In this document: in pieces, positions 1 through 64,000 of the stretch
Layout: the number at the start of each line of letters is the position of its first letter
How positions within the stretch are numbered: the stretch's first letter is position 1
From: Desulfofustis limnaeus
GTDB lineage: Bacteria; Desulfobacterota; Desulfobulbia; Desulfobulbales; Desulfocapsaceae
Assembly: GCF_023169885.1 (NCBI RefSeq)
Contig: NZ_AP025516.1
Span: forward strand, 1,798,001-1,862,000
Direction: 5' to 3'
Length of the DNA stretch: 64,000 nucleotides
Position numbers and translations under genes: made by a program
Notes under the pieces: model-generated
Told to the model about the DNA's origin: nothing
Database searches by the model: none
What the model saw: only the letters and a program-made list of their open reading frames with translations

Positions 1-372
1 CCGACCATTCTCATTGCCGAAGACTCAAATTTCTTCAGAAATCAGGTCAAAGGCTATTTGACCGAAGCGGGCTATCAGGTGGTTGAGGCCGAAGACGGTC
101 AAATCGCGTGGGATCTGCTGGTCGACCATCGCGACGAAGTGACCCTGGTCGTCACCGACATCGAGATGCCGAACCTCAACGGCCTGCAGTTGACCGAACG
201 GATCAAGTCCGACAAACGTTTTACCGGGCTGCCGGTAATCGCCCTGACCACTCTGGCCGGTGAGGAAGACGTGGCCCGAGGCAGAGCGGTTGGCGTTGAC
301 GAGTATCACATTAAACTGGACAAGGAACGATTGATGGCCGCCGTTCACGATTACGTGAAACGTCGCCATTGA
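1..372 (+). CDS. cheA: C-terminal receiver domain of a probable hybrid CheA kinase (5' end outside window)
   Basis: Only the last 123 residues lie in the window. They form a complete response-regulator receiver: an acidic pair (E7-D8 of the fragment), phosphoacceptor D53 in VVTDIEMP, the switch threonine in ALTTLAG and the conserved lysine in HIKLDKE. A receiver ending in DEYHIKLDKERL is typical of the domain fused behind CheA-CheW in hybrid chemotaxis kinases, and cheW, cheB and cheR follow on the same strand. I therefore infer a hybrid CheA. A CheV-type CheW-receiver fusion would look identical from this fragment. Confidence 0.7.
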   Translation, partial: PTILIAEDSNFFRNQVKGYLTEAGYQVVEAEDGQIAWDLLVDHRDEVTLVVTDIEMPNLNGLQLTERIKSDKRFTGLPVIALTTLAGEEDVARGRAVGVDEYHIKLDKERLMAAVHDYVKRRH

Positions 373-440
373 CCGATATTTCGACAACCTGCTGGATTGC
401 CTAGCAAATGACGGACCTGAGGGCGCCGCACCAAGACATT

Positions 441-896
441 ATGACCAAAAAGAAAATCGATACCACCAAACGCTTGATTGAACTCGCCACCTTTTACGTG
501 GGCGATGCGCTCTGCGGGATGGACATCCTCAAGGTTCAGGAGATCAACAAACTGACTCAGATGACCAAAGTCCCGCAGGCGCCCGATTACGTGCTGGGGA
601 TTCTCAACCTCAGGGGGCAGATCGTCACCATCATCGATCTGGGTAAAAAGATCGGGCTCGGTGAGACTGAATTGTCACCCGATTCGCGCAATATCATCGT
701 CAACGACGCCAGCGGTCACGTGGGCCTGCTGGTGCGACAAATCAGTGATGTGGTGACCGCCGACATGGAACGCCGCGAACCCGCTCCGGCCAACATGCAC
801 GGTATTCAAGGCGAATACTTTACCGGAGTCTACAAGACGGAAAACACGCTGATCGGTATTCTCGACGTCGAGAAGGTCCTCAGTATCGAGGAATAA
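441..896 (+). CDS. cheW: Chemotaxis adaptor CheW
   Basis: Cytoplasmic scaffold that couples chemoreceptors to CheA. The 151-residue product is a single CheW domain with the hallmark segments YVGDALCGMDILKVQEI near the N-terminus and GILNLRGQIVTIIDL about residues 50-65, of normal family length. An in-frame ATG at 408 would add 11 residues; neither start has a clear ribosome binding site, and 441 is chosen because CheW homologues begin close to it. It lies between the cheA tail and cheB, so it belongs to the chemotaxis operon. Confidence 0.9.
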   Translation: MTKKKIDTTKRLIELATFYVGDALCGMDILKVQEINKLTQMTKVPQAPDYVLGILNLRGQIVTIIDLGKKIGLGETELSPDSRNIIVNDASGHVGLLVRQISDVVTADMERREPAPANMHGIQGEYFTGVYKTENTLIGILDVEKVLSIEE

Positions 897-905
897 TCAG
901 GTACT

Positions 906-2033
906 ATGAGACCAGTTCGAACCATTCGCGTTCTCGTCGTCGATGATACCATCGTCTATCGCAAGGCGGTTTCCGACATCATCGAAGAGATTCCGGGAGC
1001 CGAGCTGGCGGGCGTGGCCCATAACGGCAAGATCGCCATGGCCAAGATCGCCAGCCTCAAGCCGGATCTGATCACCCTGGACATCGAGATGCCGGTGATG
1101 AACGGTATCGAGGTGCTGCAGGAGATCAAAAGGCAGCGCCTCGATATCGGCGTGATCATGCTCTCCACCTTGACCGCCGAGGGCAGCGACATGACCCTGC
1201 GGGCGCTCGAACTCGGGGCTTTCGATTTTATCCTCAAGCCGCAGCAGAGCGCCAACCAGCAGGAAGGTAAACGGCAGCTCAAGAGCCTGCTGCAGCCGAT
1301 GATCGAGGCCTTCGCCCGCTCCAAGACCGCCGCCCACCTGCTCACCGGCCGCTCCCCGAGCCAGCGTCCGGTGCCGGTGAAACGTCCGATTCCGGCCCCG
1401 GCAGCAACGGACCAACGGACCGGCTTCCAGGCCAGAGTATCGGAGCGGCGCTCCAGATCGGAAATCGTCGTCATCGGCGTATCCACCGGCGGCCCCAACG
1501 CTCTTGGTCAGGTATTGCCCGGATTGCCCGCCGATCTGGGGGTCCCGGTGCTTATCGTGCAACACATGCCGCCGGTGTTCACCAGATCACTGGCTGCCAG
1601 CCTCGACAAAAAATGTCCGCTGACCGTCAAGGAAGCAGTCGAACGGGAGCCGCTGCAGCCAAACGTCATCTACATCGCCCCGGGTGGCAAACAGATGAAA
1701 ATCATCGCCGCCGCCGACGGTGCCAATCGCATTATCAAGATTACCGACGACCCACCGGAAAATTCCTGCAAACCATCGGTGGACTATCTCTTTCGCTCGA
1801 TCGGCGACTATTACGTCAACCGCGCCACGGCCGTGATCATGACCGGCATGGGGTCGGACGGCACCAAGGGGTTGCAGGTGCTGAGAAACAAAGGGACGAG
1901 GATAATCGCCCAGAACGAGGAGACCTGTGTCGTGTTCGGTATGCCCAAGGCACCCATCGAGTTGGGCCTGGTGGACACCATCGTGCCGCTGAACCGGATC
2001 GCGGATGAAATAGTCAAGAGCGTCAAAATGTGA
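906..2033 (+). CDS. cheB: Protein-glutamate methylesterase/glutaminase CheB
   Basis: Removes methyl groups from receptor glutamates (and deamidates glutamines) during adaptation, after phosphorylation by CheA. The 375 residues show an N-terminal receiver with D13-D14 and phosphoacceptor D59 in LITLDIEMP, a Pro/Arg-rich linker about residues 140-180, and a C-terminal methylesterase domain. The catalytic triad is visible: S193 in GVSTGGP, the histidine in VQHMPP and the aspartate in GMGSDGTKGL. It starts 9 bp after cheW and precedes cheR, its functional opposite. Confidence 0.96.
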   Translation: MRPVRTIRVLVVDDTIVYRKAVSDIIEEIPGAELAGVAHNGKIAMAKIASLKPDLITLDIEMPVMNGIEVLQEIKRQRLDIGVIMLSTLTAEGSDMTLRALELGAFDFILKPQQSANQQEGKRQLKSLLQPMIEAFARSKTAAHLLTGRSPSQRPVPVKRPIPAPAATDQRTGFQARVSERRSRSEIVVIGVSTGGPNALGQVLPGLPADLGVPVLIVQHMPPVFTRSLAASLDKKCPLTVKEAVEREPLQPNVIYIAPGGKQMKIIAAADGANRIIKITDDPPENSCKPSVDYLFRSIGDYYVNRATAVIMTGMGSDGTKGLQVLRNKGTRIIAQNEETCVVFGMPKAPIELGLVDTIVPLNRIADEIVKSVKM

Positions 2034-2052
2034 TGCGGGCCGGCGACCTCTC

Positions 2053-2889
2053 ATGCTAAAGATCCAGCCCCATGAACTGAAGGCCATAGCCCAGTATATC
2101 CACAGCATATCAGGCATCTATCTAGACCAGAGCAAATCCTACCTGTTTGAAACCAGGCTTGGGTCGCTGGCCGAGAAACTCGGCTGTGCGTCGTTTCAAG
2201 ACCTGTATAACAAGGCTCGAACCGATTCCACCAAGTCCCTCGAGCGCTCGATTATCGATGCCATCTCCACCAACGAGACGCTCTTTTTCCGGGACAAATC
2301 GCCCTTCGAACTACTCCAGCACAAAATTCTGCCGGAGATGATCGACGCCCGCACTCCTTCAGCCCCGCAATTGAAGGTGCCGATCAAGATCTGGAGCGCC
2401 GCGGCATCGACCGGACAGGAACTGTACTCCATCGCCATCGTCATCAAGGAATTGATCAGGGACCTCTCCAGATACCAGTTCACCCTCCTCGGCACCGATA
2501 TCTCCGATGCCGCCCTGGCGCAAGCCAGTTACGGCAAGTATAACCGCTTCGAAATAGAGCGCGGTCTCGACCAGCGCTATCTGCAACGCTATTTCACGTT
2601 GTTTGGCGACTCCTGGAAAATCAAGGACGAGATCCGGTCCATGGTCAGTTTTCGCAAGCACAATCTGATGCAGCCGTTCACGTCCGTCGGCAAGTTCGAC
2701 GTCATTTTCTGCCGCAACGTGGCCATTTATTTCACCCTGGAAGACCGCAAAGCGCTGTTCAACCGCTTGGCCGACAATCTCGCCGACGACGGGTTCCTGG
2801 TGATCGGTTCCACCGAATCTCTCACCGGCATCTGCCCCCGCTTCGTTCCGAAACGCCACCTGCGAACCATCTTCTACCAGAAGAAATAG
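2053..2889 (+). CDS. cheR: Chemoreceptor methyltransferase CheR
   Basis: Transfers methyl groups from S-adenosylmethionine to receptor glutamates. The 278-residue protein has an N-terminal helical CheR_N region (about 1-75) followed by a Rossmann methyltransferase domain. Recognisable motifs are WSAAASTGQELYSIA (the usual WSAGCSTGEE..S motif with two changes), the acidic turn in LLGTDISDAAL and VIFCRNVAIYF. It has no C-terminal TPR extension. It begins 19 bp after cheB, with only a weak ribosome binding site, suggesting coupling to cheB. Confidence 0.95.
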   Translation: MLKIQPHELKAIAQYIHSISGIYLDQSKSYLFETRLGSLAEKLGCASFQDLYNKARTDSTKSLERSIIDAISTNETLFFRDKSPFELLQHKILPEMIDARTPSAPQLKVPIKIWSAAASTGQELYSIAIVIKELIRDLSRYQFTLLGTDISDAALAQASYGKYNRFEIERGLDQRYLQRYFTLFGDSWKIKDEIRSMVSFRKHNLMQPFTSVGKFDVIFCRNVAIYFTLEDRKALFNRLADNLADDGFLVIGSTESLTGICPRFVPKRHLRTIFYQKK

Positions 2890-2904
2890 CAACGAGGTGA
2901 CTGT

Positions 2905-3480
2905 ATGGAAAATCTGACGATCCTGGTAGTAGACGATGATCCCGTCATCAGAAGACTCCTGGAGCAACGGCTGGTGAAGCAGCACTATCAGGTGGCTGTC
3001 GCTGGAGACGGTGTTCAGGCCGAAGCGCTGTTGCAGGAACGACCCTTCGACGTGGTACTCACCGATTTGATGATGCCCGGAGGGGTCGGCGGCATCGAAG
3101 TCCTGGAGATCGCGAAGAAACTCCATCCGCACAGCGAAGTGGTTCTGATCACTGCCCATTCATCGGTGGGAACGGCCGTGGAGGCGATGAAAAAAGGAGC
3201 CGCTGATTACCTGGAAAAACCGATCAATTTCGATGAATTGTTCCTTCGCCTCGACAAGATAGCCAACCTCAAGACCATCCTGCGGTCGGCCCAGGACCTG
3301 GAGCAGGCGATGACCGTTACCGAAACGGCAGCTTCGCAAACAATTCAGGATCTGGAAATGGCCGTGTCGAGAAAGCAGCAGGCCATAGATGCGGTGGAAG
3401 ACCTCTTGTCCGATCGCTCTCTCCCCGAGGACGAACGGATCTACCGTGCCCTGGGTATCCTGGCCGAGAGCGGCCATTGA
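2905..3480 (+). CDS. Receiver protein with a C-terminal helical tail
   Basis: A 191-residue response regulator with a good ribosome binding site (GAGGTGA) before ATG 2905. Residues 1-120 are a receiver with DDD at 10-12, phosphoacceptor in VLTDLMMPGG, the switch residue in LITAHSS and the lysine in YLEKP. The last 65 residues are charged and probably helical or coiled-coil, with no DNA-binding or enzymatic motif. The PGGVGG loop after the phosphoacceptor is longer than usual. It follows cheR by 15 bp, so it likely feeds into, or drains phosphate from, the chemotaxis kinase. Its output partner cannot be told from sequence. Confidence 0.82.
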   Translation: MENLTILVVDDDPVIRRLLEQRLVKQHYQVAVAGDGVQAEALLQERPFDVVLTDLMMPGGVGGIEVLEIAKKLHPHSEVVLITAHSSVGTAVEAMKKGAADYLEKPINFDELFLRLDKIANLKTILRSAQDLEQAMTVTETAASQTIQDLEMAVSRKQQAIDAVEDLLSDRSLPEDERIYRALGILAESGH

Positions 3481-3541
3481 CGCTGGAACGGAAGAACAGC
3501 AATCCGCCCCTCCCGCTCGCGACCGTCTGACCGGTTACCCG

Positions 3542-4678
3542 CTACCGATCCTGCCCCGGGGCGGCATAGCCGATCGCCCCGTCGAAAATCGCTTCATCGA
3601 GCAGGGCATCACGAAATGTGGCGTCTCGCAGGTCGGCCCCGGAAAAATCGGCCTTGTAGAGATCCGCCTCACGAAAGTCAGCCCCTCGCAGGTCGGTCTT
3701 CCTCAGCGAGGCGCCCTTGAGATTGGCCCTGGCCAAGCGGGCATCGCGCAGGTCGGCACCGCTGAGATCGCTCTGCTCCAGATCGACGCCGTCAAGATTC
3801 AAACCCTTCAGATCGGCGCCGGCCAGGTTGCACTGGTAACACTTCCGCGTATCCAGCAGCCTGGCGATCGACTCCTGCACGGGCTGCGTCGCTTCGGCAA
3901 CCGCCGTCGCAACCTCCTCGACGGTAGTGACCACCGCCGCTACCGCCTCTTCGCTTACCGCCGGAGCGGGAGCGGTCAGTGTCGGGGCCGGGACTTCTTG
4001 TCTTTGCGGCTCTGTTTCCACCGGTATTTCGGTCTGTTCGAGATTCGCCGGCGGCAGGGGAGCCACCCGCTTTTCCGGCGGCGGCTCGGGACTCGGCATG
4101 GGAGCCGGCTCGTCCTGGGGCGAAACAGCCGGCGGCGGCTCCGGCGGGACGGCGGCCTGGTGGCTGTCATCCTGCTCTTCCGCCACGGCCGGTGCAACCA
4201 CTGACTCTTCTCCTGCCTCCGGGACCGGCGACGGCTCGGCGGTCTCGGTTTCGTCGGCCGCCACGGTTGCTTCCGGCACAACTCCTTCATCGAGTTGGGC
4301 GCCGATCAGATAGGCCCCGGCCAATACCGCGCCCTGCAGGTCGGCACCACGCAGGTCGGCATTGGCCAGGTCGGCTCCACCCAGTTTGGCATCGCGCAGC
4401 GTGGCCCCACTTAAGTTGGCGTCGGACAGATTGGCCAGGAAGAGCGAAGCGTTGCTCAGATCGGCGTCGCGGAGATCGGCCCCCGTCAGATTCATGCGAT
4501 TCAGATCAGCTCCCTGCAAATTGCAGCCAACGCAGGCATTGGTTTTTACCAGCTGGTCGATGCTGGTCTGCACGTCACTGGCGGCGTGGCCGACAATGGG
4601 GACAAGGGGCACCGAGAACAGCAGCAGGCAGGAACCAAGGCTTAGATGATGTACGAGTCGACGAGTAGTGTGGAACAT
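3542..4678 (-). CDS. Exported double-block pentapeptide-repeat protein
   Basis: The 378-residue product starts at ATG 4678 behind AGAGGAAAG and opens with a signal peptide (hydrophobic [18 protein letters not shown], then an AxA-like site HAASD). Two blocks of pentapeptide repeats (A[D/N]LxX register), about residues 50-130 and 285-370, flank a 150-residue Pro/Glu/Ala/Val-rich linker. Each block is introduced by the same cap, [11 protein letters not shown] in the first and [11 protein letters not shown] in the second, with a CxxC pair. It is convergent with the chemotaxis operon. Function unknown; a periplasmic or surface right-handed beta-helix is the likely fold. Confidence 0.8.
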
Positions 4679-4990
4679 GTTCTTTCCTCTTATGGGGAGC
4701 TTGAAAAATTCGAAATTTCGTTCAAGATCGAGGCGCGCAAGAGAATTCTACCGCAGGCATATAATTGATATTCCTAGGATAAAATCTGATTGCGCAACGA
4801 TGAGATTGGACGAAATGGCAATTTTTCAAGGTTCCCTTATGTTTGTCTGCAGTACGCTGACCAGCCGGAAAGCCGGTGCCTCGATGGCGGTCATTTTAAT
4901 CCAACCGGCCCAACAATAACAGATGAGACTGCACCGGCAACGCATTTCATGTTCCTGTTGGTGGCGCCAGTCTCTCAACAAAGGGCCCGC
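4679..4990. other. Gene-free spacer upstream of the pentapeptide-repeat gene
   Basis: About 310 bp between the start of the minus-strand pentapeptide gene and the end of the broken nuclease gene. It is more AT-rich than the neighbours around 4695-4790. I saw no convincing ORF, tRNA or strong hairpin. It presumably carries the promoter of the 3542-4678 gene, which I could not place with confidence. Confidence 0.4.
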
Positions 4991-5587
4991 TTATCGGTTC
5001 CGTTTCCATTGCCATGGCGATATCGGTCGCTGGTGACGCCAGAGGCCGATTCGCTGGGCGCGAGCCTGTCGTTGCAGCTCCATCCATCTCTGGCACCCGG
5101 AGGTTGTGCAATAGCGAGGATAGACCCAGGCCGCGCCGACTCGGATCAGTTCCTCGTTGACATGGGCCCTATCGGTCCGGACCTGCGCAACGGCCCGACC
5201 ATACCGATCATGGTCCATGACGGTAACCGACATTGGTCGTCCGGAGACCAGGCGCTGTAGATGCCGGCGTGCCAGCCGTGCCCCCGGTTGGTCGAATTCC
5301 GGCGCGTCGATCCCGTACAGCCTCAGATGCACCTCTTGTCCTTCACGACTGACCAGCAGGGAGTCTCCGTCGATCACCGAGACCAGTCGGGCGCTCCAGC
5401 TGCTGCCGATCTCGGGAAGGAGCCTCGTTTCCGCCTAACACCGTTGGTCAAACCAGGGGAAGAGTGCCGCGAGAAAGAGCATGGTCAGGAGACAGCGGCA
5501 TGACGCCGACGTCCCGACCGCACTTCCCACTGGCTCAGAAGATGACGGGTGAGCTTCTCGTTCGGAGCGACTGAAGATACGTGTCAT
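4991..5587 (-). pseudogene. Membrane-anchored or secreted staphylococcal-nuclease-like protein, interrupted by an in-frame TAG
   Basis: Reading from ATG 5587, which has GAGGA nine bases upstream, the frame encodes about 30 polar residues and a hydrophobic segment (LLTMLFLAALFPWF), then meets TAG at 5435-5437, then continues open for 148 codons. The downstream part is a thermonuclease (SNase, OB-fold) domain: VIDGDSLLV, RLYGIDAPE and DRYGRAVAQV carry the family's catalytic arginine, aspartate and glutamate positions, and LIRVGAAWVYPRY follows. Without the TAG this would be one secreted or anchored nuclease. A GTG at 5377 could restart translation but would cut off the export segment and the start of the first strand. 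Pseudogene, sequence error or suppression are all possible. Confidence 0.65.
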
Positions 5588-5676
5588 TTTTCTGAAATCC
5601 TCAGCGCCAAGCAGTCCACGAGACACCGTTGTTCACCGGGAAAAGCCATGTTTTCTTATCACATCCCGCGACATCC

Positions 5677-5706
5677 TTGTTATTGAACAAACGATTATGC
5701 TATAGT
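5677..5706 (+). promoter_or_regulatory. Candidate sigma-70 promoter for the 5822 gene
   Basis: TTGTTA, an 18-bp spacer, then TATAGT in an AT-rich stretch with no coding frame. It lies about 115 bp upstream of ATG 5822. Downstream at 5723-5740 is an inverted repeat, GTGTC and GACAC separated by eight bases, that could be an operator. Match is by eye. Confidence 0.4.
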
Positions 5707-5821
5707 TATTCGACTTTTGATAGTGTCTATTTTTTGACACACGGTTTCCGGACCGTTGCGTCTGTCGTCTGCTGCGATGGCGGCGGCAGCACACGGCAGA
5801 GCGCTCTACAATCGGGGAACG

Positions 5822-6310
5822 ATGCAGCAGACCAAACTCTCAGAATCAGAAGAAGATACCAGACACTTTCTGGTCAGTCTGCCTATTTTCGACAGCTTCC
5901 ATGTGGACGAGTTGACCGTTCTCGCCCGCCACATGAGCTTCATTCATCTCCAGCGCGGCGAATTCCTGTTCGTCGAAGGAGACCGGGGGACCTTCATGGG
6001 GTTTGTGGTGAGCGGGGTCCTGGAAGTTCTGAAAAAGACGGAGACCGGAGAAAACATCGTTATTGCCCGGCTCACCAAGGGCAGTTCCATCGGCGAGATG
6101 GCCCTTATCGACAAATCGACCCGTTCGGCAACGGTCATGGCCAAGCAACCGACCACCATGGTAACGCTGACGGAAAAGGGGTTCGACCTGCTCACCCAGA
6201 AATCCCCCGCGCTCGGGGTTAAGATCATGCAGAAGATCGCCCGCCTGCTGAGCCTGAACATGAGGCGCACGTCAAGCAAGCTGGCCGACCTCATGCAAAG
6301 CAAAGGATGA
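5822..6310 (+). CDS. Single-domain cyclic-nucleotide-binding (CRP-like) protein
   Basis: ATG 5822 is preferred over an upstream in-frame ATG at 5756 because it has GGGGAA just upstream and the first 22 residues of the longer form are low complexity. The 162 residues are one cNMP-binding beta-barrel: RGEFLFVEGDRG, the phosphate-binding cassette GEMALIDKSTRSATV, and a C-terminal helix. No helix-turn-helix follows, so it should not bind DNA itself. Its stop overlaps the ATG of the sigma-54 activator by 4 bp, which argues that it works with that regulator or as a ligand sensor in the motility circuit. Confidence 0.82.
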   Translation: MQQTKLSESEEDTRHFLVSLPIFDSFHVDELTVLARHMSFIHLQRGEFLFVEGDRGTFMGFVVSGVLEVLKKTETGENIVIARLTKGSSIGEMALIDKSTRSATVMAKQPTTMVTLTEKGFDLLTQKSPALGVKIMQKIARLLSLNMRRTSSKLADLMQSKG

Positions 6311-7827
6311 CGAGCCGAGACAAGCACCCCATGATTCGTCAGCGCCCGCTCCGCTTGCTCCTCTGCCTCCACGATCAGGCTATCGTCGAGGCGGTATGTC
6401 GCTCCATCGATATCGTCTTACCGGGGACGGAAACCATCGTTGCCGCCGATCAGGAAATGCTTGCCCGTTTGAGTCGAGAAGCGTTCGACGCCCTGCTCGT
6501 CTCGGAGACGGTCGGACCACCATCGACCCTGCGGGAACACCTGGTAAAGGTGCTCTCCTATCATCCAGGCCTGTTCGTGGTTCCGCTCGTGGCGCCGGAT
6601 CAGCCGCATCAGATCCATTGCGTTGTTGATCTGGATCTCCCCTATTTTCTAACCTTGCCTCTGGATCCGTTGGAGCTGAACCTGATCCTGCAGCGGTTGC
6701 AGCTGAAGATCGACCATCTGGGTCCCCGCCAACCCCACCGCTCGACACCACGCAATACCCGCCAGATCAAGGGCTTCATCGGTTCCGGCCCGGCCATGAC
6801 CCGGTTGTTCGAGTTGATCCACCGGGTTGCCGAGGATGACTTCGCCACCGTGCTCATCCTCGGCGAATCGGGGACCGGCAAGGAATTGGTGGCCAAGGCG
6901 ATTCATGGCAAAAGCAGACGCCACGCCCACAATTTCGTTCCGGTCAATTGTGCCGCAATCCCGGACGACTTGTTGGAAAGCGAATTGTTCGGTCACCTCA
7001 AGGGATCTTTTACCGGGGCTTCACACAACAAAACGGGCCGGATTCAATACGCCGATCAAGGCACCCTGTTTCTCGATGAAATCGGTGATATGAAACCGGC
7101 GCTGCAGGCGAAGCTGCTGCGCGTCCTGCAGGAAAAGGAATTTGAGCCGGTGGGGTCGTTGAAGGCCGTTCCCGTGGACACCCGGATTGTCGCCGCCACC
7201 CATTGCGATCTAGAGGAACTGGTCAAAAAAGGAGCTTTTCGTGAAGACCTCTATTACCGCCTGAGCGTCGTGCCGATTCAGGTACCGCCGCTACGGGATC
7301 GGCTGGAGGACATCCCGCTCCTCCTCGATCGCTTCGTTGAAGCCTTCACCACCGAACGGAGCCGGGAAAAAATCACCTTTTCCCCAGAGGCGGTAACGCT
7401 GTTGCTCAAACACGAGTGGCGGGGCAACGTGCGGGAATTGGAAAACCTGGTGCAACACATGGCCATCCTGCATGGCGGAAAAACCATCCGGCCTCAGGAT
7501 CTCCCCGAAAAATTTCTCAGACACTATACCCCCACTGCCGACCCGGATGGGATGGCGCTCGATCGGCATCTGTTTTCCGATGAGGTCTTTTTGCGTGAGC
7601 GTGCCGAACTCTGCGCACCCATGCCGGTTGAAGAGCGAGCCATCAGCCTGGAGGAAGGACCGGTCGATTTCAATGACCTGATCAATGAGTTCGAGACCGA
7701 ACTGATCCTGACCGCCATGCGGTTCACCAGCGGCAATAAAAAGGAAGCGGCCCGCCTGCTATGCCTGAAGCGCACCACGCTGCTGGAAAAAATCAAGAAG
7801 AAAGGCTTGGAGGGGCGTTGGACGTGA
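6307..7827 (+). CDS. Sigma-54-dependent transcriptional activator, FleQ/FlrA-like
   Basis: 506-residue bacterial enhancer-binding protein. Residues ~15-135 look like a receiver that has lost its phosphoacceptor (the expected position reads LLVSETV), as in the flagellar master regulators FleQ/FlrA. The AAA+ domain (~155-395) has Walker A GESGTGKE, the sigma-54-contact loop as GSFTGA instead of GAFTGA, Walker B LFLDEIGD and an arginine-finger region (REDLYYRL). A Fis-type helix-turn-helix ends the protein (KKEAARLLCLKRTTLLEKI). Position beside flagellar genes and a candidate sigma-54 promoter at 14131 suggest it drives the flagellar cascade. Confidence 0.88.
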   Translation: MTSRDKHPMIRQRPLRLLLCLHDQAIVEAVCRSIDIVLPGTETIVAADQEMLARLSREAFDALLVSETVGPPSTLREHLVKVLSYHPGLFVVPLVAPDQPHQIHCVVDLDLPYFLTLPLDPLELNLILQRLQLKIDHLGPRQPHRSTPRNTRQIKGFIGSGPAMTRLFELIHRVAEDDFATVLILGESGTGKELVAKAIHGKSRRHAHNFVPVNCAAIPDDLLESELFGHLKGSFTGASHNKTGRIQYADQGTLFLDEIGDMKPALQAKLLRVLQEKEFEPVGSLKAVPVDTRIVAATHCDLEELVKKGAFREDLYYRLSVVPIQVPPLRDRLEDIPLLLDRFVEAFTTERSREKITFSPEAVTLLLKHEWRGNVRELENLVQHMAILHGGKTIRPQDLPEKFLRHYTPTADPDGMALDRHLFSDEVFLRERAELCAPMPVEERAISLEEGPVDFNDLINEFETELILTAMRFTSGNKKEAARLLCLKRTTLLEKIKKKGLEGRWT

Positions 7828-7848
7828 GCCGTCGCGCCGTTGTCTCGA

Positions 7849-9645
7849 TCAGGCGGCCAGGCTCAGGATGTTGGTGCGGATTTTTTCCTCCACATCGGCC
7901 GGCTCCGCTGGCGTCAACAAAATATCGGTAACCCCGTAGCGAACCGCCTTCAACACCTTCGATCGGGTCCATTCCGGCCCGGCGGCGATCAGCGGCAAGG
8001 AGCAGCTGGCGCTGATTTTTATGGCCATGCCGAAGGCCTGCTCATCCACCCGCTGCATGACCAGGAACACCGCCTTGAAGCGGCCGGGCAGCACGTTTTT
8101 CAAATTGTCTCGAAAACTGACTCGTCTGGCCGACAGCCCGTTGACATCCAGAACAGCCGCGATCAGACTTGCCTCGGCCTCGGTATCGCTGACGATCAGG
8201 ATATCGCCCTGATCCGCCGCCCCGGACTCGCCCGCAGAGACAGTGGCGCCACGATAGTCGTCGGCTGCCTCGGCCGACGCCGCCGCGGGCCTGGATTCGG
8301 GGACCTCGGCCGCCGGTTCGGTGATGCCCAGCCCTTCGAGATCAAGCAAACGTGCCGGAAAAACGGCCTGCATCCGGCCGTGGCTGGTCCCTCCCATGGA
8401 GAGGACCATGGAGCTGACATAGTACAGCTGGTCAGGCATCGGTTGGTCCGCTCCGATATCGACCTTCATCGGCACGATCTGTTCGATGTCTTTTTTGATG
8501 AAGCGCAACGATATGCCGTAATGCTCCTCGAAGACCGCAGTATAGACGCCGGCGATGATGTTGGCTATTTCACCATAGGCGTCCTGGCTGTCTACACCGA
8601 AATCTTCTTCGGAGACCGCCGATTCCAACTCGCTGGGCGGCAGCATGATCAGCGTGCCGCCGATGCGGATGGCATCTTTGAGCCCCAGGTACAGGTAGCT
8701 GACGTCTTCCTTGTCACCAACCACTTCCAGATCGGCCACCACTTGCTTGCCGGAGGTCTCCTCGTAGAAGAAGGCCTCTTTGCCGACCGGCTTGTTTGCA
8801 AGGTCCTGGAACTCGACGGAGACCCCCAGCAGAGCCCCGACCTCTTCGCCAATCCTTTGCCGGCAGAGCTCCAGCAGAGCGTCGATCTTTTTCCGCTGGG
8901 CCTTCAGCTCGGCCCCGCCGGCTGCCGGGGCGGAGGGAGGCGACATGGCAGGCTGCTGGGTGGGGGCGACGTCATCCTTGACCTCAACCGCCTCGGCAGG
9001 TTCCGCTGAAGCGTCGGCGGCGCCGTTTTGGCTTGGTTGCGGAGCTTCGGCGGGCGGCGGTTGCGGTTCCTTCTTTTCCACCAGGCCGAACGGTTCCGCC
9101 GGCACCAGCATGAACATGTTGCCCAGAGGTCGTTGCTCCAGCTCCATCTCCATGACGATCTGGTAGTAGGCCTGATTGGGGATCGGTTCGTCGGAGTCAG
9201 CCGCAACTTTCAACGGTACGACCACCTGTTGTTCCTTTCTGATGAAACGACAGGCCTTGGCGGACAGCTCCTCGAAGATTTTGGTGTAAGAGCCGGCGAT
9301 GATATTGGCGATTTCGCCGTAGGAGTCTTCCGTTTCTCCGCCGTATTGTTCGGAGCCGACCACTTCTTCCAGCTCCGTGGGGGGCAGCATGATCAGCGTT
9401 CCCCCGAGGCGGATGGCGTCCTTAACGGAGACAATGAGCGCTCCCTGGCCGGAGATCTCACCGGTCAGGTCTATGCGGGCCAGAACCACCTTGCCGATGG
9501 GTTGGTCGAAAAAATCATTCTTGTCGATCACGGAACCGGGCTGCAGGGTCAAGGAGAGCTGCTCCCCGATCAGCGAAGTCACCTCTTCTTCTATGCGACC
9601 GCGAACCGCTTCGACAATTTTCTCAAAACGCTGCAATGCCTTCAT
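7849..9645 (-). CDS. Composite chemotaxis phosphatase: two CheC/CheX-like modules plus a pseudo-receiver
   Basis: 598 residues. Two related modules of about 190 residues (roughly 1-200 and 245-440) each carry the CheC/CheX/FliY-type phosphatase signature, DSYGEIANIIAG in the first and DAYGEIANIIAG in the second, with the E and N expected to catalyse CheY-P hydrolysis. Each also has the unusual GGTLIMLPP segment. They are joined by a Pro/Ala/Gln/Glu-rich linker. The last 120 residues fold like a receiver but the phosphoacceptor position is hydrophobic (AVFLVMQRV) and the switch residue is changed (LIAAGPEW). It is the last gene of the cheY-cheX operon. Function as CheY phosphatase is inferred. 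Confidence 0.75.
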   Translation of the reverse strand: MKALQRFEKIVEAVRGRIEEEVTSLIGEQLSLTLQPGSVIDKNDFFDQPIGKVVLARIDLTGEISGQGALIVSVKDAIRLGGTLIMLPPTELEEVVGSEQYGGETEDSYGEIANIIAGSYTKIFEELSAKACRFIRKEQQVVVPLKVAADSDEPIPNQAYYQIVMEMELEQRPLGNMFMLVPAEPFGLVEKKEPQPPPAEAPQPSQNGAADASAEPAEAVEVKDDVAPTQQPAMSPPSAPAAGGAELKAQRKKIDALLELCRQRIGEEVGALLGVSVEFQDLANKPVGKEAFFYEETSGKQVVADLEVVGDKEDVSYLYLGLKDAIRIGGTLIMLPPSELESAVSEEDFGVDSQDAYGEIANIIAGVYTAVFEEHYGISLRFIKKDIEQIVPMKVDIGADQPMPDQLYYVSSMVLSMGGTSHGRMQAVFPARLLDLEGLGITEPAAEVPESRPAAASAEAADDYRGATVSAGESGAADQGDILIVSDTEAEASLIAAVLDVNGLSARRVSFRDNLKNVLPGRFKAVFLVMQRVDEQAFGMAIKISASCSLPLIAAGPEWTRSKVLKAVRYGVTDILLTPAEPADVEEKIRTNILSLAA

Positions 9646-9777
9646 CTGTTCTCACCATTCGAAACGCTGAACCATCGTCTGGTGTCTCTATCGACAGGAA
9701 GCGGAAAAATATTTATCGATTCGAGCCTCTTTTCCAGCCGGCCGGGCAAAAAGCACCGACCCGCCACGTGCCGGCCA

Positions 9778-10236
9778 TCAACTTGCCAGGAATCTGAGCT
9801 CAACGCGCAGCAAACCGAATTCATTCTCAAAACAGACCTGTACCCGCTGGGCGCCACGCATGCCGCTGACATGGAGGGCCATGCCGATGGTGGTGGTGGG
9901 AATCGCCAGCTGCATATCGTACTGATCGCCGCCGGCGCTCTTCAGGGTTCCGGCCACCATGTTGGCTATCTCACCGAAGGCATCGCGCACGTCATCGTTG
10001 AGTTCATTGACCTCCATGCCGAGCATGGCCCCGGTGACCGCCTTAGCCATCTCCTCGGTGGCGGAAACCGCAAGCATACCCTTGATCCCGCCGCTCAGGC
10101 CGATCATGCCGGTGACCAGCGCTCCCCCCTCGTCCAGGTCCCTTCGCTCCGCCCTCTCCAGCGGTTTGATGCCCAAGAAAACCATAGTCTGGAAGATCTC
10201 CAGCGTTCCTTCCTGCAAGGCTTGGTGGTAGTCCAT
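9778..10236 (-). CDS. cheX: CheX-family chemotaxis phosphatase
   Basis: 152-residue CheX-like protein expected to dephosphorylate CheY-P. The signature DAFGEIANMVAGTLK about residue 85 has the paired Glu and Asn of the family; the flanking GMIGLSGGIKGMLAVS strand and LAIPTTTIG fit CheX. It sits between another cheX-like gene and the composite phosphatase on the minus strand. The 132-bp gap to the downstream gene holds no feature I can support. Confidence 0.85.
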   Translation of the reverse strand: MDYHQALQEGTLEIFQTMVFLGIKPLERAERRDLDEGGALVTGMIGLSGGIKGMLAVSATEEMAKAVTGAMLGMEVNELNDDVRDAFGEIANMVAGTLKSAGGDQYDMQLAIPTTTIGMALHVSGMRGAQRVQVCFENEFGLLRVELRFLAS

Positions 10237-10318
10237 GTCCGCTCATCCGAAAAAAAAGGCACCGTCTGCCGACAGTGCCCGTGTTCTTTTCTGTCGCCGG
10301 CCGATACCGGTGTCCCGC

Positions 10319-10774
10319 CTATTTCTCCAGTTGCAGCTCAACGGTAAAAGTGCCGGAATCGGTGGCAAAATCGAGCCTGGTCACCTCCACATCCTTGGCC
10401 GTCTGGAAATCATAGTTCTGCCCGGAGATGGTGGTCGGCAGGGACAATTCGATATCGCGCCCGTTCTGCGACAGGATGGTCTTGATATTGCCGCCGAGCA
10501 TGTTGGCCAACTCACCGACCGCATCCTCGACATCTTCATTGATCTGCTCGACCTCCATGCCGAGAAAGCTGCCGGTGATGGCCATGGCGACCACGGCCGG
10601 GATATGAATGGCCAGCACGCCTTTGTGCGTTCCGGCCAGACCGATGATCCCGGAAATCCCATCCCGCTGGGAGCCCTGATCCGCGCCCGGCGACTCGACC
10701 ACGGCAATCTCCATCATGACCATCGACGAGAATATTTCCTGGGTCGACTCGATAATTTTATTTTTGATATCCAC
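10319..10774 (-). CDS. cheX: CheX-family chemotaxis phosphatase (second copy)
   Basis: 151 residues, paralogue of the gene at 9778-10236 and similarly arranged: GIIGLAGTHKGVLAIHIP, then DAVGELANMLGGNIKTIL with the Glu/Asn pair, then LSLPTTISGQNY. It starts 17 bp after the cheY-like gene and so is co-transcribed with it. Having two CheX-like proteins plus a third composite one beside one CheY suggests signal termination is shared among several phosphatases. Confidence 0.87.
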   Translation of the reverse strand: MDIKNKIIESTQEIFSSMVMMEIAVVESPGADQGSQRDGISGIIGLAGTHKGVLAIHIPAVVAMAITGSFLGMEVEQINEDVEDAVGELANMLGGNIKTILSQNGRDIELSLPTTISGQNYDFQTAKDVEVTRLDFATDSGTFTVELQLEK

Positions 10775-10791
10775 GCGACGCCTCCGCTTTC

Positions 10792-11163
10792 TTAAAGGAG
10801 CGGGCCAAGCACTTCGTTCACCTTGTCGGGGGTGAACGGTTTCTTGATGGCTCCGAGCGCCCCCAGCGATTTTGCTTCGCCGATGATGTCGTCACCGGTC
10901 TCCGTGGAGATCATCAACACCGGAATATCCTTTATCGCGTCTCGTTGCGCTTTTTCACGCAGGAAGGTAATGCCGTCCATATTGGGCATATTGATGTCGC
11001 TCAAAACGATGTCGATCTTTTCCTTTTCAAGGATAGCCAGGGCTTCCACCCCATCGCCCGCCTCGAAAATGGTATCGAAAGAGATGCCGGCCTGACGAAG
11101 CGACCGCCCGATTATTTTGCGCATCGTACTGGAATCGTCCACCAGCAAAACATTTTTCCCCAT
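10792..11163 (-). CDS. cheY: CheY-type single-domain response regulator
   Basis: 123 residues from ATG 11163, which has an excellent ribosome binding site (AGAGGAGGAT). A longer frame from 11271 exists but adds an unconserved basic leader. The receiver is intact: DDSSTM at 8-13, phosphoacceptor D in IVLSDINMPN, switch serine/threonine in LMISTETGD, lysine in AIKKPFTP. The IKKPF ending and Ser-Thr-Met start are typical of motor-binding CheY. It heads the minus-strand operon of CheX-type phosphatases. Confidence 0.92.
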   Translation of the reverse strand: MGKNVLLVDDSSTMRKIIGRSLRQAGISFDTIFEAGDGVEALAILEKEKIDIVLSDINMPNMDGITFLREKAQRDAIKDIPVLMISTETGDDIIGEAKSLGALGAIKKPFTPDKVNEVLGPLL

Positions 11164-11339
11164 GCCATCCTCCTCTTCTCGCCCCGCATCCTGTCGGGGG
11201 CGTTGATAAGCACCTTTGTTTTTTTCATGCCGGGCGTTGCCGGTTCTCATACCGCAGCGACCCGGTTTCATACCAGCCGATTACGAAGCAATCTTAGCAG
11301 CATTCGAAACGAAATTGCAAATTCCATATGATCGGGTCT

Positions 11340-12015
11340 GTAAACATCCGCACCCGTAGGGTGCGGCTTTAAATATCCCCCCATAGGGGGGACAAGGCCC
11401 GGCCCCCAGAGGGGGCGGGCCGGGAGTCATGCCGCGTTATGTCTTCTATTCAAACAACCGTAACTGTTCCAGCTGCTTCTCTTTCTTCTCCTGATAGCGG
11501 ACATACTTGCGTATCATGTCCGCATCAAGACCTACCGTATCGACACAATAACCTTTCGCCCAAAAGTGGTTGCCCCAGTATGGCTTCTTCTTCAGATAGC
11601 GGAACTGGTGGAAAAACCGCATCGATGTTTGACCCTTTACCCGACCCATCAATTGCGAAATCGACACCTTCGGCGGAACCATCAGCACCAGATGGACATG
11701 GTCTGGTTGCACATTCATTTCAACAACTTCACAACCGACAAATCCGCATATCGCGTGAATCGCCGTTTCGCATGCTTCTTTTACCGCTCCGGTTAAAATA
11801 CGGAACCGGTACTTCGGCACCCATACGATATGATACTGACAGTGCCATATCGAATGTGATAACTTACGGAATCTGCTCACTGCTCCCTCCTTACATTCTG
11901 ATGTTGCGGCAACAACTCGATGTAAGGATAGCAGTGGGCGGCCTTCCTGGCCATACCCATACGGGACTGGCCTAGCCAATCCCTATTACCCTACCCGTAG
12001 GGTAGGGGTTTCCAC
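11340..12015 (-). mobile_element. IS200/IS605-family element, tnpA-only (IS200 type)
   Basis: The Y1 transposase gene is framed by imperfect palindromes that share a GTA loop: CCGCACCC-GTA-GGGTGCGG at 11348-11366 on the right end and CCCTACCC-GTA-GGGTAGGG at 11989-12007 on the left end (upstream of tnpA). Such subterminal hairpins are how IS200-type TnpA recognises single-stranded ends. Two more GC hairpins at 11377-11391 and 11396-11421 lie just past the tnpA stop and may terminate transcription. No tnpB is present. Exact ends are estimated. Confidence 0.8.
11446..11880 (-). CDS. tnpA: IS200-type Y1 transposase TnpA
   Basis: 144-residue HUH single-strand transposase. GTG 11880 is used because it has AAGGAGGGAG upstream and gives the family N-terminus SRFRKLSHSIWHCQYHIVWV. 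The HUH metal-binding motif appears as QPDHVHLVLM and the nucleophilic tyrosine lies in RKYVRYQEKKEKQ near the C-terminus. Length is normal for IS200 TnpA, so the gene looks intact and potentially active. Confidence 0.93.
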   Translation of the reverse strand: MSRFRKLSHSIWHCQYHIVWVPKYRFRILTGAVKEACETAIHAICGFVGCEVVEMNVQPDHVHLVLMVPPKVSISQLMGRVKGQTSMRFFHQFRYLKKKPYWGNHFWAKGYCVDTVGLDADMIRKYVRYQEKKEKQLEQLRLFE

Positions 12016-12080
12016 TTCGTACTAAAAAACGGTTCATCAGGATTGAGCCTCCTTTTTTGGGTTCATCCGACTCATGCCTA

Positions 12081-12280
12081 CGTCTTTGTAACCGAGGAGG
12101 CGATGGGTATCGATGGAAAACGCCTCGCGGAGGCCCGCCGGCGCACCACCGTAGGCCCGCAGGGTTGCGGACAGGACGTCCGCAACTGACAGCAGGCCAT
12201 GGATGGCCTGTGTGTCAGTCGTGGCCTGCCGGCGATCAGGCCGAAGAGTAGCGGTTGGAAGCGATGCCCATCGCCGGGTT
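12081..12280 (+). repeat. Structured ~200-nt repeat, copy A
   Basis: Aligns almost without gaps to 33323-33520 (constant offset of 21240 in the core). 12151-12210 is nearly invariant. Long-range helix: 12099-12112 pairs with 12262-12275 over 14 positions, including one G-U. Internal perfect hairpins: GTTGCGGAC/GTCCGCAAC around loop AGGAC (12164-12186), and CAGGCCA/TGGCCTG around loop TGGA (12193-12210). Similarity to the other copies extends upstream to GTTCATC near 12061. No ORF of note. It lies between the IS200 and ISNCY elements. Confidence 0.78.
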
Positions 12281-12289
12281 TGCTACCGG

Positions 12290-12295
12290 TAACTA
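12290..12295. repeat. Target-site duplication of the ISNCY-type element (left)
   Basis: TAACTA immediately outside the left terminal repeat; the identical TAACTA follows the right terminal repeat at 13994-13999. Confidence 0.8.
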
Positions 12296-13993
12296 GTGTC
12301 CGTCCGGAAAGGGCGATATTTTGTTAAACATCAAGGGACAAAACGGCGCTGCCTTGAAAGAGACGGCGATTTTCAACGCGCAGGCGGGCATGACACCCAT
12401 TCCTAACACCATCAAGCCGCCGATTTTTCGATCTGCAGACGCACCTCGGCTGTTTCGTCCCGGTACCTTCTTTTTTCTCGCTGCTCTCTCAGGCCGTGGC
12501 CAGCTGAATACGGGCCAGCACCGTGAGGTTGTAGGCAACAATCGCACTCCAGATATATGCCTTGAAGCCTTCCCAACCCGACCAGTTGCAACGCTTCAGC
12601 CCATAGCTTCGTTTCAACGTCGAAATGTTCGCCTCGATCCCGGCTCGAAAATTGCGCAACCGCCGATAAACCCACGTGCTCTTGGCCATGTCCACGATCG
12701 ACAGACCGCGCTTCTTGGCAAAGACCACATCCTTGACGTCTGCTGCCTTGGCTCCCGCCAGGTTCGCCTGCGAAGCAAAGCCGCCATCCGCCGTGCTCTG
12801 CCGGGGCGGGCGTCCATACCGCTCGATATGCCGCTTCAACAACGGCAGAAACCGCTCGGCATCGGCCGGGTTGCCTCGTTCCACCAGGCAGTCAAGAATC
12901 AGGTTCGACGCACCGCCGGTCAGGAACACCTTGTGCCCAAACTCCGTCTCACGCCGTCCTTTGACCAGGATGTCGGTGTGCGTCTCAAACAGCGACACGA
13001 TCTTCTCCGACGCCGGTACCTGTTCACCTTTGAACACCCGTCGCTCGGTCTGGTCCATCACCCGCCGCAGCAGGTCAATGGCACGGGACAGTTTCTCGGC
13101 CAGCGCCCGGGCGTGAGTGTAGTCTTCAATCGAGTCTCCGCCGAAGTCGGCAAGCTCGGGGATCGCCTGCTCCGCATAAGCGATCACGCGACCGGCATAG
13201 TGCAGCATATCCCGGTAGGCCGTCTGGCGTGTCTCCTGCTTGGTAGCGTTCTGGATGGACAGCAACCGCTTCTTCACCACCCGCCGATGATCGCTGCACC
13301 CATAGCCGGGACAGGGGCTGAGTTCCTTGCCCTCAAACAGCCAGCGGGTGATGACCCGGATCCCGTCCCAGAGCAACGTCGCATCGGTCGGCCGGTGGAT
13401 ATCCGTTTGGACGGCGGTGGAGTCGAGTCGGATCTTCCGGCCGTTCTCGATCTTAGCCTGCTGGGCGTAGGCGAGCAGAAACTGGTGAATCGCCAGCCAG
13501 GCCTCTTCGCTCAGGGCCTTGATATTTTCCTGCAGGGTCGATTTGGCCGGAAAGTGTCCCGGTTCAAGGCGGACGAAGCTGCGAAACGAATGGGAGTCGG
13601 CCAGATAATAGGCCAGATCATCGTAGCTGAGTTCGCGGAACTGTTTGAGGAGCGTGCAGCGGACTACCTGTTCGGCAGTCATGCCCTGGCGGCCGGTATC
13701 GGAGCGGCTTTTCTTGAGCAGATCGGCATAGGCCTGGTCAAGCAGATGGTGGTCGGTTGCCAGGATGGCGTCCATCTGTTCCAGCTCACGAGGTCCGGGA
13801 TGTTTGCCAAGAACCTCGAAGATCGTGGTTTGTGGATTGCGTTTTCTGCGCATGGACTCACCGATCAGATGGTAAATATCGAAACATATCGGTTGGTTGT
13901 CTCGCTCAGTGTAACAGATCGGCAGAAAAAATGCAGCCTGTTTTGTCAGGATTGTGAAACATTTTCAAACCGTTAGGGTTTCCGGACAGAAAC
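12296..13993 (-). mobile_element. ISNCY-type insertion sequence, 1698 bp
   Basis: Bounded by inverted repeats GTGTCCGTCCGGAAA (12296-12310) and, on the other strand, GTTTCTGTCCGGAAA (13979-13993), 13 of 15 identical, and by the 6-bp direct repeat TAACTA on both sides. It encodes one full-length DDE transposase on the minus strand. The insertion lies about 15 bp beyond the end of structured repeat copy A. Intact ends, duplication and ORF suggest a recent insertion. Confidence 0.88.
12489..13853 (-). CDS. ISNCY/IS1182-like DDE transposase
   Basis: 454 residues, start ATG 13853. N-terminal region has the LLKQFRELSYDDLAYYLADS helix pattern of IS5/IS1182-like transposases. The DDE triad candidates are D in IRLDSTAVQTDIH (~150), D in STADGGFASQ (~365) and E in AGIEANISTLKR (~415), with a long insertion before the last residue. 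Family placement is from memory of similar proteins; IS1182 is the alternative label. No frameshift seen. Confidence 0.87.
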   Translation of the reverse strand: MRRKRNPQTTIFEVLGKHPGPRELEQMDAILATDHHLLDQAYADLLKKSRSDTGRQGMTAEQVVRCTLLKQFRELSYDDLAYYLADSHSFRSFVRLEPGHFPAKSTLQENIKALSEEAWLAIHQFLLAYAQQAKIENGRKIRLDSTAVQTDIHRPTDATLLWDGIRVITRWLFEGKELSPCPGYGCSDHRRVVKKRLLSIQNATKQETRQTAYRDMLHYAGRVIAYAEQAIPELADFGGDSIEDYTHARALAEKLSRAIDLLRRVMDQTERRVFKGEQVPASEKIVSLFETHTDILVKGRRETEFGHKVFLTGGASNLILDCLVERGNPADAERFLPLLKRHIERYGRPPRQSTADGGFASQANLAGAKAADVKDVVFAKKRGLSIVDMAKSTWVYRRLRNFRAGIEANISTLKRSYGLKRCNWSGWEGFKAYIWSAIVAYNLTVLARIQLATA

Positions 13994-13999
13994 TAACTA
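13994..13999. repeat. Target-site duplication of the ISNCY-type element (right)
   Basis: TAACTA, matching 12290-12295. Beyond it, 14017-14028 and 14076-14089 carry two copies of TCGGATGAACC, which is the reverse complement of the motif near 12059-12074 at the upstream edge of repeat copy A. Confidence 0.8.
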
Positions 14000-14130
14000 A
14001 AAAAAGTACGCTCAATTCGGATGAACCCTTTTTTGTGAGTTACCGGCAGAAAACCCGGTGGCAGAGACGTGCCTCGAGTCGGATGAACCGAAAAAAAACG
14101 ATGATCATCTCGACGCGCTATGCCGGACAA

Positions 14131-14146
14131 CCGGTACAACTATTGC
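14131..14146 (+). promoter_or_regulatory. Candidate sigma-54 promoter of the TPR-flgB operon
   Basis: CCGGTACAACTATTGC has GG and GC separated by exactly ten bases, with TTGCAT at the -12 box; the -24 box CCGGTACA matches the TGGCACG consensus at four of seven positions including GG and AC. Expected transcription start is about 14158, 19 bp before ATG 14177. The sigma-54 activator at 6307 is the obvious candidate regulator. Confidence 0.5.
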
Positions 14147-14176
14147 ATAAAGAGCGACAGAACGATCGGAGATCTC

Positions 14177-16591
14177 ATGAAACAACGCATGCTCGTCATC
14201 CTCGTCGGTGTCCTGCTCTGCGGCACGCAAGTCCAGGCAGCATCGACCGTCCAGCGGCTCAGCAAGGTCCAGAACCGGGATCTGGTGCAGATCTTCATTT
14301 CCTTCGACCACCTGCCCGAATACCGACATAACGCTTCCGATCGACGTCTCGATCTTATCATGCAGGATACCGAATTTGCAGAATCTCTGCCGCTTTTCCC
14401 GGAAGACGAAGTAATTGTCAAAATTCTGACCATACCCCGACAGAGCGAGGCCGTCGTCAGCTTCTTTTTTCGTTACCCGCCGCAGCAACTGACCGTCTCC
14501 TCCGGTGAAGAACGGGTGGTGGTGGTTGAACTGCTGCCGGGCAACCGGTTCAGCAAGACCTATGAAGAGCTGAGCCGCCAACTCTCCGGGATCACGATCC
14601 TCGAGCGGGATCAAAAAGATTACTCCAACCCCGTCTTGTCCTCACCTTACGCCGCCAATTGGCGAAGTTTTTTTACCAGCTATGAATCAGCGGTGGCCAT
14701 CAAGGCCCCGGTACATTTTACCCTGCCCGACTTTCCCGCCGTCCAGCTCATTTTATCGGAGCGTGAACAGCTCAGTCAGGTGCTGAACGAGGCGGTGCGC
14801 GACTTCGGCAACGGCCAAGCCTGGTCGGAGGCAGCTACCCTGCTGCAGCAGCAGTTGGCAACGACGGTCGATCCCGATCTCGGGGCGCTGCTCGCCCTCA
14901 CGCATGGCGAGGTGCTGCTGCGCATGGATCACTTCGAAGGGGCCTTCAAACAACTCTATCTGCTCAAGGAGCAATACCCCGACAGCCGGATTGGCAAGCT
15001 TTCCGCGTACCTGCTGGCGCTGCTGCAGGCGATGCACGGTGATCCGTTCACCGCCGACTATGAATTGAAGCTGCTTGCCGAATCGATCCCGGGCGGTCAT
15101 CCTCTGGCCCCGTATCTCCAGCTCTCCCGAGCCGAAACCAGCCTGGCCACCGGGCAAATCAAGCAGATGCAGGAAGTGATGGCCCTCGACGACCTCGCTT
15201 TTCCGGAAAAGATCATGAAGATCAGGGAATTGCGCCAGGCCGACCTGCTCTGGGCGACCGGCCGCACCGTTCCGGCCTTTGTCACCTATCGGCTGTTTTC
15301 CCGTTCGGGACCCCTGCGCGACTACCCGGCCTCGCTCAACACCTTCTGCTCGACCCTCTACGAGCAGGCCATGTGGAGCGAGAGCGCCGAGTGCTACGGG
15401 CAGTTATCCACCCTGTTGACCGATCGGGCCCAGCTTGGCCTTGCCTATTATCGCGAGGCCATGTCCCGATGGCATCAGGGTCGCCCGAGCGCTGAAGTCA
15501 CCGCCCAGATGAACCGCGTCGAGGACACCTTCCCCAATTCCGAGGCGGGTTTCCGCGCGGCCCTGAAGAGTGCCGATCTCCGCTACCTGGCCGATCCCGC
15601 CTGGCAGGAAACGGCAAAGATGCTCTACCGGGCGCTGGCCGAGGAATCGACCTATCGGGCCGTCACCGAGGAGGCCCTGATGAAGGAGGCCCTGCTCTAT
15701 GATCTGCATGGTGATCAAGCCCGCGCCCTGTCCCTGGCCATGGAACTGCTCCGCACCATCCGCAGCGGGCCGATCGTAGTCCATGCCGAAGCCCTGCTCA
15801 TCCAGCTCCTGCCCCTGGAAATAAAGCGCCTGATTGACGCCGGGGACCTGCTCGAGGCTTTGGTCTTGTCCCGGCAGAACCGACGCTACTTCGACAACGG
15901 CTGGATACCCAATCCGGTGCTGGCCGACCTCGCCGATGCCTATGAACGGTTGGGAATCTATCAGGAGGCGCTCGACCTCTATCTCTATCTGGTCTCTCAG
16001 GCGCCTCCCGAACAACGCGAATCCTTCTACCTGCCGCTGACTCGGACCGCGTTCGCCAAAGGCGATTATAACCTGGTAGAGGACTTTGTTACCCAGTATC
16101 AGTACAATTTTCCGGAAGGGCGCTATCGTGACGATATCGTCTACTATCGCCTCCAGTCCCTCTACGCCCAAAACGATTTCAGTGGTGCCGTGGCGAACCT
16201 TCCCGAGCCGCTGCCGCAGCGGGCCGATTATCAATCCCTGGCCGCGCTCCTCCATTTCAACCAGGGAAACTACGAGCAAGCCGTCCCCCTTTGGCAAACG
16301 CTGCAGGCACGCGGTGCAACACTGGAGGATGACCAGCTATTCATGCTCGCCGAGAGCCTTTTTCAGCTCCGCCGGGACGACCTGGCGGAGCCGGCGTTGC
16401 AGACGTGCAGCGCCATCGCCCGTTATCGCGGGCAGTGCCTGTATCGCCTGGCGCAGATCGCCAAGCGACGTGACGAAACCGAACAGGCACTTAATTTCCT
16501 GCAAAAAATCGCCGAAACAGAAGAAGACTCGTTATGGAAGAGCTACGCTCAAAGAGAACTGCAGCTGGCGCGGATGGGCGCTGAACGCTAA
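14177..16591 (+). CDS. Large TPR-repeat periplasmic protein at the head of the flagellar operon
   Basis: 804 residues from ATG 14177 (CGGAGA upstream; gives a signal peptide, MLVILVGVLLCGTQVQA). Residues ~20-130 are a beta-rich region; the remainder is a long array of helical hairpins in TPR style, e.g. AFKQLYLLKEQYPDSRIGKL, LADAYERLGIYQEALDLYLY and LFQLRRDDLAEPALQTC. No enzymatic motif. It ends 11 bp before flgB and follows the candidate sigma-54 promoter. A role in flagellar assembly or stability in the periplasm is inferred from context only. Confidence 0.78.
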   Translation: MKQRMLVILVGVLLCGTQVQAASTVQRLSKVQNRDLVQIFISFDHLPEYRHNASDRRLDLIMQDTEFAESLPLFPEDEVIVKILTIPRQSEAVVSFFFRYPPQQLTVSSGEERVVVVELLPGNRFSKTYEELSRQLSGITILERDQKDYSNPVLSSPYAANWRSFFTSYESAVAIKAPVHFTLPDFPAVQLILSEREQLSQVLNEAVRDFGNGQAWSEAATLLQQQLATTVDPDLGALLALTHGEVLLRMDHFEGAFKQLYLLKEQYPDSRIGKLSAYLLALLQAMHGDPFTADYELKLLAESIPGGHPLAPYLQLSRAETSLATGQIKQMQEVMALDDLAFPEKIMKIRELRQADLLWATGRTVPAFVTYRLFSRSGPLRDYPASLNTFCSTLYEQAMWSESAECYGQLSTLLTDRAQLGLAYYREAMSRWHQGRPSAEVTAQMNRVEDTFPNSEAGFRAALKSADLRYLADPAWQETAKMLYRALAEESTYRAVTEEALMKEALLYDLHGDQARALSLAMELLRTIRSGPIVVHAEALLIQLLPLEIKRLIDAGDLLEALVLSRQNRRYFDNGWIPNPVLADLADAYERLGIYQEALDLYLYLVSQAPPEQRESFYLPLTRTAFAKGDYNLVEDFVTQYQYNFPEGRYRDDIVYYRLQSLYAQNDFSGAVANLPEPLPQRADYQSLAALLHFNQGNYEQAVPLWQTLQARGATLEDDQLFMLAESLFQLRRDDLAEPALQTCSAIARYRGQCLYRLAQIAKRRDETEQALNFLQKIAETEEDSLWKSYAQRELQLARMGAER

Positions 16592-16602
16592 GGGAGACCA
16601 CC

Positions 16603-17016
16603 ATGAAACCGATCCAACTCGCCGATCCCATTTCCGCCTTGTTGACCAAGTCCATGGACCTGCGCTCGATCAACCAGCAGGTTCTGGCGGCCAATATCGC
16701 CAACGCCGAGACCCCAAACTACGCACCGGCACGGTTTCACTTTGCCGAAGCGCTGCAACAGGCCATGACCAAATCGGGGGTTGCCATGCAGACCACGGAC
16801 GAGCAGCACATCACCGGTGGCCCCGGCAGTATCGCCGACGTCTCCGGCAGAATCGTCCGGGAACCGGCAACCAACCCGCTCGGTGACAACAACGGGGTCA
16901 GCGTCGATGAGGAGATGGTGGCCCTCTCGGAGAACCAATTGATGTACGAGACCGCGGCCCAGCTTTTAAAGAAGCGAATGACCATGCTCAAATACGCCAT
17001 CTCCGGCGGTCAATAA
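16603..17016 (+). CDS. flgB: Flagellar basal-body rod protein FlgB
   Basis: Proximal rod subunit exported through the flagellar type III system. 137 residues, ribosome binding site AAGGGAGA. The rod signature is visible as NQQVLAANIANAETPNYAPARFHF (shown in two halves: NQQVLAANIAN, AETPNY) and the C-terminus LMYETAAQLLKKRMTMLKYA is the typical FlgB tail. First gene of the flgB-flgC-fliE block. Confidence 0.96.
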   Translation: MKPIQLADPISALLTKSMDLRSINQQVLAANIANAETPNYAPARFHFAEALQQAMTKSGVAMQTTDEQHITGGPGSIADVSGRIVREPATNPLGDNNGVSVDEEMVALSENQLMYETAAQLLKKRMTMLKYAISGGQ

Positions 17017-17032
17017 AAATAAGAGGGGCATG

Positions 17033-17464
17033 ATGGATATCTTCACCACCTTCGCCATCAGTTCGTCGGCCATGAAGGCCCAGAAAATCAGGCTCGATAC
17101 CGTCAGTTCCAACCTGGCCAACGCGGAGACGACGGCCACCCCGGAAGGCGGGCCGTACAAAAAGAAGTCGGTCTATTTTCAAAGCAAGCCGATGGATTTT
17201 CGCGAGCATCTGGACTCGGCGCTGCAATCCAGCGCCCAGGGGGTCGAGGTGACGCAGATCCTGGAAGACCAGGACCCTCCACGCCAGGTCTACAACCCGG
17301 CCCACCCTGATGCCGGCGAGGACGGCTACGTGGCCATGCCCAACGTGGACGTCCTCAAGGAGATGGTGGACATGATGTCGGCCACCCGCTCCTACCAGGC
17401 CAACGTAACCACCATCCAGGCCGCCAAGCGCATGGCCCAGAAGGCCCTTGAGATAGGGAGGTAA
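17033..17464 (+). CDS. flgC: Flagellar basal-body rod protein FlgC
   Basis: Proximal rod protein, 143 residues. Two adjacent ATGs occur (17030, 17033); 17033 leaves a better spacing from AGAGGGG. It shows the rod/hook N-terminus (RLDTVSSNLANAETT), VAMPNVDVLKEMVDMMSATR in the middle and a C-terminal heptad helix (SYQANVTTIQAAKRMAQKAL). It is 16 bp after flgB. Confidence 0.96.
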   Translation: MDIFTTFAISSSAMKAQKIRLDTVSSNLANAETTATPEGGPYKKKSVYFQSKPMDFREHLDSALQSSAQGVEVTQILEDQDPPRQVYNPAHPDAGEDGYVAMPNVDVLKEMVDMMSATRSYQANVTTIQAAKRMAQKALEIGR

Positions 17465-17470
17465 ACGGCA

Positions 17471-17767
17471 ATGAATATTCAACCCATCCCGGCCGGCCCC
17501 GGGCTGCCCATCAACCGTATCGACGGCGCCGCCATCAGCGAGACCGGCAAGCGCTTCAACGACTATGTGGCGGCCAGCATCGACCAGGTGAACGAGGCGC
17601 TGGCCCGCGGCGATCAGGCTGTCGAGCGGCTGCACAGCGGCGAGGCGCAAAGCCTGCACGAGGTGATGATCGCCGTGGAAGAAGCGGACATCTCTCTGCG
17701 CATGTTCGTGCAGGTCCGCAACAAGGCCCTGCAGGCCTATGAAGAAATCATGCGCCTGCAGCTCTAA
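17471..17767 (+). CDS. fliE: Hook-basal body adaptor FliE
   Basis: 98 residues, ribosome binding site GGGAGGTAA, 6 bp after flgC. FliE links the MS ring to the rod. The conserved C-terminal half (LHEVMIAVEEADISLRMFVQ, then VRNKALQAYEEIMRLQL) is complete; the N-terminus is short and poorly conserved as usual for the family. Confidence 0.95.
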   Translation: MNIQPIPAGPGLPINRIDGAAISETGKRFNDYVAASIDQVNEALARGDQAVERLHSGEAQSLHEVMIAVEEADISLRMFVQVRNKALQAYEEIMRLQL

Positions 17768-17831
17768 CCGGTGTGCAAAACACCCGAGCACACCCCCGAT
17801 TGATACGAACCATTCGTGACAAGGACCAGTT

Positions 17832-19466
17832 ATGGCCGTTGAACAAGCCACCCCGACCGAAATGGCCACCACCACCGGCGCGTCAGTGCCCGCCCGTCCG
17901 ACCCGCAAGCGCGTCATCGAGTTGGTGCAGGAATGGCCCCTGCGCCGCAAGATCGCCCTCGGATCACTGGCGATCGTTGCCGTTTCCGTGCTCATCGTCC
18001 TGATCCTGCAGGCCCGGGTCAGCGATTATCAGCTGCTCTACGCCAACCTGGCCGAATCGGACGCCGGAAACGTGGTCAACTGGCTGAAAACGCAAAACAT
18101 CCCCTACCAGTTGAAGAACAACGGCAAAGATATCTGGATCGGTGCCGACAAGATCTATGAAACCCGGCTGAGTCTGGCCACCAACGGGCTGCCCAGCGGC
18201 GGCGACGTGGGATTCGAGGTCTTCGACACCCAGAGCTTCGCCCTCACCGATTACGTGCAGAAGGTCAATTACACGAGAGCCTTGCAGGGAGAGCTGGCCC
18301 GCACCATCTCCTCCCTGGCGCCGGTGGAGTCGACCCGGGTCCACCTGGCCATTCCGGAGAAACGCTTGTTCAAGGAACAGCAGCAGCACCCGAGCGCTTC
18401 GGTAATCGTCACCCTGGTCCCGGGAATGGAACTCGACCCCGGTCAGGTACAGGGGATTGTCCACCTGGTGTCGGGATCGGTCACCGGCCTGTCGCCCGAT
18501 TTCGTCAAGGTGATCGACGCCAACGGGCGGGTCCTCGACCTGGAGCGGCAGCAGGAGGACGAGGAGTTGCTCAGCGCCGATATGCTCGCCTTCCAGCGTG
18601 AAGTCGAGCTTCGCCTGGAGATGCGGGCCCAGGATCTGTTGGACACGGTCATGGGAGTCAACCGCGCCATGGCCCGGGTGACCGCCACCCTCGATTTTGC
18701 CAAGGTCGAGGAGACCAAGGAGATCTTCGATGCCGACGACCCGGTGATTCGCAGCGAACAGGTCAGCAGCGAGACCAGCGGCGTCCAGAGCGCCGGCGGC
18801 ATCCCTGGCGTCCAGTCCAACCTTCAGGGGCCAACCGCGGTGGCCGCCGGTTCGTCTCCGCCCTTCAACAAGTCGTCGCGCACCACCAACTACGAGATCA
18901 GCAAGACCATCAGCAAAATCGTCAACCCGGTCGGCACCATCCGTAATCTCTCCGTCTCCATCCTGGTGGCCGATCGGGAAACAACCGCCGAGGATGGCAC
19001 CGCTGCCACCGCATCCCTCAGCGCTGAGGAACTGGAGTCCATCGAGAACATGGTCGCCAGCGCCCTGGGGCTGGTCCCCGAGCGAGGCGATCGGATCAAC
19101 GTGGTCTCCATGCCGTTCACCGAGCCGATGATCGAGGAAGCGGTGGCCGAACGGCTGCCGGTCGAGCTCTTCTACCAGTTCATGCCGGCCCTGAAGATCG
19201 GGCTGCTGGCCGTGGCCCTGCTGCTCTGCTACTTATTCCTGATCCGGCCGATCGTCAAGACCATGCGCGGTGACCTGGTGGAACATTACAAGACCGTCGA
19301 GGAGATGGAACGGGAGCGTCTCGAGATGCTCAAAACCCAGCATGAGGCGGAGCTTGCGGAAAAACCGATCCCGGAAGAAGATTACATCATCGCCCTGCGC
19401 CGGGATGTCATGAAAAATCCGGTACCCACCGCCTTCATCATTAAAAACTGGATACAGGAAGTCTAG
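17832..19466 (+). CDS. fliF: Flagellar MS-ring protein FliF
   Basis: 544 residues, start preceded by AAGGA. Forms the inner-membrane MS ring on which FliG and the export gate assemble. An N-terminal transmembrane helix (~residues 45-67, LGSLAIVAVSVLIVLILQA) precedes the two YscJ-like ring-building regions (YANLAESDAGNVVNWL; LVPGMELDPGQVQGIVHLV), then a variable collar, a second transmembrane helix near 450 (LLAVALLLCYLFLI) and a cytoplasmic FliG-binding tail ending in IIKNWIQEV. Stop is TAG. Confidence 0.97.
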   Translation: MAVEQATPTEMATTTGASVPARPTRKRVIELVQEWPLRRKIALGSLAIVAVSVLIVLILQARVSDYQLLYANLAESDAGNVVNWLKTQNIPYQLKNNGKDIWIGADKIYETRLSLATNGLPSGGDVGFEVFDTQSFALTDYVQKVNYTRALQGELARTISSLAPVESTRVHLAIPEKRLFKEQQQHPSASVIVTLVPGMELDPGQVQGIVHLVSGSVTGLSPDFVKVIDANGRVLDLERQQEDEELLSADMLAFQREVELRLEMRAQDLLDTVMGVNRAMARVTATLDFAKVEETKEIFDADDPVIRSEQVSSETSGVQSAGGIPGVQSNLQGPTAVAAGSSPPFNKSSRTTNYEISKTISKIVNPVGTIRNLSVSILVADRETTAEDGTAATASLSAEELESIENMVASALGLVPERGDRINVVSMPFTEPMIEEAVAERLPVELFYQFMPALKIGLLAVALLLCYLFLIRPIVKTMRGDLVEHYKTVEEMERERLEMLKTQHEAELAEKPIPEEDYIIALRRDVMKNPVPTAFIIKNWIQEV

Positions 19467-19468
19467 CC

Positions 19469-20473
19469 ATGGCTATCGAATCGCTCACCGGCCTCAACAA
19501 GGCGGCCGTCCTGCTCATCTGTCTCGGCGAAGAGGCCACCGCCCGCATCTTCGAAGAACTCAACGACGATGAGGTGCGCAAGGTGACCCGCGCCATGGCC
19601 GCCATCGACCACATCCCGGCCGATATCAAGGACAAGGTCTTTCTCCAGTTCAGCAACGCCCAGGACGAGTTCGCCGGGCTCTTCGTCAAGGGCAACGAGT
19701 TTGCCCGCAACGCCATCGCCGCCACCAACATGGGTGAGCGCACGGAGTTGCTGCTCGAACAATTCATCTCCGGAACGGAGACCCGGTCCCTGGAGACCAT
19801 CTCGCTGATGCAGCCGCGCATGGTGGCCGGCTTGCTGGAAAAAGAGCATCCGCAGACAGTGGCCCTGATCCTCTCCACCCAGCATGTGGAGCACGCCGCC
19901 GAAATCCTGTCGCACCTCCCGGAACCCATGCGGGCCGACGTGGTCTATCGAATCGCCAGGCTGGAAAAGGTGTCGCCGGAGGTGCTCAACCATATCGAAG
20001 ACGCCCTGCACCGGGAAATCGGCCTGGTGGCCAGCAAGGAGCAGCGCGAGATCGGCGGCCTGGACAAGGTCGTCGACCTGCTCGGCAACATGAAGAACAA
20101 CCTGGACGTGGACATCATCGAATCCATCGAGGAGACCGACGCCGATCTGGCCGAGGAGATCCGTAAACGCATGTTCACCTTCGAGAACTTGGTGGCCCTG
20201 GACGGCCGCTCGCTGCAGATGATCCTGCGCGAGGTGAACAACGATTCGCTGACCCTGGCGTTGAAGACCGCCTCCGAAGAGATGAAGGAGAAGATCTTCG
20301 CCAACATGTCCAACCGCGCCGCCGACATGATCCGCGACGACCTGGAGGCCATGGGGCCGGTCCGCCTCTCCGAGGTGGAGGCGATGCAGCAATCCATCGT
20401 CAAGATCGCCATGAAACTGGAGGAAGAAGGGAAGCTGGTGCTCGGCCGCGGAGGCGCCGATGAGCTTGTCTAG
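19469..20473 (+). CDS. fliG: Flagellar motor switch protein FliG
   Basis: 334 residues; rotor component that binds FliF with its N-terminal domain and the MotA stator with its C-terminal domain. Typical segments: NKAAVLLICLGEEATARIF at the N-terminus, LEKEHPQTVALILST in the middle domain with the EHPQ motif, and the torque helix region near LRGD-equivalent SNRAADMIRDDLEAMGPVR. It starts 2 bp after fliF and overlaps fliH by 14 bp. Confidence 0.97.
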   Translation: MAIESLTGLNKAAVLLICLGEEATARIFEELNDDEVRKVTRAMAAIDHIPADIKDKVFLQFSNAQDEFAGLFVKGNEFARNAIAATNMGERTELLLEQFISGTETRSLETISLMQPRMVAGLLEKEHPQTVALILSTQHVEHAAEILSHLPEPMRADVVYRIARLEKVSPEVLNHIEDALHREIGLVASKEQREIGGLDKVVDLLGNMKNNLDVDIIESIEETDADLAEEIRKRMFTFENLVALDGRSLQMILREVNNDSLTLALKTASEEMKEKIFANMSNRAADMIRDDLEAMGPVRLSEVEAMQQSIVKIAMKLEEEGKLVLGRGGADELV

Positions 20474-21281
20474 GGTCTTCAAGGGCCAGGCCGGGTTTGT
20501 CCCCGAGCAATTGGTCCCACGGCCCTCGGCCGCCCGAGTCTGGCAACCGGAGGGGCCGCCCCGCCAGGAGAGCCGGCAATCGGCCGGCCCAGCCGCCGCA
20601 ACGGCACCGCCTCCGGCACCGGAGCCGGAGGAGGCGGCCGCCCCGCCGGAACGACCGGTATCTGCCCCTGAATCTCCAGCAGCCACCGCACCGGCCGACG
20701 CGGCAGGGCACGACGCAGCGGAAGACCAGCCGCAAAGCGAGCAACCGCCGGCAGCGCCGCCACCTGAAATAGACCTGGAGGCCATTCGTCAAGAATCCTT
20801 TCAGCAAGGGCTCCGGCACGGGCACCAGGAAGGGCTGGCCCAGGCGGAACAGGATTTCGGCGCGGCGATTGCCGCCCTGCAGCAGACCTGTGAGCAGCTC
20901 AACACGCTGCGCGACACCATTTTGAAAAATAGCCGGGACGAGATCATCGAGCTGATTTTCGCCCTGGCGGAGGCGATCATCCGCCAGTCGGTCCGAGAGC
21001 AGGACAAGACCATCACCGCCACGGTGGAGCAAGCCCTCAGCCAGGCGGTGCGTTCGAGCGATTTCACCCTCTATCTTCATCCCGACGATGTGGCGGCGAT
21101 CAAGGACCGGGTTCCGGACCTGATTGCCAGCGTCAACGGCCTGGAACACCTCGCCGTCAAACAGGATGCGGCCATCGAGCGGGGCGGCTGCCGGATCGAG
21201 TCGGAGACCTGCACCGTCGACGCCACCATCGCCGGCCAACTCGATATCATTCGCGAACAGATAAAAAAACAGCACACCTGA
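20460..21281 (+). CDS. fliH: Flagellar export stator protein FliH
   Basis: 273 residues; regulates the FliI ATPase and links it to the C ring. The first ~110 residues are Pro/Ala/Glu-rich and unconserved; then comes a helical region with GLRHGHQEGLAQAEQDFGAA (GxxxG-like spacing) and the FliH/HrpE domain (IIELIFALAEAIIRQSVREQ, LYLHPDDVAAIKDRV, GGCRIESETCTVDATI). Start ATG 20460 lies inside the end of fliG, implying translational coupling. Confidence 0.93.
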   Translation: MSLSRVFKGQAGFVPEQLVPRPSAARVWQPEGPPRQESRQSAGPAAATAPPPAPEPEEAAAPPERPVSAPESPAATAPADAAGHDAAEDQPQSEQPPAAPPPEIDLEAIRQESFQQGLRHGHQEGLAQAEQDFGAAIAALQQTCEQLNTLRDTILKNSRDEIIELIFALAEAIIRQSVREQDKTITATVEQALSQAVRSSDFTLYLHPDDVAAIKDRVPDLIASVNGLEHLAVKQDAAIERGGCRIESETCTVDATIAGQLDIIREQIKKQHT

Positions 21282-21300
21282 ACCGTTATCCGAGCCGGCC

Positions 21301-22662
21301 ATGCTCCTTGATCTGGAAGCCATCAAACATATCGACACCATCAAAGTCTGGGGAAAGGTGACCCGGATCGTCGGGCTGGTGGTGGAAGGCTATTGCCCCC
21401 ACGCCGCAGTCGGCTCCTTGTGCGAGATCCTGCCCCTGGGCGGGGGGCCGCCGGTTCTCGCCGAGATCGTCGGTTTCCACGATCTGCGGGCCCTGCTCAT
21501 GCCGCTTGGCGACCTGCGCGGCCTCGGCCCCGGCAGCCTGATTCGACGCGTCAAGGACAGCGCCACGGTACAGGTGGGCAACAACCTGCTCGGCCGGGTC
21601 ATCGACGCCATGGAGCAGCCGCACGACGGCCTGCCCCGTCCGTCGCTGACCGAGGAGCGCCCCCTCTACGCCGAGCCGCCCGGTCCCATGCTGCGCAAGA
21701 CCATCAGCGACGTGCTAGACCTCGGGATCCGCGCCATCAACGGTATGATCACCTGCGGCACCGGCCAGCGCATGGGCATCATGGCCGGCTCCGGGATCGG
21801 CAAGAGCGTTCTGCTCGGCATGATGGCCCGCTACGCCAAGGCCGACATCAACGTCATCGCTCTGATCGGCGAACGGGGCCGCGAGGTCCGAGAATTCATC
21901 GAGCGTGATCTGGGCAAGGAGGGGTTGTCCCGCTCGGTGTTGGTGGTGGTCACCTCCGATCAGTCGCCGCTGCTGCGCATGCGCGGCGCCTTCGTGGCCA
22001 CCGCCATCGCCGAGTATTTCTGCCAGCAGGGCAAAAACGTCCTGCTGATGATGGATTCCGTCACCCGCTTCGCCATGGCCATGCGCGAGATCGGGCTGGC
22101 CGTCGGCGAGCCGCCCACCACCAAGGGCTACACCCCCAGCGTCTTCGCCATGCTGCCGAAACTGCTGGAACGGGCCGGCAAGTTTCAGGGACAGGGCTCC
22201 ATCACCGGCCTCTACACCGTCCTGGTGGATGGCGACGACATGACCGAGCCGGTGGCCGATTCGGTCCGCTCCATCCTCGACGGCCATATCGTCCTGTCCC
22301 GCGACCTGGCGGCGCGCAACCACTACCCGGCCATCGACGTGCTCAACAGCACCAGCCGGGTCATGCGCGATATCACCTCGCCGCGCCACCTCGAGCTCGC
22401 CGGCCGGGCCCGCACCATCATGGCCACCCATCAGGAGGCGGAAGACCTGATCAATATCGGCGCCTACGTCAAGGGGTCCAACCCCAACATCGATTTCGCC
22501 ATCAGCAAGATCGAGGCGATCAACAAGTTCCTCAGACAGAATTTTGACGAGACCGCCTCCTTCAAGAAAACCATCGAGGAACTGGGGTCGATCCTCAGCG
22601 AACGCAAGGACGAAGATCGGGCCCCCAAACAGAACCGGCGCGTATCCGACAAAACCCGGTAG
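21301..22662 (+). CDS. fliI: Flagellum-specific export ATPase FliI
   Basis: 453-residue F1-beta-like ATPase that energises unfolding and export of flagellar substrates at the cytoplasmic face. Walker A is MAGSGIGKSVLLGMMARY, followed by VIALIGERGREVREFIE, Walker B NVLLMMDSVTRFAMAMREI, and the family segments GEPPTTKGYTPSVFAMLPKL and TVLVDGDDMTEPVAD. Lies between fliH and fliJ. Stop is TAG. Confidence 0.97.
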   Translation: MLLDLEAIKHIDTIKVWGKVTRIVGLVVEGYCPHAAVGSLCEILPLGGGPPVLAEIVGFHDLRALLMPLGDLRGLGPGSLIRRVKDSATVQVGNNLLGRVIDAMEQPHDGLPRPSLTEERPLYAEPPGPMLRKTISDVLDLGIRAINGMITCGTGQRMGIMAGSGIGKSVLLGMMARYAKADINVIALIGERGREVREFIERDLGKEGLSRSVLVVVTSDQSPLLRMRGAFVATAIAEYFCQQGKNVLLMMDSVTRFAMAMREIGLAVGEPPTTKGYTPSVFAMLPKLLERAGKFQGQGSITGLYTVLVDGDDMTEPVADSVRSILDGHIVLSRDLAARNHYPAIDVLNSTSRVMRDITSPRHLELAGRARTIMATHQEAEDLINIGAYVKGSNPNIDFAISKIEAINKFLRQNFDETASFKKTIEELGSILSERKDEDRAPKQNRRVSDKTR

Positions 22663-22674
22663 GCATGAATCGCC

Positions 22675-23106
22675 ATGAAACCATTTTCCCTGGCCACCGT
22701 CCTCAACCATCGTAAACGGCTCCTGGACATCGCCCGAGGCCGTTTCGCCGAGGCCCAGGCCGCTTATGCCCAGGCCAGGGAGCGGCTCGAACGCTGCCGG
22801 GCGGAGCGGGCCGACCTCATCGAACGGCTGGCGGCTCTGCAACGAGCCGGAATCGATATCGACACCCATATCCGGTTCAGCAACCGCATCGACCTACTCC
22901 TGACCGAGGCGCAACGACTGCAGCACGACCTGCAGAAAAAGCACGAGCTGGTGCTGCGCGAGCGAACCCATCTCCTGCAGAAGAGCAAGGAACACCGGGT
23001 TCTGGAAAAACTGAAGGAGCGCCAGGATAGCGACTGGCGTCACTATCTCGACAAGAAGGAAGCAAAGATGCTCGACGAGATCGCCCTTCTTTCCCGCAAC
23101 CGATAA
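22675..23106 (+). CDS. fliJ: Flagellar export chaperone FliJ
   Basis: 143 residues, almost wholly alpha-helical coiled coil, matching FliJ, the central stalk of the FliI ring. N-terminal FSLATVLNHRKRLLDIARG and the heptad-rich remainder fit the family. Identity rests on helical pattern, size and position right after fliI rather than on strong motifs. Confidence 0.88.
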   Translation: MKPFSLATVLNHRKRLLDIARGRFAEAQAAYAQARERLERCRAERADLIERLAALQRAGIDIDTHIRFSNRIDLLLTEAQRLQHDLQKKHELVLRERTHLLQKSKEHRVLEKLKERQDSDWRHYLDKKEAKMLDEIALLSRNR

Positions 23107-23130
23107 CGCCCTTTGGCAACGGAGTACACC

Positions 23131-23670
23131 ATGCGCCCCTCGTACCGTTTGCTTCGCACCCTGACCCTGGCCGCCGGCCTGACCGCCGGTTTCTGGTTGA
23201 CGGCCCCCCTGTCGGCCGTGGCCCAGGACACGGCGGAACAAGCCTATTCCTCGGTTGAAGAGCGGCGCCTGCAGGCGCGCATTGCCGAAGAGCGGGCGGC
23301 CATCCTCGAGGAGAAAAAGGCGCTCGAATTGCGAGAAATTGAACTAAAGACCCTGGAAGAAGCGGTCGATAAGAAACTTGCCGAGATCGACCAGAAGCTC
23401 GTGGAGTTGCAACGGCAGCAGAAGAGTCTGGAGGCGGCCCTGGTCGGCAAGGATGCTGCCGAACAGGCCAAGATCCTCGAACTGAGCAAGATCTACGACC
23501 GCATGACCCCGGACAAGGCCGCGTTGGCGCTGTCCGGTCTGGAAGAGAAATTGGCAGCCGATATCCTGGCCAACATGAAGGTCAAAGCGGCGGCCAAGGT
23601 ACTGGACAACCTGAACAAGCAGAAAGCGGTTGAACTGAGCGAAACCTTTTCGACCATACAACTCGAGTAA
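23131..23670 (+). CDS. MotE-like periplasmic/membrane coiled-coil protein
   Basis: 179 residues from ATG 23131 (ACGGAGTA upstream). A signal or anchor segment (TLTLAAGLTAGFWLTAPLSA) is followed by a charged coiled coil (~45-110) and a C-terminal region like the MgtE intracellular N-domain (YDRMTPDKAALALSGLEE, DILANMKVKAAAKVL). This architecture between fliJ and fliK matches the MotE family, a proposed chaperone or accessory protein of the motor. Function here is inferred from family and position. Confidence 0.78.
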   Translation: MRPSYRLLRTLTLAAGLTAGFWLTAPLSAVAQDTAEQAYSSVEERRLQARIAEERAAILEEKKALELREIELKTLEEAVDKKLAEIDQKLVELQRQQKSLEAALVGKDAAEQAKILELSKIYDRMTPDKAALALSGLEEKLAADILANMKVKAAAKVLDNLNKQKAVELSETFSTIQLE

Positions 23671-23674
23671 CGAC

Positions 23675-25135
23675 ATGGATATTATCGCGATCGCGCCAGC
23701 TTCCCCGTCAAACGGTTCTTCAGCGCCGACCTCCACCTCCGGTGCGGCAAGCCAGGACGGGGCCTTCAGCCTGTTGTTCAACGAAGCGGTCGCCGCCACC
23801 AGCAAACTACCCCGTTCCGGGCAGCCCAAGGACGGGGGGCACGCCACCGCCACAACCGCAGCCCCCGACAGCCCGGCCCCGGTCGCCGATCAGCAGGATC
23901 TGGAAGCACTCCAGGCCTTTCTCGCCGACCTGAGTCCTGAGCAGTTATTCTCCCTGGCGGCATCACCGGACGTCGGTCCGAACCTGCGCGCCCTGCTGCT
24001 GAGCACCCTTGCCGGCAGAACCGGGCAGCAGCCGGCCTTTTTTCTCAACACCATGACCTTTGCCGCCGGTCAAGCAGCCGGACCGCTCGCCGATGGGTTG
24101 GGCAACCCGATCATGGGCAATACCGTTATCGATCCCAGCCTGTTGAGTTTCACCGTGGAACCGGGCAGTGTTGCCCTTGCCCCCCGGGGCAACGGCCAGA
24201 GTGCGGCCGAGATGCTGGCGCATCTGCAGCGGCTGATCAGTCAGAACAACGACCGGGTTCAGATCACCGCTTCCTTCCAGCCGACCCACCGGGGCGAAAC
24301 GCCGGGTTACCTGAGCGGCCCCCTGGTTGTCCAGGCTGGTGAAGCCACGGCGGCGGCCACCGCTCAGCCCGCCGGTACCGTCGAACCAGCGTTGCGGCCG
24401 ATCGCCGAAACCGCGCCGGCCCCGCTGCGCCAAGAATCGGTCGGGAACGATGGCTCCCCCCGGGTCTCCGTTGTGCCGCAACCGGGGAGCGAACAGAGCT
24501 CGGAGAGCGGCGGCCGCCAGCAGGCCAGCCAGCAGCAGAACAGTGCTGCCGCACCGGCCTCGCTCACCCTCTCCCAGCCGCTGAGCGACCAATCCGCCAC
24601 CGCTCTGTTCACCGCCCAATTCCAGGAAGCGAGCCAGGCGGTTGACGGCGCCAGGGGCACCACCCCGAATACCCTGGTCAACACCTACAGCCATATCCAG
24701 GAAAACGACGTCCTCCAACAGATCGTCCAGCGCTTCACCCTGCAGAACCAGTTGCACAACAGCCGGCTGAGTCTGAAACTGCACCCGGCCGAACTGGGGG
24801 AGTTGAAGATCGATGTCACGGTCAAGGACGACGCCTTGAAAGCACATATCTATGCCCAGACGAGGCAGGCCCAGGAGATCCTCGACAAGCACCTGCCCCG
24901 CCTGAAGGCCATTCTCGAAGAGCACGGCATGCGGGTTGACGATCTGCTCGTCACCTTTTCCGCGGACACGCTTGACCCCCAATCGGGCCAGACCGGCAGC
25001 CGCTTCTCCGAGCAGATGGCTGAGTTCACTTCCCCGCGAAGAGAACAAGGAGACAACCTGTTCCACCACTCGTTCGAAGAACAGCAGAGAGACGGCAGCG
25101 AGACGGAACCATCAGGGGTCAATCTGACCGTGTAG
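23675..25135 (+). CDS. fliK: Flagellar hook-length control protein FliK
   Basis: 486-residue molecular ruler that switches export specificity when the hook is complete. The first ~370 residues are low-complexity, rich in Ala, Pro, Ser and Gln. The conserved C-terminal Flg_hook domain (~385-460) includes LKLHPAELGELKIDVTVKD, AHIYAQTRQAQEILDKHLP and LKAILEEHGMRVDDLLVTF. It is followed 9 bp later by flgD. Stop is TAG. Confidence 0.93.
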   Translation: MDIIAIAPASPSNGSSAPTSTSGAASQDGAFSLLFNEAVAATSKLPRSGQPKDGGHATATTAAPDSPAPVADQQDLEALQAFLADLSPEQLFSLAASPDVGPNLRALLLSTLAGRTGQQPAFFLNTMTFAAGQAAGPLADGLGNPIMGNTVIDPSLLSFTVEPGSVALAPRGNGQSAAEMLAHLQRLISQNNDRVQITASFQPTHRGETPGYLSGPLVVQAGEATAAATAQPAGTVEPALRPIAETAPAPLRQESVGNDGSPRVSVVPQPGSEQSSESGGRQQASQQQNSAAAPASLTLSQPLSDQSATALFTAQFQEASQAVDGARGTTPNTLVNTYSHIQENDVLQQIVQRFTLQNQLHNSRLSLKLHPAELGELKIDVTVKDDALKAHIYAQTRQAQEILDKHLPRLKAILEEHGMRVDDLLVTFSADTLDPQSGQTGSRFSEQMAEFTSPRREQGDNLFHHSFEEQQRDGSETEPSGVNLTV

Positions 25136-25144
25136 GAGTCGCAC

Positions 25145-25924
25145 ATGAGCTATATCGACGTCATCAACCAGGCGGCAACCGCCCAGACCCAGGCCGATAA
25201 AAAGAAAGACTCCACCCGTGACATCATGGGCAAGGAGGACTTTCTCACGCTGCTGGTGGCCCAGTTGAAGAATCAGGACCCGATGAACCCTGACGAACCG
25301 ACCGAGTTCACCGCGCAGTTGGCACAATTCAGCTCTCTGGAGCAATTGTTCAACCTCAACGACAGCATGGCCGGCGTCACCCAGGCGGTGAGCAACTCGC
25401 AAAAGCTCTCGGCGCTGGGGCTGATCGGCAAAGAGGTCACCTATTTTGACGGCACCTTCGCCTACGCCGGCGGCCCGATGCAGCTCGGCTATTCACTTGA
25501 TGGCGCCGCCACGTCGGTCAATCTGCAGATCCGTCGCGATGGGGCGACCGTGGCCACCCTGAGCGGCACCGAACTGACCAGAGGCAATCACTTTCTCACC
25601 TGGGACGGCCTGGACGACCAGGGGCTTCCCGCCGCGGCCGGTGACTACACCATCGTCATCGAGGCGGCCGCCGCCTCCGGCTCTATCGCCGCCGCCCCGC
25701 TGGTTCGCTCCGAGGTGACCGGCGTCGATCTCGAGGCCGGCACCGGCGGGCTGCTCTTCACCAGGGCCGGCCAGGTCTCGGTCAGCGAGATCAAGGGCGT
25801 CTACGAACCGGTGACCGGTCAGGAAGGGCAGCAGCAGCAAGCAGCTGAGGAACCGGTAGCCGAGGAGACCGTGACCGATACGGTCGCCGATGTCGTCGAG
25901 GATATTATTTCCACGGACGGATAA
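25145..25924 (+). CDS. flgD: Hook cap protein FlgD
   Basis: 259 residues; scaffolding cap needed for hook polymerisation. The N-terminal signature is clear (KEDFLTLLVAQLKNQDPMNP, then EFTAQLAQFSSLEQLFNLN), followed by FlgD Ig/tudor-like domains with DGLDDQGLPAAAGDYTI. A Glu/Val/Ala-rich tail of ~40 residues follows the usual end, making it longer than typical enteric FlgD. Confidence 0.95.
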   Translation: MSYIDVINQAATAQTQADKKKDSTRDIMGKEDFLTLLVAQLKNQDPMNPDEPTEFTAQLAQFSSLEQLFNLNDSMAGVTQAVSNSQKLSALGLIGKEVTYFDGTFAYAGGPMQLGYSLDGAATSVNLQIRRDGATVATLSGTELTRGNHFLTWDGLDDQGLPAAAGDYTIVIEAAAASGSIAAAPLVRSEVTGVDLEAGTGGLLFTRAGQVSVSEIKGVYEPVTGQEGQQQQAAEEPVAEETVTDTVADVVEDIISTDG

Positions 25925-26007
25925 CCGGTAAGCGGGCACCACACAACCTTTACACAGAACCAATTCTCACGTCATAACCAAGAGATCCGTCAACGGAGGA
26001 AAGAAAG

Positions 26008-27261
26008 ATGGGTATTTCCAGTGCGTTATACAGCGGGGTCAGCGGCCTGAAGACCAACAGCCACGCCATGAGCGTCATCGGCAACAATCTCGCACATACC
26101 AACACCGTGGCCTTCAAGGGCGCCCGAACCGTGTTTTCCGACCTGCTCTCCTCATCGGTGGCCGGTTCCGGCGGCCAATCCCAGATCGGTCGCGGCGTCA
26201 ATCTTTCCAAGGTGGACAACCTCTTCACCCAAGGGACCTTCGAGTCCACCGAATCAGGGCTCGACGTGGCCATTGAGGGTGAGGGATTCTTCATGCTCAA
26301 GGAACCGGGCAACGAGACCACCTACTACTCCCGGGCCGGCGCCTTCCGCTTCGATGAAAACGGCTATCTGGTCAACCCCGAAGGGTTCCGGGTACAGGGC
26401 CAACAATTCAACGTCGCCACCGGCCAGCTGACCCCCGGTGATCCATCGGAGATCCGAGTCACCAACACCGGGCTGATCGAGGCCAACGCCACGACACTGG
26501 TCACCATGAACACCAATCTGGATGCCAGTTCGGTGGAACCTGTTGGAGCCTTCAACTATCTCGACCCGACCACCTACAACTATTCTTCATCGACTCAAGT
26601 CTTTGACTCGCTGGGCAACACTCACCTGGTAACGGTCTATTTTCGCAAAACTGGTGTAGATAACACGTGGAACTGGTACTATTCCACCGAAGATGCAAAC
26701 GGTACCGTAATCGAAAACTTTGCCACGCCAGGAACGTTGACCTTTGATGCACAAGGCAATAAAACCGCTCCCCTTGGTCCAATTGCTTTGGGAGCGATCG
26801 ATTGGCTAAATGGTTCCGAAAATAGCAACATAGAGCTGGACTTTAACACCACCCAATACAACAGCGCCTCGGTGGTTATCTCCCAGGACCAGAACGGCTT
26901 CGGCGCCGGTGATCTGACCTCCATCGATATCAACGAGGAGGGGATCGTCGTCGCCTCTTACTCCAACGGCGAACAGATCAACATCGCCCAGCTGACCCTG
27001 GCCAAATTCCAGAATCCCGGCGGGCTGCAACTGGCCGGCAGCAACATGTATCTGGCCAACGCCTCCACCGGGGCGCCGCGGATCGGTCTGCCCGGGCCGG
27101 AGCTGGGCAAGATCTTCACCAACTCCCTGGAGCAGTCCAACGTCGACATGGGCACCGAGTTCGTGCGCTTGATCACCACCCAGCGCGGTTTCCAGGCCAA
27201 CTCCAAGATCATCACCACGGTGGACGAACTGCTTAACGAATTGATCAACCTCAAGCGTTGA
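26008..27261 (+). CDS. flgE: Flagellar hook protein FlgE
   Basis: 417 residues, ribosome binding site CGGAGGAAAG. N-terminal ALYSGVSGLKTNSHAMSVIG and NNLAHTNTVAFKGARTVF, central GLDVAIEGEGFFMLKEPG, and C-terminal SNVDMGTEFVRLITTQRGFQ with the final helix identify the hook subunit. A stretch at 26600-26830 inside the gene is visibly less GC-rich than its surroundings, corresponding to the exposed D2 domain. A terminator follows. Confidence 0.96.
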   Translation: MGISSALYSGVSGLKTNSHAMSVIGNNLAHTNTVAFKGARTVFSDLLSSSVAGSGGQSQIGRGVNLSKVDNLFTQGTFESTESGLDVAIEGEGFFMLKEPGNETTYYSRAGAFRFDENGYLVNPEGFRVQGQQFNVATGQLTPGDPSEIRVTNTGLIEANATTLVTMNTNLDASSVEPVGAFNYLDPTTYNYSSSTQVFDSLGNTHLVTVYFRKTGVDNTWNWYYSTEDANGTVIENFATPGTLTFDAQGNKTAPLGPIALGAIDWLNGSENSNIELDFNTTQYNSASVVISQDQNGFGAGDLTSIDINEEGIVVASYSNGEQINIAQLTLAKFQNPGGLQLAGSNMYLANASTGAPRIGLPGPELGKIFTNSLEQSNVDMGTEFVRLITTQRGFQANSKIITTVDELLNELINLKR

Positions 27262-27285
27262 TCATTTTATACCCATTCATTGACA

Positions 27286-27315
27286 GGCGGTCGGATCTCC
27301 CGGCCGCCTTTTTTT
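27286..27315 (+). terminator. Rho-independent terminator after flgE
   Basis: Stem GGCGGTCGG/CCGGCCGCC (one G-U pair) with loop ATCTC followed by seven T. It closes the flgB-flgE transcription unit before motA. Confidence 0.85.
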
Positions 27316-27360
27316 GTGCCCAGAAGAACCATGAGCGGGGTAAATTTTTATAGCCCGCCG

Positions 27361-27389
27361 TTTCAACCGTCGCGAATCTGTGCTATAAG
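27361..27389 (+). promoter_or_regulatory. Candidate sigma-70 promoter of motA
   Basis: TTTCAA, a 17-bp spacer ending in an extended TGTGC, then TATAAG, just after the flgE terminator and about 98 bp before the motA start. No sigma-28 or sigma-54 match was seen in this gap. Confidence 0.45.
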
Positions 27390-27396
27390 GGATTAC

Positions 27397-27416
27397 TTCC
27401 TGGTAATCACCAGGAA
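27397..27416. promoter_or_regulatory. 20-bp palindrome at the predicted motA transcription start
   Basis: TTCCTGGT-AATC-ACCAGGAA, a perfect 8-bp inverted repeat beginning eight bases after the predicted -10 box. It could be an operator or a 5'-UTR hairpin. Confidence 0.5.
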
Positions 27417-27486
27417 TTAAACAGATTCAGAATGATCGGTTGCTGACAGGATCGCACCTACCTATTCGTTTTCTCGCGGAGGCGCT

Positions 27487-28254
27487 TTGGATCTCTCGAC
27501 CATAATCGGCATGGGAGCCGCATTCGGCCTGATGATGATGGCCATTCTGCAGGGCGGTCCCTTGTCCATGTTCATCAATATCCCGTCCATTCTCATCGTC
27601 GTCGGCGGCACCGCCGGCGTCGCCTTCGTCCAGTACCCGTTCAAGGACCTCTTCGATGCCGTCAACGTGGCGAAGAAAACGGTGCTGGTCAAGGAGGCCT
27701 CGATCAACAACATGATCGTGCAACTGATGGGTTTTGCCAACAAGGCGCGCAAGGAAGGCATCCTGGCCCTGCAGAGCGAGATGGAAAAGATCGAGGACGA
27801 ATTTCTGGTCAAGGCCATGCAGATGGCGGTGGACGGCCAGGAACCGGATACCCTGCGCGGCATGCTCAACACCGAGATCGAATATATTCAGCAGCGTCAC
27901 GAAAAGGGGGCCAACATCTTCGTGTCGCTGGGCACCATCTCCCCGGCCATGGGCATGGTGGGGACCCTGATCGGCCTGGTGCAAATGCTGCAGACCATGG
28001 ACGACCCGTCGAAGATCGGCCCGGCCATGGCCGTCGCCCTGCTCACCACCTTCTACGGGGCGATCATGGCCAACGTGATGTTTCTGCCGATGGCCGGCAA
28101 ACTGCGGCTCCGCTCCGAGTCGGAGATGCTGATCAAGACCTTGATCATCGAGGGCATGCAATCCATCCTGTCCGGCGAAAATCCACGCGTCATGGAGCAG
28201 AAACTGCACTCCTTCATCGCCCCGAAGATGCGCGAATCCACCTTCAACCGCTAA
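27487..28254 (+). CDS. motA: Flagellar motor stator protein MotA
   Basis: 255 residues from TTG 27487, which has CGCGGAGG upstream; no ATG fits the conserved N-terminus LDLSTIIGMGAAFGLMMMAI. Four transmembrane helices and the MotA/TolQ segment GTISPAMGMVGTLIGLVQML with the functionally important proline are present; charged residues for FliG contact lie in the cytoplasmic loop (~85-150). Forms a 5:2 stator complex with MotB; the ion cannot be decided from this sequence alone. Confidence 0.95.
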   Translation: MDLSTIIGMGAAFGLMMMAILQGGPLSMFINIPSILIVVGGTAGVAFVQYPFKDLFDAVNVAKKTVLVKEASINNMIVQLMGFANKARKEGILALQSEMEKIEDEFLVKAMQMAVDGQEPDTLRGMLNTEIEYIQQRHEKGANIFVSLGTISPAMGMVGTLIGLVQMLQTMDDPSKIGPAMAVALLTTFYGAIMANVMFLPMAGKLRLRSESEMLIKTLIIEGMQSILSGENPRVMEQKLHSFIAPKMRESTFNR

Positions 28255-28266
28255 GCGCTCACGGTC

Positions 28267-29055
28267 ATGTCCGAGGAACAGGCGAACCAGCAGGAAGTCA
28301 GAAAAAAAAGGAAGAAGTCATCGGACCCGGGCGTGCCGGCATGGATGGTCACCTATTCCGACCTGGTCACCCTGCTGCTCACCTTCTTCGTGCTCCTGCT
28401 CTCCATGGCCAACCTTGACCCGGTCCGCTTCACCAAGGCCTCCGGATCGTTGAAGGAGGCCTTCGGCATCCACGCCCGGCCGGTTCAGGTGGAGTTCGCC
28501 ATCCCCATTCTGCCCTCGACGCCGAAGACCAAGTTCACCCCGGTGCAGATCGAGTTGACCCGCAAGGTCCATGAGCGCATCAAGGCGCAGATTGTCGAGC
28601 TGGAGTTGGGCGCGGATGTGGACGCGGTGCAGAAGGACGGCGAGACCATCATCCTCCGGGTCAACAACACGGTGCTGTTCAAGCCCGGTGACCATCGCCT
28701 CAACCCGCCCTCCTATCCGATCCTGCGTCACTTGGCCGACATCATCAGACCGCTGCCCATGGATCTACGCATCGAGGGGCACACCGACGACCTCCCCATC
28801 GCCTCGGACCGTTTCGCCGACAACTGGGAGCTATCGATGGCCCGCGCCGTATCGGTGGCCCGCTTTTTCGAGCAGGGCGACCTGCTGTCCCTGGACCGGA
28901 TGGCCACCATCGGTTACGGTCCCGATCGCCCGCTCCTGCCCAACCTCAATGAAGAAAACCGTTCCGTCAATCGCCGTGTCGACTTTGTTTTGCGGGTAAG
29001 AAACATTTCAGGCACGGCTCCTGCAGAATCCGACTCAGAGTCCGTACCCCTGTAA
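28267..29055 (+). CDS. motB: Flagellar motor stator protein MotB
   Basis: 262 residues. A basic N-terminus is followed by one transmembrane helix (YSDLVTLLLTFFVLLLSMAN) with the ion-binding aspartate in YSD, a plug/linker, and a C-terminal OmpA-like peptidoglycan-binding domain (LRIEGHTDDLPI, LSMARAVSVARFF, NRRVDFVL). Starts 12 bp after motA. Confidence 0.95.
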   Translation: MSEEQANQQEVRKKRKKSSDPGVPAWMVTYSDLVTLLLTFFVLLLSMANLDPVRFTKASGSLKEAFGIHARPVQVEFAIPILPSTPKTKFTPVQIELTRKVHERIKAQIVELELGADVDAVQKDGETIILRVNNTVLFKPGDHRLNPPSYPILRHLADIIRPLPMDLRIEGHTDDLPIASDRFADNWELSMARAVSVARFFEQGDLLSLDRMATIGYGPDRPLLPNLNEENRSVNRRVDFVLRVRNISGTAPAESDSESVPL

Positions 29056-29100
29056 AAATTTTGACACCTGTCGTTTTACCGGCACCCAGGAGAACTCATC

Positions 29101-29613
29101 ATGGCCGAGAAAGCAGACAAGGCGAAAGATGCCTCCGTCCTCAAGGGCAAGATCAACAAGAAACTGCTGATCATCGGCATGATCGCAGCCCTGGTCCTCC
29201 TCATCGGCGGGATCGGCGCCTACCTCCTGCTCTCCAAAAGTTCAAAGGAGGAGGAGCCGCAGGACCCCGGCCAGAGCGTCCCGGTGCCGGTGGTCAATCC
29301 ACAGGCCGGCATTGGGCCGACGGTGGATATTGCCGAATTCGTGGTCAACATCATCAGCGATCAGGAAAGCCATTACGTCAAGGCGGCGATGACCATCGAA
29401 CTGACCAACGAGCTGGCCAAGAACGAGATGAACCAGCGTATGCCGCAGGTCCGCGACGCCATCCTGCTGCTGGTGAGCAACAAGACCTTCGAGGAACTGC
29501 GCGACCTGCAGGGCAAGAAACAGCTCAAGGCCGAACTGCTCAGCAAGATCAACGCGCTGATGCAGAGCGGCCAGGCAAAATCGATCTATTTCACCGAATT
29601 CGTGGTTCAATAA
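29101..29613 (+). CDS. fliL: Flagellar basal-body-associated protein FliL
   Basis: 170 residues with one N-terminal transmembrane helix (LIIGMIAALVLLIGGIGAYL) and a periplasmic domain (VDIAEFVVNII, YVKAAMTIELTN, IRD-type segment VRDAILLLVSNKTFEELRD, and the end INALMQSGQAKSIYFTEFVV). It stabilises the stator ring around the rotor. Ribosome binding site CAGGAGAA. Confidence 0.94.
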   Translation: MAEKADKAKDASVLKGKINKKLLIIGMIAALVLLIGGIGAYLLLSKSSKEEEPQDPGQSVPVPVVNPQAGIGPTVDIAEFVVNIISDQESHYVKAAMTIELTNELAKNEMNQRMPQVRDAILLLVSNKTFEELRDLQGKKQLKAELLSKINALMQSGQAKSIYFTEFVVQ

Positions 29614-29634
29614 ACCAGAGCGTGTGGATCTTCC

Positions 29635-30621
29635 GTGGAACCGATCCTCTCCAAACAGGAAATAGCCGAACTGCTGGCGGCCATCAAGAGCGGCCGCATG
29701 CCGCTCGATCTCGAGGATGACGACCGCCATCGCCAGCCCGTTCTGGCCTGCGAACCGGTCGACCTGTTCACCATCGCCGCCCAGCGCGACAGCCAGATCA
29801 GGATCCCCAATTTCGACATCATCCTCGATTCGTTCGGCCAGAATTACGCCGTCTCCCTGTCCAATCAGCTGCAGCGGACCTTTTCCATCGTCCGGGTCGG
29901 CATGGAATCCAGCTCCTTCCAGGACTATCTCCTGTCCAAGACCAAACCGGGGGCCATGGGTGTCCTCAATCTGCCGCCGCTCAAGAACGGCGCCTTGATC
30001 GTCTACGATCAGAGTCTTGCCTTCACCCTGGTTGAGATCATGCTCGGGGCGGCAGCCGAGGCCGAGCTGCTGCAACCGGATCGGCAGCTCACCAAGATCG
30101 AGCTGACCGTCCTCAGGGCGTCCATGGAAAAATCCTGCTCGGATCTGGAACGGGCCTTTCGCCCGATCACCACGCTGACCGGCAAGCTGCTGAAGATAGA
30201 AAACAACCCGCGGCTGGTATCGATAACCGAGCCGGATTCCGAGGTGGTGGTCGGCTCTTTCAACATCTCGGTCAACGAAACCACCGCCTCGCTGGAACTG
30301 GTCTTCCCGGTGGCGGCGCTGGATCCGTATCGCGACGAGTTCAGAGATCTGCTCAACGTCAATACCCCGAAACACGAGGGCTGGACCGAGAGTATCACCG
30401 AGGCGCTCCAGGAGATGGCGCTGACCGTCGTGGCCCGTTCCGGGGTTGTCGATCTGTCCATCGGCCGGGTCCGTGATTTTCGCGCAGGCGACTTCATCCC
30501 GGTGGAATACGACCTCAACTCGCCCTTGACCATCCTGGTGGAGGATAAGCCGAAGTTTTTCGCCATACCCGGCAGCCACAACGGCAAGAAGGCGGTGAGC
30601 ATTACCGGCGTCCGCCACTGA
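29635..30621 (+). CDS. fliM: Flagellar motor switch protein FliM
   Basis: 328 residues from GTG 29635. The CheY-P-binding peptide is at the extreme N-terminus (ILSKQEIAELLAAI), supporting this start. The middle domain is CheC-like (GAMGVLNLPPLKNGALIVYD) and the C-terminus is the SpoA/FliN domain. It starts 21 bp after fliL and forms the switch complex with FliG and FliN. Confidence 0.95.
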   Translation: MEPILSKQEIAELLAAIKSGRMPLDLEDDDRHRQPVLACEPVDLFTIAAQRDSQIRIPNFDIILDSFGQNYAVSLSNQLQRTFSIVRVGMESSSFQDYLLSKTKPGAMGVLNLPPLKNGALIVYDQSLAFTLVEIMLGAAAEAELLQPDRQLTKIELTVLRASMEKSCSDLERAFRPITTLTGKLLKIENNPRLVSITEPDSEVVVGSFNISVNETTASLELVFPVAALDPYRDEFRDLLNVNTPKHEGWTESITEALQEMALTVVARSGVVDLSIGRVRDFRAGDFIPVEYDLNSPLTILVEDKPKFFAIPGSHNGKKAVSITGVRH

Positions 30622-30671
30622 ACACGTGATAGGTAGACCCCTTTTCCACACCAGCACGGAGAACGAAAACC

Positions 30672-31061
30672 ATGCCTGAAAAAGCACCTGAGACGGGCAG
30701 CGCCCGACCGGCACCCGAAGAGCTGAAGGAACTGCTGGACGACGATTCGCCAAGCAGCCATGCTGCTCGCGGCGGCCAACGGGACGCGGGGGAGATTGAC
30801 AGCCGCGGCCTCGATTTTCTCTACGACGTGCCGCTGCAGGTCTCGGTCGAGGTGGGCCGCAGCAAGATCCTGCTGCGCGACCTGCTGAAGATGGGAGAAG
30901 GTTACGTCATCGAACTGGACAAACAAGCCGGCGACCCGCTCGACCTCTATGTCAATTCCCGGCTCATCGCCCGTGGTGAAGCGGTCATGGTCGGCGACAA
31001 GTTCGGTATCCGGCTGACCGATGTGGTCAGCACCAAGGCGCGCATCGAAAGACTCGGTTGA
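30672..31061 (+). CDS. fliN: Flagellar motor switch protein FliN
   Basis: 129 residues, ribosome binding site CACGGAGAA. The N-terminal ~45 residues are variable and acidic; the C-terminal SpoA domain is typical (YDVPLQVSVEVGRSKILLRD, LYVNSRLIARGEAVMVGDKF, GIRLTDVVS). Sits at the base of the C ring below FliM. Confidence 0.96.
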   Translation: MPEKAPETGSARPAPEELKELLDDDSPSSHAARGGQRDAGEIDSRGLDFLYDVPLQVSVEVGRSKILLRDLLKMGEGYVIELDKQAGDPLDLYVNSRLIARGEAVMVGDKFGIRLTDVVSTKARIERLG

Positions 31062-31073
31062 AACGGCCTCCCG

Positions 31074-31475
31074 ATGAACCAGCTCCTGGCAAAAACGCTC
31101 CTGCTTCTGCCGGCACTCGTGCTCGGCGCCGCTCCCGCTGCGGCTGCTGCAGCCGACGGCTCGACCCTGATCAACGACTCCCTGCGTCTCACCTGGGGCC
31201 TGTTGATCGTCCTGGCGGTGATGTTCGTCATCTACCTGCTCGCCAAAAAACGGCTGGCCCTGCTGCAGGGCGGCGGCAAAGGAGCTATCAAGATCATCGA
31301 GACCCGTCACCTGATGCCGAAAAAAACCCTCTTTCTCGTCCAGGTGCGCGGCCAGGAATTTCTGCTGGGTAGCGGCAGCGACCGCATCGAGTTGATCGCC
31401 CGCCTCGACGGCCGGCCGGAACAGCAGAGCTTCGACGAGCTGCTCGACAGCGCCGGCGCCGAACAGTCATCATGA
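31074..31475 (+). CDS. fliO: Flagellar export protein FliO
   Basis: 133 residues with a signal-like N-terminus, one transmembrane helix (LTWGLLIVLAVMFVIYLLAK) and a cytoplasmic FliO domain (IKIIETRHLMPKKTLFLVQV, RGQEFLLGSGSDRIELIARL). It helps assemble the FliP ring. The stop overlaps the fliP ATG by 4 bp. Confidence 0.9.
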   Translation: MNQLLAKTLLLLPALVLGAAPAAAAAADGSTLINDSLRLTWGLLIVLAVMFVIYLLAKKRLALLQGGGKGAIKIIETRHLMPKKTLFLVQVRGQEFLLGSGSDRIELIARLDGRPEQQSFDELLDSAGAEQSS

Positions 31476-32224
31476 CCATCTCCGGCCGCTTCCTTGTCCG
31501 GTTGCTCCCGGTCCTGCTGCTCCTTATCCCCGAGCTGTGCCAGGCGGTGAGCCTGCCGACCATCACCTTCGGCGTCGAGGAGGCCGACTCGCCGCAACAG
31601 GTCTCCGGGGCGCTGCAGGTCCTCTTCCTGCTGACCATCCTGAGCATCGCCCCGGCCATCATCCTGATGACCACCTGCTTCACCCGCATCGTCATCGTGC
31701 TCGGCTTCGTCCGCCAGGCCATGGGGACGCAGAACATGCCGCCGACCCAGGTGCTGGTCGGCCTGGCCCTGTTTCTGACGCTGTTCGTCATGTCCCCGGT
31801 CATCTCCACCATCAATCGCGAGGCCCTGCAACCCTATCTCGATGAGACCATCACCCAGGAACAGGCCTTCACCGCCGCCCTGGCCCCGATGCGCCGTTTC
31901 ATGTTCAGCCAGGTGGACGAGTCGGAACTGATGCTTTTGGCCGAAATCACGCTGGAAGATGAGCCGCTCAACGAAACCGACATCCCGACCATGACCCTGA
32001 TCCCGGCCTTCATGCTCTCCGAGCTGAAAAAGGCGTTCCAGATGGGGTTCATGATCTATCTGCCGTTTCTGGTCATCGACATGATCGTTGCCTCGATCCT
32101 CATGTCCATGGGCATGATGATGCTGCCCCCGGTCATCATCTCCATGCCCTTCAAGCTCCTGCTGTTCGTGCTGGTGGACGGCTGGAGCCTGGTGGTGGGA
32201 TCGCTGCTGAAGAGCTTCACCTGA
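31472..32224 (+). CDS. fliP: Flagellar export gate protein FliP
   Basis: 250 residues with a cleavable signal peptide (RLLPVLLLLIPELCQA) and four transmembrane helices. Signature segments: LLTILSIAPAIILMTTCFTR, GTQNMPPTQVLVGLALFL, LIPAFMLSELKKAFQMGFMI and DMIVASILMSMGMMMLPPVI. Core of the export gate with FliQ and FliR. Confidence 0.97.
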   Translation: MTISGRFLVRLLPVLLLLIPELCQAVSLPTITFGVEEADSPQQVSGALQVLFLLTILSIAPAIILMTTCFTRIVIVLGFVRQAMGTQNMPPTQVLVGLALFLTLFVMSPVISTINREALQPYLDETITQEQAFTAALAPMRRFMFSQVDESELMLLAEITLEDEPLNETDIPTMTLIPAFMLSELKKAFQMGFMIYLPFLVIDMIVASILMSMGMMMLPPVIISMPFKLLLFVLVDGWSLVVGSLLKSFT

Positions 32225-32242
32225 TCTCTGCGAGGCTGCCCC

Positions 32243-32506
32243 ATGACACCTGACCTGGCTGTGAACATCTGTCGCAAAGCCGTCCAGACCGTGCTCCTCT
32301 GCTCGGCCCCGATGCTGTTGGCCGGCTTGATCATCGGCCTGTTGGTCTCCATCTTCCAGGCCGCCACCCAGATCAACGAGCAGACGCTGACCTTTGTGCC
32401 GAAGATCGTCGCCGTGTTCATCACCCTGCTGATCTTCGCCCCCTGGATCATCCGGGTCATGACCGCCTTTACGCTCGGCCTCTTCGAGATGCTGGCCGCC
32501 CTGTGA
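32243..32506 (+). CDS. fliQ: Flagellar export gate protein FliQ
   Basis: 87 residues, two transmembrane helices, with the conserved LIIGLLVSIFQAATQINEQT and LTFVPKIVAVFITLLIFAPW stretches. Normal FliQ length. Between fliP and fliR. Confidence 0.97.
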   Translation: MTPDLAVNICRKAVQTVLLCSAPMLLAGLIIGLLVSIFQAATQINEQTLTFVPKIVAVFITLLIFAPWIIRVMTAFTLGLFEMLAAL

Positions 32507-32510
32507 TGCG

Positions 32511-33296
32511 ATGGACTCCCTGCCGCTGGTACCGGTCGAGCTTTTTCAGGTATTTCTCATCTGCACCGCCCGGGTAGCCGGCTTTGTCGGCGCCATCCCG
32601 GTCTTTTCCGGGGCCCAGTCGCCGGCCCAGATCAAGGCCGGACTGGTGTTCGCCGTCTCGCTGGTGCTCTTTCCGGTCATCGCCGACACCCTGCCGCCGC
32701 AGACGACTTTCGAGCCGGCCCCCTTCATCATCTTTCTCGGCGCCGAGGTGCTGATCGGCGCCATCATGGGGCTGATCGCCCGGCTCATCTTCACCGCCGT
32801 GGAGTTCGGCGGCACCATCATCGGCTATCAGATGGGCTTTGCCGCCGCCAACGTCTTCGATCCGCAGAACGAGCGGCAGGTCTCGCTGATCTCGCAGATG
32901 CAGAACGTCTTCGCCATCCTCATCTTCCTCGCCATCGACGGCCATCACATATTCCTGCGCACCGCGGTTGAATCGTTTCACCTGCTGCCGCCCGGCGGCA
33001 TCGATCTTTCCGGCGAGGCCGTGCCCTTCCTGATCGAGCTGTCATCGCACATGTTCGTCCTCGCCGTTCAGTTCAGCGCCCCGGTGCTCGCCGTCCTGCT
33101 GCTCTCGGGCCTCATCCTCGGCATCCTCGCCCGCACCTTTCCGCAGGGCAACGTCTTTCTACTCTCCTTCCCGCTCAACATCGCCATCTCGTTTGCCGTC
33201 ATCGCTTTGACACTCTCCCTGGTCTCCATCGTCCTTCGTCGGGAATTTGACAACCTCGCCGACCATTTCTTCACCATGCTCAGCCTGCTGCTGTAA
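32511..33296 (+). CDS. fliR: Flagellar export gate protein FliR
   Basis: 261 residues, five or six transmembrane helices. Typical FliR segments: FLICTARVAGFVGAIPVFSG, GAEVLIGAIMGLIARLIFTA, GFAAANVFDPQNERQVSLIS and the C-terminal NVFLLSFPLNIAISFAVI. Four bases after fliQ. The following intergenic gap (389 bp) contains structured repeat copy B. Confidence 0.96.
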   Translation: MDSLPLVPVELFQVFLICTARVAGFVGAIPVFSGAQSPAQIKAGLVFAVSLVLFPVIADTLPPQTTFEPAPFIIFLGAEVLIGAIMGLIARLIFTAVEFGGTIIGYQMGFAAANVFDPQNERQVSLISQMQNVFAILIFLAIDGHHIFLRTAVESFHLLPPGGIDLSGEAVPFLIELSSHMFVLAVQFSAPVLAVLLLSGLILGILARTFPQGNVFLLSFPLNIAISFAVIALTLSLVSIVLRREFDNLADHFFTMLSLLL

Positions 33297-33322
33297 TTTC
33301 ACGTTCATCGACTCAAGGGCAG

Positions 33323-33520
33323 CGTCTGCGACCAAGGAGGCGAAGGCTAGCGCTGGAAAACGGTTCGCGAAGGCCCGCCGGCGCGACACACCAGGCCCGC
33401 AGGGTTGCGGACAGGACGTCCGCAACTGACAGCAGGCCATGGATGGCCTGTCTGTCAGCCGTGGCGTGGCGGCAATGAGGCCGAAGAGCAGCGTTTGGAA
33501 GCGCTACCCTTCGCCGGGTT
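33323..33520 (+). repeat. Structured ~200-nt repeat, copy B
   Basis: Matches copy A (12081-12280) in nearly gap-free register. 33339-33352 pairs with 33502-33515 at 13 of 14 positions; compared with copy A, helix positions 6 and 12 changed on both strands so that pairing is kept. The GTTGCGGAC/GTCCGCAAC hairpin (33404-33426, loop AGGAC) and the CAGGCCA/TGGCCTG hairpin (33433-33450, loop TGGA) are identical to copy A, and the outer CTGACAG/CTGTCAG extension pairs better here. It lies in sense orientation in the fliR-flhB gap; the 165 bp after it show no other feature. Confidence 0.78.
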
Positions 33521-33685
33521 CGTTCCGATCGATGTCCTTCACCAGGTTCGTTGCCGGCAACGGTAAAGTACAATGAGACGGATGAGTCTCAAATTTTTTC
33601 CAAGATCCGCATCCTCTATCACGATTCTTGCAAGTGATCGACTGATTCATCCACCGTACCTCGAAACCACAGCAAGCGGTAACCC

Positions 33686-34756
33686 ATGGCGGAAGAGACA
33701 CCGAGCGGCGGCGAACGCACCGAGGCCCCAACAGCGAAACGGCGGCAGGATTTCCGGGAGAAAGGCCAGGTGGCCCAATCCAAGGAGGTCCATACCGCCG
33801 CCTTGCTGACCATCTCGCTGGTCCTCTGGCTCTTCTACCTCCCCCCTTTTTTCCTCAAGGTAAACGACCTACTGGCTCATCTGTGGCGCACCAGTTGCAC
33901 CTACGAGCTAAACGCCAACTCCTTTCTGGGCTTGAGCCTCTTCATCTCGAAGCAGGTGGCCTGGCTGCTGACGCCGCTCTTCGTCATGGTCCTGGTGGTC
34001 GGGTTTTGTTCCAGCGTCTTTCAATTCGGCTGGTTGCTCACCGGCAAGCCGCTGGTCCCCGATCTCAGCAAATTCGACCCGATCAAGGGGTTCGGCCGCA
34101 TGTTCTCCAAGCGGGCCCTGGTGGAGACCGCCAAGTCCCTGGCCAAGATCACCCTCATCGCCTGGCTCGCCTACTCGACCGTGGTCGACCGTCTCGAAGA
34201 GGCCCTGATCCTCATCGACACCAGCCCCATCACCGCCCTGGTCTTCCTGGCCAAGACCGCCGGCCTGATCCTCGCCAAGGTCTGCGCCCTGCTCATCCTC
34301 CTGGCCTTCCTCGACTTCCTCTACGTCCGTTGGGAGATGGAGGAAAAGATGAAGATGACCAAACAGGAGGTCAAGGAGGAGTACAAGGAGACCGAGGGAG
34401 ATCCGCGCATCAAATCCCAGATCCGTTCCATCCAGCAGGAAATGGCGCGCAAGCGGATGATGGCCGAGGTCCCCAAGGCCGACGTGGTGATCACCAACCC
34501 CACCCACCTGGCGGTGGCCATCAGGTACGACAGCAAGGAGATGGATGCCCCGGTCGTCGTCGCCAAGGGCGCCGAACTGGTGGCCATGAAGATCCGCGAG
34601 ATCGCCCGCGAGCATGGTGTGCCCATCATCGAGAACCCGCCGGTGGCCCGGATGTTGCATAAGATCGATCTGGGGGCGACCATCCCGGCCTCGCTGTTCA
34701 AGGCCGTTGCCGAGATCCTCGCCCATGTCTACTCGTTGCACGGTAAGAGGCCCTGA
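33686..34756 (+). CDS. flhB: Flagellar export switch protein FlhB
   Basis: 356 residues with the FlhB N-terminus (GGERTEAPTAKRRQDFREKG), four transmembrane helices and a cytoplasmic domain containing the autocleavage motif NPTH (N271-P272), followed by LAVAIRYDSKEMDAPVVVAK. It switches substrate specificity after FliK signals hook completion. The stop overlaps flhA by 1 bp. Ribosome binding site is weak. Confidence 0.97.
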   Translation: MAEETPSGGERTEAPTAKRRQDFREKGQVAQSKEVHTAALLTISLVLWLFYLPPFFLKVNDLLAHLWRTSCTYELNANSFLGLSLFISKQVAWLLTPLFVMVLVVGFCSSVFQFGWLLTGKPLVPDLSKFDPIKGFGRMFSKRALVETAKSLAKITLIAWLAYSTVVDRLEEALILIDTSPITALVFLAKTAGLILAKVCALLILLAFLDFLYVRWEMEEKMKMTKQEVKEEYKETEGDPRIKSQIRSIQQEMARKRMMAEVPKADVVITNPTHLAVAIRYDSKEMDAPVVVAKGAELVAMKIREIAREHGVPIIENPPVARMLHKIDLGATIPASLFKAVAEILAHVYSLHGKRP

Positions 34757-36852
34757 TGCAGGTAGCTGAAGTTCGACAGGCCATCGCCCGGATCAATTGG
34801 CGGGATCTGAGCAAGCGCAGCGACGTGATAGCGTCGTTCGGGCTGGTGGGCATTCTGTTCATCATGATCATCCCGCTGCCGTCGATGATGCTCGACCTGT
34901 TCCTAGCCATGAACATCACCCTGGCCTTGACCATCCTCATCATCAGCCTGTACACGGTCAAAGCCATCGAGTTTTCGATCTTCCCCTCGGTCCTGCTGAC
35001 CACCACCCTATTTCGCCTCGCCCTCAACGTGGCCTCCACCCGGCTTATCCTGCTCAACGGGGACCAGGGCCCGCAGGCCGCCGGCACGGTCATCCAGTCC
35101 TTCGGGCAGTTTGTCGTCGGCGGCGATTATGTGGTGGGTGTCGTCATCTTCGTCATCCTGGTGCTGATCAACTTCATGGTCATCGTCAAGGGCGCCGGTC
35201 GCATCGCCGAGGTGGCCGCCCGCTTCACCCTGGACGGGATGCCCGGCAAGCAGATGGCCATCGACGCCGACCTCAACGCCGGTCTCATCGATGAACACGA
35301 GGCCCGGCGCCGGCGCGAGGAAATCGCCGACGAGGCCGCCTTCCACGGGGCCATGGACGGTGCCGCAAAATTCGTCCGCGGCGACGCCATCGCCGGCATC
35401 ATCATCACCATGATCAACATCGGCGCCGGCTTCGTCATCGGCGTGCTGCAAAAGGGCATGCCGATGGCCGAGGCGGCCCAGACCTACACCATCCTCACCG
35501 TCGGTGACGGCCTGGTCAGCCAGGTGCCGGCCCTGATCATCTCCACCGCCGCCGGCCTGCTGGTCACCAGATCCACGGGCGACAAGGATTTCGGCTCCGA
35601 CCTCAAACAGCAATTCTCGGTCCACGCCATCGCCCTCTGGGTGGTCTCCGCCATCCTGATGATCTTCGCCCTGATTCCCGGTCTGCCCTTCGTGCCGTTC
35701 TTGCTGCTCTCCATCACCGTTGCGGTGATGGCCTATTATCTGGAGAAGGAAAAACGCACAACCGTCGAGGAGGAGATCAAGCCGCCGCCGGCGCCGCTGG
35801 TCAAACCGGAAGAGAACTACGACCAGATGCTCTCCGTCGACCTCCTCGAGTTGGAGGTGGGCTACGGTCTGATACCCTTCGTCGATGCGTCTCAGGACGG
35901 CGAGCTGCTGGTCCGGATCCAGTCCATCCGCAAGCAGTTCGTCCTGCATCACGGCTTCATCATCCCGCCGGTCCATATCAAGGACAACCTGCAGCTCAGC
36001 CCGAACCAGTACACCATCTCCCTGAAAGGGGTGAAGATCGCCGAGGCGGAGATCCTGCCCGGCCACTACATGGCCATGGATCCCGGCATGGTGACCGAGA
36101 CCATCAAGGGCATCCCCACCAAGGAGCCGGCGTTTGGCCTCGACGCCCTGTGGATCACCGAGGACAAGCGGGAGCGCGCCCAGATGGCCGGGTACACCGT
36201 CGTCGACTGCACCACGGTGATGGCCACCCACATCAGCGAGATCATCAGGAAGCACGCCCACGAGCTGATCGGCCGCCAGGAGGTGCAGAACCTGTTGGAC
36301 AACCTGGCCAAGACCTCGCCGAAACTGGTGGAGGAGACGATCCCGCAGATGGTGTCGCTGAGCACGCTGATGCGCGTGCTGCAGAACCTGCTGCGCGAAA
36401 ACGTCTCCATCCGCGACCTGCGCACCGTCCTGGAGACGCTGGGCGACTGGGCGCACGCCACCCAGGATGCGGAGATCCTCACCGAATACGTCCGCCACGC
36501 CCTGGCCCGCACCATCTGCAGCGATCTCGCCGTGCAGCAGACCATCCCCCTGATCACCCTGGCAAAACCGGTCGAGGACGCGATCCTGCACGCCATCCAG
36601 CACAAGGAGACGGGTAGCTACCTGGCCATCGACCCGCTCACCGCGCAGCGTATCCTCGATTCCATCGGCAAGGCCGTCGCCCTCTTCCAGGGGGGCACCA
36701 AACCGGTACTGCTCGCCGCCCCGCAGATCCGCCCCCACGTGCGCAAGCTGGTGGAACGCTATTTCCCGGACCTGGTGGTCATCTCGCACAACGAGGTGGT
36801 CTCCACCTACAAGGTACAATCGCTTGGAACGGTGACGCTCGATGCAGGTTAA
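34756..36852 (+). CDS. flhA: Flagellar export gate protein FlhA
   Basis: 698 residues: about eight N-terminal transmembrane helices, the FHIPEP-type segment (FTLDGMPGKQMAIDADLNAG, then EARRRREEIADEAAFHGAMD), and a large C-terminal cytoplasmic docking domain. LSPNQYTISLKGVKIAEAEI and FGLDALWITEDKRERAQMAG are characteristic. Nonameric docking platform for chaperone-substrate complexes. Overlaps flhB by 1 bp and flhF by 11 bp. Confidence 0.97.
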   Translation: MQVAEVRQAIARINWRDLSKRSDVIASFGLVGILFIMIIPLPSMMLDLFLAMNITLALTILIISLYTVKAIEFSIFPSVLLTTTLFRLALNVASTRLILLNGDQGPQAAGTVIQSFGQFVVGGDYVVGVVIFVILVLINFMVIVKGAGRIAEVAARFTLDGMPGKQMAIDADLNAGLIDEHEARRRREEIADEAAFHGAMDGAAKFVRGDAIAGIIITMINIGAGFVIGVLQKGMPMAEAAQTYTILTVGDGLVSQVPALIISTAAGLLVTRSTGDKDFGSDLKQQFSVHAIALWVVSAILMIFALIPGLPFVPFLLLSITVAVMAYYLEKEKRTTVEEEIKPPPAPLVKPEENYDQMLSVDLLELEVGYGLIPFVDASQDGELLVRIQSIRKQFVLHHGFIIPPVHIKDNLQLSPNQYTISLKGVKIAEAEILPGHYMAMDPGMVTETIKGIPTKEPAFGLDALWITEDKRERAQMAGYTVVDCTTVMATHISEIIRKHAHELIGRQEVQNLLDNLAKTSPKLVEETIPQMVSLSTLMRVLQNLLRENVSIRDLRTVLETLGDWAHATQDAEILTEYVRHALARTICSDLAVQQTIPLITLAKPVEDAILHAIQHKETGSYLAIDPLTAQRILDSIGKAVALFQGGTKPVLLAAPQIRPHVRKLVERYFPDLVVISHNEVVSTYKVQSLGTVTLDAG

Positions 36853-38149
36853 GATCTTCGAATCACCCGATATGGCCACCGGCCTGAAGATGATCCGCCG
36901 GGAACTGGGCCCGGACGCGATGATCCTGTCCACCCGCACCATCAGAAATGGCAAGCTGGGCCTGCTTGGCAAGCCGGTGCTGGAGATCACCGCCGCCGTC
37001 GACAACCGCGCCCCCGAGCCGCAACCGCCGCCCAGCCCGGTCTTCGGCAATCCGCTGCGGCGGACAGCGCAGCGGGCCTACGAGCAGCACAGCACAACGG
37101 TGGACCAGCCCCCCGCCAGCGACGCGCCGACCGTCGCGCTGGAGAAAAAACGGGCCCCCTGGTTCACCCCGCCGCCACTGCAGCCGCAGGTTGAGGTGAA
37201 TAATGTCGGCGTTACGGAGCAGGCGGCAATGGCCCAGGAATTGAACGCCCTGAAGGAGATGGTCGCCGGCCTCAGCGGCGAGATCTCCCGAATGGCCACC
37301 CAGCCGCCGCCCCAGAGCCCTCCTGCCGCCGCTGCACCAGACCCGGCACCAGCCGGCCGCGACCCGCTGGTGAACTATCTGAGCGGTCACGGCGTCGCGC
37401 CGGAAAACTGCGCCACCATCGCCGCCTTCGCCAAAGAGTCGCTCTCCTTTGCCGACCTGTCCCGGCCCGCCGTCTACCAGTCGTTTCTGCGCCGGGCCAT
37501 CGCCGATTTTCTGCCCATCGCCCCCCTCGATCTGTCGCCGCAGGGCGGCAAGCGGCGTCTTGCCCTGGTGGGGCCGACCGGCGTCGGCAAGACCACCACC
37601 CTGGCCAAACTGGCCGCCGCCTTTCTCGCCGCCGGTTCGGGCTCCATCGCGCTGATCACCATCGACACCTACCGGATCGCCGCCGTCGAGCAGTTGAAGG
37701 TCTACGGCGAGATCATGCGGGTGCCGGTGGAGGTGGTCATCTCGCCGGCCCATCTGCAGGCGGCGCTGGAAAAGCACCGGGAGCGCGACCTGATCCTCAT
37801 CGACACGGCCGGCCGCAGCCCCCGCGACGCGATCTCCATCGAGGAGCTGGCCTCCTTTCTGGCGGTCGACGCCACCGTCGAGAAACACCTGGTGCTGTCC
37901 GCCGTGGCACGGGAAAGCGAGCTGCTGGAGACCGTCGAGCGGTTCCGGCCGGTCGGCATCGACCGCACCATCTTCACCAAGATCGACGAATGCGGCAGCC
38001 TCGGCGTGCTGCTCAACGTGCAGATACGCAACCCGGCCCCGCTGTCGTGCCTGACCAACGGCCAGCGGGTGCCCGAAGACCTGTTGCTCATCGACCACGA
38101 AACACTGTCCGGACTCATTTTGCCACCCGGCGAAGGGAGCCAATCATGA
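36842..38149 (+). CDS. flhF: Polar flagellar localisation GTPase FlhF
   Basis: 435-residue SRP54-type GTPase. N-terminal basic region (MQVKIFESPDMATGLKMIRR), a Pro/Ala/Gln-rich linker (~55-180), then the NG domain: G1 LALVGPTGVGKTTTLAKLAA, DTYRIAAVEQLKVYGEIMRV, G3 LILIDTAGRSPRD, G4-like FTKIDECGS. It recruits the first basal-body parts to the pole, in balance with FlhG, encoded next. Confidence 0.95.
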   Translation: MQVKIFESPDMATGLKMIRRELGPDAMILSTRTIRNGKLGLLGKPVLEITAAVDNRAPEPQPPPSPVFGNPLRRTAQRAYEQHSTTVDQPPASDAPTVALEKKRAPWFTPPPLQPQVEVNNVGVTEQAAMAQELNALKEMVAGLSGEISRMATQPPPQSPPAAAAPDPAPAGRDPLVNYLSGHGVAPENCATIAAFAKESLSFADLSRPAVYQSFLRRAIADFLPIAPLDLSPQGGKRRLALVGPTGVGKTTTLAKLAAAFLAAGSGSIALITIDTYRIAAVEQLKVYGEIMRVPVEVVISPAHLQAALEKHRERDLILIDTAGRSPRDAISIEELASFLAVDATVEKHLVLSAVARESELLETVERFRPVGIDRTIFTKIDECGSLGVLLNVQIRNPAPLSCLTNGQRVPEDLLLIDHETLSGLILPPGEGSQS

Positions 38150-39033
38150 CCGACCAGGCGCATACCCTGCGATCCCTCAACGCCGGCCAGCCGACCCCCG
38201 CCATCGCCGCGGACGGTCGGGTCACCAGCGTCTATTCCATCACCAGCGGCAAAGGCGGGGTCGGCAAAACCGCCGTCGTCGCCAACATCGCCGTGGCCCT
38301 GGGGCGACTCGGCAAGAAGGTGCTGATCCTCGACGCCGATCTCGGCCTGGCCAACATCGATGTGGTCTTCGGCCTGGCGCCGCTGTACAACCTGAACCAC
38401 TTTTTCTCCGGAGAGCGGGACCTGACCGACATCATGGTGGAGGGCCCCGGCGGCCTGAGGATCCTGCCCGCCGGCTCCGGCGTGCAGTCCTTCATCACCC
38501 TCGACACCGCCCAGAAACTGCGGTTGATCGAGGGGCTGGACGCCCTGCACGACGCCTTCGACTACGTGCTGATCGACACCGAGGCCGGCATCTCCGAGAA
38601 TGTCACCTACTTCAACAGCGCCGCCCAGGAGATCATCCTCGTCACCACCCCGGAGCCGACCTCGATTACCGACGCTTATGCCTTGATGAAACTGATGTCG
38701 ACGCGCTATCATGAACATCATTTCAACCTGGTCGTCAACATGGTGCAGAACGAAAACGAGGCCCTCGAGGTGTACAAGAAGCTGACCAAAGTGGCGAACC
38801 GCTATCTGGACGTGGCCATCGACTATCTCGGCTCGATCCCGGCGGACCGGCAGATGAACGACTCGATCCGCCGGCAACGGGCCATCGTCGAGCTCCACCC
38901 GAACTCGAAAGTGGCCCAGGCCTTCACCGGTCTGGCGGCCCGGTTGTGCAGCGAGCTGCACCCCGCTCTGCCCAAGGGAAACATCCAGTTTTTCTGGAAA
39001 AAACTGCTGCGCCTCGGCAGCGCACCGCGATAA
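38146..39033 (+). CDS. flhG: Flagellar number regulator FlhG (FleN, MinD-like ATPase)
   Basis: 295 residues from ATG 38146, which has AAGGGAGCC upstream and overlaps the flhF stop; the frame is open further upstream but inside flhF. Deviant Walker A (TSGKGGVGKTAVVANIAVAL), then VLILDADLGLANIDVVFGLA and the aspartate in YVLIDTEAGIS. In polar flagellates this protein limits flagellar number and, as FleN, restrains the FleQ activator, so it may contact the regulator at 6307. Confidence 0.95.
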   Translation: MTDQAHTLRSLNAGQPTPAIAADGRVTSVYSITSGKGGVGKTAVVANIAVALGRLGKKVLILDADLGLANIDVVFGLAPLYNLNHFFSGERDLTDIMVEGPGGLRILPAGSGVQSFITLDTAQKLRLIEGLDALHDAFDYVLIDTEAGISENVTYFNSAAQEIILVTTPEPTSITDAYALMKLMSTRYHEHHFNLVVNMVQNENEALEVYKKLTKVANRYLDVAIDYLGSIPADRQMNDSIRRQRAIVELHPNSKVAQAFTGLAARLCSELHPALPKGNIQFFWKKLLRLGSAPR

Positions 39034-39036
39034 CCC

Positions 39037-39768
39037 ATGATCTATCATCAGGCCACTCCCAGCGAGGACCGCTCGAAACTGATCCGGGACAACCTCTACC
39101 TGGTCGACATCCTGGTCCACCGGATGGTCACCCAGGTGCCGACGTTCATGGGCCACGACGACATGAAGAGCGCCGGCATGCTCGGGTTGATCGACGCCGC
39201 CAACAAGTTCGACGCCTCCAAGAACATCTTGTTCAAGACCTTTGCCGAACACCGGATACGCGGCTCGATTCTCGACGAGATGCGCAAGCTCGACTGGTTT
39301 TCCCGGTCCCTGCGCGACAAGCAGAACCGCATCGGCCGTACCATCCAGGAGTTGGAACGCACCCTGGGCCGCTCCCCCGAAGATTCGGAGGTGGCCGACG
39401 CCCTGGAAATGGGCGTCGAAGAGTACCAAAAGATGCTCGGCGAGGTCAGCCACCTCGGCTGCGTCAGCCTCAACGAGACGCTCGACCACTCCGACGAGGG
39501 CCGCAGTTTTCTCGACTCGCTCATCGACGAGCGCAGCTCGCTGCAACCGGCCGAACGGCTGGAGAACCACGAGCTGACCAGGGTCGTGGCCGGGATCCTC
39601 GAGGAGTTGTCGGAAAAGGAGCGGCTGGTGATCTCGCTCTACTACTACGAGGAGCTGACCCAGAAGGAGATCGCCGAAGTCCTGCAGGTCTCCGAAGGCC
39701 GCATCTCGCAGCTGCACAGCCAGGCCCTGATCAAGCTGAAGACGAAGCTGCAGTCACGGCTCCTGTGA
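39037..39768 (+). CDS. fliA: Flagellar sigma factor FliA (sigma-28)
   Basis: 243 residues. Region 2 (DDMKSAGMLGLIDAANKFD, FKTFAEHRIRGSILDEMRKL), region 3 (RTLGRSPEDSEVADALEMGV) and region 4 (YYYEELTQKEIAEVLQVSEG, RISQLHSQALIKLK) are complete. Drives late flagellar genes; four matching promoters are annotated at 40333, 45382, 49988 and 51848. Its inhibitor FlgM is encoded at 46075. Confidence 0.97.
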   Translation: MIYHQATPSEDRSKLIRDNLYLVDILVHRMVTQVPTFMGHDDMKSAGMLGLIDAANKFDASKNILFKTFAEHRIRGSILDEMRKLDWFSRSLRDKQNRIGRTIQELERTLGRSPEDSEVADALEMGVEEYQKMLGEVSHLGCVSLNETLDHSDEGRSFLDSLIDERSSLQPAERLENHELTRVVAGILEELSEKERLVISLYYYEELTQKEIAEVLQVSEGRISQLHSQALIKLKTKLQSRLL

Positions 39769-39777
39769 GGACCGGCC

Positions 39778-40203
39778 ATGGTTCGCCAGCTGCTCACCTC
39801 CCCCGCCTTCCTGGTCTGTCTCTTCTTTGTGCTGATCACGCTGCTGAGCCTGCAGCGCTGGCTGCACTGGCGGCGCCGCTGCCGGGCTGCGGAGGCGCGC
39901 CTGCAGCAGGCTGAGCGGCAACGGTCCGAGCAGGAAGAGGAACTGCAGCGCTGGCGTCTCCGGGCTGAACAGGACGCGGCCTTCGCCGCCGATCTGAGCC
40001 GGGCCGAACTGGCCACCCGTTTCCAGCATCCGCGCCTGCAGCAGCAGGACGGCGGCGAAGCGGCGGTCCCCGAGCGCTACCGCTACGTGCAGCGGCTCAG
40101 CGACAGCGGCATGAGCGCCGAACAGGTGGCCGAACTGCTCGCCATCTCACCCCACGAGGCCCAGCAACTGGTCCGCCTGGCCCGACTCGGCGCCCGATCC
40201 TGA
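39778..40203 (+). CDS. Small membrane protein with DUF2802-like tail
   Basis: 141 residues, ribosome binding site GAGGA. One N-terminal transmembrane helix (FLVCLFFVLITLLSLQRWL), a coiled-coil region rich in Arg, Glu and Gln (~30-85), and a C-terminal helix-turn-helix-like module (SDSGMSAEQVAELLAISPHE, AQQLVRLARLG) resembling DUF2802, a family commonly found next to fliA or flagellin genes. Function unknown. Confidence 0.72.
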   Translation: MVRQLLTSPAFLVCLFFVLITLLSLQRWLHWRRRCRAAEARLQQAERQRSEQEEELQRWRLRAEQDAAFAADLSRAELATRFQHPRLQQQDGGEAAVPERYRYVQRLSDSGMSAEQVAELLAISPHEAQQLVRLARLGARS

Positions 40204-40332
40204 CCCCACCCCGGCATGCCCTTCCGATCCTGCGCATCCGATACGCCGCGGACCCGGGTCGCTCGTTTCTCGAACAAGCCGCGCACGGCCGTCAGAGACC
40301 GGCAAATCTTCTGTTTTCTTTGCCTTTCTCCC

Positions 40333-40359
40333 TAAAATTTTGCGGCCTCGGGACCGATA
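40333..40359 (+). promoter_or_regulatory. Sigma-28 promoter of the flgF-flgG-flgA-flgH-flgI operon
   Basis: TAAAATTT, eleven bases, GACCGATA. TAAA-to-CCGATA distance is 21, the same as at the other three sigma-28 sites in the window. It lies 44 bp before flgF ATG 40404, downstream of the fliA operon. Confidence 0.75.
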
Positions 40360-40403
40360 TAGATAGCAACCCAGATTCATTTCAACCACCCCGACACAGA
40401 CCC

Positions 40404-41150
40404 ATGGTTTCAGGAAAATACAGCGCCCTCACCGGTGCCGTCGCCCGGGAACAGTCCCTGGCCAACATCTCGCACAACCTGGCCAACGTCACCACCGGCG
40501 GCTACAAGCGGATGACCGTCAGCTTCGAGTCGATCCTGCGCGGCGAACAACAGACAGCTGCGGCCAACGGCCTCAACTACAACCGGATCAAACACAACTT
40601 CAGCGATTTGCGGCAGGGGCCGGTGAAAGAGACCGGCAACCCGCTCGATCTGGCCCTGCAGGGGCCCGGTTTCTTCAAGGTGCTGGGCCCGGAAGGGCCG
40701 CTGCTGACCCGCAACGGCGCCTTCGTGCTCGACCAGAACGGCGCCCTGCGCACCCACAACGGCTATCCGGTGCTGGCCCAGGGCGACGCGCCGATCGAGC
40801 TCGGGGTAGTCGCCGGCACCCTGGCGGTGAGCGGCCAGGGTGCCGTCTTCGTCGTCGACCAGGAAGGCAACCGGGAGGAGTTGGCCCAGTTGGCCGTGGT
40901 CGACGTGGACAACCCGAACAACCTACAGCGTCGTGACTACGGGGCCTTTGCCCTCGGCGAAGGGGTCGCCGAACAGCCGGTCGAAGAGGTCGTGATCCTC
41001 TCCGGCTCGCTGGAGGGCTCCAACACCAACATGGTCGAGGAGATGGCCCAGATGGTCAACAGCCACCGCCTCTATGAAATCTACCTGAAGGCGATCAAGG
41101 CCTATTCGACCATCAGCGAAAAACAGGAAGATCTCGGCAGCTTGTCATAA
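40404..41150 (+). CDS. flgF: Flagellar basal-body rod protein FlgF
   Basis: 248 residues from ATG 40404; an upstream in-frame ATG at 40320 would overlap the sigma-28 promoter and add unconserved sequence. Rod/hook N-terminus GKYSALTGAVAREQSLANIS and HNLANVTTGGYKR, internal NPLDLALQGPGFFKVLGPEG and C-terminal SLEGSNTNMVEEMAQMVNSH plus the final helix fit a proximal/distal rod protein. Pairing with flgG next door supports FlgF. Confidence 0.9.
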   Translation: MVSGKYSALTGAVAREQSLANISHNLANVTTGGYKRMTVSFESILRGEQQTAAANGLNYNRIKHNFSDLRQGPVKETGNPLDLALQGPGFFKVLGPEGPLLTRNGAFVLDQNGALRTHNGYPVLAQGDAPIELGVVAGTLAVSGQGAVFVVDQEGNREELAQLAVVDVDNPNNLQRRDYGAFALGEGVAEQPVEEVVILSGSLEGSNTNMVEEMAQMVNSHRLYEIYLKAIKAYSTISEKQEDLGSLS

Positions 41151-41191
41151 CCATCCGCCGTCAGGGATGCTTTAACCAGAGGAAACGCACC

Positions 41192-41977
41192 ATGATTCGC
41201 TCATTGTGGACCGGCACCACCGGCATGAACGCCCAGCAGCTGAGCATCGACGTCATCGCCAACAACCTGGCCAACGTCAGCACCACCGGGTTCAAGAAAA
41301 GCACCACCGAATTCAAGGACCTGCTCTATGAGATGATCAAGGTCCCGGGCAGCCAGACCTCTCCGGACACCGAGTCACCCACCGGTATCCAGGTGGGGAT
41401 CGGCGTCCGCCCCGACGCGGTGGCCAAGATCTTCACCCAGGGCGACCTGATCGGTACCGAAAACGAGCTGGACGTGGCCATCGACGGCCCCGGCTTCTTC
41501 GAGATCGAGCTGCCCAACGGCACCAGCGCTTATACCCGGGCCGGCAACTTCAAGCGCGACAGCACCGGCCAGATCACCACTGCCAACGGTTACCCGGTCC
41601 TGCCCGCCCTGGTGATACCCGACGGCGCCCGCGACATCGTCATCAGCGAGACCGGCGTGGTCAGCGCGGTGATCGGCGACGATACCGACTCCACCGAGAT
41701 CGGCACCCTGGAGTTGTCCACCTTCACCAACAACCAGGGGTTGCGCGCCATCGGCAACAACCTGTTCCAGGAGACGGCGGCCTCCGGCGTCGCCACGCCC
41801 GGCGTACCCGGCGACGAGGGCTACGGGCTCCTCATCCAGACCTTCCTGGAGAGTTCCAACGTCAATATCGTCTCCGAGATGGCGCTGTTGATCACCACCC
41901 AGCGCGCCTATGAGATCAACTCCAAGACCATCCAAACCTCCGACGAGATGATGCAGGCCACCGTGAACCTGGCCTGA
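41192..41977 (+). CDS. flgG: Distal rod protein FlgG
   Basis: 261 residues, ribosome binding site AGAGGAAA. MIRSLWTGTTGMNAQQLSID then VIANNLANVSTTGFKKSTTE is diagnostic of FlgG, as are GIQVGIGVRPDAVAKIFTQG and SNVNIVSEMALLITTQRAYE. Normal family length. Stop is 3 bp before flgA. Confidence 0.97.
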   Translation: MIRSLWTGTTGMNAQQLSIDVIANNLANVSTTGFKKSTTEFKDLLYEMIKVPGSQTSPDTESPTGIQVGIGVRPDAVAKIFTQGDLIGTENELDVAIDGPGFFEIELPNGTSAYTRAGNFKRDSTGQITTANGYPVLPALVIPDGARDIVISETGVVSAVIGDDTDSTEIGTLELSTFTNNQGLRAIGNNLFQETAASGVATPGVPGDEGYGLLIQTFLESSNVNIVSEMALLITTQRAYEINSKTIQTSDEMMQATVNLA

Positions 41978-41980
41978 TCC

Positions 41981-42937
41981 ATGACCATGAACAAGCTGCT
42001 CATCGTCATCCTTGCCGCCCTCTGCTGCGCCGCCGTCCCGGCCGCGGCGCTGGAGGTCACCTTCCGGCCGGCCGCCGAAATCTGCGGCGACACGATCACG
42101 ATCGGCGACCTGGCCGAGTTGTCCGACGACTCCGCCCTGGCCTCCACCCTGGCCGCACAACCGGTCGGCCCGGCACCGGATCCGGGGCAATCGCTGCTGG
42201 TCGACACCCGCACCATCATCGACCGGCTGGTCCGGCAGAACCGCTCCCTGCTGACCGTGCTCTGGCAGGGCTCGGCGAGCGTCACCGTGACCCGCCGCTT
42301 CGTCACCGTCGCCGCCGAAGAGATCCTCGGGGCCATCGACGACTACCTCGAGCAAAACCGACACCGGCTGCCCGAGGCAACCATCCGCTTCATCCCGGCT
42401 GCCCCGCCGCTGCCGATCCAGCTGCCGATCGGCACCCTCAGCGTCCAGGTGGTCCCTTCCAACCCCGGCATCCTTTCCAGTTCGCGCTTCTCGCTGATCT
42501 ACTCGGTGGACAACCGGGTGTGGAAAAACTTCTCAGTGCTCGGACGGGTCGAAGCCATCGCCCCGGTGGTAGTGGCCGTCAAGACCCTGAAATACGACGA
42601 TCTGATCACCCGGGACGCCGTCGCCGTCGAGCCGCGCGATTTGAGCCAATTTCCCCACGCCACCGACCAGCCCGAGCTGGTGGTCGGCTCGATCGTCAAG
42701 CGGACCATCCCGTCCGGGACACCGGTCGACACCTCGGCCATCGAGCAGCCGCCGCTGGTCAGGAAGGGGGAACTGGTGAAGATTTTGGTCACCCACAAGC
42801 GGCTGACTCTGACCGCAACCGGCATCGCCCGTGCCGACGGCCGCAAGCATGAGATGATCAGGGTGCAGAACAGCGCCTCGAACAAACTCATTTACTGCCG
42901 GGTGCAAGCCCCCGGCCTGGTGGAGGTTACCCTCTGA
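41981..42937 (+). CDS. flgA: P-ring assembly chaperone FlgA
   Basis: 318 residues with a signal peptide (LLIVILAALCCAAVPAAALE). The C-terminal SAF/FlgA region is recognisable: LKYDDLITRDAVAVEPRDLS, GSIVKRTIPSGTPVDTSAIE, LVRKGELVKILVTHKRLTLT and IRVQNSASNKLIYCRV. The N-terminal half is longer than in enteric FlgA. The stop overlaps flgH by 1 bp. Confidence 0.94.
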   Translation: MTMNKLLIVILAALCCAAVPAAALEVTFRPAAEICGDTITIGDLAELSDDSALASTLAAQPVGPAPDPGQSLLVDTRTIIDRLVRQNRSLLTVLWQGSASVTVTRRFVTVAAEEILGAIDDYLEQNRHRLPEATIRFIPAAPPLPIQLPIGTLSVQVVPSNPGILSSSRFSLIYSVDNRVWKNFSVLGRVEAIAPVVVAVKTLKYDDLITRDAVAVEPRDLSQFPHATDQPELVVGSIVKRTIPSGTPVDTSAIEQPPLVRKGELVKILVTHKRLTLTATGIARADGRKHEMIRVQNSASNKLIYCRVQAPGLVEVTL

Positions 42938-43623
42938 TGCACTACCGAATCCTGTTGCTCATCGCGACCGTCTTGCTGCTCGCTGGCTGCGCGCCGAAGA
43001 CCACCGAGGTGGTGGTCATCCCCGAACCGCTGGAAGACATCCGCCAGGCCGAGCCGGTCAAGGCCACCAACGGCTCGCTATGGACCAACCAGTCCGACTC
43101 GCTGTTCGCCGACCACAAGGCGCGCACCGTCGGCGACATCGTCACCATCGTCATCGCCGAGCGGGCCAGCGCCACTCGGGAGGCCTCCACCTCGTCGGGG
43201 CGAGACAGCTCGTATGCGGCCGGCATCCCCAACCTGTTCGGCCTGGAGAACCATGACTTCATCGTCGAGTCGAATATGGACATGAGCAACATGCTCAACG
43301 CCAACTTCACCAATTCCTTTGAGGGCTCCGGCAAGACCGAACGCAGCGGCGACCTGAACGCCTCGCTGTCGGCCCAGATCATCGACGTCTATCCCAACGG
43401 CAACTACAAGATCCGCGGCGGCAAGGAAGTGATGGTCAACTCCGAGGTGCAGATCATCTATCTCTCCGGCATCGTCCGGCCGGTGGACATCACCGCCAAG
43501 AACACCATCGACTCCAACAAGATCCTCAATGCCCGGATATCCTACACCGGCCGCGGACCGATCGCCGACAAGCAGGAACCGGGTTGGCTGGGACGTACAA
43601 TCGACCATATCTGGCCATTTTAG
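42937..43623 (+). CDS. flgH: Flagellar L-ring lipoprotein FlgH
   Basis: 228 residues with a lipobox (LLLIATVLLLAGC; Cys at ~19). GSLWTNQSDSLFADHKARTV followed by GDIVTIVIAERASATREAST, NASLSAQIIDVYPNGNYKIR and IVRPVDITAKNTIDSNKILN are the family core. Forms the outer-membrane bushing, confirming a Gram-negative envelope. Stop is TAG. Confidence 0.96.
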   Translation: MHYRILLLIATVLLLAGCAPKTTEVVVIPEPLEDIRQAEPVKATNGSLWTNQSDSLFADHKARTVGDIVTIVIAERASATREASTSSGRDSSYAAGIPNLFGLENHDFIVESNMDMSNMLNANFTNSFEGSGKTERSGDLNASLSAQIIDVYPNGNYKIRGGKEVMVNSEVQIIYLSGIVRPVDITAKNTIDSNKILNARISYTGRGPIADKQEPGWLGRTIDHIWPF

Positions 43624-43664
43624 ATGGATGTGCTAATGCTCTTTCTCGTTTTCAAGGTATCGTC

Positions 43665-44798
43665 ATGAAACGTCTCTTCCCCGCATCTCTTAGCTCGCTG
43701 CTGCTGCTCCTGCTGGTCCTGTTCCTCGTTGTCCCGGCCTCGGCGGCCCGGCTCAAGGACATCGCCCGGCTCAACGGGGTGCGTTCCAACAGCCTGATCG
43801 GCTACGGCCTGGTGACCGGCCTCAACGGCACCGGCGACGACATGAAGAAATCCTATTTCACCCTGCAGGCCATCTACAACCTGATGGTGCGCAGCGGCAT
43901 CACCGCCGATCCGCAGGAGTTGGCCAACATCAAGCTGAAGAACGTGGCGGCAGTGATGGTGACGGCGGAGTTGCCGCCGTTCGCCCGGCCCGGCTCAACC
44001 ATCGACGTCGAGGTCTCCTCCATCGGCGACGCCAAATCCATCTCCGGCGGCACCCTGCTGATGACCCCGCTCAAGGGCGCCGACGGCCAGGTCTACGCCG
44101 TGGCCCAGGGGGCGGTGACCAACGGCGCCTTCGCCTTCGGCGGTAAGGCGGCCACGGTGCAGAAGAACCACCCCACCTCGGGCCGTATCGCCAACGGCGC
44201 CAAAGTGGAAAAAGAGGTGGCGGTCGATCTCGGTTCCACCGGCATGCTGCAGTTCCAACTGGACAACGCCGACTTCACCACTGCCGCCAATATCACCGAA
44301 CAGATCAACGCCCTGTACGGTCCCGACACCGCCTTTCCGGCTGATTCCGGCACCATCCAAGTCGCCATTCCGGAGCTGTTCCGCGACTCGGTGGTGCTCT
44401 TCGTCTCGGAGCTCGAAGGCATCGACGTGGAGCCCGACGCCACGGCGCGGGTTGTGGTCAACGAGCGGACTGGCACCATCGTCATGGGGCGCGACGTGAA
44501 ACTCTCCACCGTGGCCGTCTCGCACGGCAACCTGAGCCTGGTGATCGACGAGCGGGCCGACGTCTACCAGCCCAACCCGTTCACCGACGACGCCCAGGCC
44601 GTGGCCGTGCCGCGCACCGATGTCACCCTGCAGGAGGATGAGGGGCAGCTCACCGTGCTGAACATGGAAGAGGGGGTGAGCATCGGCGATATCGCCACCG
44701 CCCTCAACGCCATCGGCGCCACCCCCCGCGACCTGATCGCCATCTTCCAGGCGATCAAGGCGGCCGGGTCATTGCATGGGGATTTGATTGTGCTGTGA
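43665..44798 (+). CDS. flgI: Flagellar P-ring protein FlgI
   Basis: 377 residues from ATG 43665 (a longer frame from 43584 overlaps flgH). Signal peptide SLLLLLLVLFLVVPASAARL, then RLNGVRSNSLIGYGLVTGLN, GTGDDMKKSYFTLQAIYNLM, VSSIGDAKSISGGTLLMTPL and the C-terminal ALNAIGATPRDLIAIFQAIK. Periplasmic bushing around the rod. Confidence 0.96.
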   Translation: MKRLFPASLSSLLLLLLVLFLVVPASAARLKDIARLNGVRSNSLIGYGLVTGLNGTGDDMKKSYFTLQAIYNLMVRSGITADPQELANIKLKNVAAVMVTAELPPFARPGSTIDVEVSSIGDAKSISGGTLLMTPLKGADGQVYAVAQGAVTNGAFAFGGKAATVQKNHPTSGRIANGAKVEKEVAVDLGSTGMLQFQLDNADFTTAANITEQINALYGPDTAFPADSGTIQVAIPELFRDSVVLFVSELEGIDVEPDATARVVVNERTGTIVMGRDVKLSTVAVSHGNLSLVIDERADVYQPNPFTDDAQAVAVPRTDVTLQEDEGQLTVLNMEEGVSIGDIATALNAIGATPRDLIAIFQAIKAAGSLHGDLIVL

Positions 44799-44918
44799 TT
44801 TCTGTGACTCTTTGGTGTGCTGTCAATAGATGAAAACAAATGGGTCGGATGGACCGGCCAGTCCTGGGGACGCTTTCCCTGAGACGAGATTCGTAAACCC
44901 TTACGACAGTGACATGCG

Positions 44919-45242
44919 ATGAATCTTACGCCTATTGATCCGCGGACCTTGCTCAGCGCTTCCCGACCGACCTTGAACGCCCAGCAGAAACAGCAGCGCA
45001 GCCTCCAGGAACTGCGGGAGTACACGCGAGAGTTCGAGGCGCTGTTCGTCAACGAGTTGTTCAAGGCCATGCGCAAGACCGTTCCGGAGAGCGAGCTGTT
45101 TGAAAAGGGTATGGCCACCGAGATGTACGAAGAGGCGCTGGACCTGGAGCTGGCCCGTTCGGCCAGTGCCGGCCAGGGCATCGGGCTTGGTGAGGCGATG
45201 TTCGAACAGCTCCGTCATCTGGTGGAAAACCGGCGACTCTGA
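44919..45242 (+). CDS. flgJ: Rod-binding FlgJ N-terminal-domain protein
   Basis: 107 residues; contains only the rod-cap domain (REYTREFEALFVNELFKAMR, KTVPESELFEKGMATEMYEE, GQGIGLGEAMFEQL) and lacks the peptidoglycan hydrolase domain of enteric FlgJ, as is usual in Desulfobacterota. Separated from flgI by a 120-bp gap with no clear promoter. Confidence 0.92.
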   Translation: MNLTPIDPRTLLSASRPTLNAQQKQQRSLQELREYTREFEALFVNELFKAMRKTVPESELFEKGMATEMYEEALDLELARSASAGQGIGLGEAMFEQLRHLVENRRL

Positions 45243-45309
45243 ACCGCCCCCGGCCTCGCCTTCCTTTTTCTTTGTTTTCCCTCTTTTCAGTTCTTCCAAC
45301 CCAGACCCC

Positions 45310-45372
45310 GTCTCTACAACTAAGGAGGCGAAGGGCGTCGCTGGAAAACGCCACGCGAAGGCCCGCCGCCGC
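45310..45372 (+). repeat. Structured repeat, truncated copy C (5' end only)
   Basis: Shares the first ~60 nt of copies A and B (CGTCT, AAGGAGGCGAAGG, GCTGGAAAACG, GCGAAGGCCCGCC) and then runs into a T-tract at 45373-45379. The 3' strand of the long-range helix is missing. GGCGT/ACGCC could form a short local hairpin with GGA in the loop. It lies between flgJ and the sigma-28 promoter at 45382. Confidence 0.65.
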
Positions 45373-45381
45373 TTTTTTTGT

Positions 45382-45408
45382 TTAAGTATTTTTCACCCGC
45401 TGCCGATA
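45382..45408 (+). promoter_or_regulatory. Sigma-28 promoter of the 45488-flgM-flgN-flgK-flgL unit
   Basis: TTAAGTAT, twelve bases, GCCGATAC; -35-to-CCGATA distance is 21 as at the other sites. About 80 bp before ATG 45488. Confidence 0.68.
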
Positions 45409-45487
45409 CGAAAGTCAGGAAAGAGGCAATTGTCCATTGCCGGTGTGCAGGGACGCACACAAGCAGAACAGCAAGGAGGCGACAACC

Positions 45488-46060
45488 ATGGCACAGTCAA
45501 TCAACACCAACTACCCGGCCTACGGCGCTCACGCAGCTCACAACCGCACCAACGGCAGCGCCGGCGCACCGGCGGGCGGGACCAAGAACGAACCCACAAC
45601 CTTCAGCGGCGATCAGGTGCAGCTCAGCTCCTCCACAAAACAAGAAAGCGGCCTCTACACCATCACCGGAGAGCTCGATTCGGCCTCCACCGCCGCGCTG
45701 GATCTGCTCCGCAGTTTCGTCGTCGAGCTGTTCCGCCAGCAAGGCCTTGACATTACCGTTGCCACCGGCGAAGAAGAGATCGACCTCGCCGCCCTCAGTG
45801 AGGAGGAAGCCCAGGCGCTGGTCGCCGAGGACGGCTATTTCGGTGTTGAACAGACCTCCGATCGTATTGTCGATTTTGCCATCGGCATCGCCGGCGGCGA
45901 CCCGTCCCGGCTCGATGCCATCCTGGCCGGCGTGGAACAAGGATTCAACGAAGCATTGGAGGCCTTCGGCGGCTGGCTGCCGGACATCTCCTACCAGACC
46001 TATGACGCCGTCCTGGCGAAATTGGACGCGTGGGCCAACGGAGAGCAACAGGCCTCTTAA
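45488..46060 (+). CDS. Late flagellar-regulon protein of unknown function (DUF5610-like)
   Basis: 190 residues from ATG 45488 with a strong AAGGAGG. The N-terminal ~50 residues are polar and disordered, like an export signal; GDQVQLSSSTKQ resembles the motif that opens FlgM-type proteins. The C-terminal half is helical with acidic stretches and ends in AFGGWLPDISYQTYDAVLAK, a motif I associate with DUF5610 proteins beside flagellar genes. Sigma-28 promoter upstream and flgM 15 bp downstream suggest a late, possibly secreted, function. No cysteines, no membrane segment. Confidence 0.65.
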   Translation: MAQSINTNYPAYGAHAAHNRTNGSAGAPAGGTKNEPTTFSGDQVQLSSSTKQESGLYTITGELDSASTAALDLLRSFVVELFRQQGLDITVATGEEEIDLAALSEEEAQALVAEDGYFGVEQTSDRIVDFAIGIAGGDPSRLDAILAGVEQGFNEALEAFGGWLPDISYQTYDAVLAKLDAWANGEQQAS

Positions 46061-46074
46061 CGAAAGGTGATATC

Positions 46075-46371
46075 ATGATGATCGATTTCTTCGGAGTCGG
46101 CGGTCCCCCCAATCTGGGCGGGCCGAAAAAGGTGGTCAAACCGCAGGCCGGAAAGGCCGGCGAGACCCAGAAGAGCGACCAGGTGGAGTTCTCCTCCGTG
46201 CTGCAGGACGTGCACCGGGCCCAGTCGGGCACCAGTGCCGCCGAGGCGGAGCGGGCCGCCCGCGTCCAGCAGTTGAAGGAACAGGTGGCCAACGGCACCT
46301 ATCAGCCTGATATTCAGAAAGTTGCCGCCTCACTGCTGCAATACCTGGTGGAAGCCAACCAGAAGCTATGA
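46075..46371 (+). CDS. flgM: Anti-sigma-28 factor FlgM
   Basis: 98 residues from ATG 46075 (second ATG at 46078; GAAAGGTGA upstream). The C-terminal sigma-binding half is typical: DQVEFSSVLQDV, then RVQQLKEQVANGTYQPDIQK and VAASLLQYLVEA. It is exported when the hook is complete, freeing FliA. Overlaps flgN by 4 bp. Confidence 0.9.
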   Translation: MMIDFFGVGGPPNLGGPKKVVKPQAGKAGETQKSDQVEFSSVLQDVHRAQSGTSAAEAERAARVQQLKEQVANGTYQPDIQKVAASLLQYLVEANQKL

Positions 46372-46721
46372 TGCCCACGTCGACCCATGATCGCCTGGTC
46401 CGGCTGCGCGACCTGATCCTCGAAGAGCGTCGCTGCGCCTCGCAGCTCGACATGGACGGGCTCGAGAAAGTCACCCGGGAAAAGGAAGAGATGATCAACC
46501 TGCTCATCTACGCCACCGAGCTGGACCCGGCCGACCGGGCGCTGGCCGAGCAGATCCGCCGGGAGAACCGGCGCAACGCCTTCCTGTTCCGAACCACCCT
46601 CGGTTGGATCCGCGAGACCATGGAGTTCTTCGGCAAACGCACGGTAACCGCAACCTACGCCGCCGACGCCGGGACCATTCCGGCCCAGGTGCACGGCCGG
46701 CTCCTTTCCGGGAAGATCTGA
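46368..46721 (+). CDS. flgN: Export chaperone FlgN
   Basis: 117 residues, all-helical, with the FlgN pattern (LVRLRDLILEERRCASQLDM, LEKVTREKEEMINLLIYATE). Chaperone for FlgK and FlgL, encoded next, 1 bp downstream. The first two codons are both ATG-like (46368, 46371); either may be used. Confidence 0.87.
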   Translation: MMPTSTHDRLVRLRDLILEERRCASQLDMDGLEKVTREKEEMINLLIYATELDPADRALAEQIRRENRRNAFLFRTTLGWIRETMEFFGKRTVTATYAADAGTIPAQVHGRLLSGKI

Positions 46722-46722
46722 C

Positions 46723-48144
46723 ATGGCCGGCCTGTTCAACGCCCTCAACGCTGCCCGCACCTCGCTCGAGGTCAACCAGAAATCGATCGAGATCGTCGGC
46801 AACAATATCTCCAACGTCAACACCGAGGGCTACTCGCGCCAAGTCGCCCAGCTGTCGCCCTACCCGGCCACCAATTTCGGCGATTTTTTCATCGGCCACG
46901 GGGTCAAGATCGACAACGTCCGGCGCGATCACGACGTCTTTCTGCAGGCCCAGTTGCAGGACAAATACATCGATTTCGGCTACGCCAACGGCAAGACCAG
47001 GACGCTCAACGAACTGGAACGGGCCTTCAATATCACCGAGGAAAACATCGCCACCAACATCGACCGGTATTTCGATGCCTGGCAGGAACTCTCCGCCTAT
47101 CCCAGCGATCTGGTGCTGCGCGACACGGTCATCCAGCGCGGCGAACTGCTGGCGGTGGACTTCAACAACACCGCCAACGAGCTGAACACCATCACCGAGA
47201 ACATCAACGATACCATCATCGCCAAGATCGAGGACATCAACGACAAGTTGAACGCCATCGCCGACCTCAACGAGCGTATCTTCAACATCGAAGTCCGCGG
47301 CCAGATGGCCAACAGCGCCCGCGACCAGCGCGACGTGCTGGTCAAGGACCTGGCCGAACAGCTCGGGGCGCTGACCTACGAGGACCGCAACGGCATGCTC
47401 AACCTGCAGCTGCCGGGCGGCCTGCCCCTGGTCCAGGGCAATAGCGCCATGGAACTGGAAGCCAACACCACCGGGGCCGATGTCACCCTGCGGCTGCACG
47501 CCGCCGGAGTGACCCGCGATCTCTCCACCAACACCCTGGGCGGTGAGATGCTCGGTTTGTTCACCATGCGCGACCAATTCATCCCCGAGCTTCAGGAAAA
47601 CCTCGACTACCTGGCCTGGAACCTGGCCGAGCAGGTCAACGCCCGACACCGGCTCGGCGCCGGGCTGGACTCGGTGGACGACCGTTCCTTCTTCAACGAC
47701 CTCACCCTCACCGTGCCACCGGCTGACTACCCTCACCAGAACGCTGCCCGCAACATCGCCGTGGTGCTCACCGATGCCGTCCAGGTAGCCGCCGCTCTGC
47801 CGCCCGGTGCGCTCGGAACCGTCGCTCCCGGTGACAACCGTAACGCCCTGCTCATGTCCAATATCGGCGAACAGTACCTGATCGACGGTATCGACAATTT
47901 CAACGCCTATTACGGCAAGATGACCTCACGGATCGGCATCGAGGCCAACCAGAACGACCTGGCCCTGTCCGGCGCCCAGGATGCCGTCGACCAGCTGGAG
48001 AACCTGCGCGACGGTTTCGTCGGCGTCTCGCTGGAAGAGGAAATGATCAGCCTGATCCAGTATCAGCGCGGTTTTCAGTCGTCGGCCAAGTTTCTCACCA
48101 CGGTCGACGAGTTGATGGAATCGCTGCTCACCATTAAACGCTGA
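46723..48144 (+). CDS. flgK: Hook-filament junction protein FlgK (HAP1)
   Basis: 473 residues. N-terminal LFNALNAARTSLEVNQKSIE and IVGNNISNVNTEGYSRQVAQ, the AWQELSAYPSDLVLRDTVIQ segment, and C-terminal LEEEMISLIQYQRGFQSSAK identify FlgK. First junction protein, capping the hook before flagellin assembly. Confidence 0.96.
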   Translation: MAGLFNALNAARTSLEVNQKSIEIVGNNISNVNTEGYSRQVAQLSPYPATNFGDFFIGHGVKIDNVRRDHDVFLQAQLQDKYIDFGYANGKTRTLNELERAFNITEENIATNIDRYFDAWQELSAYPSDLVLRDTVIQRGELLAVDFNNTANELNTITENINDTIIAKIEDINDKLNAIADLNERIFNIEVRGQMANSARDQRDVLVKDLAEQLGALTYEDRNGMLNLQLPGGLPLVQGNSAMELEANTTGADVTLRLHAAGVTRDLSTNTLGGEMLGLFTMRDQFIPELQENLDYLAWNLAEQVNARHRLGAGLDSVDDRSFFNDLTLTVPPADYPHQNAARNIAVVLTDAVQVAAALPPGALGTVAPGDNRNALLMSNIGEQYLIDGIDNFNAYYGKMTSRIGIEANQNDLALSGAQDAVDQLENLRDGFVGVSLEEEMISLIQYQRGFQSSAKFLTTVDELMESLLTIKR

Positions 48145-48170
48145 GCATCAGGCGGCACAAGAGGCGCACC

Positions 48171-49163
48171 ATGAAAGTCACCGAAAATTCCACCTACCGG
48201 CTGATGAACACCAACCTCAACCGGATCACCAACACCCTGCAGGATCTGCGCAACCAGGGGGCCAGCGGCCTGAAGTTGAACCAGCCGTCGGACGACCCGA
48301 CGGCCATCCGGCCGGTGCTGACCACGCGCACCCAGATCCGCCATACCGAGCGCTACCTGGAGACCATGGGGGTGACGCTGGACAAGATGCAGGCCACCGA
48401 CGGCCACCTGGAACACGTGGAGAACGTCATGCAGCGGGCCAAGGAGATCGCCATCAACGCGGTCAACAGCGGCCTCAGCGAGTCCGACCTGGCGACGCTG
48501 GCCGACGAGGTCGTCCAGCTGCGCGAAGAATTGCTCGATGCGGCCAACGCCATGATCGACGGCAAGTACATCTTTTCCGGCTACGCCGAGAACACCAAGC
48601 CGTTTGTCGCCAACCCCGCCTACGACCCGGCAACCTACGACCCGGCCGACCGCGCCACCTGGCCCTACCTCTACCAGGGCGACGCCAACCCGACCGAACT
48701 CGAGATCACCCCCGGCGAGTACCTGCAGGCCAACCTGACCGGCAACGACCTCTTCCTCGGCATTTCCAACGACAACTGGAACGGCGGCTCGATTGAGTCC
48801 GATCCCGGCCGGGTTGATCTGTTCTCGGTGCTGACCCGGCTGGAAGAGGCGATCCGCGCCGGCAACGTGGACGACCCGGCCGGGCCCGGCGGCGGCATCC
48901 AGGAGGCCATCGACAAGCTGGAGGTCGGCGCCGATCAGGAGCGGCGGCTGCGCAGCCGGCTCGGCAACCGCGCCACCCGCGTCGAAGCGGCCATCGATCA
49001 CCAGCAGACGGTGCTCGTCGACCTGGAACAGATCCTGTCACGCTACCAGGACGCCGACGCCATCGCCACCTTCAACGAGATCATCAAGCAGGAGACGGCC
49101 TTCCAGGCGGCGCTCAGTGTCACCTCGCGGGTCTCGCAGATCTCCATCCTCGATTATTTTTAA
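48171..49163 (+). CDS. flgL: Hook-filament junction protein FlgL (HAP3)
   Basis: 330 residues with flagellin-like termini: YRLMNTNLNRITNTLQDLRN, LKLNQPSDDPTAIRPVLTTR and C-terminal RVEAAIDHQQTVLVDLEQIL, QETAFQAALSVTSRVSQISI. The central region contains IDGKYIFSGYAENTKPFV, the FlgL hallmark. Distance to flgK 26 bp. Confidence 0.95.
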   Translation: MKVTENSTYRLMNTNLNRITNTLQDLRNQGASGLKLNQPSDDPTAIRPVLTTRTQIRHTERYLETMGVTLDKMQATDGHLEHVENVMQRAKEIAINAVNSGLSESDLATLADEVVQLREELLDAANAMIDGKYIFSGYAENTKPFVANPAYDPATYDPADRATWPYLYQGDANPTELEITPGEYLQANLTGNDLFLGISNDNWNGGSIESDPGRVDLFSVLTRLEEAIRAGNVDDPAGPGGGIQEAIDKLEVGADQERRLRSRLGNRATRVEAAIDHQQTVLVDLEQILSRYQDADAIATFNEIIKQETAFQAALSVTSRVSQISILDYF

Positions 49164-49180
49164 CCCGTGCCCTCGGTTCG

Positions 49181-49209
49181 TTGACAATGGTTCGGCAAAG
49201 GCATAAGAT
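49181..49209 (+). promoter_or_regulatory. Sigma-70-type promoter of csrA-fliW
   Basis: TTGACA, exactly 17 bases, TAAGAT, 64 bp before the csrA start; a near-consensus housekeeping promoter and the strongest one I see in the window. It separates csrA-fliW control from the sigma-28 genes on both sides. Confidence 0.78.
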
Positions 49210-49273
49210 TCAGCTGTCTGGCCGGATCATTCGTCGATGAGGCCCGTTCTGTCATTTCTGCGCGGAGAGTTTC

Positions 49274-49510
49274 ATGCTGGTTTTATCCAGAAAAGCCGGG
49301 GAAGGTTTTCTGATCGGTGACGACATCGTCGTCAAGGTGGTGGAAGTGAAAGGGGCGACGGTGCGCATCGGTATCGAGGCGCCCCAGGACCGAAAAATCT
49401 ACCGTCAGGAAGTCTACGAGAAGATCAAGGAACAAAACGTGGCCGCCTCCCATTGGGAGCAACTCGATCTCGACGCCTTGAGCGATCGCATCACGACCAG
49501 GAAAAAATGA
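49274..49510 (+). CDS. csrA: Carbon storage/translation regulator CsrA
   Basis: 78 residues with the whole CsrA fold: [40 protein letters not shown] and a C-terminal tail of ~20 residues longer than enteric CsrA. RNA-binding dimer that recognises GGA in hairpin loops. Together with FliW downstream it forms the partner switch that matches flagellin synthesis to export; the leader at 51882-52061 is a likely target. Ribosome binding site CGGAGAG. Confidence 0.96.
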
Positions 49511-49511
49511 T

Positions 49512-49958
49512 ATGGAATCGATAGAGACCCGTTTCGGCACCATCGAATATGAACCGGCCAACCTGCTCCACTTTCCGGCCGGGCTCATCGGCCTCCCCAC
49601 CCTGCATAATTTCGTGGTCATCCCGCCCAAGAAGGACGGCCCGATCTTCTGGATCCAGTCGGTGGACGAGCCTGACTATGCCTTCATCCTCACCGACCCG
49701 ACCAACTTTTTCCTCGATTACCGGGTGGTCCCCGACGATGCGGAGCGATCCACCCTGCATATCGACGGCGCGGATGAGTGTTTTGCCCTGAGCGTCGTCA
49801 CCGTCACCCCGGACCAGACCATCACCCTCAACCTGGCGGCGCCGATCCTGTTCGCCCCAAAGAGCAACCGGGCCATCCAGGTGATCCTGGAGCAGAGCGA
49901 CTACCAGACTAAAACGCCGCTGCCGGAGATCAAGCAGGAAGAAAAGACGACCGGCTGA
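49512..49958 (+). CDS. fliW: Flagellar assembly factor FliW
   Basis: 148 residues, 1 bp after csrA. FliW binds flagellin and, when free, sequesters CsrA. Typical segments: [47 protein letters not shown] and [20 protein letters not shown]. Immediately upstream of the first flagellin. Confidence 0.95.
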
Positions 49959-49987
49959 TCGAGCCGCCGGGTCCACCGCTCAAACGC

Positions 49988-50014
49988 TAAAGATTTGTCA
50001 GCCGGCGGCCGATA
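49988..50014 (+). promoter_or_regulatory. Sigma-28 promoter of the first flagellin
   Basis: TAAAGATT, twelve bases, GCCGATAC; TAAA-to-CCGATA distance 21. About 48 bp before ATG 50062. The short leader carries AGAGGA as ribosome binding site. Confidence 0.8.
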
Positions 50015-50061
50015 CGTGGGTTAAGCGTAACCATCAACCCTGCCCAACGAAGAGGACTCCC

Positions 50062-51456
50062 ATGGCCCTGACCATCAACACCAATATCGCCTCGCTCAAC
50101 GCCCAACGCAACCTCGGCAAGAGCCAGCTCGCCCTGGCCCAATCCATGCAGCGCCTGTCGTCCGGCCTGCGTATCAACAGCGCCAAGGACGACGCCGCCG
50201 GTCTCGCCATCTCCGACCGAATGACCGCCCAGATCAAGGGCATGAACCAGGCGGCGCGCAACGCCAACGACGGCATCTCCATGGCCCAGACCGCCGAGGG
50301 CGCCCTGCAGGAGTCCACCAACATCCTGCAGCGCATCCGTGAGCTGGCCGTCCAGTCGGCCAACGACACCAACAGCGACTCCGACCGCGCCTCGCTCAAC
50401 GATGAAGTCACCCAGCTCAAGGCGGAGCTGGACCGGATCGCCCGGACCACCGAGTTCAACGGCCGCAAGGTGATCGACGGAACGATGACCGAGGCCACCT
50501 TCCAGGTGGGCCCGAACGCCGGGGAGAACCAGACCATCTCCTTTTCCATCGACAGCGCCCTGGCCGAGGCGCTCAGCTACGACGGCACGGTGATCGAGGC
50601 CAACACCACGGCCACCGGCGCCTCCATCACCGATCCCACGGCCGTCGATCCGGCCACCATCGAGGTCAACGGCACCGCCCTGGAGGGTCCGTTTACCTCC
50701 GTTGAAGACATCGCCACGGCCATCAATACCGCCGCCGGCGCCACCGAGCCGATCGCCACCGCGGTGAATACGCAGTCACTGGCGTTTGCCGATCTAACCT
50801 CGACAGATGATGCGACCGCATCATATACCCTTGACATAGACGGCGACACGTTTACCATCACCGGCGGCGATGTCACTGCCGCTGCCGTCGCCGCTGCAAT
50901 CGATGCAGATGCCGGTTATACCGCATCGATTAACAGCGAGACAGGAGCAATCGACATTGCTCGGGTCACTGACGACGGTTCGCCCATGATCATTAGTGAA
51001 ACGCTGGTATCACTCACCGGCGCCGGTTTTGCCGACGGCACCTATCACGGCCAGATCAGCATCACCAGCGGCACCGAGGTCGTCCTCACCGGCACCGGCC
51101 TGGCCGCCGCCGGCCTCGATGCAGTCGGCAACGTCACCACCACCATCGATAACGTGTCGGTGGCCACCCGCGAGGATTCGATGATCGCCATCCAGTCGGT
51201 GGATGCGGCGCTGATGCAGATTGATTCCATCCGCGGCGGGCTCGGCGCGGTGCAGAACCGGTTCGAATCGACCATTGCCAACCTCAACAACGTAGCCGAG
51301 AACCTCTCCGCCGCCCGCTCCCGGATCCTCGATGCCGACATCGCCATGGAGACCTCGGCGATGACCAAGCAGAACATCCTGCAGCAGGCCGGCGTAGCCA
51401 TCCTCGCCCAGGCCAACCAGACCCCGCAACTGGCGCTGTCGCTGCTGCAGGGGTAG
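50062..51456 (+). CDS. fliC: Flagellin FliC, shorter paralogue
   Basis: 464 residues. The first ~145 ([39 protein letters not shown]) and last ~90 residues ([40 protein letters not shown]) form the D0/D1 core and are almost identical to the flagellin at 52062. The middle holds one small version of the module that is repeated in that protein, and 50760-51000 is less GC-rich. Stop is TAG. Confidence 0.96.
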
Positions 51457-51479
51457 GTACCAATGGTTAATTGTTAATC

Positions 51480-51770
51480 ATGAATCGGGACCAGGTACTC
51501 CAACGCCTGAGCGACTATAAAAAGAACTATTCCGATCACTATGGGATTGTTGCGCTTGGTGTATTCGGCTCCACTGCCCGCGGGAAGGCAGGAGGCCAGA
51601 GCGACGTGGATATCGTGGTGCGCCTCAAGAAGCCGGAACTCTTTCTTCTCGCCGGTTTGAAAGACGATCTGGAAAAAGTCCTCCACCAATCGATCGACAT
51701 TGTCGTCTATCGCGACACGATGAACCCTTTTTTGCGGAAAATGATTGACCGAGAAGCGTTTTATGTATGA
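51480..51770 (+). CDS. MNT-type minimal nucleotidyltransferase (antitoxin), orphan
   Basis: 96 residues from ATG 51480; a TTG at 51471 is less likely. Nucleotidyltransferase core GVFGSTARGKAGGQSDVDIV (GSxxRG plus DxD) and the strand SIDIVVYRDTMN match MntA-type antitoxins that modify HEPN toxins. It lies between two flagellin genes, in sense. The partner gene at 51763 is reduced to 11 codons. Looks like a remnant of an inserted MNT/HEPN module. Confidence 0.8.
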   Translation: MNRDQVLQRLSDYKKNYSDHYGIVALGVFGSTARGKAGGQSDVDIVVRLKKPELFLLAGLKDDLEKVLHQSIDIVVYRDTMNPFLRKMIDREAFYV

Positions 51771-51798
51771 CAAGGAACTTGACTGTTCTTTCATCTAA
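51763..51798 (+). pseudogene. Truncated HEPN toxin start (11 codons)
   Basis: ATG 51763 overlaps the end of the nucleotidyltransferase gene by 8 bp, the usual MNT-HEPN arrangement, and encodes MYDKELDCSFI before TAA. HEPN/DUF86 partners often begin MYD(K/R)EL. The rest of the toxin is absent; AT-rich sequence and the flagellin promoter follow directly. Confidence 0.55.
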
Positions 51799-51847
51799 TT
51801 GATTTTGTAGGGATTATAAAAATTTTTCGCCAATTACAATTTTTTCC

Positions 51848-51874
51848 TAAAGCATCTGTTGCCGGATGCCGACA
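51848..51874 (+). promoter_or_regulatory. Sigma-28 promoter of the second flagellin
   Basis: TAAAGCAT, twelve bases, GCCGACAA; the -10 core is CCGACA instead of CCGATA, spacing 21 as elsewhere. Places the start near 51882, giving a leader of about 180 nt. Confidence 0.72.
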
Positions 51875-51881
51875 AGAGACG

Positions 51882-52061
51882 GGAGGGAAGGAGTCCCTCG
51901 ACGATAAGGACAATCGGCACCAGGATGATCAACCATCAGCAAGGAGGTGAGACGCGACCAACACGACGCACGACGAGTAACACGAAGTACCAGATAATCT
52001 AAAACGTTGTACCACAAGGGCACGGACGCCCGAATCAACACCTTCACGGAGGAATCCTCAC
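51882..52061 (+). promoter_or_regulatory. GGA-rich flagellin leader with candidate CsrA-binding hairpins
   Basis: Nine GGA trinucleotides in ~180 nt. At the very 5' end GAGGGA-AGGAG-TCCCTC (51883-51899) is a perfect 6-bp stem with GGA in the loop. CAGGATG at 51922 matches the CsrA consensus core, AAGGAGGTGA at 51941 is a Shine-Dalgarno-like site with no start codon after it, and the true ribosome binding site lies in GAGGAATCCTC (52049-52059), which can fold on itself. No open frame of note. Confidence 0.6.
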
Positions 52062-54395
52062 ATGGCACTGACCATCAACACCAACGTAATGTCCCTCAAC
52101 GCCCAGCGGAACCTGGGTAAATCGCAGAACGCCCTGGCCAACTCCATGCAGCGCCTCTCATCCGGCCTGCGGATCAACTCGGCCAAGGACGACGCCGCCG
52201 GCCTGGCGATCTCCGATCGGATGACCGCCCAGATCCGCGGCCTCAACCAGGCGGCCCGGAACGCCAACGACGGCATCTCGCTGGCCCAGACCGCTGAAGG
52301 CGCCCTGCAGGAGAGTACCAACATCCTGCAGCGGATTCGTGAACTGGCCGTCCAGTCGGCCAACGACACCAACAGCGATTCCGACCGCGCGTCGCTCAAC
52401 GACGAGGTTGTCCAACTCAAGGCGGAGTTGGACCGGATCGCCGTTACCACCGAGTTCAACGGCCGCAAGGTCATCGACGGCAGCCTCAGGGATGCCACCT
52501 TCCAGGTCGGCGCCAATGCCGGCACCAACCAGACCATCGCCTTCTCCATCGACAGCGCCATCGGCTCCGAGCTGAGCCAGTTGGGCACGACGATTGAGGC
52601 ACCGAACGGGACGCCGGTTAGCGGTGCGAACATCACCGGACCACTGGAAGCAGATACCCTCACGGTCAACGGTGAGGCAGTAGCAGCAGCCGAGGGAGCA
52701 ACGGCTATTGCCGCTGCGATTAATGAAGCAGCTGGAGCAGAGATCGCCAGCATCCAAAATGTTCAGACGATTGATTTTGCTGCTATTAATCTTGGCATAG
52801 AGGTTGTCACCGCTTCAGAGGTAGAGGTTGGAGCTCCTGCAGAAGATGCCGTAGCAGCAGAGCAGACTTTTGATTTTGATGGTCTAACTCTTGCTGGAGG
52901 TGAATCAATTGCGTTTAGCATTGGAACAGAAACGTATACCTTTACCAATGGATCAGCAGGAGATGCCGATTTGACTGGTACCGATCTGGCCGATGCAATT
53001 GCAACTGATTTTTCATCCAACGGAGTTTCGGGTTTTGAAGCATCTGCAGACGGCGCAACCCTTACCATAAATCAAGCAGAAGGATCTGAAGCAGAGCTGT
53101 CCGCAATAACGACTACCTTTACGTATTTTGCTGAAGAGGTTACACTAGGCGTGGTTGGTACACCAGAGGTTCAGCATTTTGATTTTTCATCGATCACCAT
53201 TGAAGCGGGCGAATCAATCGTATTTTCTATTGGAGGTTCGGAACATACATTCACGAATGAAGAAGAAACCGCCATAACAGGAGATGAATTGGCTACTGCT
53301 GTTGCGAGGTTTCTCGATGACGAGACCATTACCAACTATTCATTCGCGGAAGGAACGGGCTTAAATGAGGGCAAGCTTATAATCACCGGGCCTGAATCAG
53401 ACGTAGATCCTGTAGAAGTGACTTTTGCTCGTTCGATTGGCACTATTGTCGAAGCCGGAAACGAAGCTAGCCCTGCAGAGCAAGCCTCCCAAACAATCGA
53501 TCTTGAAGGCGTAAGCATAGGTGCCGGAGAGACGATCACATTCTCAATTGGTGAAGCGTCATATGAATTCACCAATAACGGTGAATCGGCATTAACAGGA
53601 ACGGGTTTGGCAGCTGCGATTGCATCAGATTTTGCTACCAACGGGGTAGAAAACTATACCGCATCTGCAGACGAAGCCGTCCTGACGATAGCTCAAGAGT
53701 CCCCATTCGGAGCGGAAATTGATCTTATCACCGCCAGCTATGGCGGCTCAGAATACACGCTGAGCCTGGGCGAAACGGCGATCGATCTGACAGCAGCCAG
53801 TGCGGATGGAACGATTACCGCGGGTGAGGTCGCTGAAGCCATCAATACCGATGAGACCAACGGTTTCACCGCTGAAGTCAATGCCCAGGGGCAATTGGTA
53901 GTCACCCAGACCACCGCCACCGATTCTTTCGAGGTATCTGAAAGCGGCGCCCAGCGGTTTGCCGGTGAAACCGGTGAAGCCACGATGGCGGCACAGCTGG
54001 TTCTGGACAGCGAGTCCAACATCGTGTTCGAGGGAGAGGGAGTTGCGGCTATCGGCCTTGCCGACGTCGGCTACTCCACCACAACCATCGACCAGATCTC
54101 CGTAGCAAGCCGGGCGCAAGCCTGGACCGCCATCGCCTCTGTCGATGCGGCGCTGATGGATATCGACCGGATCCGCGGCGGGCTCGGTGCGGTGCAGAAC
54201 CGGTTCGAGTCGACGATTGCCAACCTCAACAACGTGGCCGAGAATCTGTCCGCGGCCCGTTCCCGGATCCTTGATGCGGACATCGCCATGGAGACCTCGG
54301 CGATGACCAAGAGCAACATCCTGCAGCAGGCCGGCGTGGCCATCCTCGCCCAGGCCAACCAGACGCCGCAGCTGGCGCTGTCGCTGCTCGGATAA
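52062..54395 (+). CDS. fliC: Flagellin FliC, long paralogue with tandem surface modules
   Basis: 777 residues. The D0/D1 termini match the 464-residue flagellin nearly residue for residue. The ~430-residue central region contains three tandem modules of ~100 residues starting near residues 268, 371 and 477: each begins QTFDFDGL-, QHFDFSSI- or QTIDLEGV-like, continues G(E)(S/T)I(A/V/T)FSIG and (H/Y)TFTN, then a helix such as [13 protein letters not shown]. 52740-53760 is clearly less GC-rich than the ends, suggesting a separate origin. Modules probably form surface-exposed D2/D3-type domains. Confidence 0.94.
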
Positions 54396-54403
54396 CCCCT
54401 GAC

Positions 54404-54437
54404 CCGAACCGGGGGAGCTGAGACTCTCCCGGTTCGG
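54404..54437 (+). terminator. Strong hairpin after the second flagellin
   Basis: CCGAACCGGGGGAG pairs with CTCTCCCGGTTCGG (14 bp, one G-U) around loop CTGAGA, 9 bp past the stop. No T-run follows, so it may stabilise the 3' end or act as a partial terminator before flaG. Confidence 0.55.
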
Positions 54438-54493
54438 CCCCCGCGGACCATGACGGACCGCGGTTGTCCCTAACTGGTTGCAAGGAGCGCATC

Positions 54494-54853
54494 ATGCCAG
54501 TCGAAGCATTACATATCACCGGTTCATCGCTGCAGCAGGTGCCGCGCCCCGCGGATACCATCAGCGCGGCCCGCCGGGATCAGAGCCGGGACCAGGCCGA
54601 CGGCGACAAGAGCACAGCAGCGTCGCCGCAGGCGGTCCAGCCGGAAGAATTGTTGAGCCAGATAAAATCGTTGACGGAAAACGGCCTCTACAGCGTCCGC
54701 TTCGAGAACAACCCGGACGTGGACGCACTGGTTGTCAAGATCGTCGACAGCACAACGAACGAGTTGATCCGCCAGGTGCCCGCCGAAGAGATTCTCGGCA
54801 TGAAGGCGAGCCTGGCCGAGCTGCGCGGCAATATCGTCGACACCGTTCGCTGA
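54494..54853 (+). CDS. flaG: FlaG-family protein
   Basis: 119 residues from ATG 54494 with AAGGAGCG upstream. The N-terminal ~60 residues are polar; the C-terminal half is the FlaG domain (VRFENNPDVDALVVKIVDST, TNELIRQVPAEEILGMKASL). FlaG limits filament length in several bacteria. Position between flagellin and fliD is typical. Confidence 0.88.
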   Translation: MPVEALHITGSSLQQVPRPADTISAARRDQSRDQADGDKSTAASPQAVQPEELLSQIKSLTENGLYSVRFENNPDVDALVVKIVDSTTNELIRQVPAEEILGMKASLAELRGNIVDTVR

Positions 54854-54912
54854 GCTGATTTTATCGCGCTTTTTTCGTACGTTAGTCGCCAAACCCTGCT
54901 GAGGAAGAGCCC

Positions 54913-56361
54913 ATGGCAGAGATCAGTTTCGGTGGCCTTGCCACCGGTTTGCCCACAGAAGACCTGGTATCGAGCCTGATGGCGATTGAGCGGCAACCGC
55001 TCAACCGCCTGGAGGCGAAAAAAGAGACCGAGACCAAGCGGCTCGAGGCCTACGCTCAGTTCAACACGCTGCTCGGTGGCCTACGCGATGCGGTGGCCAA
55101 CCTGAACCTGACGAGCGACGTACGCACCACCAGTGTCCGCCTCAGCTCAAACGAGACCATCAGCGCCTCCTCCAACGGTGCCGCCACCGGCAGCTACGAT
55201 ATCGCCGTGGCCCAGCTCGCCCAGGTGCAAAAAACCGTCACCGCCGGTTACAGCTCGCGCACCGCCGCGGTCTTCGGCAGCGGCACCTTTGCGATCAACA
55301 ACGTCGCGGTGCAGATCGACAGCACCAATAACTCGCTAGACGGTCTGATGGGCGCGATCAACAGCGTCTCGGCGCAGACCGGGGTGACCGCATCGATCAT
55401 CAACGACGGGTCGACCAGCGACAATTTTCACCTGGTACTCACCGGCAAGGACGCGGCCACCTCATTCTCGCTGACCTATAACCTGCAGGACGGCCAGGGC
55501 GCACCGATCGCCATCGACGCCACCCATGTTCGCGCCGCGCAGCAGGCCGTTGTCTATGTAGACGGCATCGAGGTGGTGGCCAATACCAATACGCTGACCG
55601 GCGTGATCGCCGGGGTGACGCTTAATCTCAACCAGACCAGTGCAATCGTTACGCCGGGGGATGGCCAGACGCCGCCCGTCTATGCGACCACGAATCTCAC
55701 CGTTGAGGCGGACACCGGGGCGCTCAAGGAAAAGGTGGGCGAGTTCGTCACCGCCTACAACAAGATCATGGAGTGGATCGTTGCCGGTTATGAGGTCGGC
55801 GGCAGGAACCAGCAGACTGGCGATGCGGCGGACGGCGATGAGGCCAAGGACCAGCCGCTGAGCGACCTGCTCCGCGGTGATGCGACCATCAACAAGATCA
55901 AGCGCAGCCTCCAGTCACTGCTCAGTACCGGCGTGGACAGCGGCAGCTCGCTGCAGATCCTCGCCGAGATCGGCATCACCACCCGCCAGGACGGGACGCT
56001 CAACCTCAACGCCTCCAAGCTCGACGATACGCTGGCCACGAAATTCGACGACGTGGTCGGCCTGCTCGCCGGGCAGGGTTCGCTGGACGGCGTGATGAAG
56101 CGGTTCAACACCTACCTGCGCGATGTCACGTCGACCACGAGCGGCATGTACGCCGACAAGCGGGCCCGTTACACCGAGGCCGTCAAGCGCTTTGATCAGC
56201 AGATCGACCAGAAGGAAGCCCTGATGGGCAAGATCGAGGAGCGGATCCGCAACCAGTTCACGTCGCTGGAGTTGCTGGTCAGCAATCTCAACGCCCAGAG
56301 CAACTATCTCACCCAGCAGATGGACATCATCGCCAACATGATGACCAAAGGACGAAAATAA
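54913..56361 (+). CDS. fliD: Filament cap protein FliD (HAP2)
   Basis: 482 residues, ribosome binding site GAGGAAG. N-terminal ISFGGLATGLPTEDLVSSLM and AIERQPLNRLEAKKETETKR, middle FHLVLTGKDAATSFSL, and C-terminal domain (LQILAEIGITTRQDGTLNLN, RFDQQIDQKEALMGKIEERI) ending in a coiled coil. Caps the filament during flagellin polymerisation. Overlaps fliS by 1 bp. Confidence 0.96.
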   Translation: MAEISFGGLATGLPTEDLVSSLMAIERQPLNRLEAKKETETKRLEAYAQFNTLLGGLRDAVANLNLTSDVRTTSVRLSSNETISASSNGAATGSYDIAVAQLAQVQKTVTAGYSSRTAAVFGSGTFAINNVAVQIDSTNNSLDGLMGAINSVSAQTGVTASIINDGSTSDNFHLVLTGKDAATSFSLTYNLQDGQGAPIAIDATHVRAAQQAVVYVDGIEVVANTNTLTGVIAGVTLNLNQTSAIVTPGDGQTPPVYATTNLTVEADTGALKEKVGEFVTAYNKIMEWIVAGYEVGGRNQQTGDAADGDEAKDQPLSDLLRGDATINKIKRSLQSLLSTGVDSGSSLQILAEIGITTRQDGTLNLNASKLDDTLATKFDDVVGLLAGQGSLDGVMKRFNTYLRDVTSTTSGMYADKRARYTEAVKRFDQQIDQKEALMGKIEERIRNQFTSLELLVSNLNAQSNYLTQQMDIIANMMTKGRK

Positions 56362-56810
56362 TGAGCACGTACAGCATGAATCAATACCAGCAGAACCAGA
56401 TCGCCACCGCTTCTCCCGAACGCATCCTGCTGATGCTCTATGACGGCGCCATTCGTTTCACCCGCCAGGCCCTGCAAGGTATTGAAGAGCAGCGGCCGGA
56501 GCAGAAGCGCTACGGGATCGGCAAGGCGATGGCGATCATCAGCGAGTTTTCCAATTCGCTCAACCACGAGATCGGCGGCAAGATCGCCGAAGACCTCGAC
56601 GCGCTGTACGACTTCATGATCCGCGAGCTGATGGCCGCCAACCTCAAGGACGATGCCGACAAGCTGGCAAACGTTGAAAAACTGCTCGGCGATCTGCGCC
56701 AGACCTGGGCTGAGGCCATCGAGCTCAACAAGAAACAGGCGGCGGCCCCGGCCGCGAACTTCCGCCGGCCGGTGGAAGAACACTACACGCCGCTGGCTAT
56801 TTCCAGCTGA
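56361..56810 (+). CDS. fliS: Flagellin export chaperone FliS
   Basis: 149 residues: YSMNQYQQNQIATASPERIL, LMLYDGAIRFTRQALQGIEE, GKAMAIISEFSNSLNHEIGG, LYDFMIRELMAANLKDDADK, a complete FliS helical bundle. Prevents premature flagellin polymerisation. Confidence 0.96.
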   Translation: MSTYSMNQYQQNQIATASPERILLMLYDGAIRFTRQALQGIEEQRPEQKRYGIGKAMAIISEFSNSLNHEIGGKIAEDLDALYDFMIRELMAANLKDDADKLANVEKLLGDLRQTWAEAIELNKKQAAAPAANFRRPVEEHYTPLAISS

Positions 56811-56838
56811 GCTCATGATTGCCTGCGAGGATCCGGCC

Positions 56839-57261
56839 ATGACCGCCACCGCCCCCACCACCCCGGACGCATTGATCCGGCTGTCCATCGACCAGCATCA
56901 CCGGATGGCCCACCTGTTGCACCGGCTCCAGGAGGAGCTGGAGCTGCAGGCCTTTGAGAAGCTCACCGAGCTCAACGATGAGCTCAGCGGGATTCAGGAT
57001 CAGGCCCGGCTGGTTGACGATGAGCTGCTCCGCTGCCTGCAGGGCGGGCCGCCGGCCGCCGCACTACTGCCGCTGCTGGCACAGCGGACCGCACTGCAAA
57101 AAGATATTGTGGCGCTGCTGGCCGCGATTCTGCCCGGGGCAAAAAGCGTCAAGTCGTTGTTGGCCAACGAGATGCAAACCCTGAAAACCGGCCGGACCGC
57201 GCTCAGCGGCTACAAGAGCGGCACCATGCACCAGGGCCGGCTGATCAACAGCGCCACATGA
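56839..57261 (+). CDS. Helical protein after fliS, possibly FliT-like
   Basis: 140 residues from ATG 56839, which has GAGGA 8 bases upstream; ATG 56815 lacks such a site. Entirely helical, with long amphipathic segments (HHRMAHLLHRLQEELELQAF, LLPLLAQRTALQKDIVALLA) and a C-terminus ending SGYKSGTMHQGRLINS, similar to the tails of FlgN-type chaperones. A FliT-like chaperone for FliD is plausible from position after fliD-fliS but not shown by motif. Confidence 0.62.
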   Translation: MTATAPTTPDALIRLSIDQHHRMAHLLHRLQEELELQAFEKLTELNDELSGIQDQARLVDDELLRCLQGGPPAAALLPLLAQRTALQKDIVALLAAILPGAKSVKSLLANEMQTLKTGRTALSGYKSGTMHQGRLINSAT

Positions 57262-57278
57262 GTGCAACGGGGTTAAAA

Positions 57279-57340
57279 GGGGGTCAGGTCTTGTCTTTTG
57301 ACATTTGAACTGCAATGTCAAAAGACAAGACCTGACCCCC
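57279..57340. repeat. Palindromic REP-like repeat, copy 1
   Basis: Perfect 27-bp inverted repeat (57279-57305 with 57314-57340) around loop TGAACTGC. The outer arm GGGGTCAGGTCTTG is shared by all copies; variable arm base 17 (numbered from the first of five G) is C, paired with G. Confidence 0.9.
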
Positions 57341-57378
57341 TCTCCCTATGACCCCGCTTCTGATCGGAGAACACCACC

Positions 57379-57723
57379 ATGAAATCCGTCGATCAATGGC
57401 TGCGGGAATCGATCACCAGCTACCACCGGCTGGCCGCCGAGGCCGAACTGCTCGACGAACACCTCCGTGATCTCTCCGTCGCCGATATCAACCGCCGCTG
57501 CGCGCGGCTGGATGACCAGTGCCGGGACCTGCTCGCCCACGACGAGAAACTCCACCAGATACTGACCTTCGTCGGCAGCGAGGTCCTCGGCAACCCGCTG
57601 CTCTGCGCCTACCAGCAGGCCCTGACGACCGCCATCGAGGTCATCGACCGGGTGGCGGTAACTGCCACCCGCCAAAAACACCAGCTGGAAAACTATAAAA
57701 GGGGGTCAGGTCTTGTTTTTTGA
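57379..57723 (+). CDS. Small helical protein of unknown function, 3' end inside a palindromic repeat
   Basis: 114 residues, ribosome binding site CGGAGA. Helical throughout (SYHRLAAEAELLDEHLRDLS, CARLDDQCRDLLAHDEKLHQ). The last residues, RGSGLVF, are encoded by the left arm of palindromic repeat copy 2, whose TGA supplies the stop, so the original C-terminus has probably been replaced. Function not recognised; its position after the fliS block suggests a late flagellar or export role. Confidence 0.6.
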   Translation: MKSVDQWLRESITSYHRLAAEAELLDEHLRDLSVADINRRCARLDDQCRDLLAHDEKLHQILTFVGSEVLGNPLLCAYQQALTTAIEVIDRVAVTATRQKHQLENYKRGSGLVF

Positions 57724-57761
57724 CATTTGAACTACAATGCCAAAAGACAAGACCTGACCCC
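57701..57761. repeat. Palindromic REP-like repeat, copy 2
   Basis: Arms 57701-57727 and 57736-57761 around loop TGAACTAC; one A-C mismatch and one G-U pair, so slightly decayed. Its left arm forms the end of the gene at 57379 and its right arm begins the duplicated segment that carries the first PilZ-type gene. Confidence 0.88.
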
Positions 57762-57787
57762 GCCACCTTTCCATTTGCTTTCCTCGC

Positions 57788-57816
57788 TTGCCAATCGCCC
57801 GGGTTGATGCTATTAT
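57788..57816 (+). promoter_or_regulatory. Sigma-70-type promoter of the first PilZ-type gene
   Basis: TTGCCA, 17 bases, TATTAT; the same boxes and spacing recur at 60163-60191 before the second PilZ-type gene. Confidence 0.65.
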
Positions 57817-57903
57817 CCGTTGCATCGTGCCGGTTCCAATGGACAATCACGGCACCAGACGAGAGTAGCAGGACTGTGAACCTCGACCTCGAGCAAGCCT
57901 AAC

Positions 57904-58437
57904 ATGACCGTATCGCCAGACATCCTCAACGATGTTCCGGACGCCAAACCGGTTCGGATCTTTCTGCCCATTGCCGGGAGCAAGGAGCGCTTTCGGATCG
58001 GCGGGATCTACAAGAAAACCGAGCCGCCCCGGTTCAACCTGCTGTTTAAGCCGGGGGTACTGCCGGTGGATGAGCTTGATACCGTTCAGCCGTGCCTGAT
58101 CATCATCGATATGGGGGGGCCCACGGTGTCGGTGGAGGCGATGATCACCACGGCCTCGGCGCAGGTGCTCGAGATGATTGTTCAGAAGTCGATCTCCCAT
58201 GACCAGATGCGCGAGTTCTTCCGGGTCGATGCCGCCACCGAGGTGATCGGCACCTCGTTTAAGCCGGAGCTGTTCGGGAAAAGCGATGCAACATGGTCGA
58301 TGCAGGGCACGACGATCGATATCAGCGGCAGCGGTATCCTCGCCTCGTTTCCCAAGAAGGTGCCGATGGACGAGCCGATCCGACTGGCCATCACCCTGCC
58401 CACCGCGGGCGCGCTGCCGACGCGATCTGCTCCGTAA
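57904..58437 (+). CDS. PilZ/YcgR-type c-di-GMP protein, C-terminally truncated paralogue
   Basis: 177 residues, about 70% similar by eye to the gene at 60261 over its first 165 residues. N-terminal YcgR-like domain, then the c-di-GMP-binding RxxxR (REFFRVDA) and D-x-S-x-x-G (DISGSG) motifs of PilZ. After ITLPT the sequence diverges and stops 12 residues later, losing the last PilZ strands and helix (~50 residues) just before palindromic repeat copy 3. Likely non-functional or ligand-binding impaired. Confidence 0.75.
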   Translation: MTVSPDILNDVPDAKPVRIFLPIAGSKERFRIGGIYKKTEPPRFNLLFKPGVLPVDELDTVQPCLIIIDMGGPTVSVEAMITTASAQVLEMIVQKSISHDQMREFFRVDAATEVIGTSFKPELFGKSDATWSMQGTTIDISGSGILASFPKKVPMDEPIRLAITLPTAGALPTRSAP

Positions 58438-58440
58438 GTC

Positions 58441-58494
58441 GGGGTCAGGTCTTGTATTTTGACATTTGTAATGAAATGTCAAAATACAAGACCT
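58441..58494. repeat. Palindromic REP-like repeat, copy 3, split by IS110
   Basis: Left arm 58441-58467 and right arm 58474-58494 pair perfectly; arm base T-A-T variant (TTGTATTTT / AAAATACAA) is compensated on both sides. The right arm ends at GACCT and the missing GACCCC continues beyond the IS110 element at 60119 (GACCTGACCCC). Confidence 0.85.
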
Positions 58495-58509
58495 GATAAT
58501 CATCTAAAA

Positions 58510-58585
58510 GGACACCTCCTGCATATCAAGGAGCAGCGCTCCGATGATATGCTATTGGCAGGCAAACCAAAAAAAGGAGGTGTCC
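58510..58585 (+). promoter_or_regulatory. Hairpin sequestering the IS110 transposase ribosome binding site
   Basis: GGACACCTCCT (58510-58520) is fully complementary to AGGAGGTGTCC (58575-58585), which contains the Shine-Dalgarno directly before ATG 58587. Nested inside are GCATATCA/TGATATGC and GGAG/CTCC stems. Such folding would limit translation from read-through transcripts. Confidence 0.65.
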
Positions 58586-58586
58586 C

Positions 58587-59627
58587 ATGAAGCAAGTATA
58601 CACCAGCAGAGTATTATTTGGCGCGTTCGATCTCCATGCCAACAACAATTATCTGGCGATCATCGATGGCCAGGACAAGCGGATCTATGAACGAAAACTG
58701 CCCAATGCTACCGACGTGGTACTCTCTGAGCTGGCACCTTTCGAACATGATTTGCAGGGGATCGTTGTCGAATCAACCTTTAACTGGTATTGGCTGGTCG
58801 ACACCCTCATGGACGAGGGGTATCACCTCCATCTGGCAAACCCGGCAGGTATTCAGAAGTACAAAGGGTTGAAGCACAGCAACGACAAACACGATGCCTT
58901 CTGGCTGGCGCATTTACTCCGCTTAGGGATTCTGCCGCAAGGCTATATCTATCCAAAAGACGAACGACCGGTTCGGGATCTTCTGCGCAAGCGCGGCCAT
59001 CTGGTTCGCCTGCGGACGTCTTTGATCAACAGCCTGCAGGATATCATCTACCGAAACTGCGGCTGCAAAATAAACGGCAACAAGATCAAGGCGGTCAAAC
59101 ACGACCAGGTATCGGAACTGTTTGCCGGTCAGGAGGAATTGGCATTGAGCAGTACGGTGAGCAAGCAAAGCATCGATTTTCTCACCACGGCCATTCGTCG
59201 TCTTGAACGAGCGGTGCATCACAAAATCAAGCTGAGGGACGAATACCAGAAATTACTGAGTATTCCGGGTGTCGGCATGATTCTGGCGCTGACCATCATG
59301 CTGGAAACCGGAACCATTCACCGCTTTCCCACCGTTGGCGCCTTCGCTTCTTACTGCCGAAAGGTCCCCAGTGTCTGGACCAGCAACGGCAAAAAGAAAG
59401 GCAAGGGTAATGATAAGAACGGCAACAAGTATCTGGCCTGGGCCTTTTCCGAGGCGGCTGAATTGACCAGGCGTTACGATGAGCGGGCAAAAGCGTTTTT
59501 CAATCGCAAGGCGGCCCGGACCAACCGTATGGTGGCCCATAAGGCCGTGGCCCACAAGCTGGTCCGGGCAGCGTATTTTATCATGCGAGACAAGGTGGAC
59601 TATCAACCGGAGAAACTGTTTTGTTGA
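58587..59627 (+). CDS. IS110-family DEDD recombinase/transposase
   Basis: 346 residues, strong ribosome binding site. N-terminal RuvC-like domain: D15 in FGAFDLHANNN, E in IVVESTFNWY, and the two aspartates in HSNDKHDAFWLAHLL. C-terminal Tnp domain: LLSIPGVGMILALTIMLETG, FASYCRKVPSVWTSNGKKK with the candidate catalytic serine, and DKNGNKYLAWAFSEAAEL. Full length, no frameshift. IS110 enzymes act with a structured RNA that specifies donor and target; see 59628-60118. Confidence 0.92.
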   Translation: MKQVYTSRVLFGAFDLHANNNYLAIIDGQDKRIYERKLPNATDVVLSELAPFEHDLQGIVVESTFNWYWLVDTLMDEGYHLHLANPAGIQKYKGLKHSNDKHDAFWLAHLLRLGILPQGYIYPKDERPVRDLLRKRGHLVRLRTSLINSLQDIIYRNCGCKINGNKIKAVKHDQVSELFAGQEELALSSTVSKQSIDFLTTAIRRLERAVHHKIKLRDEYQKLLSIPGVGMILALTIMLETGTIHRFPTVGAFASYCRKVPSVWTSNGKKKGKGNDKNGNKYLAWAFSEAAELTRRYDERAKAFFNRKAARTNRMVAHKAVAHKLVRAAYFIMRDKVDYQPEKLFC

Positions 59628-60118
59628 ATCGGCCGGGACGGTGAACCGCCTAAGGGGTTGGCACAACCAGCAGACTTGATTGGCAGCCGTCCCGTCCGGT
59701 GTTTGTCGGTGTCTTTCCTGCCCATGCCCGAACCAAAAAAGGGTTGGTTAATAACCATGGTATTTGTCAGCACGGCACCAGTGGAACCGGCATGGTACCG
59801 AGGATTTTCTGGGTCCGAAACGTCGGACAGGGGTCGTGGCCCGAGAGGCGACAAGCTCCACGACGAGATTGTGTATGGATCTCTTTGTTCCGCTTGTCGC
59901 CTCTCTGCTGCAGCCTTGAACCTGATGGGTGACTGGTGCAGTGGAGCTCACCACTGACACGGTATCGCCGAAACTACGGGTGCAGAAAAGAACGGACAAA
60001 CAACGCACACGGTAGATTGAAGTAATACTCTCGCAAGGAAAATCACCTTTTCCTTGATCGGAGTAGTCTATTCCTTGACAAGAGGCCTTTTAATGGGTGA
60101 CCCCATGGTCTGTTGTAC
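59628..60118 (+). ncRNA. Structured 3' noncoding end of IS110, candidate bridge/seekRNA region
   Basis: No credible ORF in ~490 bp. Four perfect stems: CGGGACGG/CCGTCCCG (59634-59641 with 59687-59694), enclosing GGTTG/CAACC; GTCCGA/TCGGAC (59813-59828); the 14-bp pair GAGAGGCGACAAGC/GCTTGTCGCCTCTC (59843-59856 with 59892-59905); CAAGGAAAA/TTTTCCTTG (60034-60056). In the IS1111 subgroup the guide RNA lies downstream of the transposase gene, matching this layout. RNA identity and ends are inferred. Confidence 0.5.
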
Positions 60119-60162
60119 GACCTGACCCCGAGCCGTTTTCCCCATCGTTGCCAGCACTTTTC

Positions 60163-60191
60163 TTGCCAAGCCTCGCATCTGGTGCTATTAT
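60163..60191 (+). promoter_or_regulatory. Sigma-70-type promoter of the second PilZ-type gene
   Basis: TTGCCA, 17 bases, TATTAT, duplicated from or shared with 57788-57816 together with flanking sequence up to the start codon. Confidence 0.65.
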
Positions 60192-60260
60192 CCTTGCCAT
60201 CGTACCGGTACCAATGGATAATTGTCCCAGGAAGTCACTCCACCTTCATGCGAGATCGCC

Positions 60261-60953
60261 ATGACAGCATCGCCTGACATCCTCTCCGACGTCCCGGACG
60301 CCAAACCGGTTCGGGTCTTTCTGCCCATCCAGGGAAGCAAGGAGCGCTACCGGATCAGCGGCGTCTATCAGAAGAGCGAGGCGCCGCGCTTCAACCTGCT
60401 CTTTGCGCCGGGGATCCTGCCCGTCGATGCGCTCGACCTGCACCAGAGCTGTTTGATCATCATCGACATGGGCGGACCCAATGTCTCGGTGGAGGCGAAG
60501 ATCACCGGCACCCACGAGCGGAAGCTGGAGATGATCCTGCAGAAATCGATCAGCCACGACCAGATGCGGGAATTCTTCCGAGTCGACGCGGCGGCTCGGG
60601 TGATCAGCTCGTCCTTCCAGCCGCAACTCTACGGCAAGGATCGAGAACCGTGGACGATGCAGGGCACCACCATCGACATCAGCGGCAGCGGCATCCTCGC
60701 CTCGTTTCCCGAAAAGGTGCCGATGGACGAGCCGATTCGTCTCGAGATCACTTTGCCCACCGAGCCGCCCGAGATTGTCAGGGTGCTGGCCCACCCGGTG
60801 CGGGCGGTGCAGATCGACGACGACCGCTGGGAGGTGGCCTTCCATTTCGACGACATCTCGATTGAGGACCGGGACAAGATCATCGGCTGCTGCCTGGTCA
60901 TCCAGCGCCGCTTGCTGCGCCTCAAGGTGCCGGTTCCCAATTCGGCCGCGTAA
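60261..60953 (+). CDS. PilZ/YcgR-type c-di-GMP protein (full-length paralogue)
   Basis: 230 residues from ATG 60261, chosen because it aligns exactly with the start of the paralogue at 57904 (ATG 60222 would add 13 unmatched residues). N-terminal YcgR-like domain (~1-110), PilZ domain with REFFRVDA and DISGSG, then complete C-terminal strands (VRAVQIDDDRWEVAFHFDDI, IQRRLLRLKV). YcgR proteins bound to c-di-GMP brake the flagellar motor; this role is inferred from family and neighbourhood. Confidence 0.82.
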   Translation: MTASPDILSDVPDAKPVRVFLPIQGSKERYRISGVYQKSEAPRFNLLFAPGILPVDALDLHQSCLIIIDMGGPNVSVEAKITGTHERKLEMILQKSISHDQMREFFRVDAAARVISSSFQPQLYGKDREPWTMQGTTIDISGSGILASFPEKVPMDEPIRLEITLPTEPPEIVRVLAHPVRAVQIDDDRWEVAFHFDDISIEDRDKIIGCCLVIQRRLLRLKVPVPNSAA

Positions 60954-60980
60954 ACGACTCAGGGGGGAGGAACGAAGGTC

Positions 60981-61655
60981 GTGTCCCATTCGATTACCAG
61001 TATCGTGCGCGCCATCAAGGACAGCGCCCTGGCCAAGCTGAGGATCACCGCAGCAAACGGTGAAATCCTGCACATCGACAGTATTTACAAGGAATCCGAG
61101 TCGCCCTCCTTCTTTCTCGTCTTTGCCCCGCACGCCTTTCCCAAGGACGCCGAGGTCAAGCAGAAATGCTCGGTGGCCATCTCCTCGGGCGAGGACCCGA
61201 TCACCCTGACGGCGGTCGTCGAATCGTTCAAGGGCGACCGCTCGCTGGAGATGCGGGCGGTGGACACCATCGACCCGGTCAGCCTGCGCGAGTATTTCCG
61301 GGTAACCGTCTCCACCCCGATCCACGCCTCCTTCCAGCCCACCGAGGAAGACACGCGGCAGCGGCCCTGGCAGGCGCACGGCACCACCATCGATCTCTCC
61401 GGCACCGGGGTGCTGGCCGTATTCCCCATCGAATTTGAAAACAAGAACAACATCTTTCTCGATCTCACCATGCCCGACGGCAGCCAGCGCGTCTCCTGCG
61501 TCGGCCGTGTGGTGCGGGTCAAGAAGTTGCGCAAGGCCCGGTACCAGATCGCCCTGCACTTCGAGCACATCAGCCGCAAGAACCGCGACATCATTATCAC
61601 CGCCTGCCTCCAGGAGCAGCGCCGGCAACTCCGGCTGCGTATGGAAAGTATGTAG
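60981..61655 (+). CDS. PilZ/YcgR-type c-di-GMP protein (divergent paralogue)
   Basis: 224 residues from GTG 60981 behind GGGGGGAGG. Same two-domain plan as the previous gene but only distantly related: REYFRVTVS carries RxxxR and DLSGTG the second c-di-GMP motif, followed by RVVRVKKLRKARYQIALHFE. Starts 27 bp after its neighbour, so co-transcribed. It keeps all ligand motifs. Confidence 0.82.
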   Translation: MSHSITSIVRAIKDSALAKLRITAANGEILHIDSIYKESESPSFFLVFAPHAFPKDAEVKQKCSVAISSGEDPITLTAVVESFKGDRSLEMRAVDTIDPVSLREYFRVTVSTPIHASFQPTEEDTRQRPWQAHGTTIDLSGTGVLAVFPIEFENKNNIFLDLTMPDGSQRVSCVGRVVRVKKLRKARYQIALHFEHISRKNRDIIITACLQEQRRQLRLRMESM

Positions 61656-61664
61656 GGAGGATGC

Positions 61665-61676
61665 AGACCTGACCCC
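61665..61676. repeat. Half-arm remnant of the palindromic repeat
   Basis: AGACCTGACCCC, identical to the right arm end of copies 1, 2 and 4, with no partner arm nearby. Probably a relic of a lost copy after the third PilZ-type gene. Confidence 0.5.
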
Positions 61677-61726
61677 ATCTCCCCCTCATCTTAAAGAAGA
61701 AGCAGGCTTGCGTCGATAAGAGGTGT

Positions 61727-62776
61727 ATGAGTACCATTTCCCCCCTATCCGGGGTCCCGCCGGTAGGATCCTACACCTCCCGCCAGGGGACGCCGCGCCC
61801 CGACGGGCAGCTTGCGCACAATCTGGGCGATATCATCAAGGCCACCGTACTCGAGGCCCGCTCCAGCGACCGCTACCTCCTCGATATCGGCGGCAACCGG
61901 TTGTTGGCCTCGTCGCCGGCAACACTGACGCCGGGCCAGCAGCTGCAGCTCCAGCTGGTGACAACGACGCCGCAGGTGCAACTGCAGATCGTCTCCGACG
62001 TCTTCAGCGCCCTGGCCGGCCGCTCACTGGTGCTGCTCGGCAATCCGGTCGATCTGGCCAGTCTGATGGCCACCCTCACCGGCGGCAGCCAGCCGCCCTT
62101 TTCCCGGTTGAGTGCCGAGTCCGCCGCCACGCTGACCTCGTTTCTCCCAGACGGGCTGCAGGGGATCATCAACAGCCGGGACGGGGGCGCTTTTCTGCAA
62201 CGGCTGTTCAGCCGACTGGGACTCAACCTTGAGGCGCTGCTCGCCCAGGGCGGCCGGGATCAGGCACCGCAGACGCTGAAAGCGGCCTTGTTGGAGATCG
62301 CCCACCTCTTCCAGCACTCGGAGCGGATCTCGGAACAGGCCGGCCGCCTGCTGGCCACGCTCGAGCTGTACCAGCTGGCCCAACTGCAACTGGGCCAGGA
62401 GCGGCTGCTGATCTTTCCGCTGCCGCTGCCTTTTCTTGATCAGGGCTATCTGCTGGTGGAACAACGCCAAGAATCGTCCGAGGAGGCCGGTGAGCAGCCG
62501 GAGGAGCACCGTTTTTCCCTGCACCTGAGCCTGGCCGGGCTCGGCCACCTGAAGATCGTCTTTCTGCTCAACCAGGAAGGGCTGTTCATCCGCTTCTATT
62601 TCGACTCCAAGGATAAGGCGGTCTTCGCCGCCCAGTTCGAAACGGATCTGAAAGAGATGCTCAGCGGTGCGCCACTGGTCTCAGTGAGTTTTTCCGAGGG
62701 TGCCGAGGACCCCGCCCGGGAGCTGGTGCGACGGCTGATCCCGCAGGAGCGCTCGATCCTCGACACCAAGGCGTGA
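61727..62776 (+). CDS. FliK-like C-terminal-domain protein (YlqG-like)
   Basis: 349 residues. Polar start, a beta-rich module (~30-90: IIKATVLEARSSDRYLLDIG, GQQLQLQLVTTTPQVQLQIV), a helical middle, and a FliK/Flg_hook-like C-terminal domain (FSLHLSLAGLGHLKIVFLLN, IRFYFDSKDKAVFAAQFETD). It precedes an FlhB-like gene, the same pair as ylqG-ylqH in Bacillus. Probably a second specificity-switch or export accessory pair; role inferred. Confidence 0.68.
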   Translation: MSTISPLSGVPPVGSYTSRQGTPRPDGQLAHNLGDIIKATVLEARSSDRYLLDIGGNRLLASSPATLTPGQQLQLQLVTTTPQVQLQIVSDVFSALAGRSLVLLGNPVDLASLMATLTGGSQPPFSRLSAESAATLTSFLPDGLQGIINSRDGGAFLQRLFSRLGLNLEALLAQGGRDQAPQTLKAALLEIAHLFQHSERISEQAGRLLATLELYQLAQLQLGQERLLIFPLPLPFLDQGYLLVEQRQESSEEAGEQPEEHRFSLHLSLAGLGHLKIVFLLNQEGLFIRFYFDSKDKAVFAAQFETDLKEMLSGAPLVSVSFSEGAEDPARELVRRLIPQERSILDTKA

Positions 62777-63069
62777 ACATGGCGCTTGAGAAAAAACAGG
62801 ATGCCGCAGTAGCGCTGCTCTACGATAAGAAACAGGCCGACGCACCGCGGGTGGTCGCCACCGGCAAGGGATTGGTGGCCCAGAAGATAATCGAGACAGC
62901 TCGCGAGGCCGGGGTGCATATCCACGAGGATCCGGATCTGGTCGAGTTGCTGGCCAAGATTCCGCTCGGCCAGGAGATCCCCGTGGAGCTTTACCAGACC
63001 ATTGCCGAGGTGCTGGCCTTTGTCTATCGGATCAATGAGAACTTTAAACAGAAAGTCCAAACCGGTTAG
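62773..63069 (+). CDS. FlhB C-terminal-domain paralogue (FhlB/YlqH-like)
   Basis: 98 residues from GTG 62773, overlapping the previous stop; ATG 62779 is an alternative. It corresponds to the post-cleavage fragment of FlhB: AAVALLYDKKQADAPRVVAT aligns to AVAIRYDSKEMDAPVVVAK of FlhB, and VELYQTIAEVLAFVYRINE to its end. The NPTH cleavage motif and all transmembrane helices are absent. Such proteins can substitute for the FlhB C-terminal fragment in some bacteria. Confidence 0.87.
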   Translation: MNMALEKKQDAAVALLYDKKQADAPRVVATGKGLVAQKIIETAREAGVHIHEDPDLVELLAKIPLGQEIPVELYQTIAEVLAFVYRINENFKQKVQTG

Positions 63070-63523
63070 GGGCTTGCTGCTGGCCGCCGTGCTGCTCGGC
63101 CTTCTCTCCTGCAGCGAACGGCCGGCACCGGAGGCAATCGCCCGCGGCTTCGTCGACGCCTGCGCGGAGGCGGTGCAACAACGGCGGCCGAATGCGCTGC
63201 GCGACCTGATCGCCACCGACTATCGCGACGCCGAGGGCCGTACCGGCCAGGAGGTGCTGGGCATCGCCGCCGGCTATCTGCTGCGCAACCGTTCGGTGCA
63301 CCTGATCACCCGGATCCAGTCGGCTGAACAGCGGGACGAGCGGATCGCCGCTACGGTGCTGGCAGCGCTGGCCGGCCGCCCGGTGGACGATGTGGCCCTG
63401 CTGCCGTCGATGGACGCCGATATTTACTGGTTCGATGTGGAACTGGTGGAAGAGGACGGCGACTGGCGAGTGATCAGCGCGGCGTGGCGGCCGGCGCTGG
63501 TTGATGATTTTCTCGCCCCCTGA
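63035..63523 (+). CDS. Predicted lipoprotein of unknown function
   Basis: 162 residues from ATG 63035, overlapping the FlhB-like gene by 35 bp. Lipobox GLLLAAVLLGLLSC with Cys at 26. The mature part (~135 residues) resembles a small alpha+beta NTF2/SnoaL-like fold by pattern (AIARGFVDACAEAVQQRRPN at the start, WFDVELVEEDGDWRVISAAW at the end). No catalytic motif recognised. Confidence 0.75.
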   Translation: MRTLNRKSKPVRGLLLAAVLLGLLSCSERPAPEAIARGFVDACAEAVQQRRPNALRDLIATDYRDAEGRTGQEVLGIAAGYLLRNRSVHLITRIQSAEQRDERIAATVLAALAGRPVDDVALLPSMDADIYWFDVELVEEDGDWRVISAAWRPALVDDFLAP

Positions 63524-63536
63524 GCAGGGTGCCGGG

Positions 63537-63785
63537 TTACCGGCTGTGGCGCTCCACCTCGTAGGCCCGTTCCTTGGACGAGACCCCAGAGAACATGGAC
63601 TTCTCCAGGTAGATCATGATGTAGAGCACGGCTACCGCAAGAACGATCAGACCCACCAGCTGAAACAACAATTTCGGCTTCTTCAGGTAGAGAAAGACGA
63701 TCACCGCCGCCAACAGGGCTGCAGCGACCCAGTTGGTGGTGAAAAGATCGAGAATCTGCACCAGATACTGTTCGATAGCCTGCAT
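63537..63785 (-). CDS. Small two-helix membrane protein
   Basis: 82 residues from ATG 63785 with GGAGCGG upstream. Two transmembrane helices (NWVAAALLAAVIVFLYLK and LLFQLVGLIVLAVAVLYIMI) and a short charged tail. Convergent with the lipoprotein gene, 13 bp apart. Function not recognised. Confidence 0.7.
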   Translation of the reverse strand: MQAIEQYLVQILDLFTTNWVAAALLAAVIVFLYLKKPKLLFQLVGLIVLAVAVLYIMIYLEKSMFSGVSSKERAYEVERHSR

Positions 63786-63803
63786 GGGCCGCTCCTAATA
63801 AGT

Positions 63804-63867
63804 GGGGTCAGGTCTTGTTTTTTGACATTTGCTGCTGAGCAAATGTCAAAAAACAAGACCTGACCCC
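63804..63867. repeat. Palindromic REP-like repeat, copy 4
   Basis: Perfect 30-bp inverted repeat (63804-63833 with 63838-63867) around loop GCTG. Arm base variant is T paired with A. It separates the minus-strand membrane protein from the GGDEF gene. Confidence 0.9.
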
Positions 63868-63874
63868 GTCTAAT

Positions 63875-64000
63875 TCATCCAAGGGTGACTCGGTTGCGGC
63901 CGCCCTGCTTGCTTGTATAGAGTAGTTTGTCGGCCCGTTTGATTATCGATTCCAGGGTGTCGCCGGGACACACCGAGGTGCCGCCGACGGACATGGTGAC
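63875..64000 (-). CDS. C-terminus of a GGDEF diguanylate cyclase (5' part outside window)
   Basis: The last 41 residues before TGA (complement of 63875-63877) read VTMSVGGTS near the start and RADKLLYTSKQGGRNRVTL at the end, the unmistakable final strands and helix of a GGDEF domain. It should synthesise c-di-GMP, the ligand of the PilZ-type proteins encoded nearby; sensor domains lie outside the window. Confidence 0.85.
   Translation of the reverse strand, partial: VTMSVGGTSVCPGDTLESIIKRADKLLYTSKQGGRNRVTLG

Follow-up and report, generated by a model that had tools for sequence, protein, structure and literature searches.

The locus described here raises the question of how two closely similar flagellins, which are encoded just downstream of csrA and fliW, are regulated, and what role is played by the long leader that precedes the second of them. 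CsrA and FliW are known to control flagellin in B. subtilis, C. jejuni and C. difficile. Our analysis of a stretch of 64,000 nucleotides from Desulfofustis limnaeus (the window) suggests that the leader of the second flagellin (F2) is likely a CsrA-controlled translational switch of the kind described for hag and flaA, in which an orphan Shine-Dalgarno (SD) sequence would act as a dock for the 30S subunit, and that this form is common to many flagellins of the phylum.

The genome comprises 4.23 Mb in one contig. In the locus, whose features are listed in Table 1, flgL is followed by csrA, fliW, the F1 flagellin, a small nucleotidyltransferase and the F2 flagellin, with named flagellin relatives found in Desulfobulbaceae, Desulfocapsa and Desulfopila. 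The location of csrA and fliW just upstream of the flagellins, which had been claimed in an earlier note on this DNA, is borne out by the protein family matches. The transcript starts of F1 and F2 are predicted from promoter motifs resembling the sigma28 consensus. For the small nucleotidyltransferase (PF01909, 51474-51770), no adjacent partner gene is listed on the plus strand up to F2.

Table 1. Features of the flagellin locus in coordinates of the window; promoters and 5' ends are predictions of a motif scan.
Feature	Position	Strand	Remarks
csrA	49274-49510	+	Match to PF02599 well above cut-off, the sole one in the genome
fliW	49512-49958	+	Match to PF02623 well above cut-off, the sole one in the genome
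F1 promoter and leader of about 45 nt	49988-50061	+	Sigma28-type motifs TAAAG (49988-49992) and GCCGATAC (50008-50015); predicted 5' end near 50017; one GGA; neither conserved leader type
F1 flagellin	50062-51456	+	464 amino acids; N-terminal 150 columns 91% identical to F2
F2 promoter	51848-51875	+	Sigma28-type motifs TAAAG (51848-51852) and GCCGACAA (51868-51875), 15 nt apart; predicted 5' end near 51882
6-bp stem with AGGAG loop	51883-51899	+	Located at the predicted 5' end; candidate for an additional CsrA site; not seen as common to relatives
4-bp stem with AAGGACA loop	51902-51916	+	Candidate extra CsrA site; not seen as common to relatives
Orphan SD AAGGAGGTGA	51941-51950	+	Exact complement of the presumed anti-SD core; no start codon at SD spacing
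Conserved CsrA-type hairpin GGGC-ACGGAC-GCCC	52018-52031	+	GGA in six-base loop
TTC-ACGGAG-GAA	52043-52054	+	GGA loop over the true SD (GGAGG, 52048-52052); stem of 3 bp here, 5-6 bp in many relatives
F2 flagellin	52062-54395	+	777 amino acids

The proposal of a CsrA/FliW switch had initially been based on the abundance of GGA motifs in the F2 leader (51882-52061), which indeed contains nine of them (at 51882, 51886, 51890, 51908, 51923, 51943, 52024, 52048 and 52051), and on the short leader of F1 (50017-50061), which as claimed holds a single one (at 50054). The bare count in the F2 leader is only mildly unusual. It compares to 4.1 in plain shuffles, of which 0.9% reach nine, and to 6.4 in shuffles that preserve dinucleotides, of which 8.9% do so, while nine or more are found in 0.25% of 180-nt segments on the plus and in 1.0% on the minus strand. 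In light of its weakness against the dinucleotide shuffles, we have rejected the GGA count as main evidence. Stronger evidence is provided by looped motifs: three GGA reside in loops closed by stems of 4 bp or more, compared to a shuffle mean of 0.31 (0.3% of shuffles reach three), although this number is also reached in 1.4% and 1.8% of 182-nt segments on the two strands. As a whole, the leader folds no better than its own shuffles (z -0.27). The perfect 6-bp stem at the 5' end, formed by pairing of 51883-51888 with 51894-51899, exists, but its loop contains the third GGA and not the first, as had been stated, with the second located within the stem itself. Similarly, a GGA is found in a CAGGATG core (51921-51927), and the ribosome site of F2 contains the sequence GAGGAATCCTC (52049-52059). 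None of the features that had been emphasized, namely the number of GGA motifs, the 5' stem, CAGGATG and the self-complementarity of the ribosome site, was found to be common to the aligned relatives.

Common to the relatives are instead three elements, namely the orphan SD, the hairpin (52018-52031) and a short GGA loop at the SD. Neither the orphan SD nor the hairpin is mentioned in the earlier note. The anatomy of these leaders and its conservation are directly observed: a sigma28-type promoter, where found, is followed by the orphan SD, the hairpin GGGC-AAGGAT-GCCC or a variant of it, and the true SD with its GGA. Since flagellin genes were collected by protein family, their leaders were sampled regardless of their own sequence. 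Of 62 genes whose Flagellin_N match reached 125 bits or more, one was unreadable at a contig end, which leaves 61. The hairpin leader precedes 41 of these 61 flagellin-like genes of 39 genomes, with 37 genomes represented and F2 among them, whereas a second conserved leader (class B) is found in ten, and neither type in another ten, which comprise F1 of the window and nine divergent flagellin-like genes. Two of these nine (L276 and L284) have a GGA-loop stem by rule and contain no orphan SD matching at nine of ten positions.

The stem of the hairpin covaries in 40 aligned leaders, with a value of 0.192 compared to 0.071 in shuffled and 0.036-0.077 in slid alignments, although in rows that were chosen for the hairpin. 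Of the 44 leaders selected on this basis, 40 entered the alignment and four did not: two copies inside the operon of L040, the locus L096 from Nitrospira and, in L114, the second gene. The 44 also include isolated loci beyond the family (for example L038, L044, L058, L096 and L101). The Nitrospira flagellin of L096 carries a similar GGA-loop hairpin (with an AAGGAC loop) and a GGGGG stretch upstream. In 100 leaders, the spacing between hairpin and true SD ranges from 20 to 55 nt, with 56 of them at 20-27 nt. The 24 nt between the respective GGA motifs in the F2 leader fall inside the range of 10-63 nt that can be bridged by one CsrA dimer according to the accessible text of a study on CsrA (PMC7652899). 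The hairpin loop and stem also agree with the consensus obtained by SELEX and with the usual loop length of six bases that this text describes. A search of Rfam with the region 48000-56000 of the window and ten loci of relatives produced, among matches up to E 1, none that reaches the gathering score of its family, and none close to the leaders that exceeded chance.

The same leader is recovered by a covariance model built from its last 73 nt, which does not include the orphan SD. In its own genome, the F2 leader is the only convincing match (E 1e-13), with the next matches at E 0.002 and weaker, of which nine (L153-L161) precede no flagellin. Matches at E 0.01 or better are found in 167 of 297 genomes of the phylum, which is not a verified count since the inspected matches stop at about E 2e-6. 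Among the best 70 matches outside the own genome, one was left out for its location at a contig end and all 69 that were fetched precede a flagellin, each ending at an ATG whose protein product matches a profile of flagellin N-termini with E 6e-14 or better. Four of the 69 are training sequences, whose exclusion leaves 65 leaders for the counts of the orphan SD described below. A search of plasmids using the leader gave no match.

The company of csrA and fliW with flagellin is equally apparent. Among 58 relatives, Flagellin_N is matched in 43, FliW in 40 and CsrA in 38, and the 15 without a flagellin match contain neither csrA nor fliW, thus illustrating an association of CsrA with flagella in this order. 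The leader is missing in G042, the one genome where a divergent flagellin occurs in the absence of both CsrA and FliW, and likewise in G027, where both proteins are present. Several relatives, such as G005, G006, G014 and G015, encode two FliW proteins, of which the second is more divergent and located far away; the genome of the window has one.

A tree of 43 N-termini places F1 and F2 next to each other (99/93) among flagellins with hairpin leader. Together with the high identity of their N-termini, this grouping suggests that F1 is a paralogue in which the switch leader was lost or never present. The earlier assignment of a CsrA/FliW switch to F2 and not to F1 is thus supported in its outline, as F2 has the conserved leader with hairpin and SD, F1 has neither type, and csrA and fliW adjoin; the weight given to the features then stressed is not supported, since these were not found to be the common ones. 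As a close paralogue without the leader, F1 should escape the switch, and both genes form a natural pair with and without it. We have also considered F1 as class B flagellin, which we rejected in light of its grouping with F2 and the lack of class B blocks, although gene conversion could blur this relationship. Class B leaders were found for ten genes in ten relatives and in three named contigs (L112, L115, L116, L119, L123, L125, L128, L130, L135, L015, L034, L035 and L032). They are characterized by the blocks CTGCGAG, GTTTG and GACGCC and lack GGA sites apart from, in most cases, one at the SD, with a few showing GCGAGGA. Where the upstream gene was read, they are located behind fliW. Class B leaders have no match in Rfam, and their interpretation as structured RNA was rejected with a consensus energy of only -0.4 kcal/mol.

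A further element of the hairpin leader is the orphan SD. Its pairing was evaluated with a presumed anti-SD sequence, as the 3' end of the 16S rRNA was not found in this genome. In the 44 hairpin leaders of relatives, 37 match the element at eight or more of ten positions (shuffles 10%) and 29 at nine or more (shuffles 1.0%). Correspondingly, 44 of the 65 phylum leaders outside the training set match AAGGAGGTGA at eight or more positions between -65 and -170 (shuffles 12%) and 28 at nine or more (shuffles 0.9%). For comparison, eight positions are reached in one of 16 other leaders of the phylum and in four of 79 leaders of other phyla (predominantly Gamma- and Betaproteobacteria), where none reaches nine. 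With the same presumed anti-SD, predicted pairing is stronger for the orphan than for the true SD in the window (-17.3 vs -9.7 kcal/mol), in relatives (-15.5 vs -10.2 kcal/mol) and in phylum matches (-13.8 vs -11.3 kcal/mol), with the orphan SD outpairing the true SD in 93% of leaders of relatives and 82% of phylum leaders. In class B leaders and other phyla, upstream pairing is near that of shuffles, with class B slightly different (p 0.003).

A promoter-like motif was recognized by the pattern used in 46 of 81 leaders with orphan SD and not in the remaining 35. In 30 of these 46, the orphan SD is located 18-31 nt from the predicted transcript start, unlike in the window, where the distance of about 59 nt results from additional sequence at the 5' end containing the 6-bp and 4-bp stems (Table 1). 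The distance to the hairpin ranges from about 45 to 129 nt with a median of about 70. Structure prediction gives no indication that the orphan SD is particularly open (unpaired 0.48, compared to a leader mean of 0.54 and 0.59 for the true SD), and in the minimum-energy fold of the F2 leader it pairs with CACCUU before the true SD. The possibility that it forms one half of a conserved cis helix was rejected, since predicted partners are scattered across the leader. In a three-flagellin operon (L040), the two inner genes contain hairpin and SD but no orphan SD, which, in this one case, fits a role tied to the 5' part of the message. When one mismatch at most is allowed, the element occurs 127 times in the own genome and its reversed pattern 74 times; an inspection of six of these loci has given no clear answer.

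The described properties have to be weighed against other explanations. That the leader would be rich in GGA by composition only, unbound by CsrA, as might be assumed from a count that is not significant against dinucleotide shuffles, appears very improbable in light of a conserved and covarying hairpin with a CsrA core, which among the inspected matches precedes only flagellins and which is found in genomes with csrA and fliW. We likewise consider it very improbable that the orphan SD would start a short leader peptide whose translation controls F2. As a perfect SD the element would be suited for this purpose, and a start codon is found 3-12 nt behind its GGAGG in 15 of 81 leaders (5 of 37 and 10 of 44), but it is absent in the other 66, there is none at that spacing in the window, and the bases behind the element are not conserved. 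With the start codon not conserved, the leader peptide was rejected.

Multi-site CsrA targets are common, and the orphan SD might constitute a third site, with two dimers occupying the leader and no involvement of the ribosome at this position. This reading is consistent with the AAGGA contained in the element, a CsrA-type core, and with the further GGA loops in the window leader. We nevertheless find it unlikely, since conservation spans the anti-SD complement including its GTG(A), which would not be needed by CsrA, and fades behind it, and since no conserved hairpin partner is seen around the element. The pattern of substitutions points in the same direction: the A of the orphan GGAGG is only replaced by G (5 of 60), which retains a wobble pair with the anti-SD while destroying the GGA core of CsrA sites, whereas hairpin loops contain GGA in 95, TGA in two and GGG in none of 100 cases (Fisher p 0.007), in a comparison where the 44 relatives were preselected for the loop GGA, the 65 phylum matches originate from a model favouring it, and p-values are loose due to the mutual dependence of the leaders. 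According to the accessible text, the change of GGA to GGG has abolished CsrA binding in C. jejuni (PMC4894983). Somewhat unlikely, in our view, is a role of the orphan SD as a mere stabiliser, where a bound 30S subunit would shield the 5' part of the untranslated message from nucleases without a function in initiation. Such a role is described for the STAB-SD of B. thuringiensis cry3A, a non-initiating SD near the 5' end that pairs with 16S rRNA and blocks RNase J1 (PMC4113751, accessible parts). It would fit the predicted position at 18-31 nt from the 5' end in most leaders with a promoter motif, the complementarity of a non-initiating SD to the presumed 16S rRNA sequence and the presence of RNase E/G and RNase Y in 19 of 19 relatives. 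Against it speak the distance of about 59 nt in the window and the lack of RNase J, which is found above the TIGR00649 cut-off in none of 58 relatives, with only remote matches detected, so that another nuclease would have to be meant. A roadblock for RNase J was rejected for this reason.

We thus favour an interpretation where the switch and the dock act on the same message. By analogy to characterized systems, a CsrA dimer very probably covers the hairpin and the SD of F2, with FliW acting as its antagonist. The dimer would connect the hairpin GGA to that at the SD and thereby block access of ribosomes until, as suggested by B. subtilis and C. jejuni, the export of flagellin liberates FliW, which would remove CsrA and permit translation of F2. 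About 70-110 nt upstream of the switch, a 30S subunit would dock at the orphan SD, where it could serve as standby for quick initiation after the departure of CsrA, as cover for the 5' part of the untranslated message, or both. We consider it somewhat probable that the orphan SD binds the 30S subunit, while on whether such docking matters for expression we lean slightly towards the negative. Ribosomes may wait on the F2 message during repression. As a tentative generalization, in which we place less trust than in its parts, the flagellin message of the phylum might combine a strong 30S dock without start codon near its 5' end with a CsrA clamp on a weaker true SD, so that a parked ribosome would allow an immediate start once FliW frees the message and keep the repressed message whole.

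The relationship to characterized systems emphasizes both common and distinct features. In C. jejuni, the flaA leader contains two GGA loops, the second located over the ribosome site, with compensatory changes and antagonism by FliW, and flaB binds CsrA more weakly than flaA (PMC4894983, as far as its accessible text describes). The F2 leader shares the two loops with the second at the SD, compensatory changes are likewise seen in its hairpin, and F1 and F2 parallel the pair of flaB and flaA, but its length of about 180 nt with an orphan SD upstream of the switch distinguishes it from the 45-nt leader of flaA. Similarly, the hag leader of B. subtilis contains two CsrA sites, one over the SD, and FliW antagonises CsrA without competing for RNA (PMC7652899 and PMC6529632, accessible parts). 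Two sites with one over the SD are also predicted for F2, whereas for hag, which was compared by description only, the accessible text mentions no orphan SD. With the STAB-SD of cry3A, the element shares the non-initiating location in a leader and the ability to pair with 16S rRNA, but here it is joined to a CsrA switch and RNase J was not found above cut-off. Within the phylum in a broad sense, FliW acts on CsrA in Geobacter sulfurreducens, where direct binding to mRNA is described as not yet validated, the role of FliC as open, and no flagellin leader is mentioned in the accessible text (PMC13407953).

As late as 2026, a direct target of CsrA in the phylum was described as unvalidated (PMC13407953, accessible part), and the leader names a candidate in many genomes. 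Neither a CsrA-controlled flagellin leader nor an orphan SD is described for the phylum in the accessible literature, which largely excludes subscription papers and is no proof of absence. Stronger than the true SD and common in these leaders, the orphan SD constitutes a conserved element that the CsrA model does not explain and which would bear on how repressed but needed messages stay ready.

Further downstream, the window contains an IS110-type transposase (PF02371 and PF01548, 58587-59627), which is preceded by three near-palindromic repeats of 66 nt (57274-57339, 57696-57761 and 58435-58500) and flanked by a repeat of 177 nt with 81% identity (57903-58079 and 60260-60436) that resembles a gene duplication.
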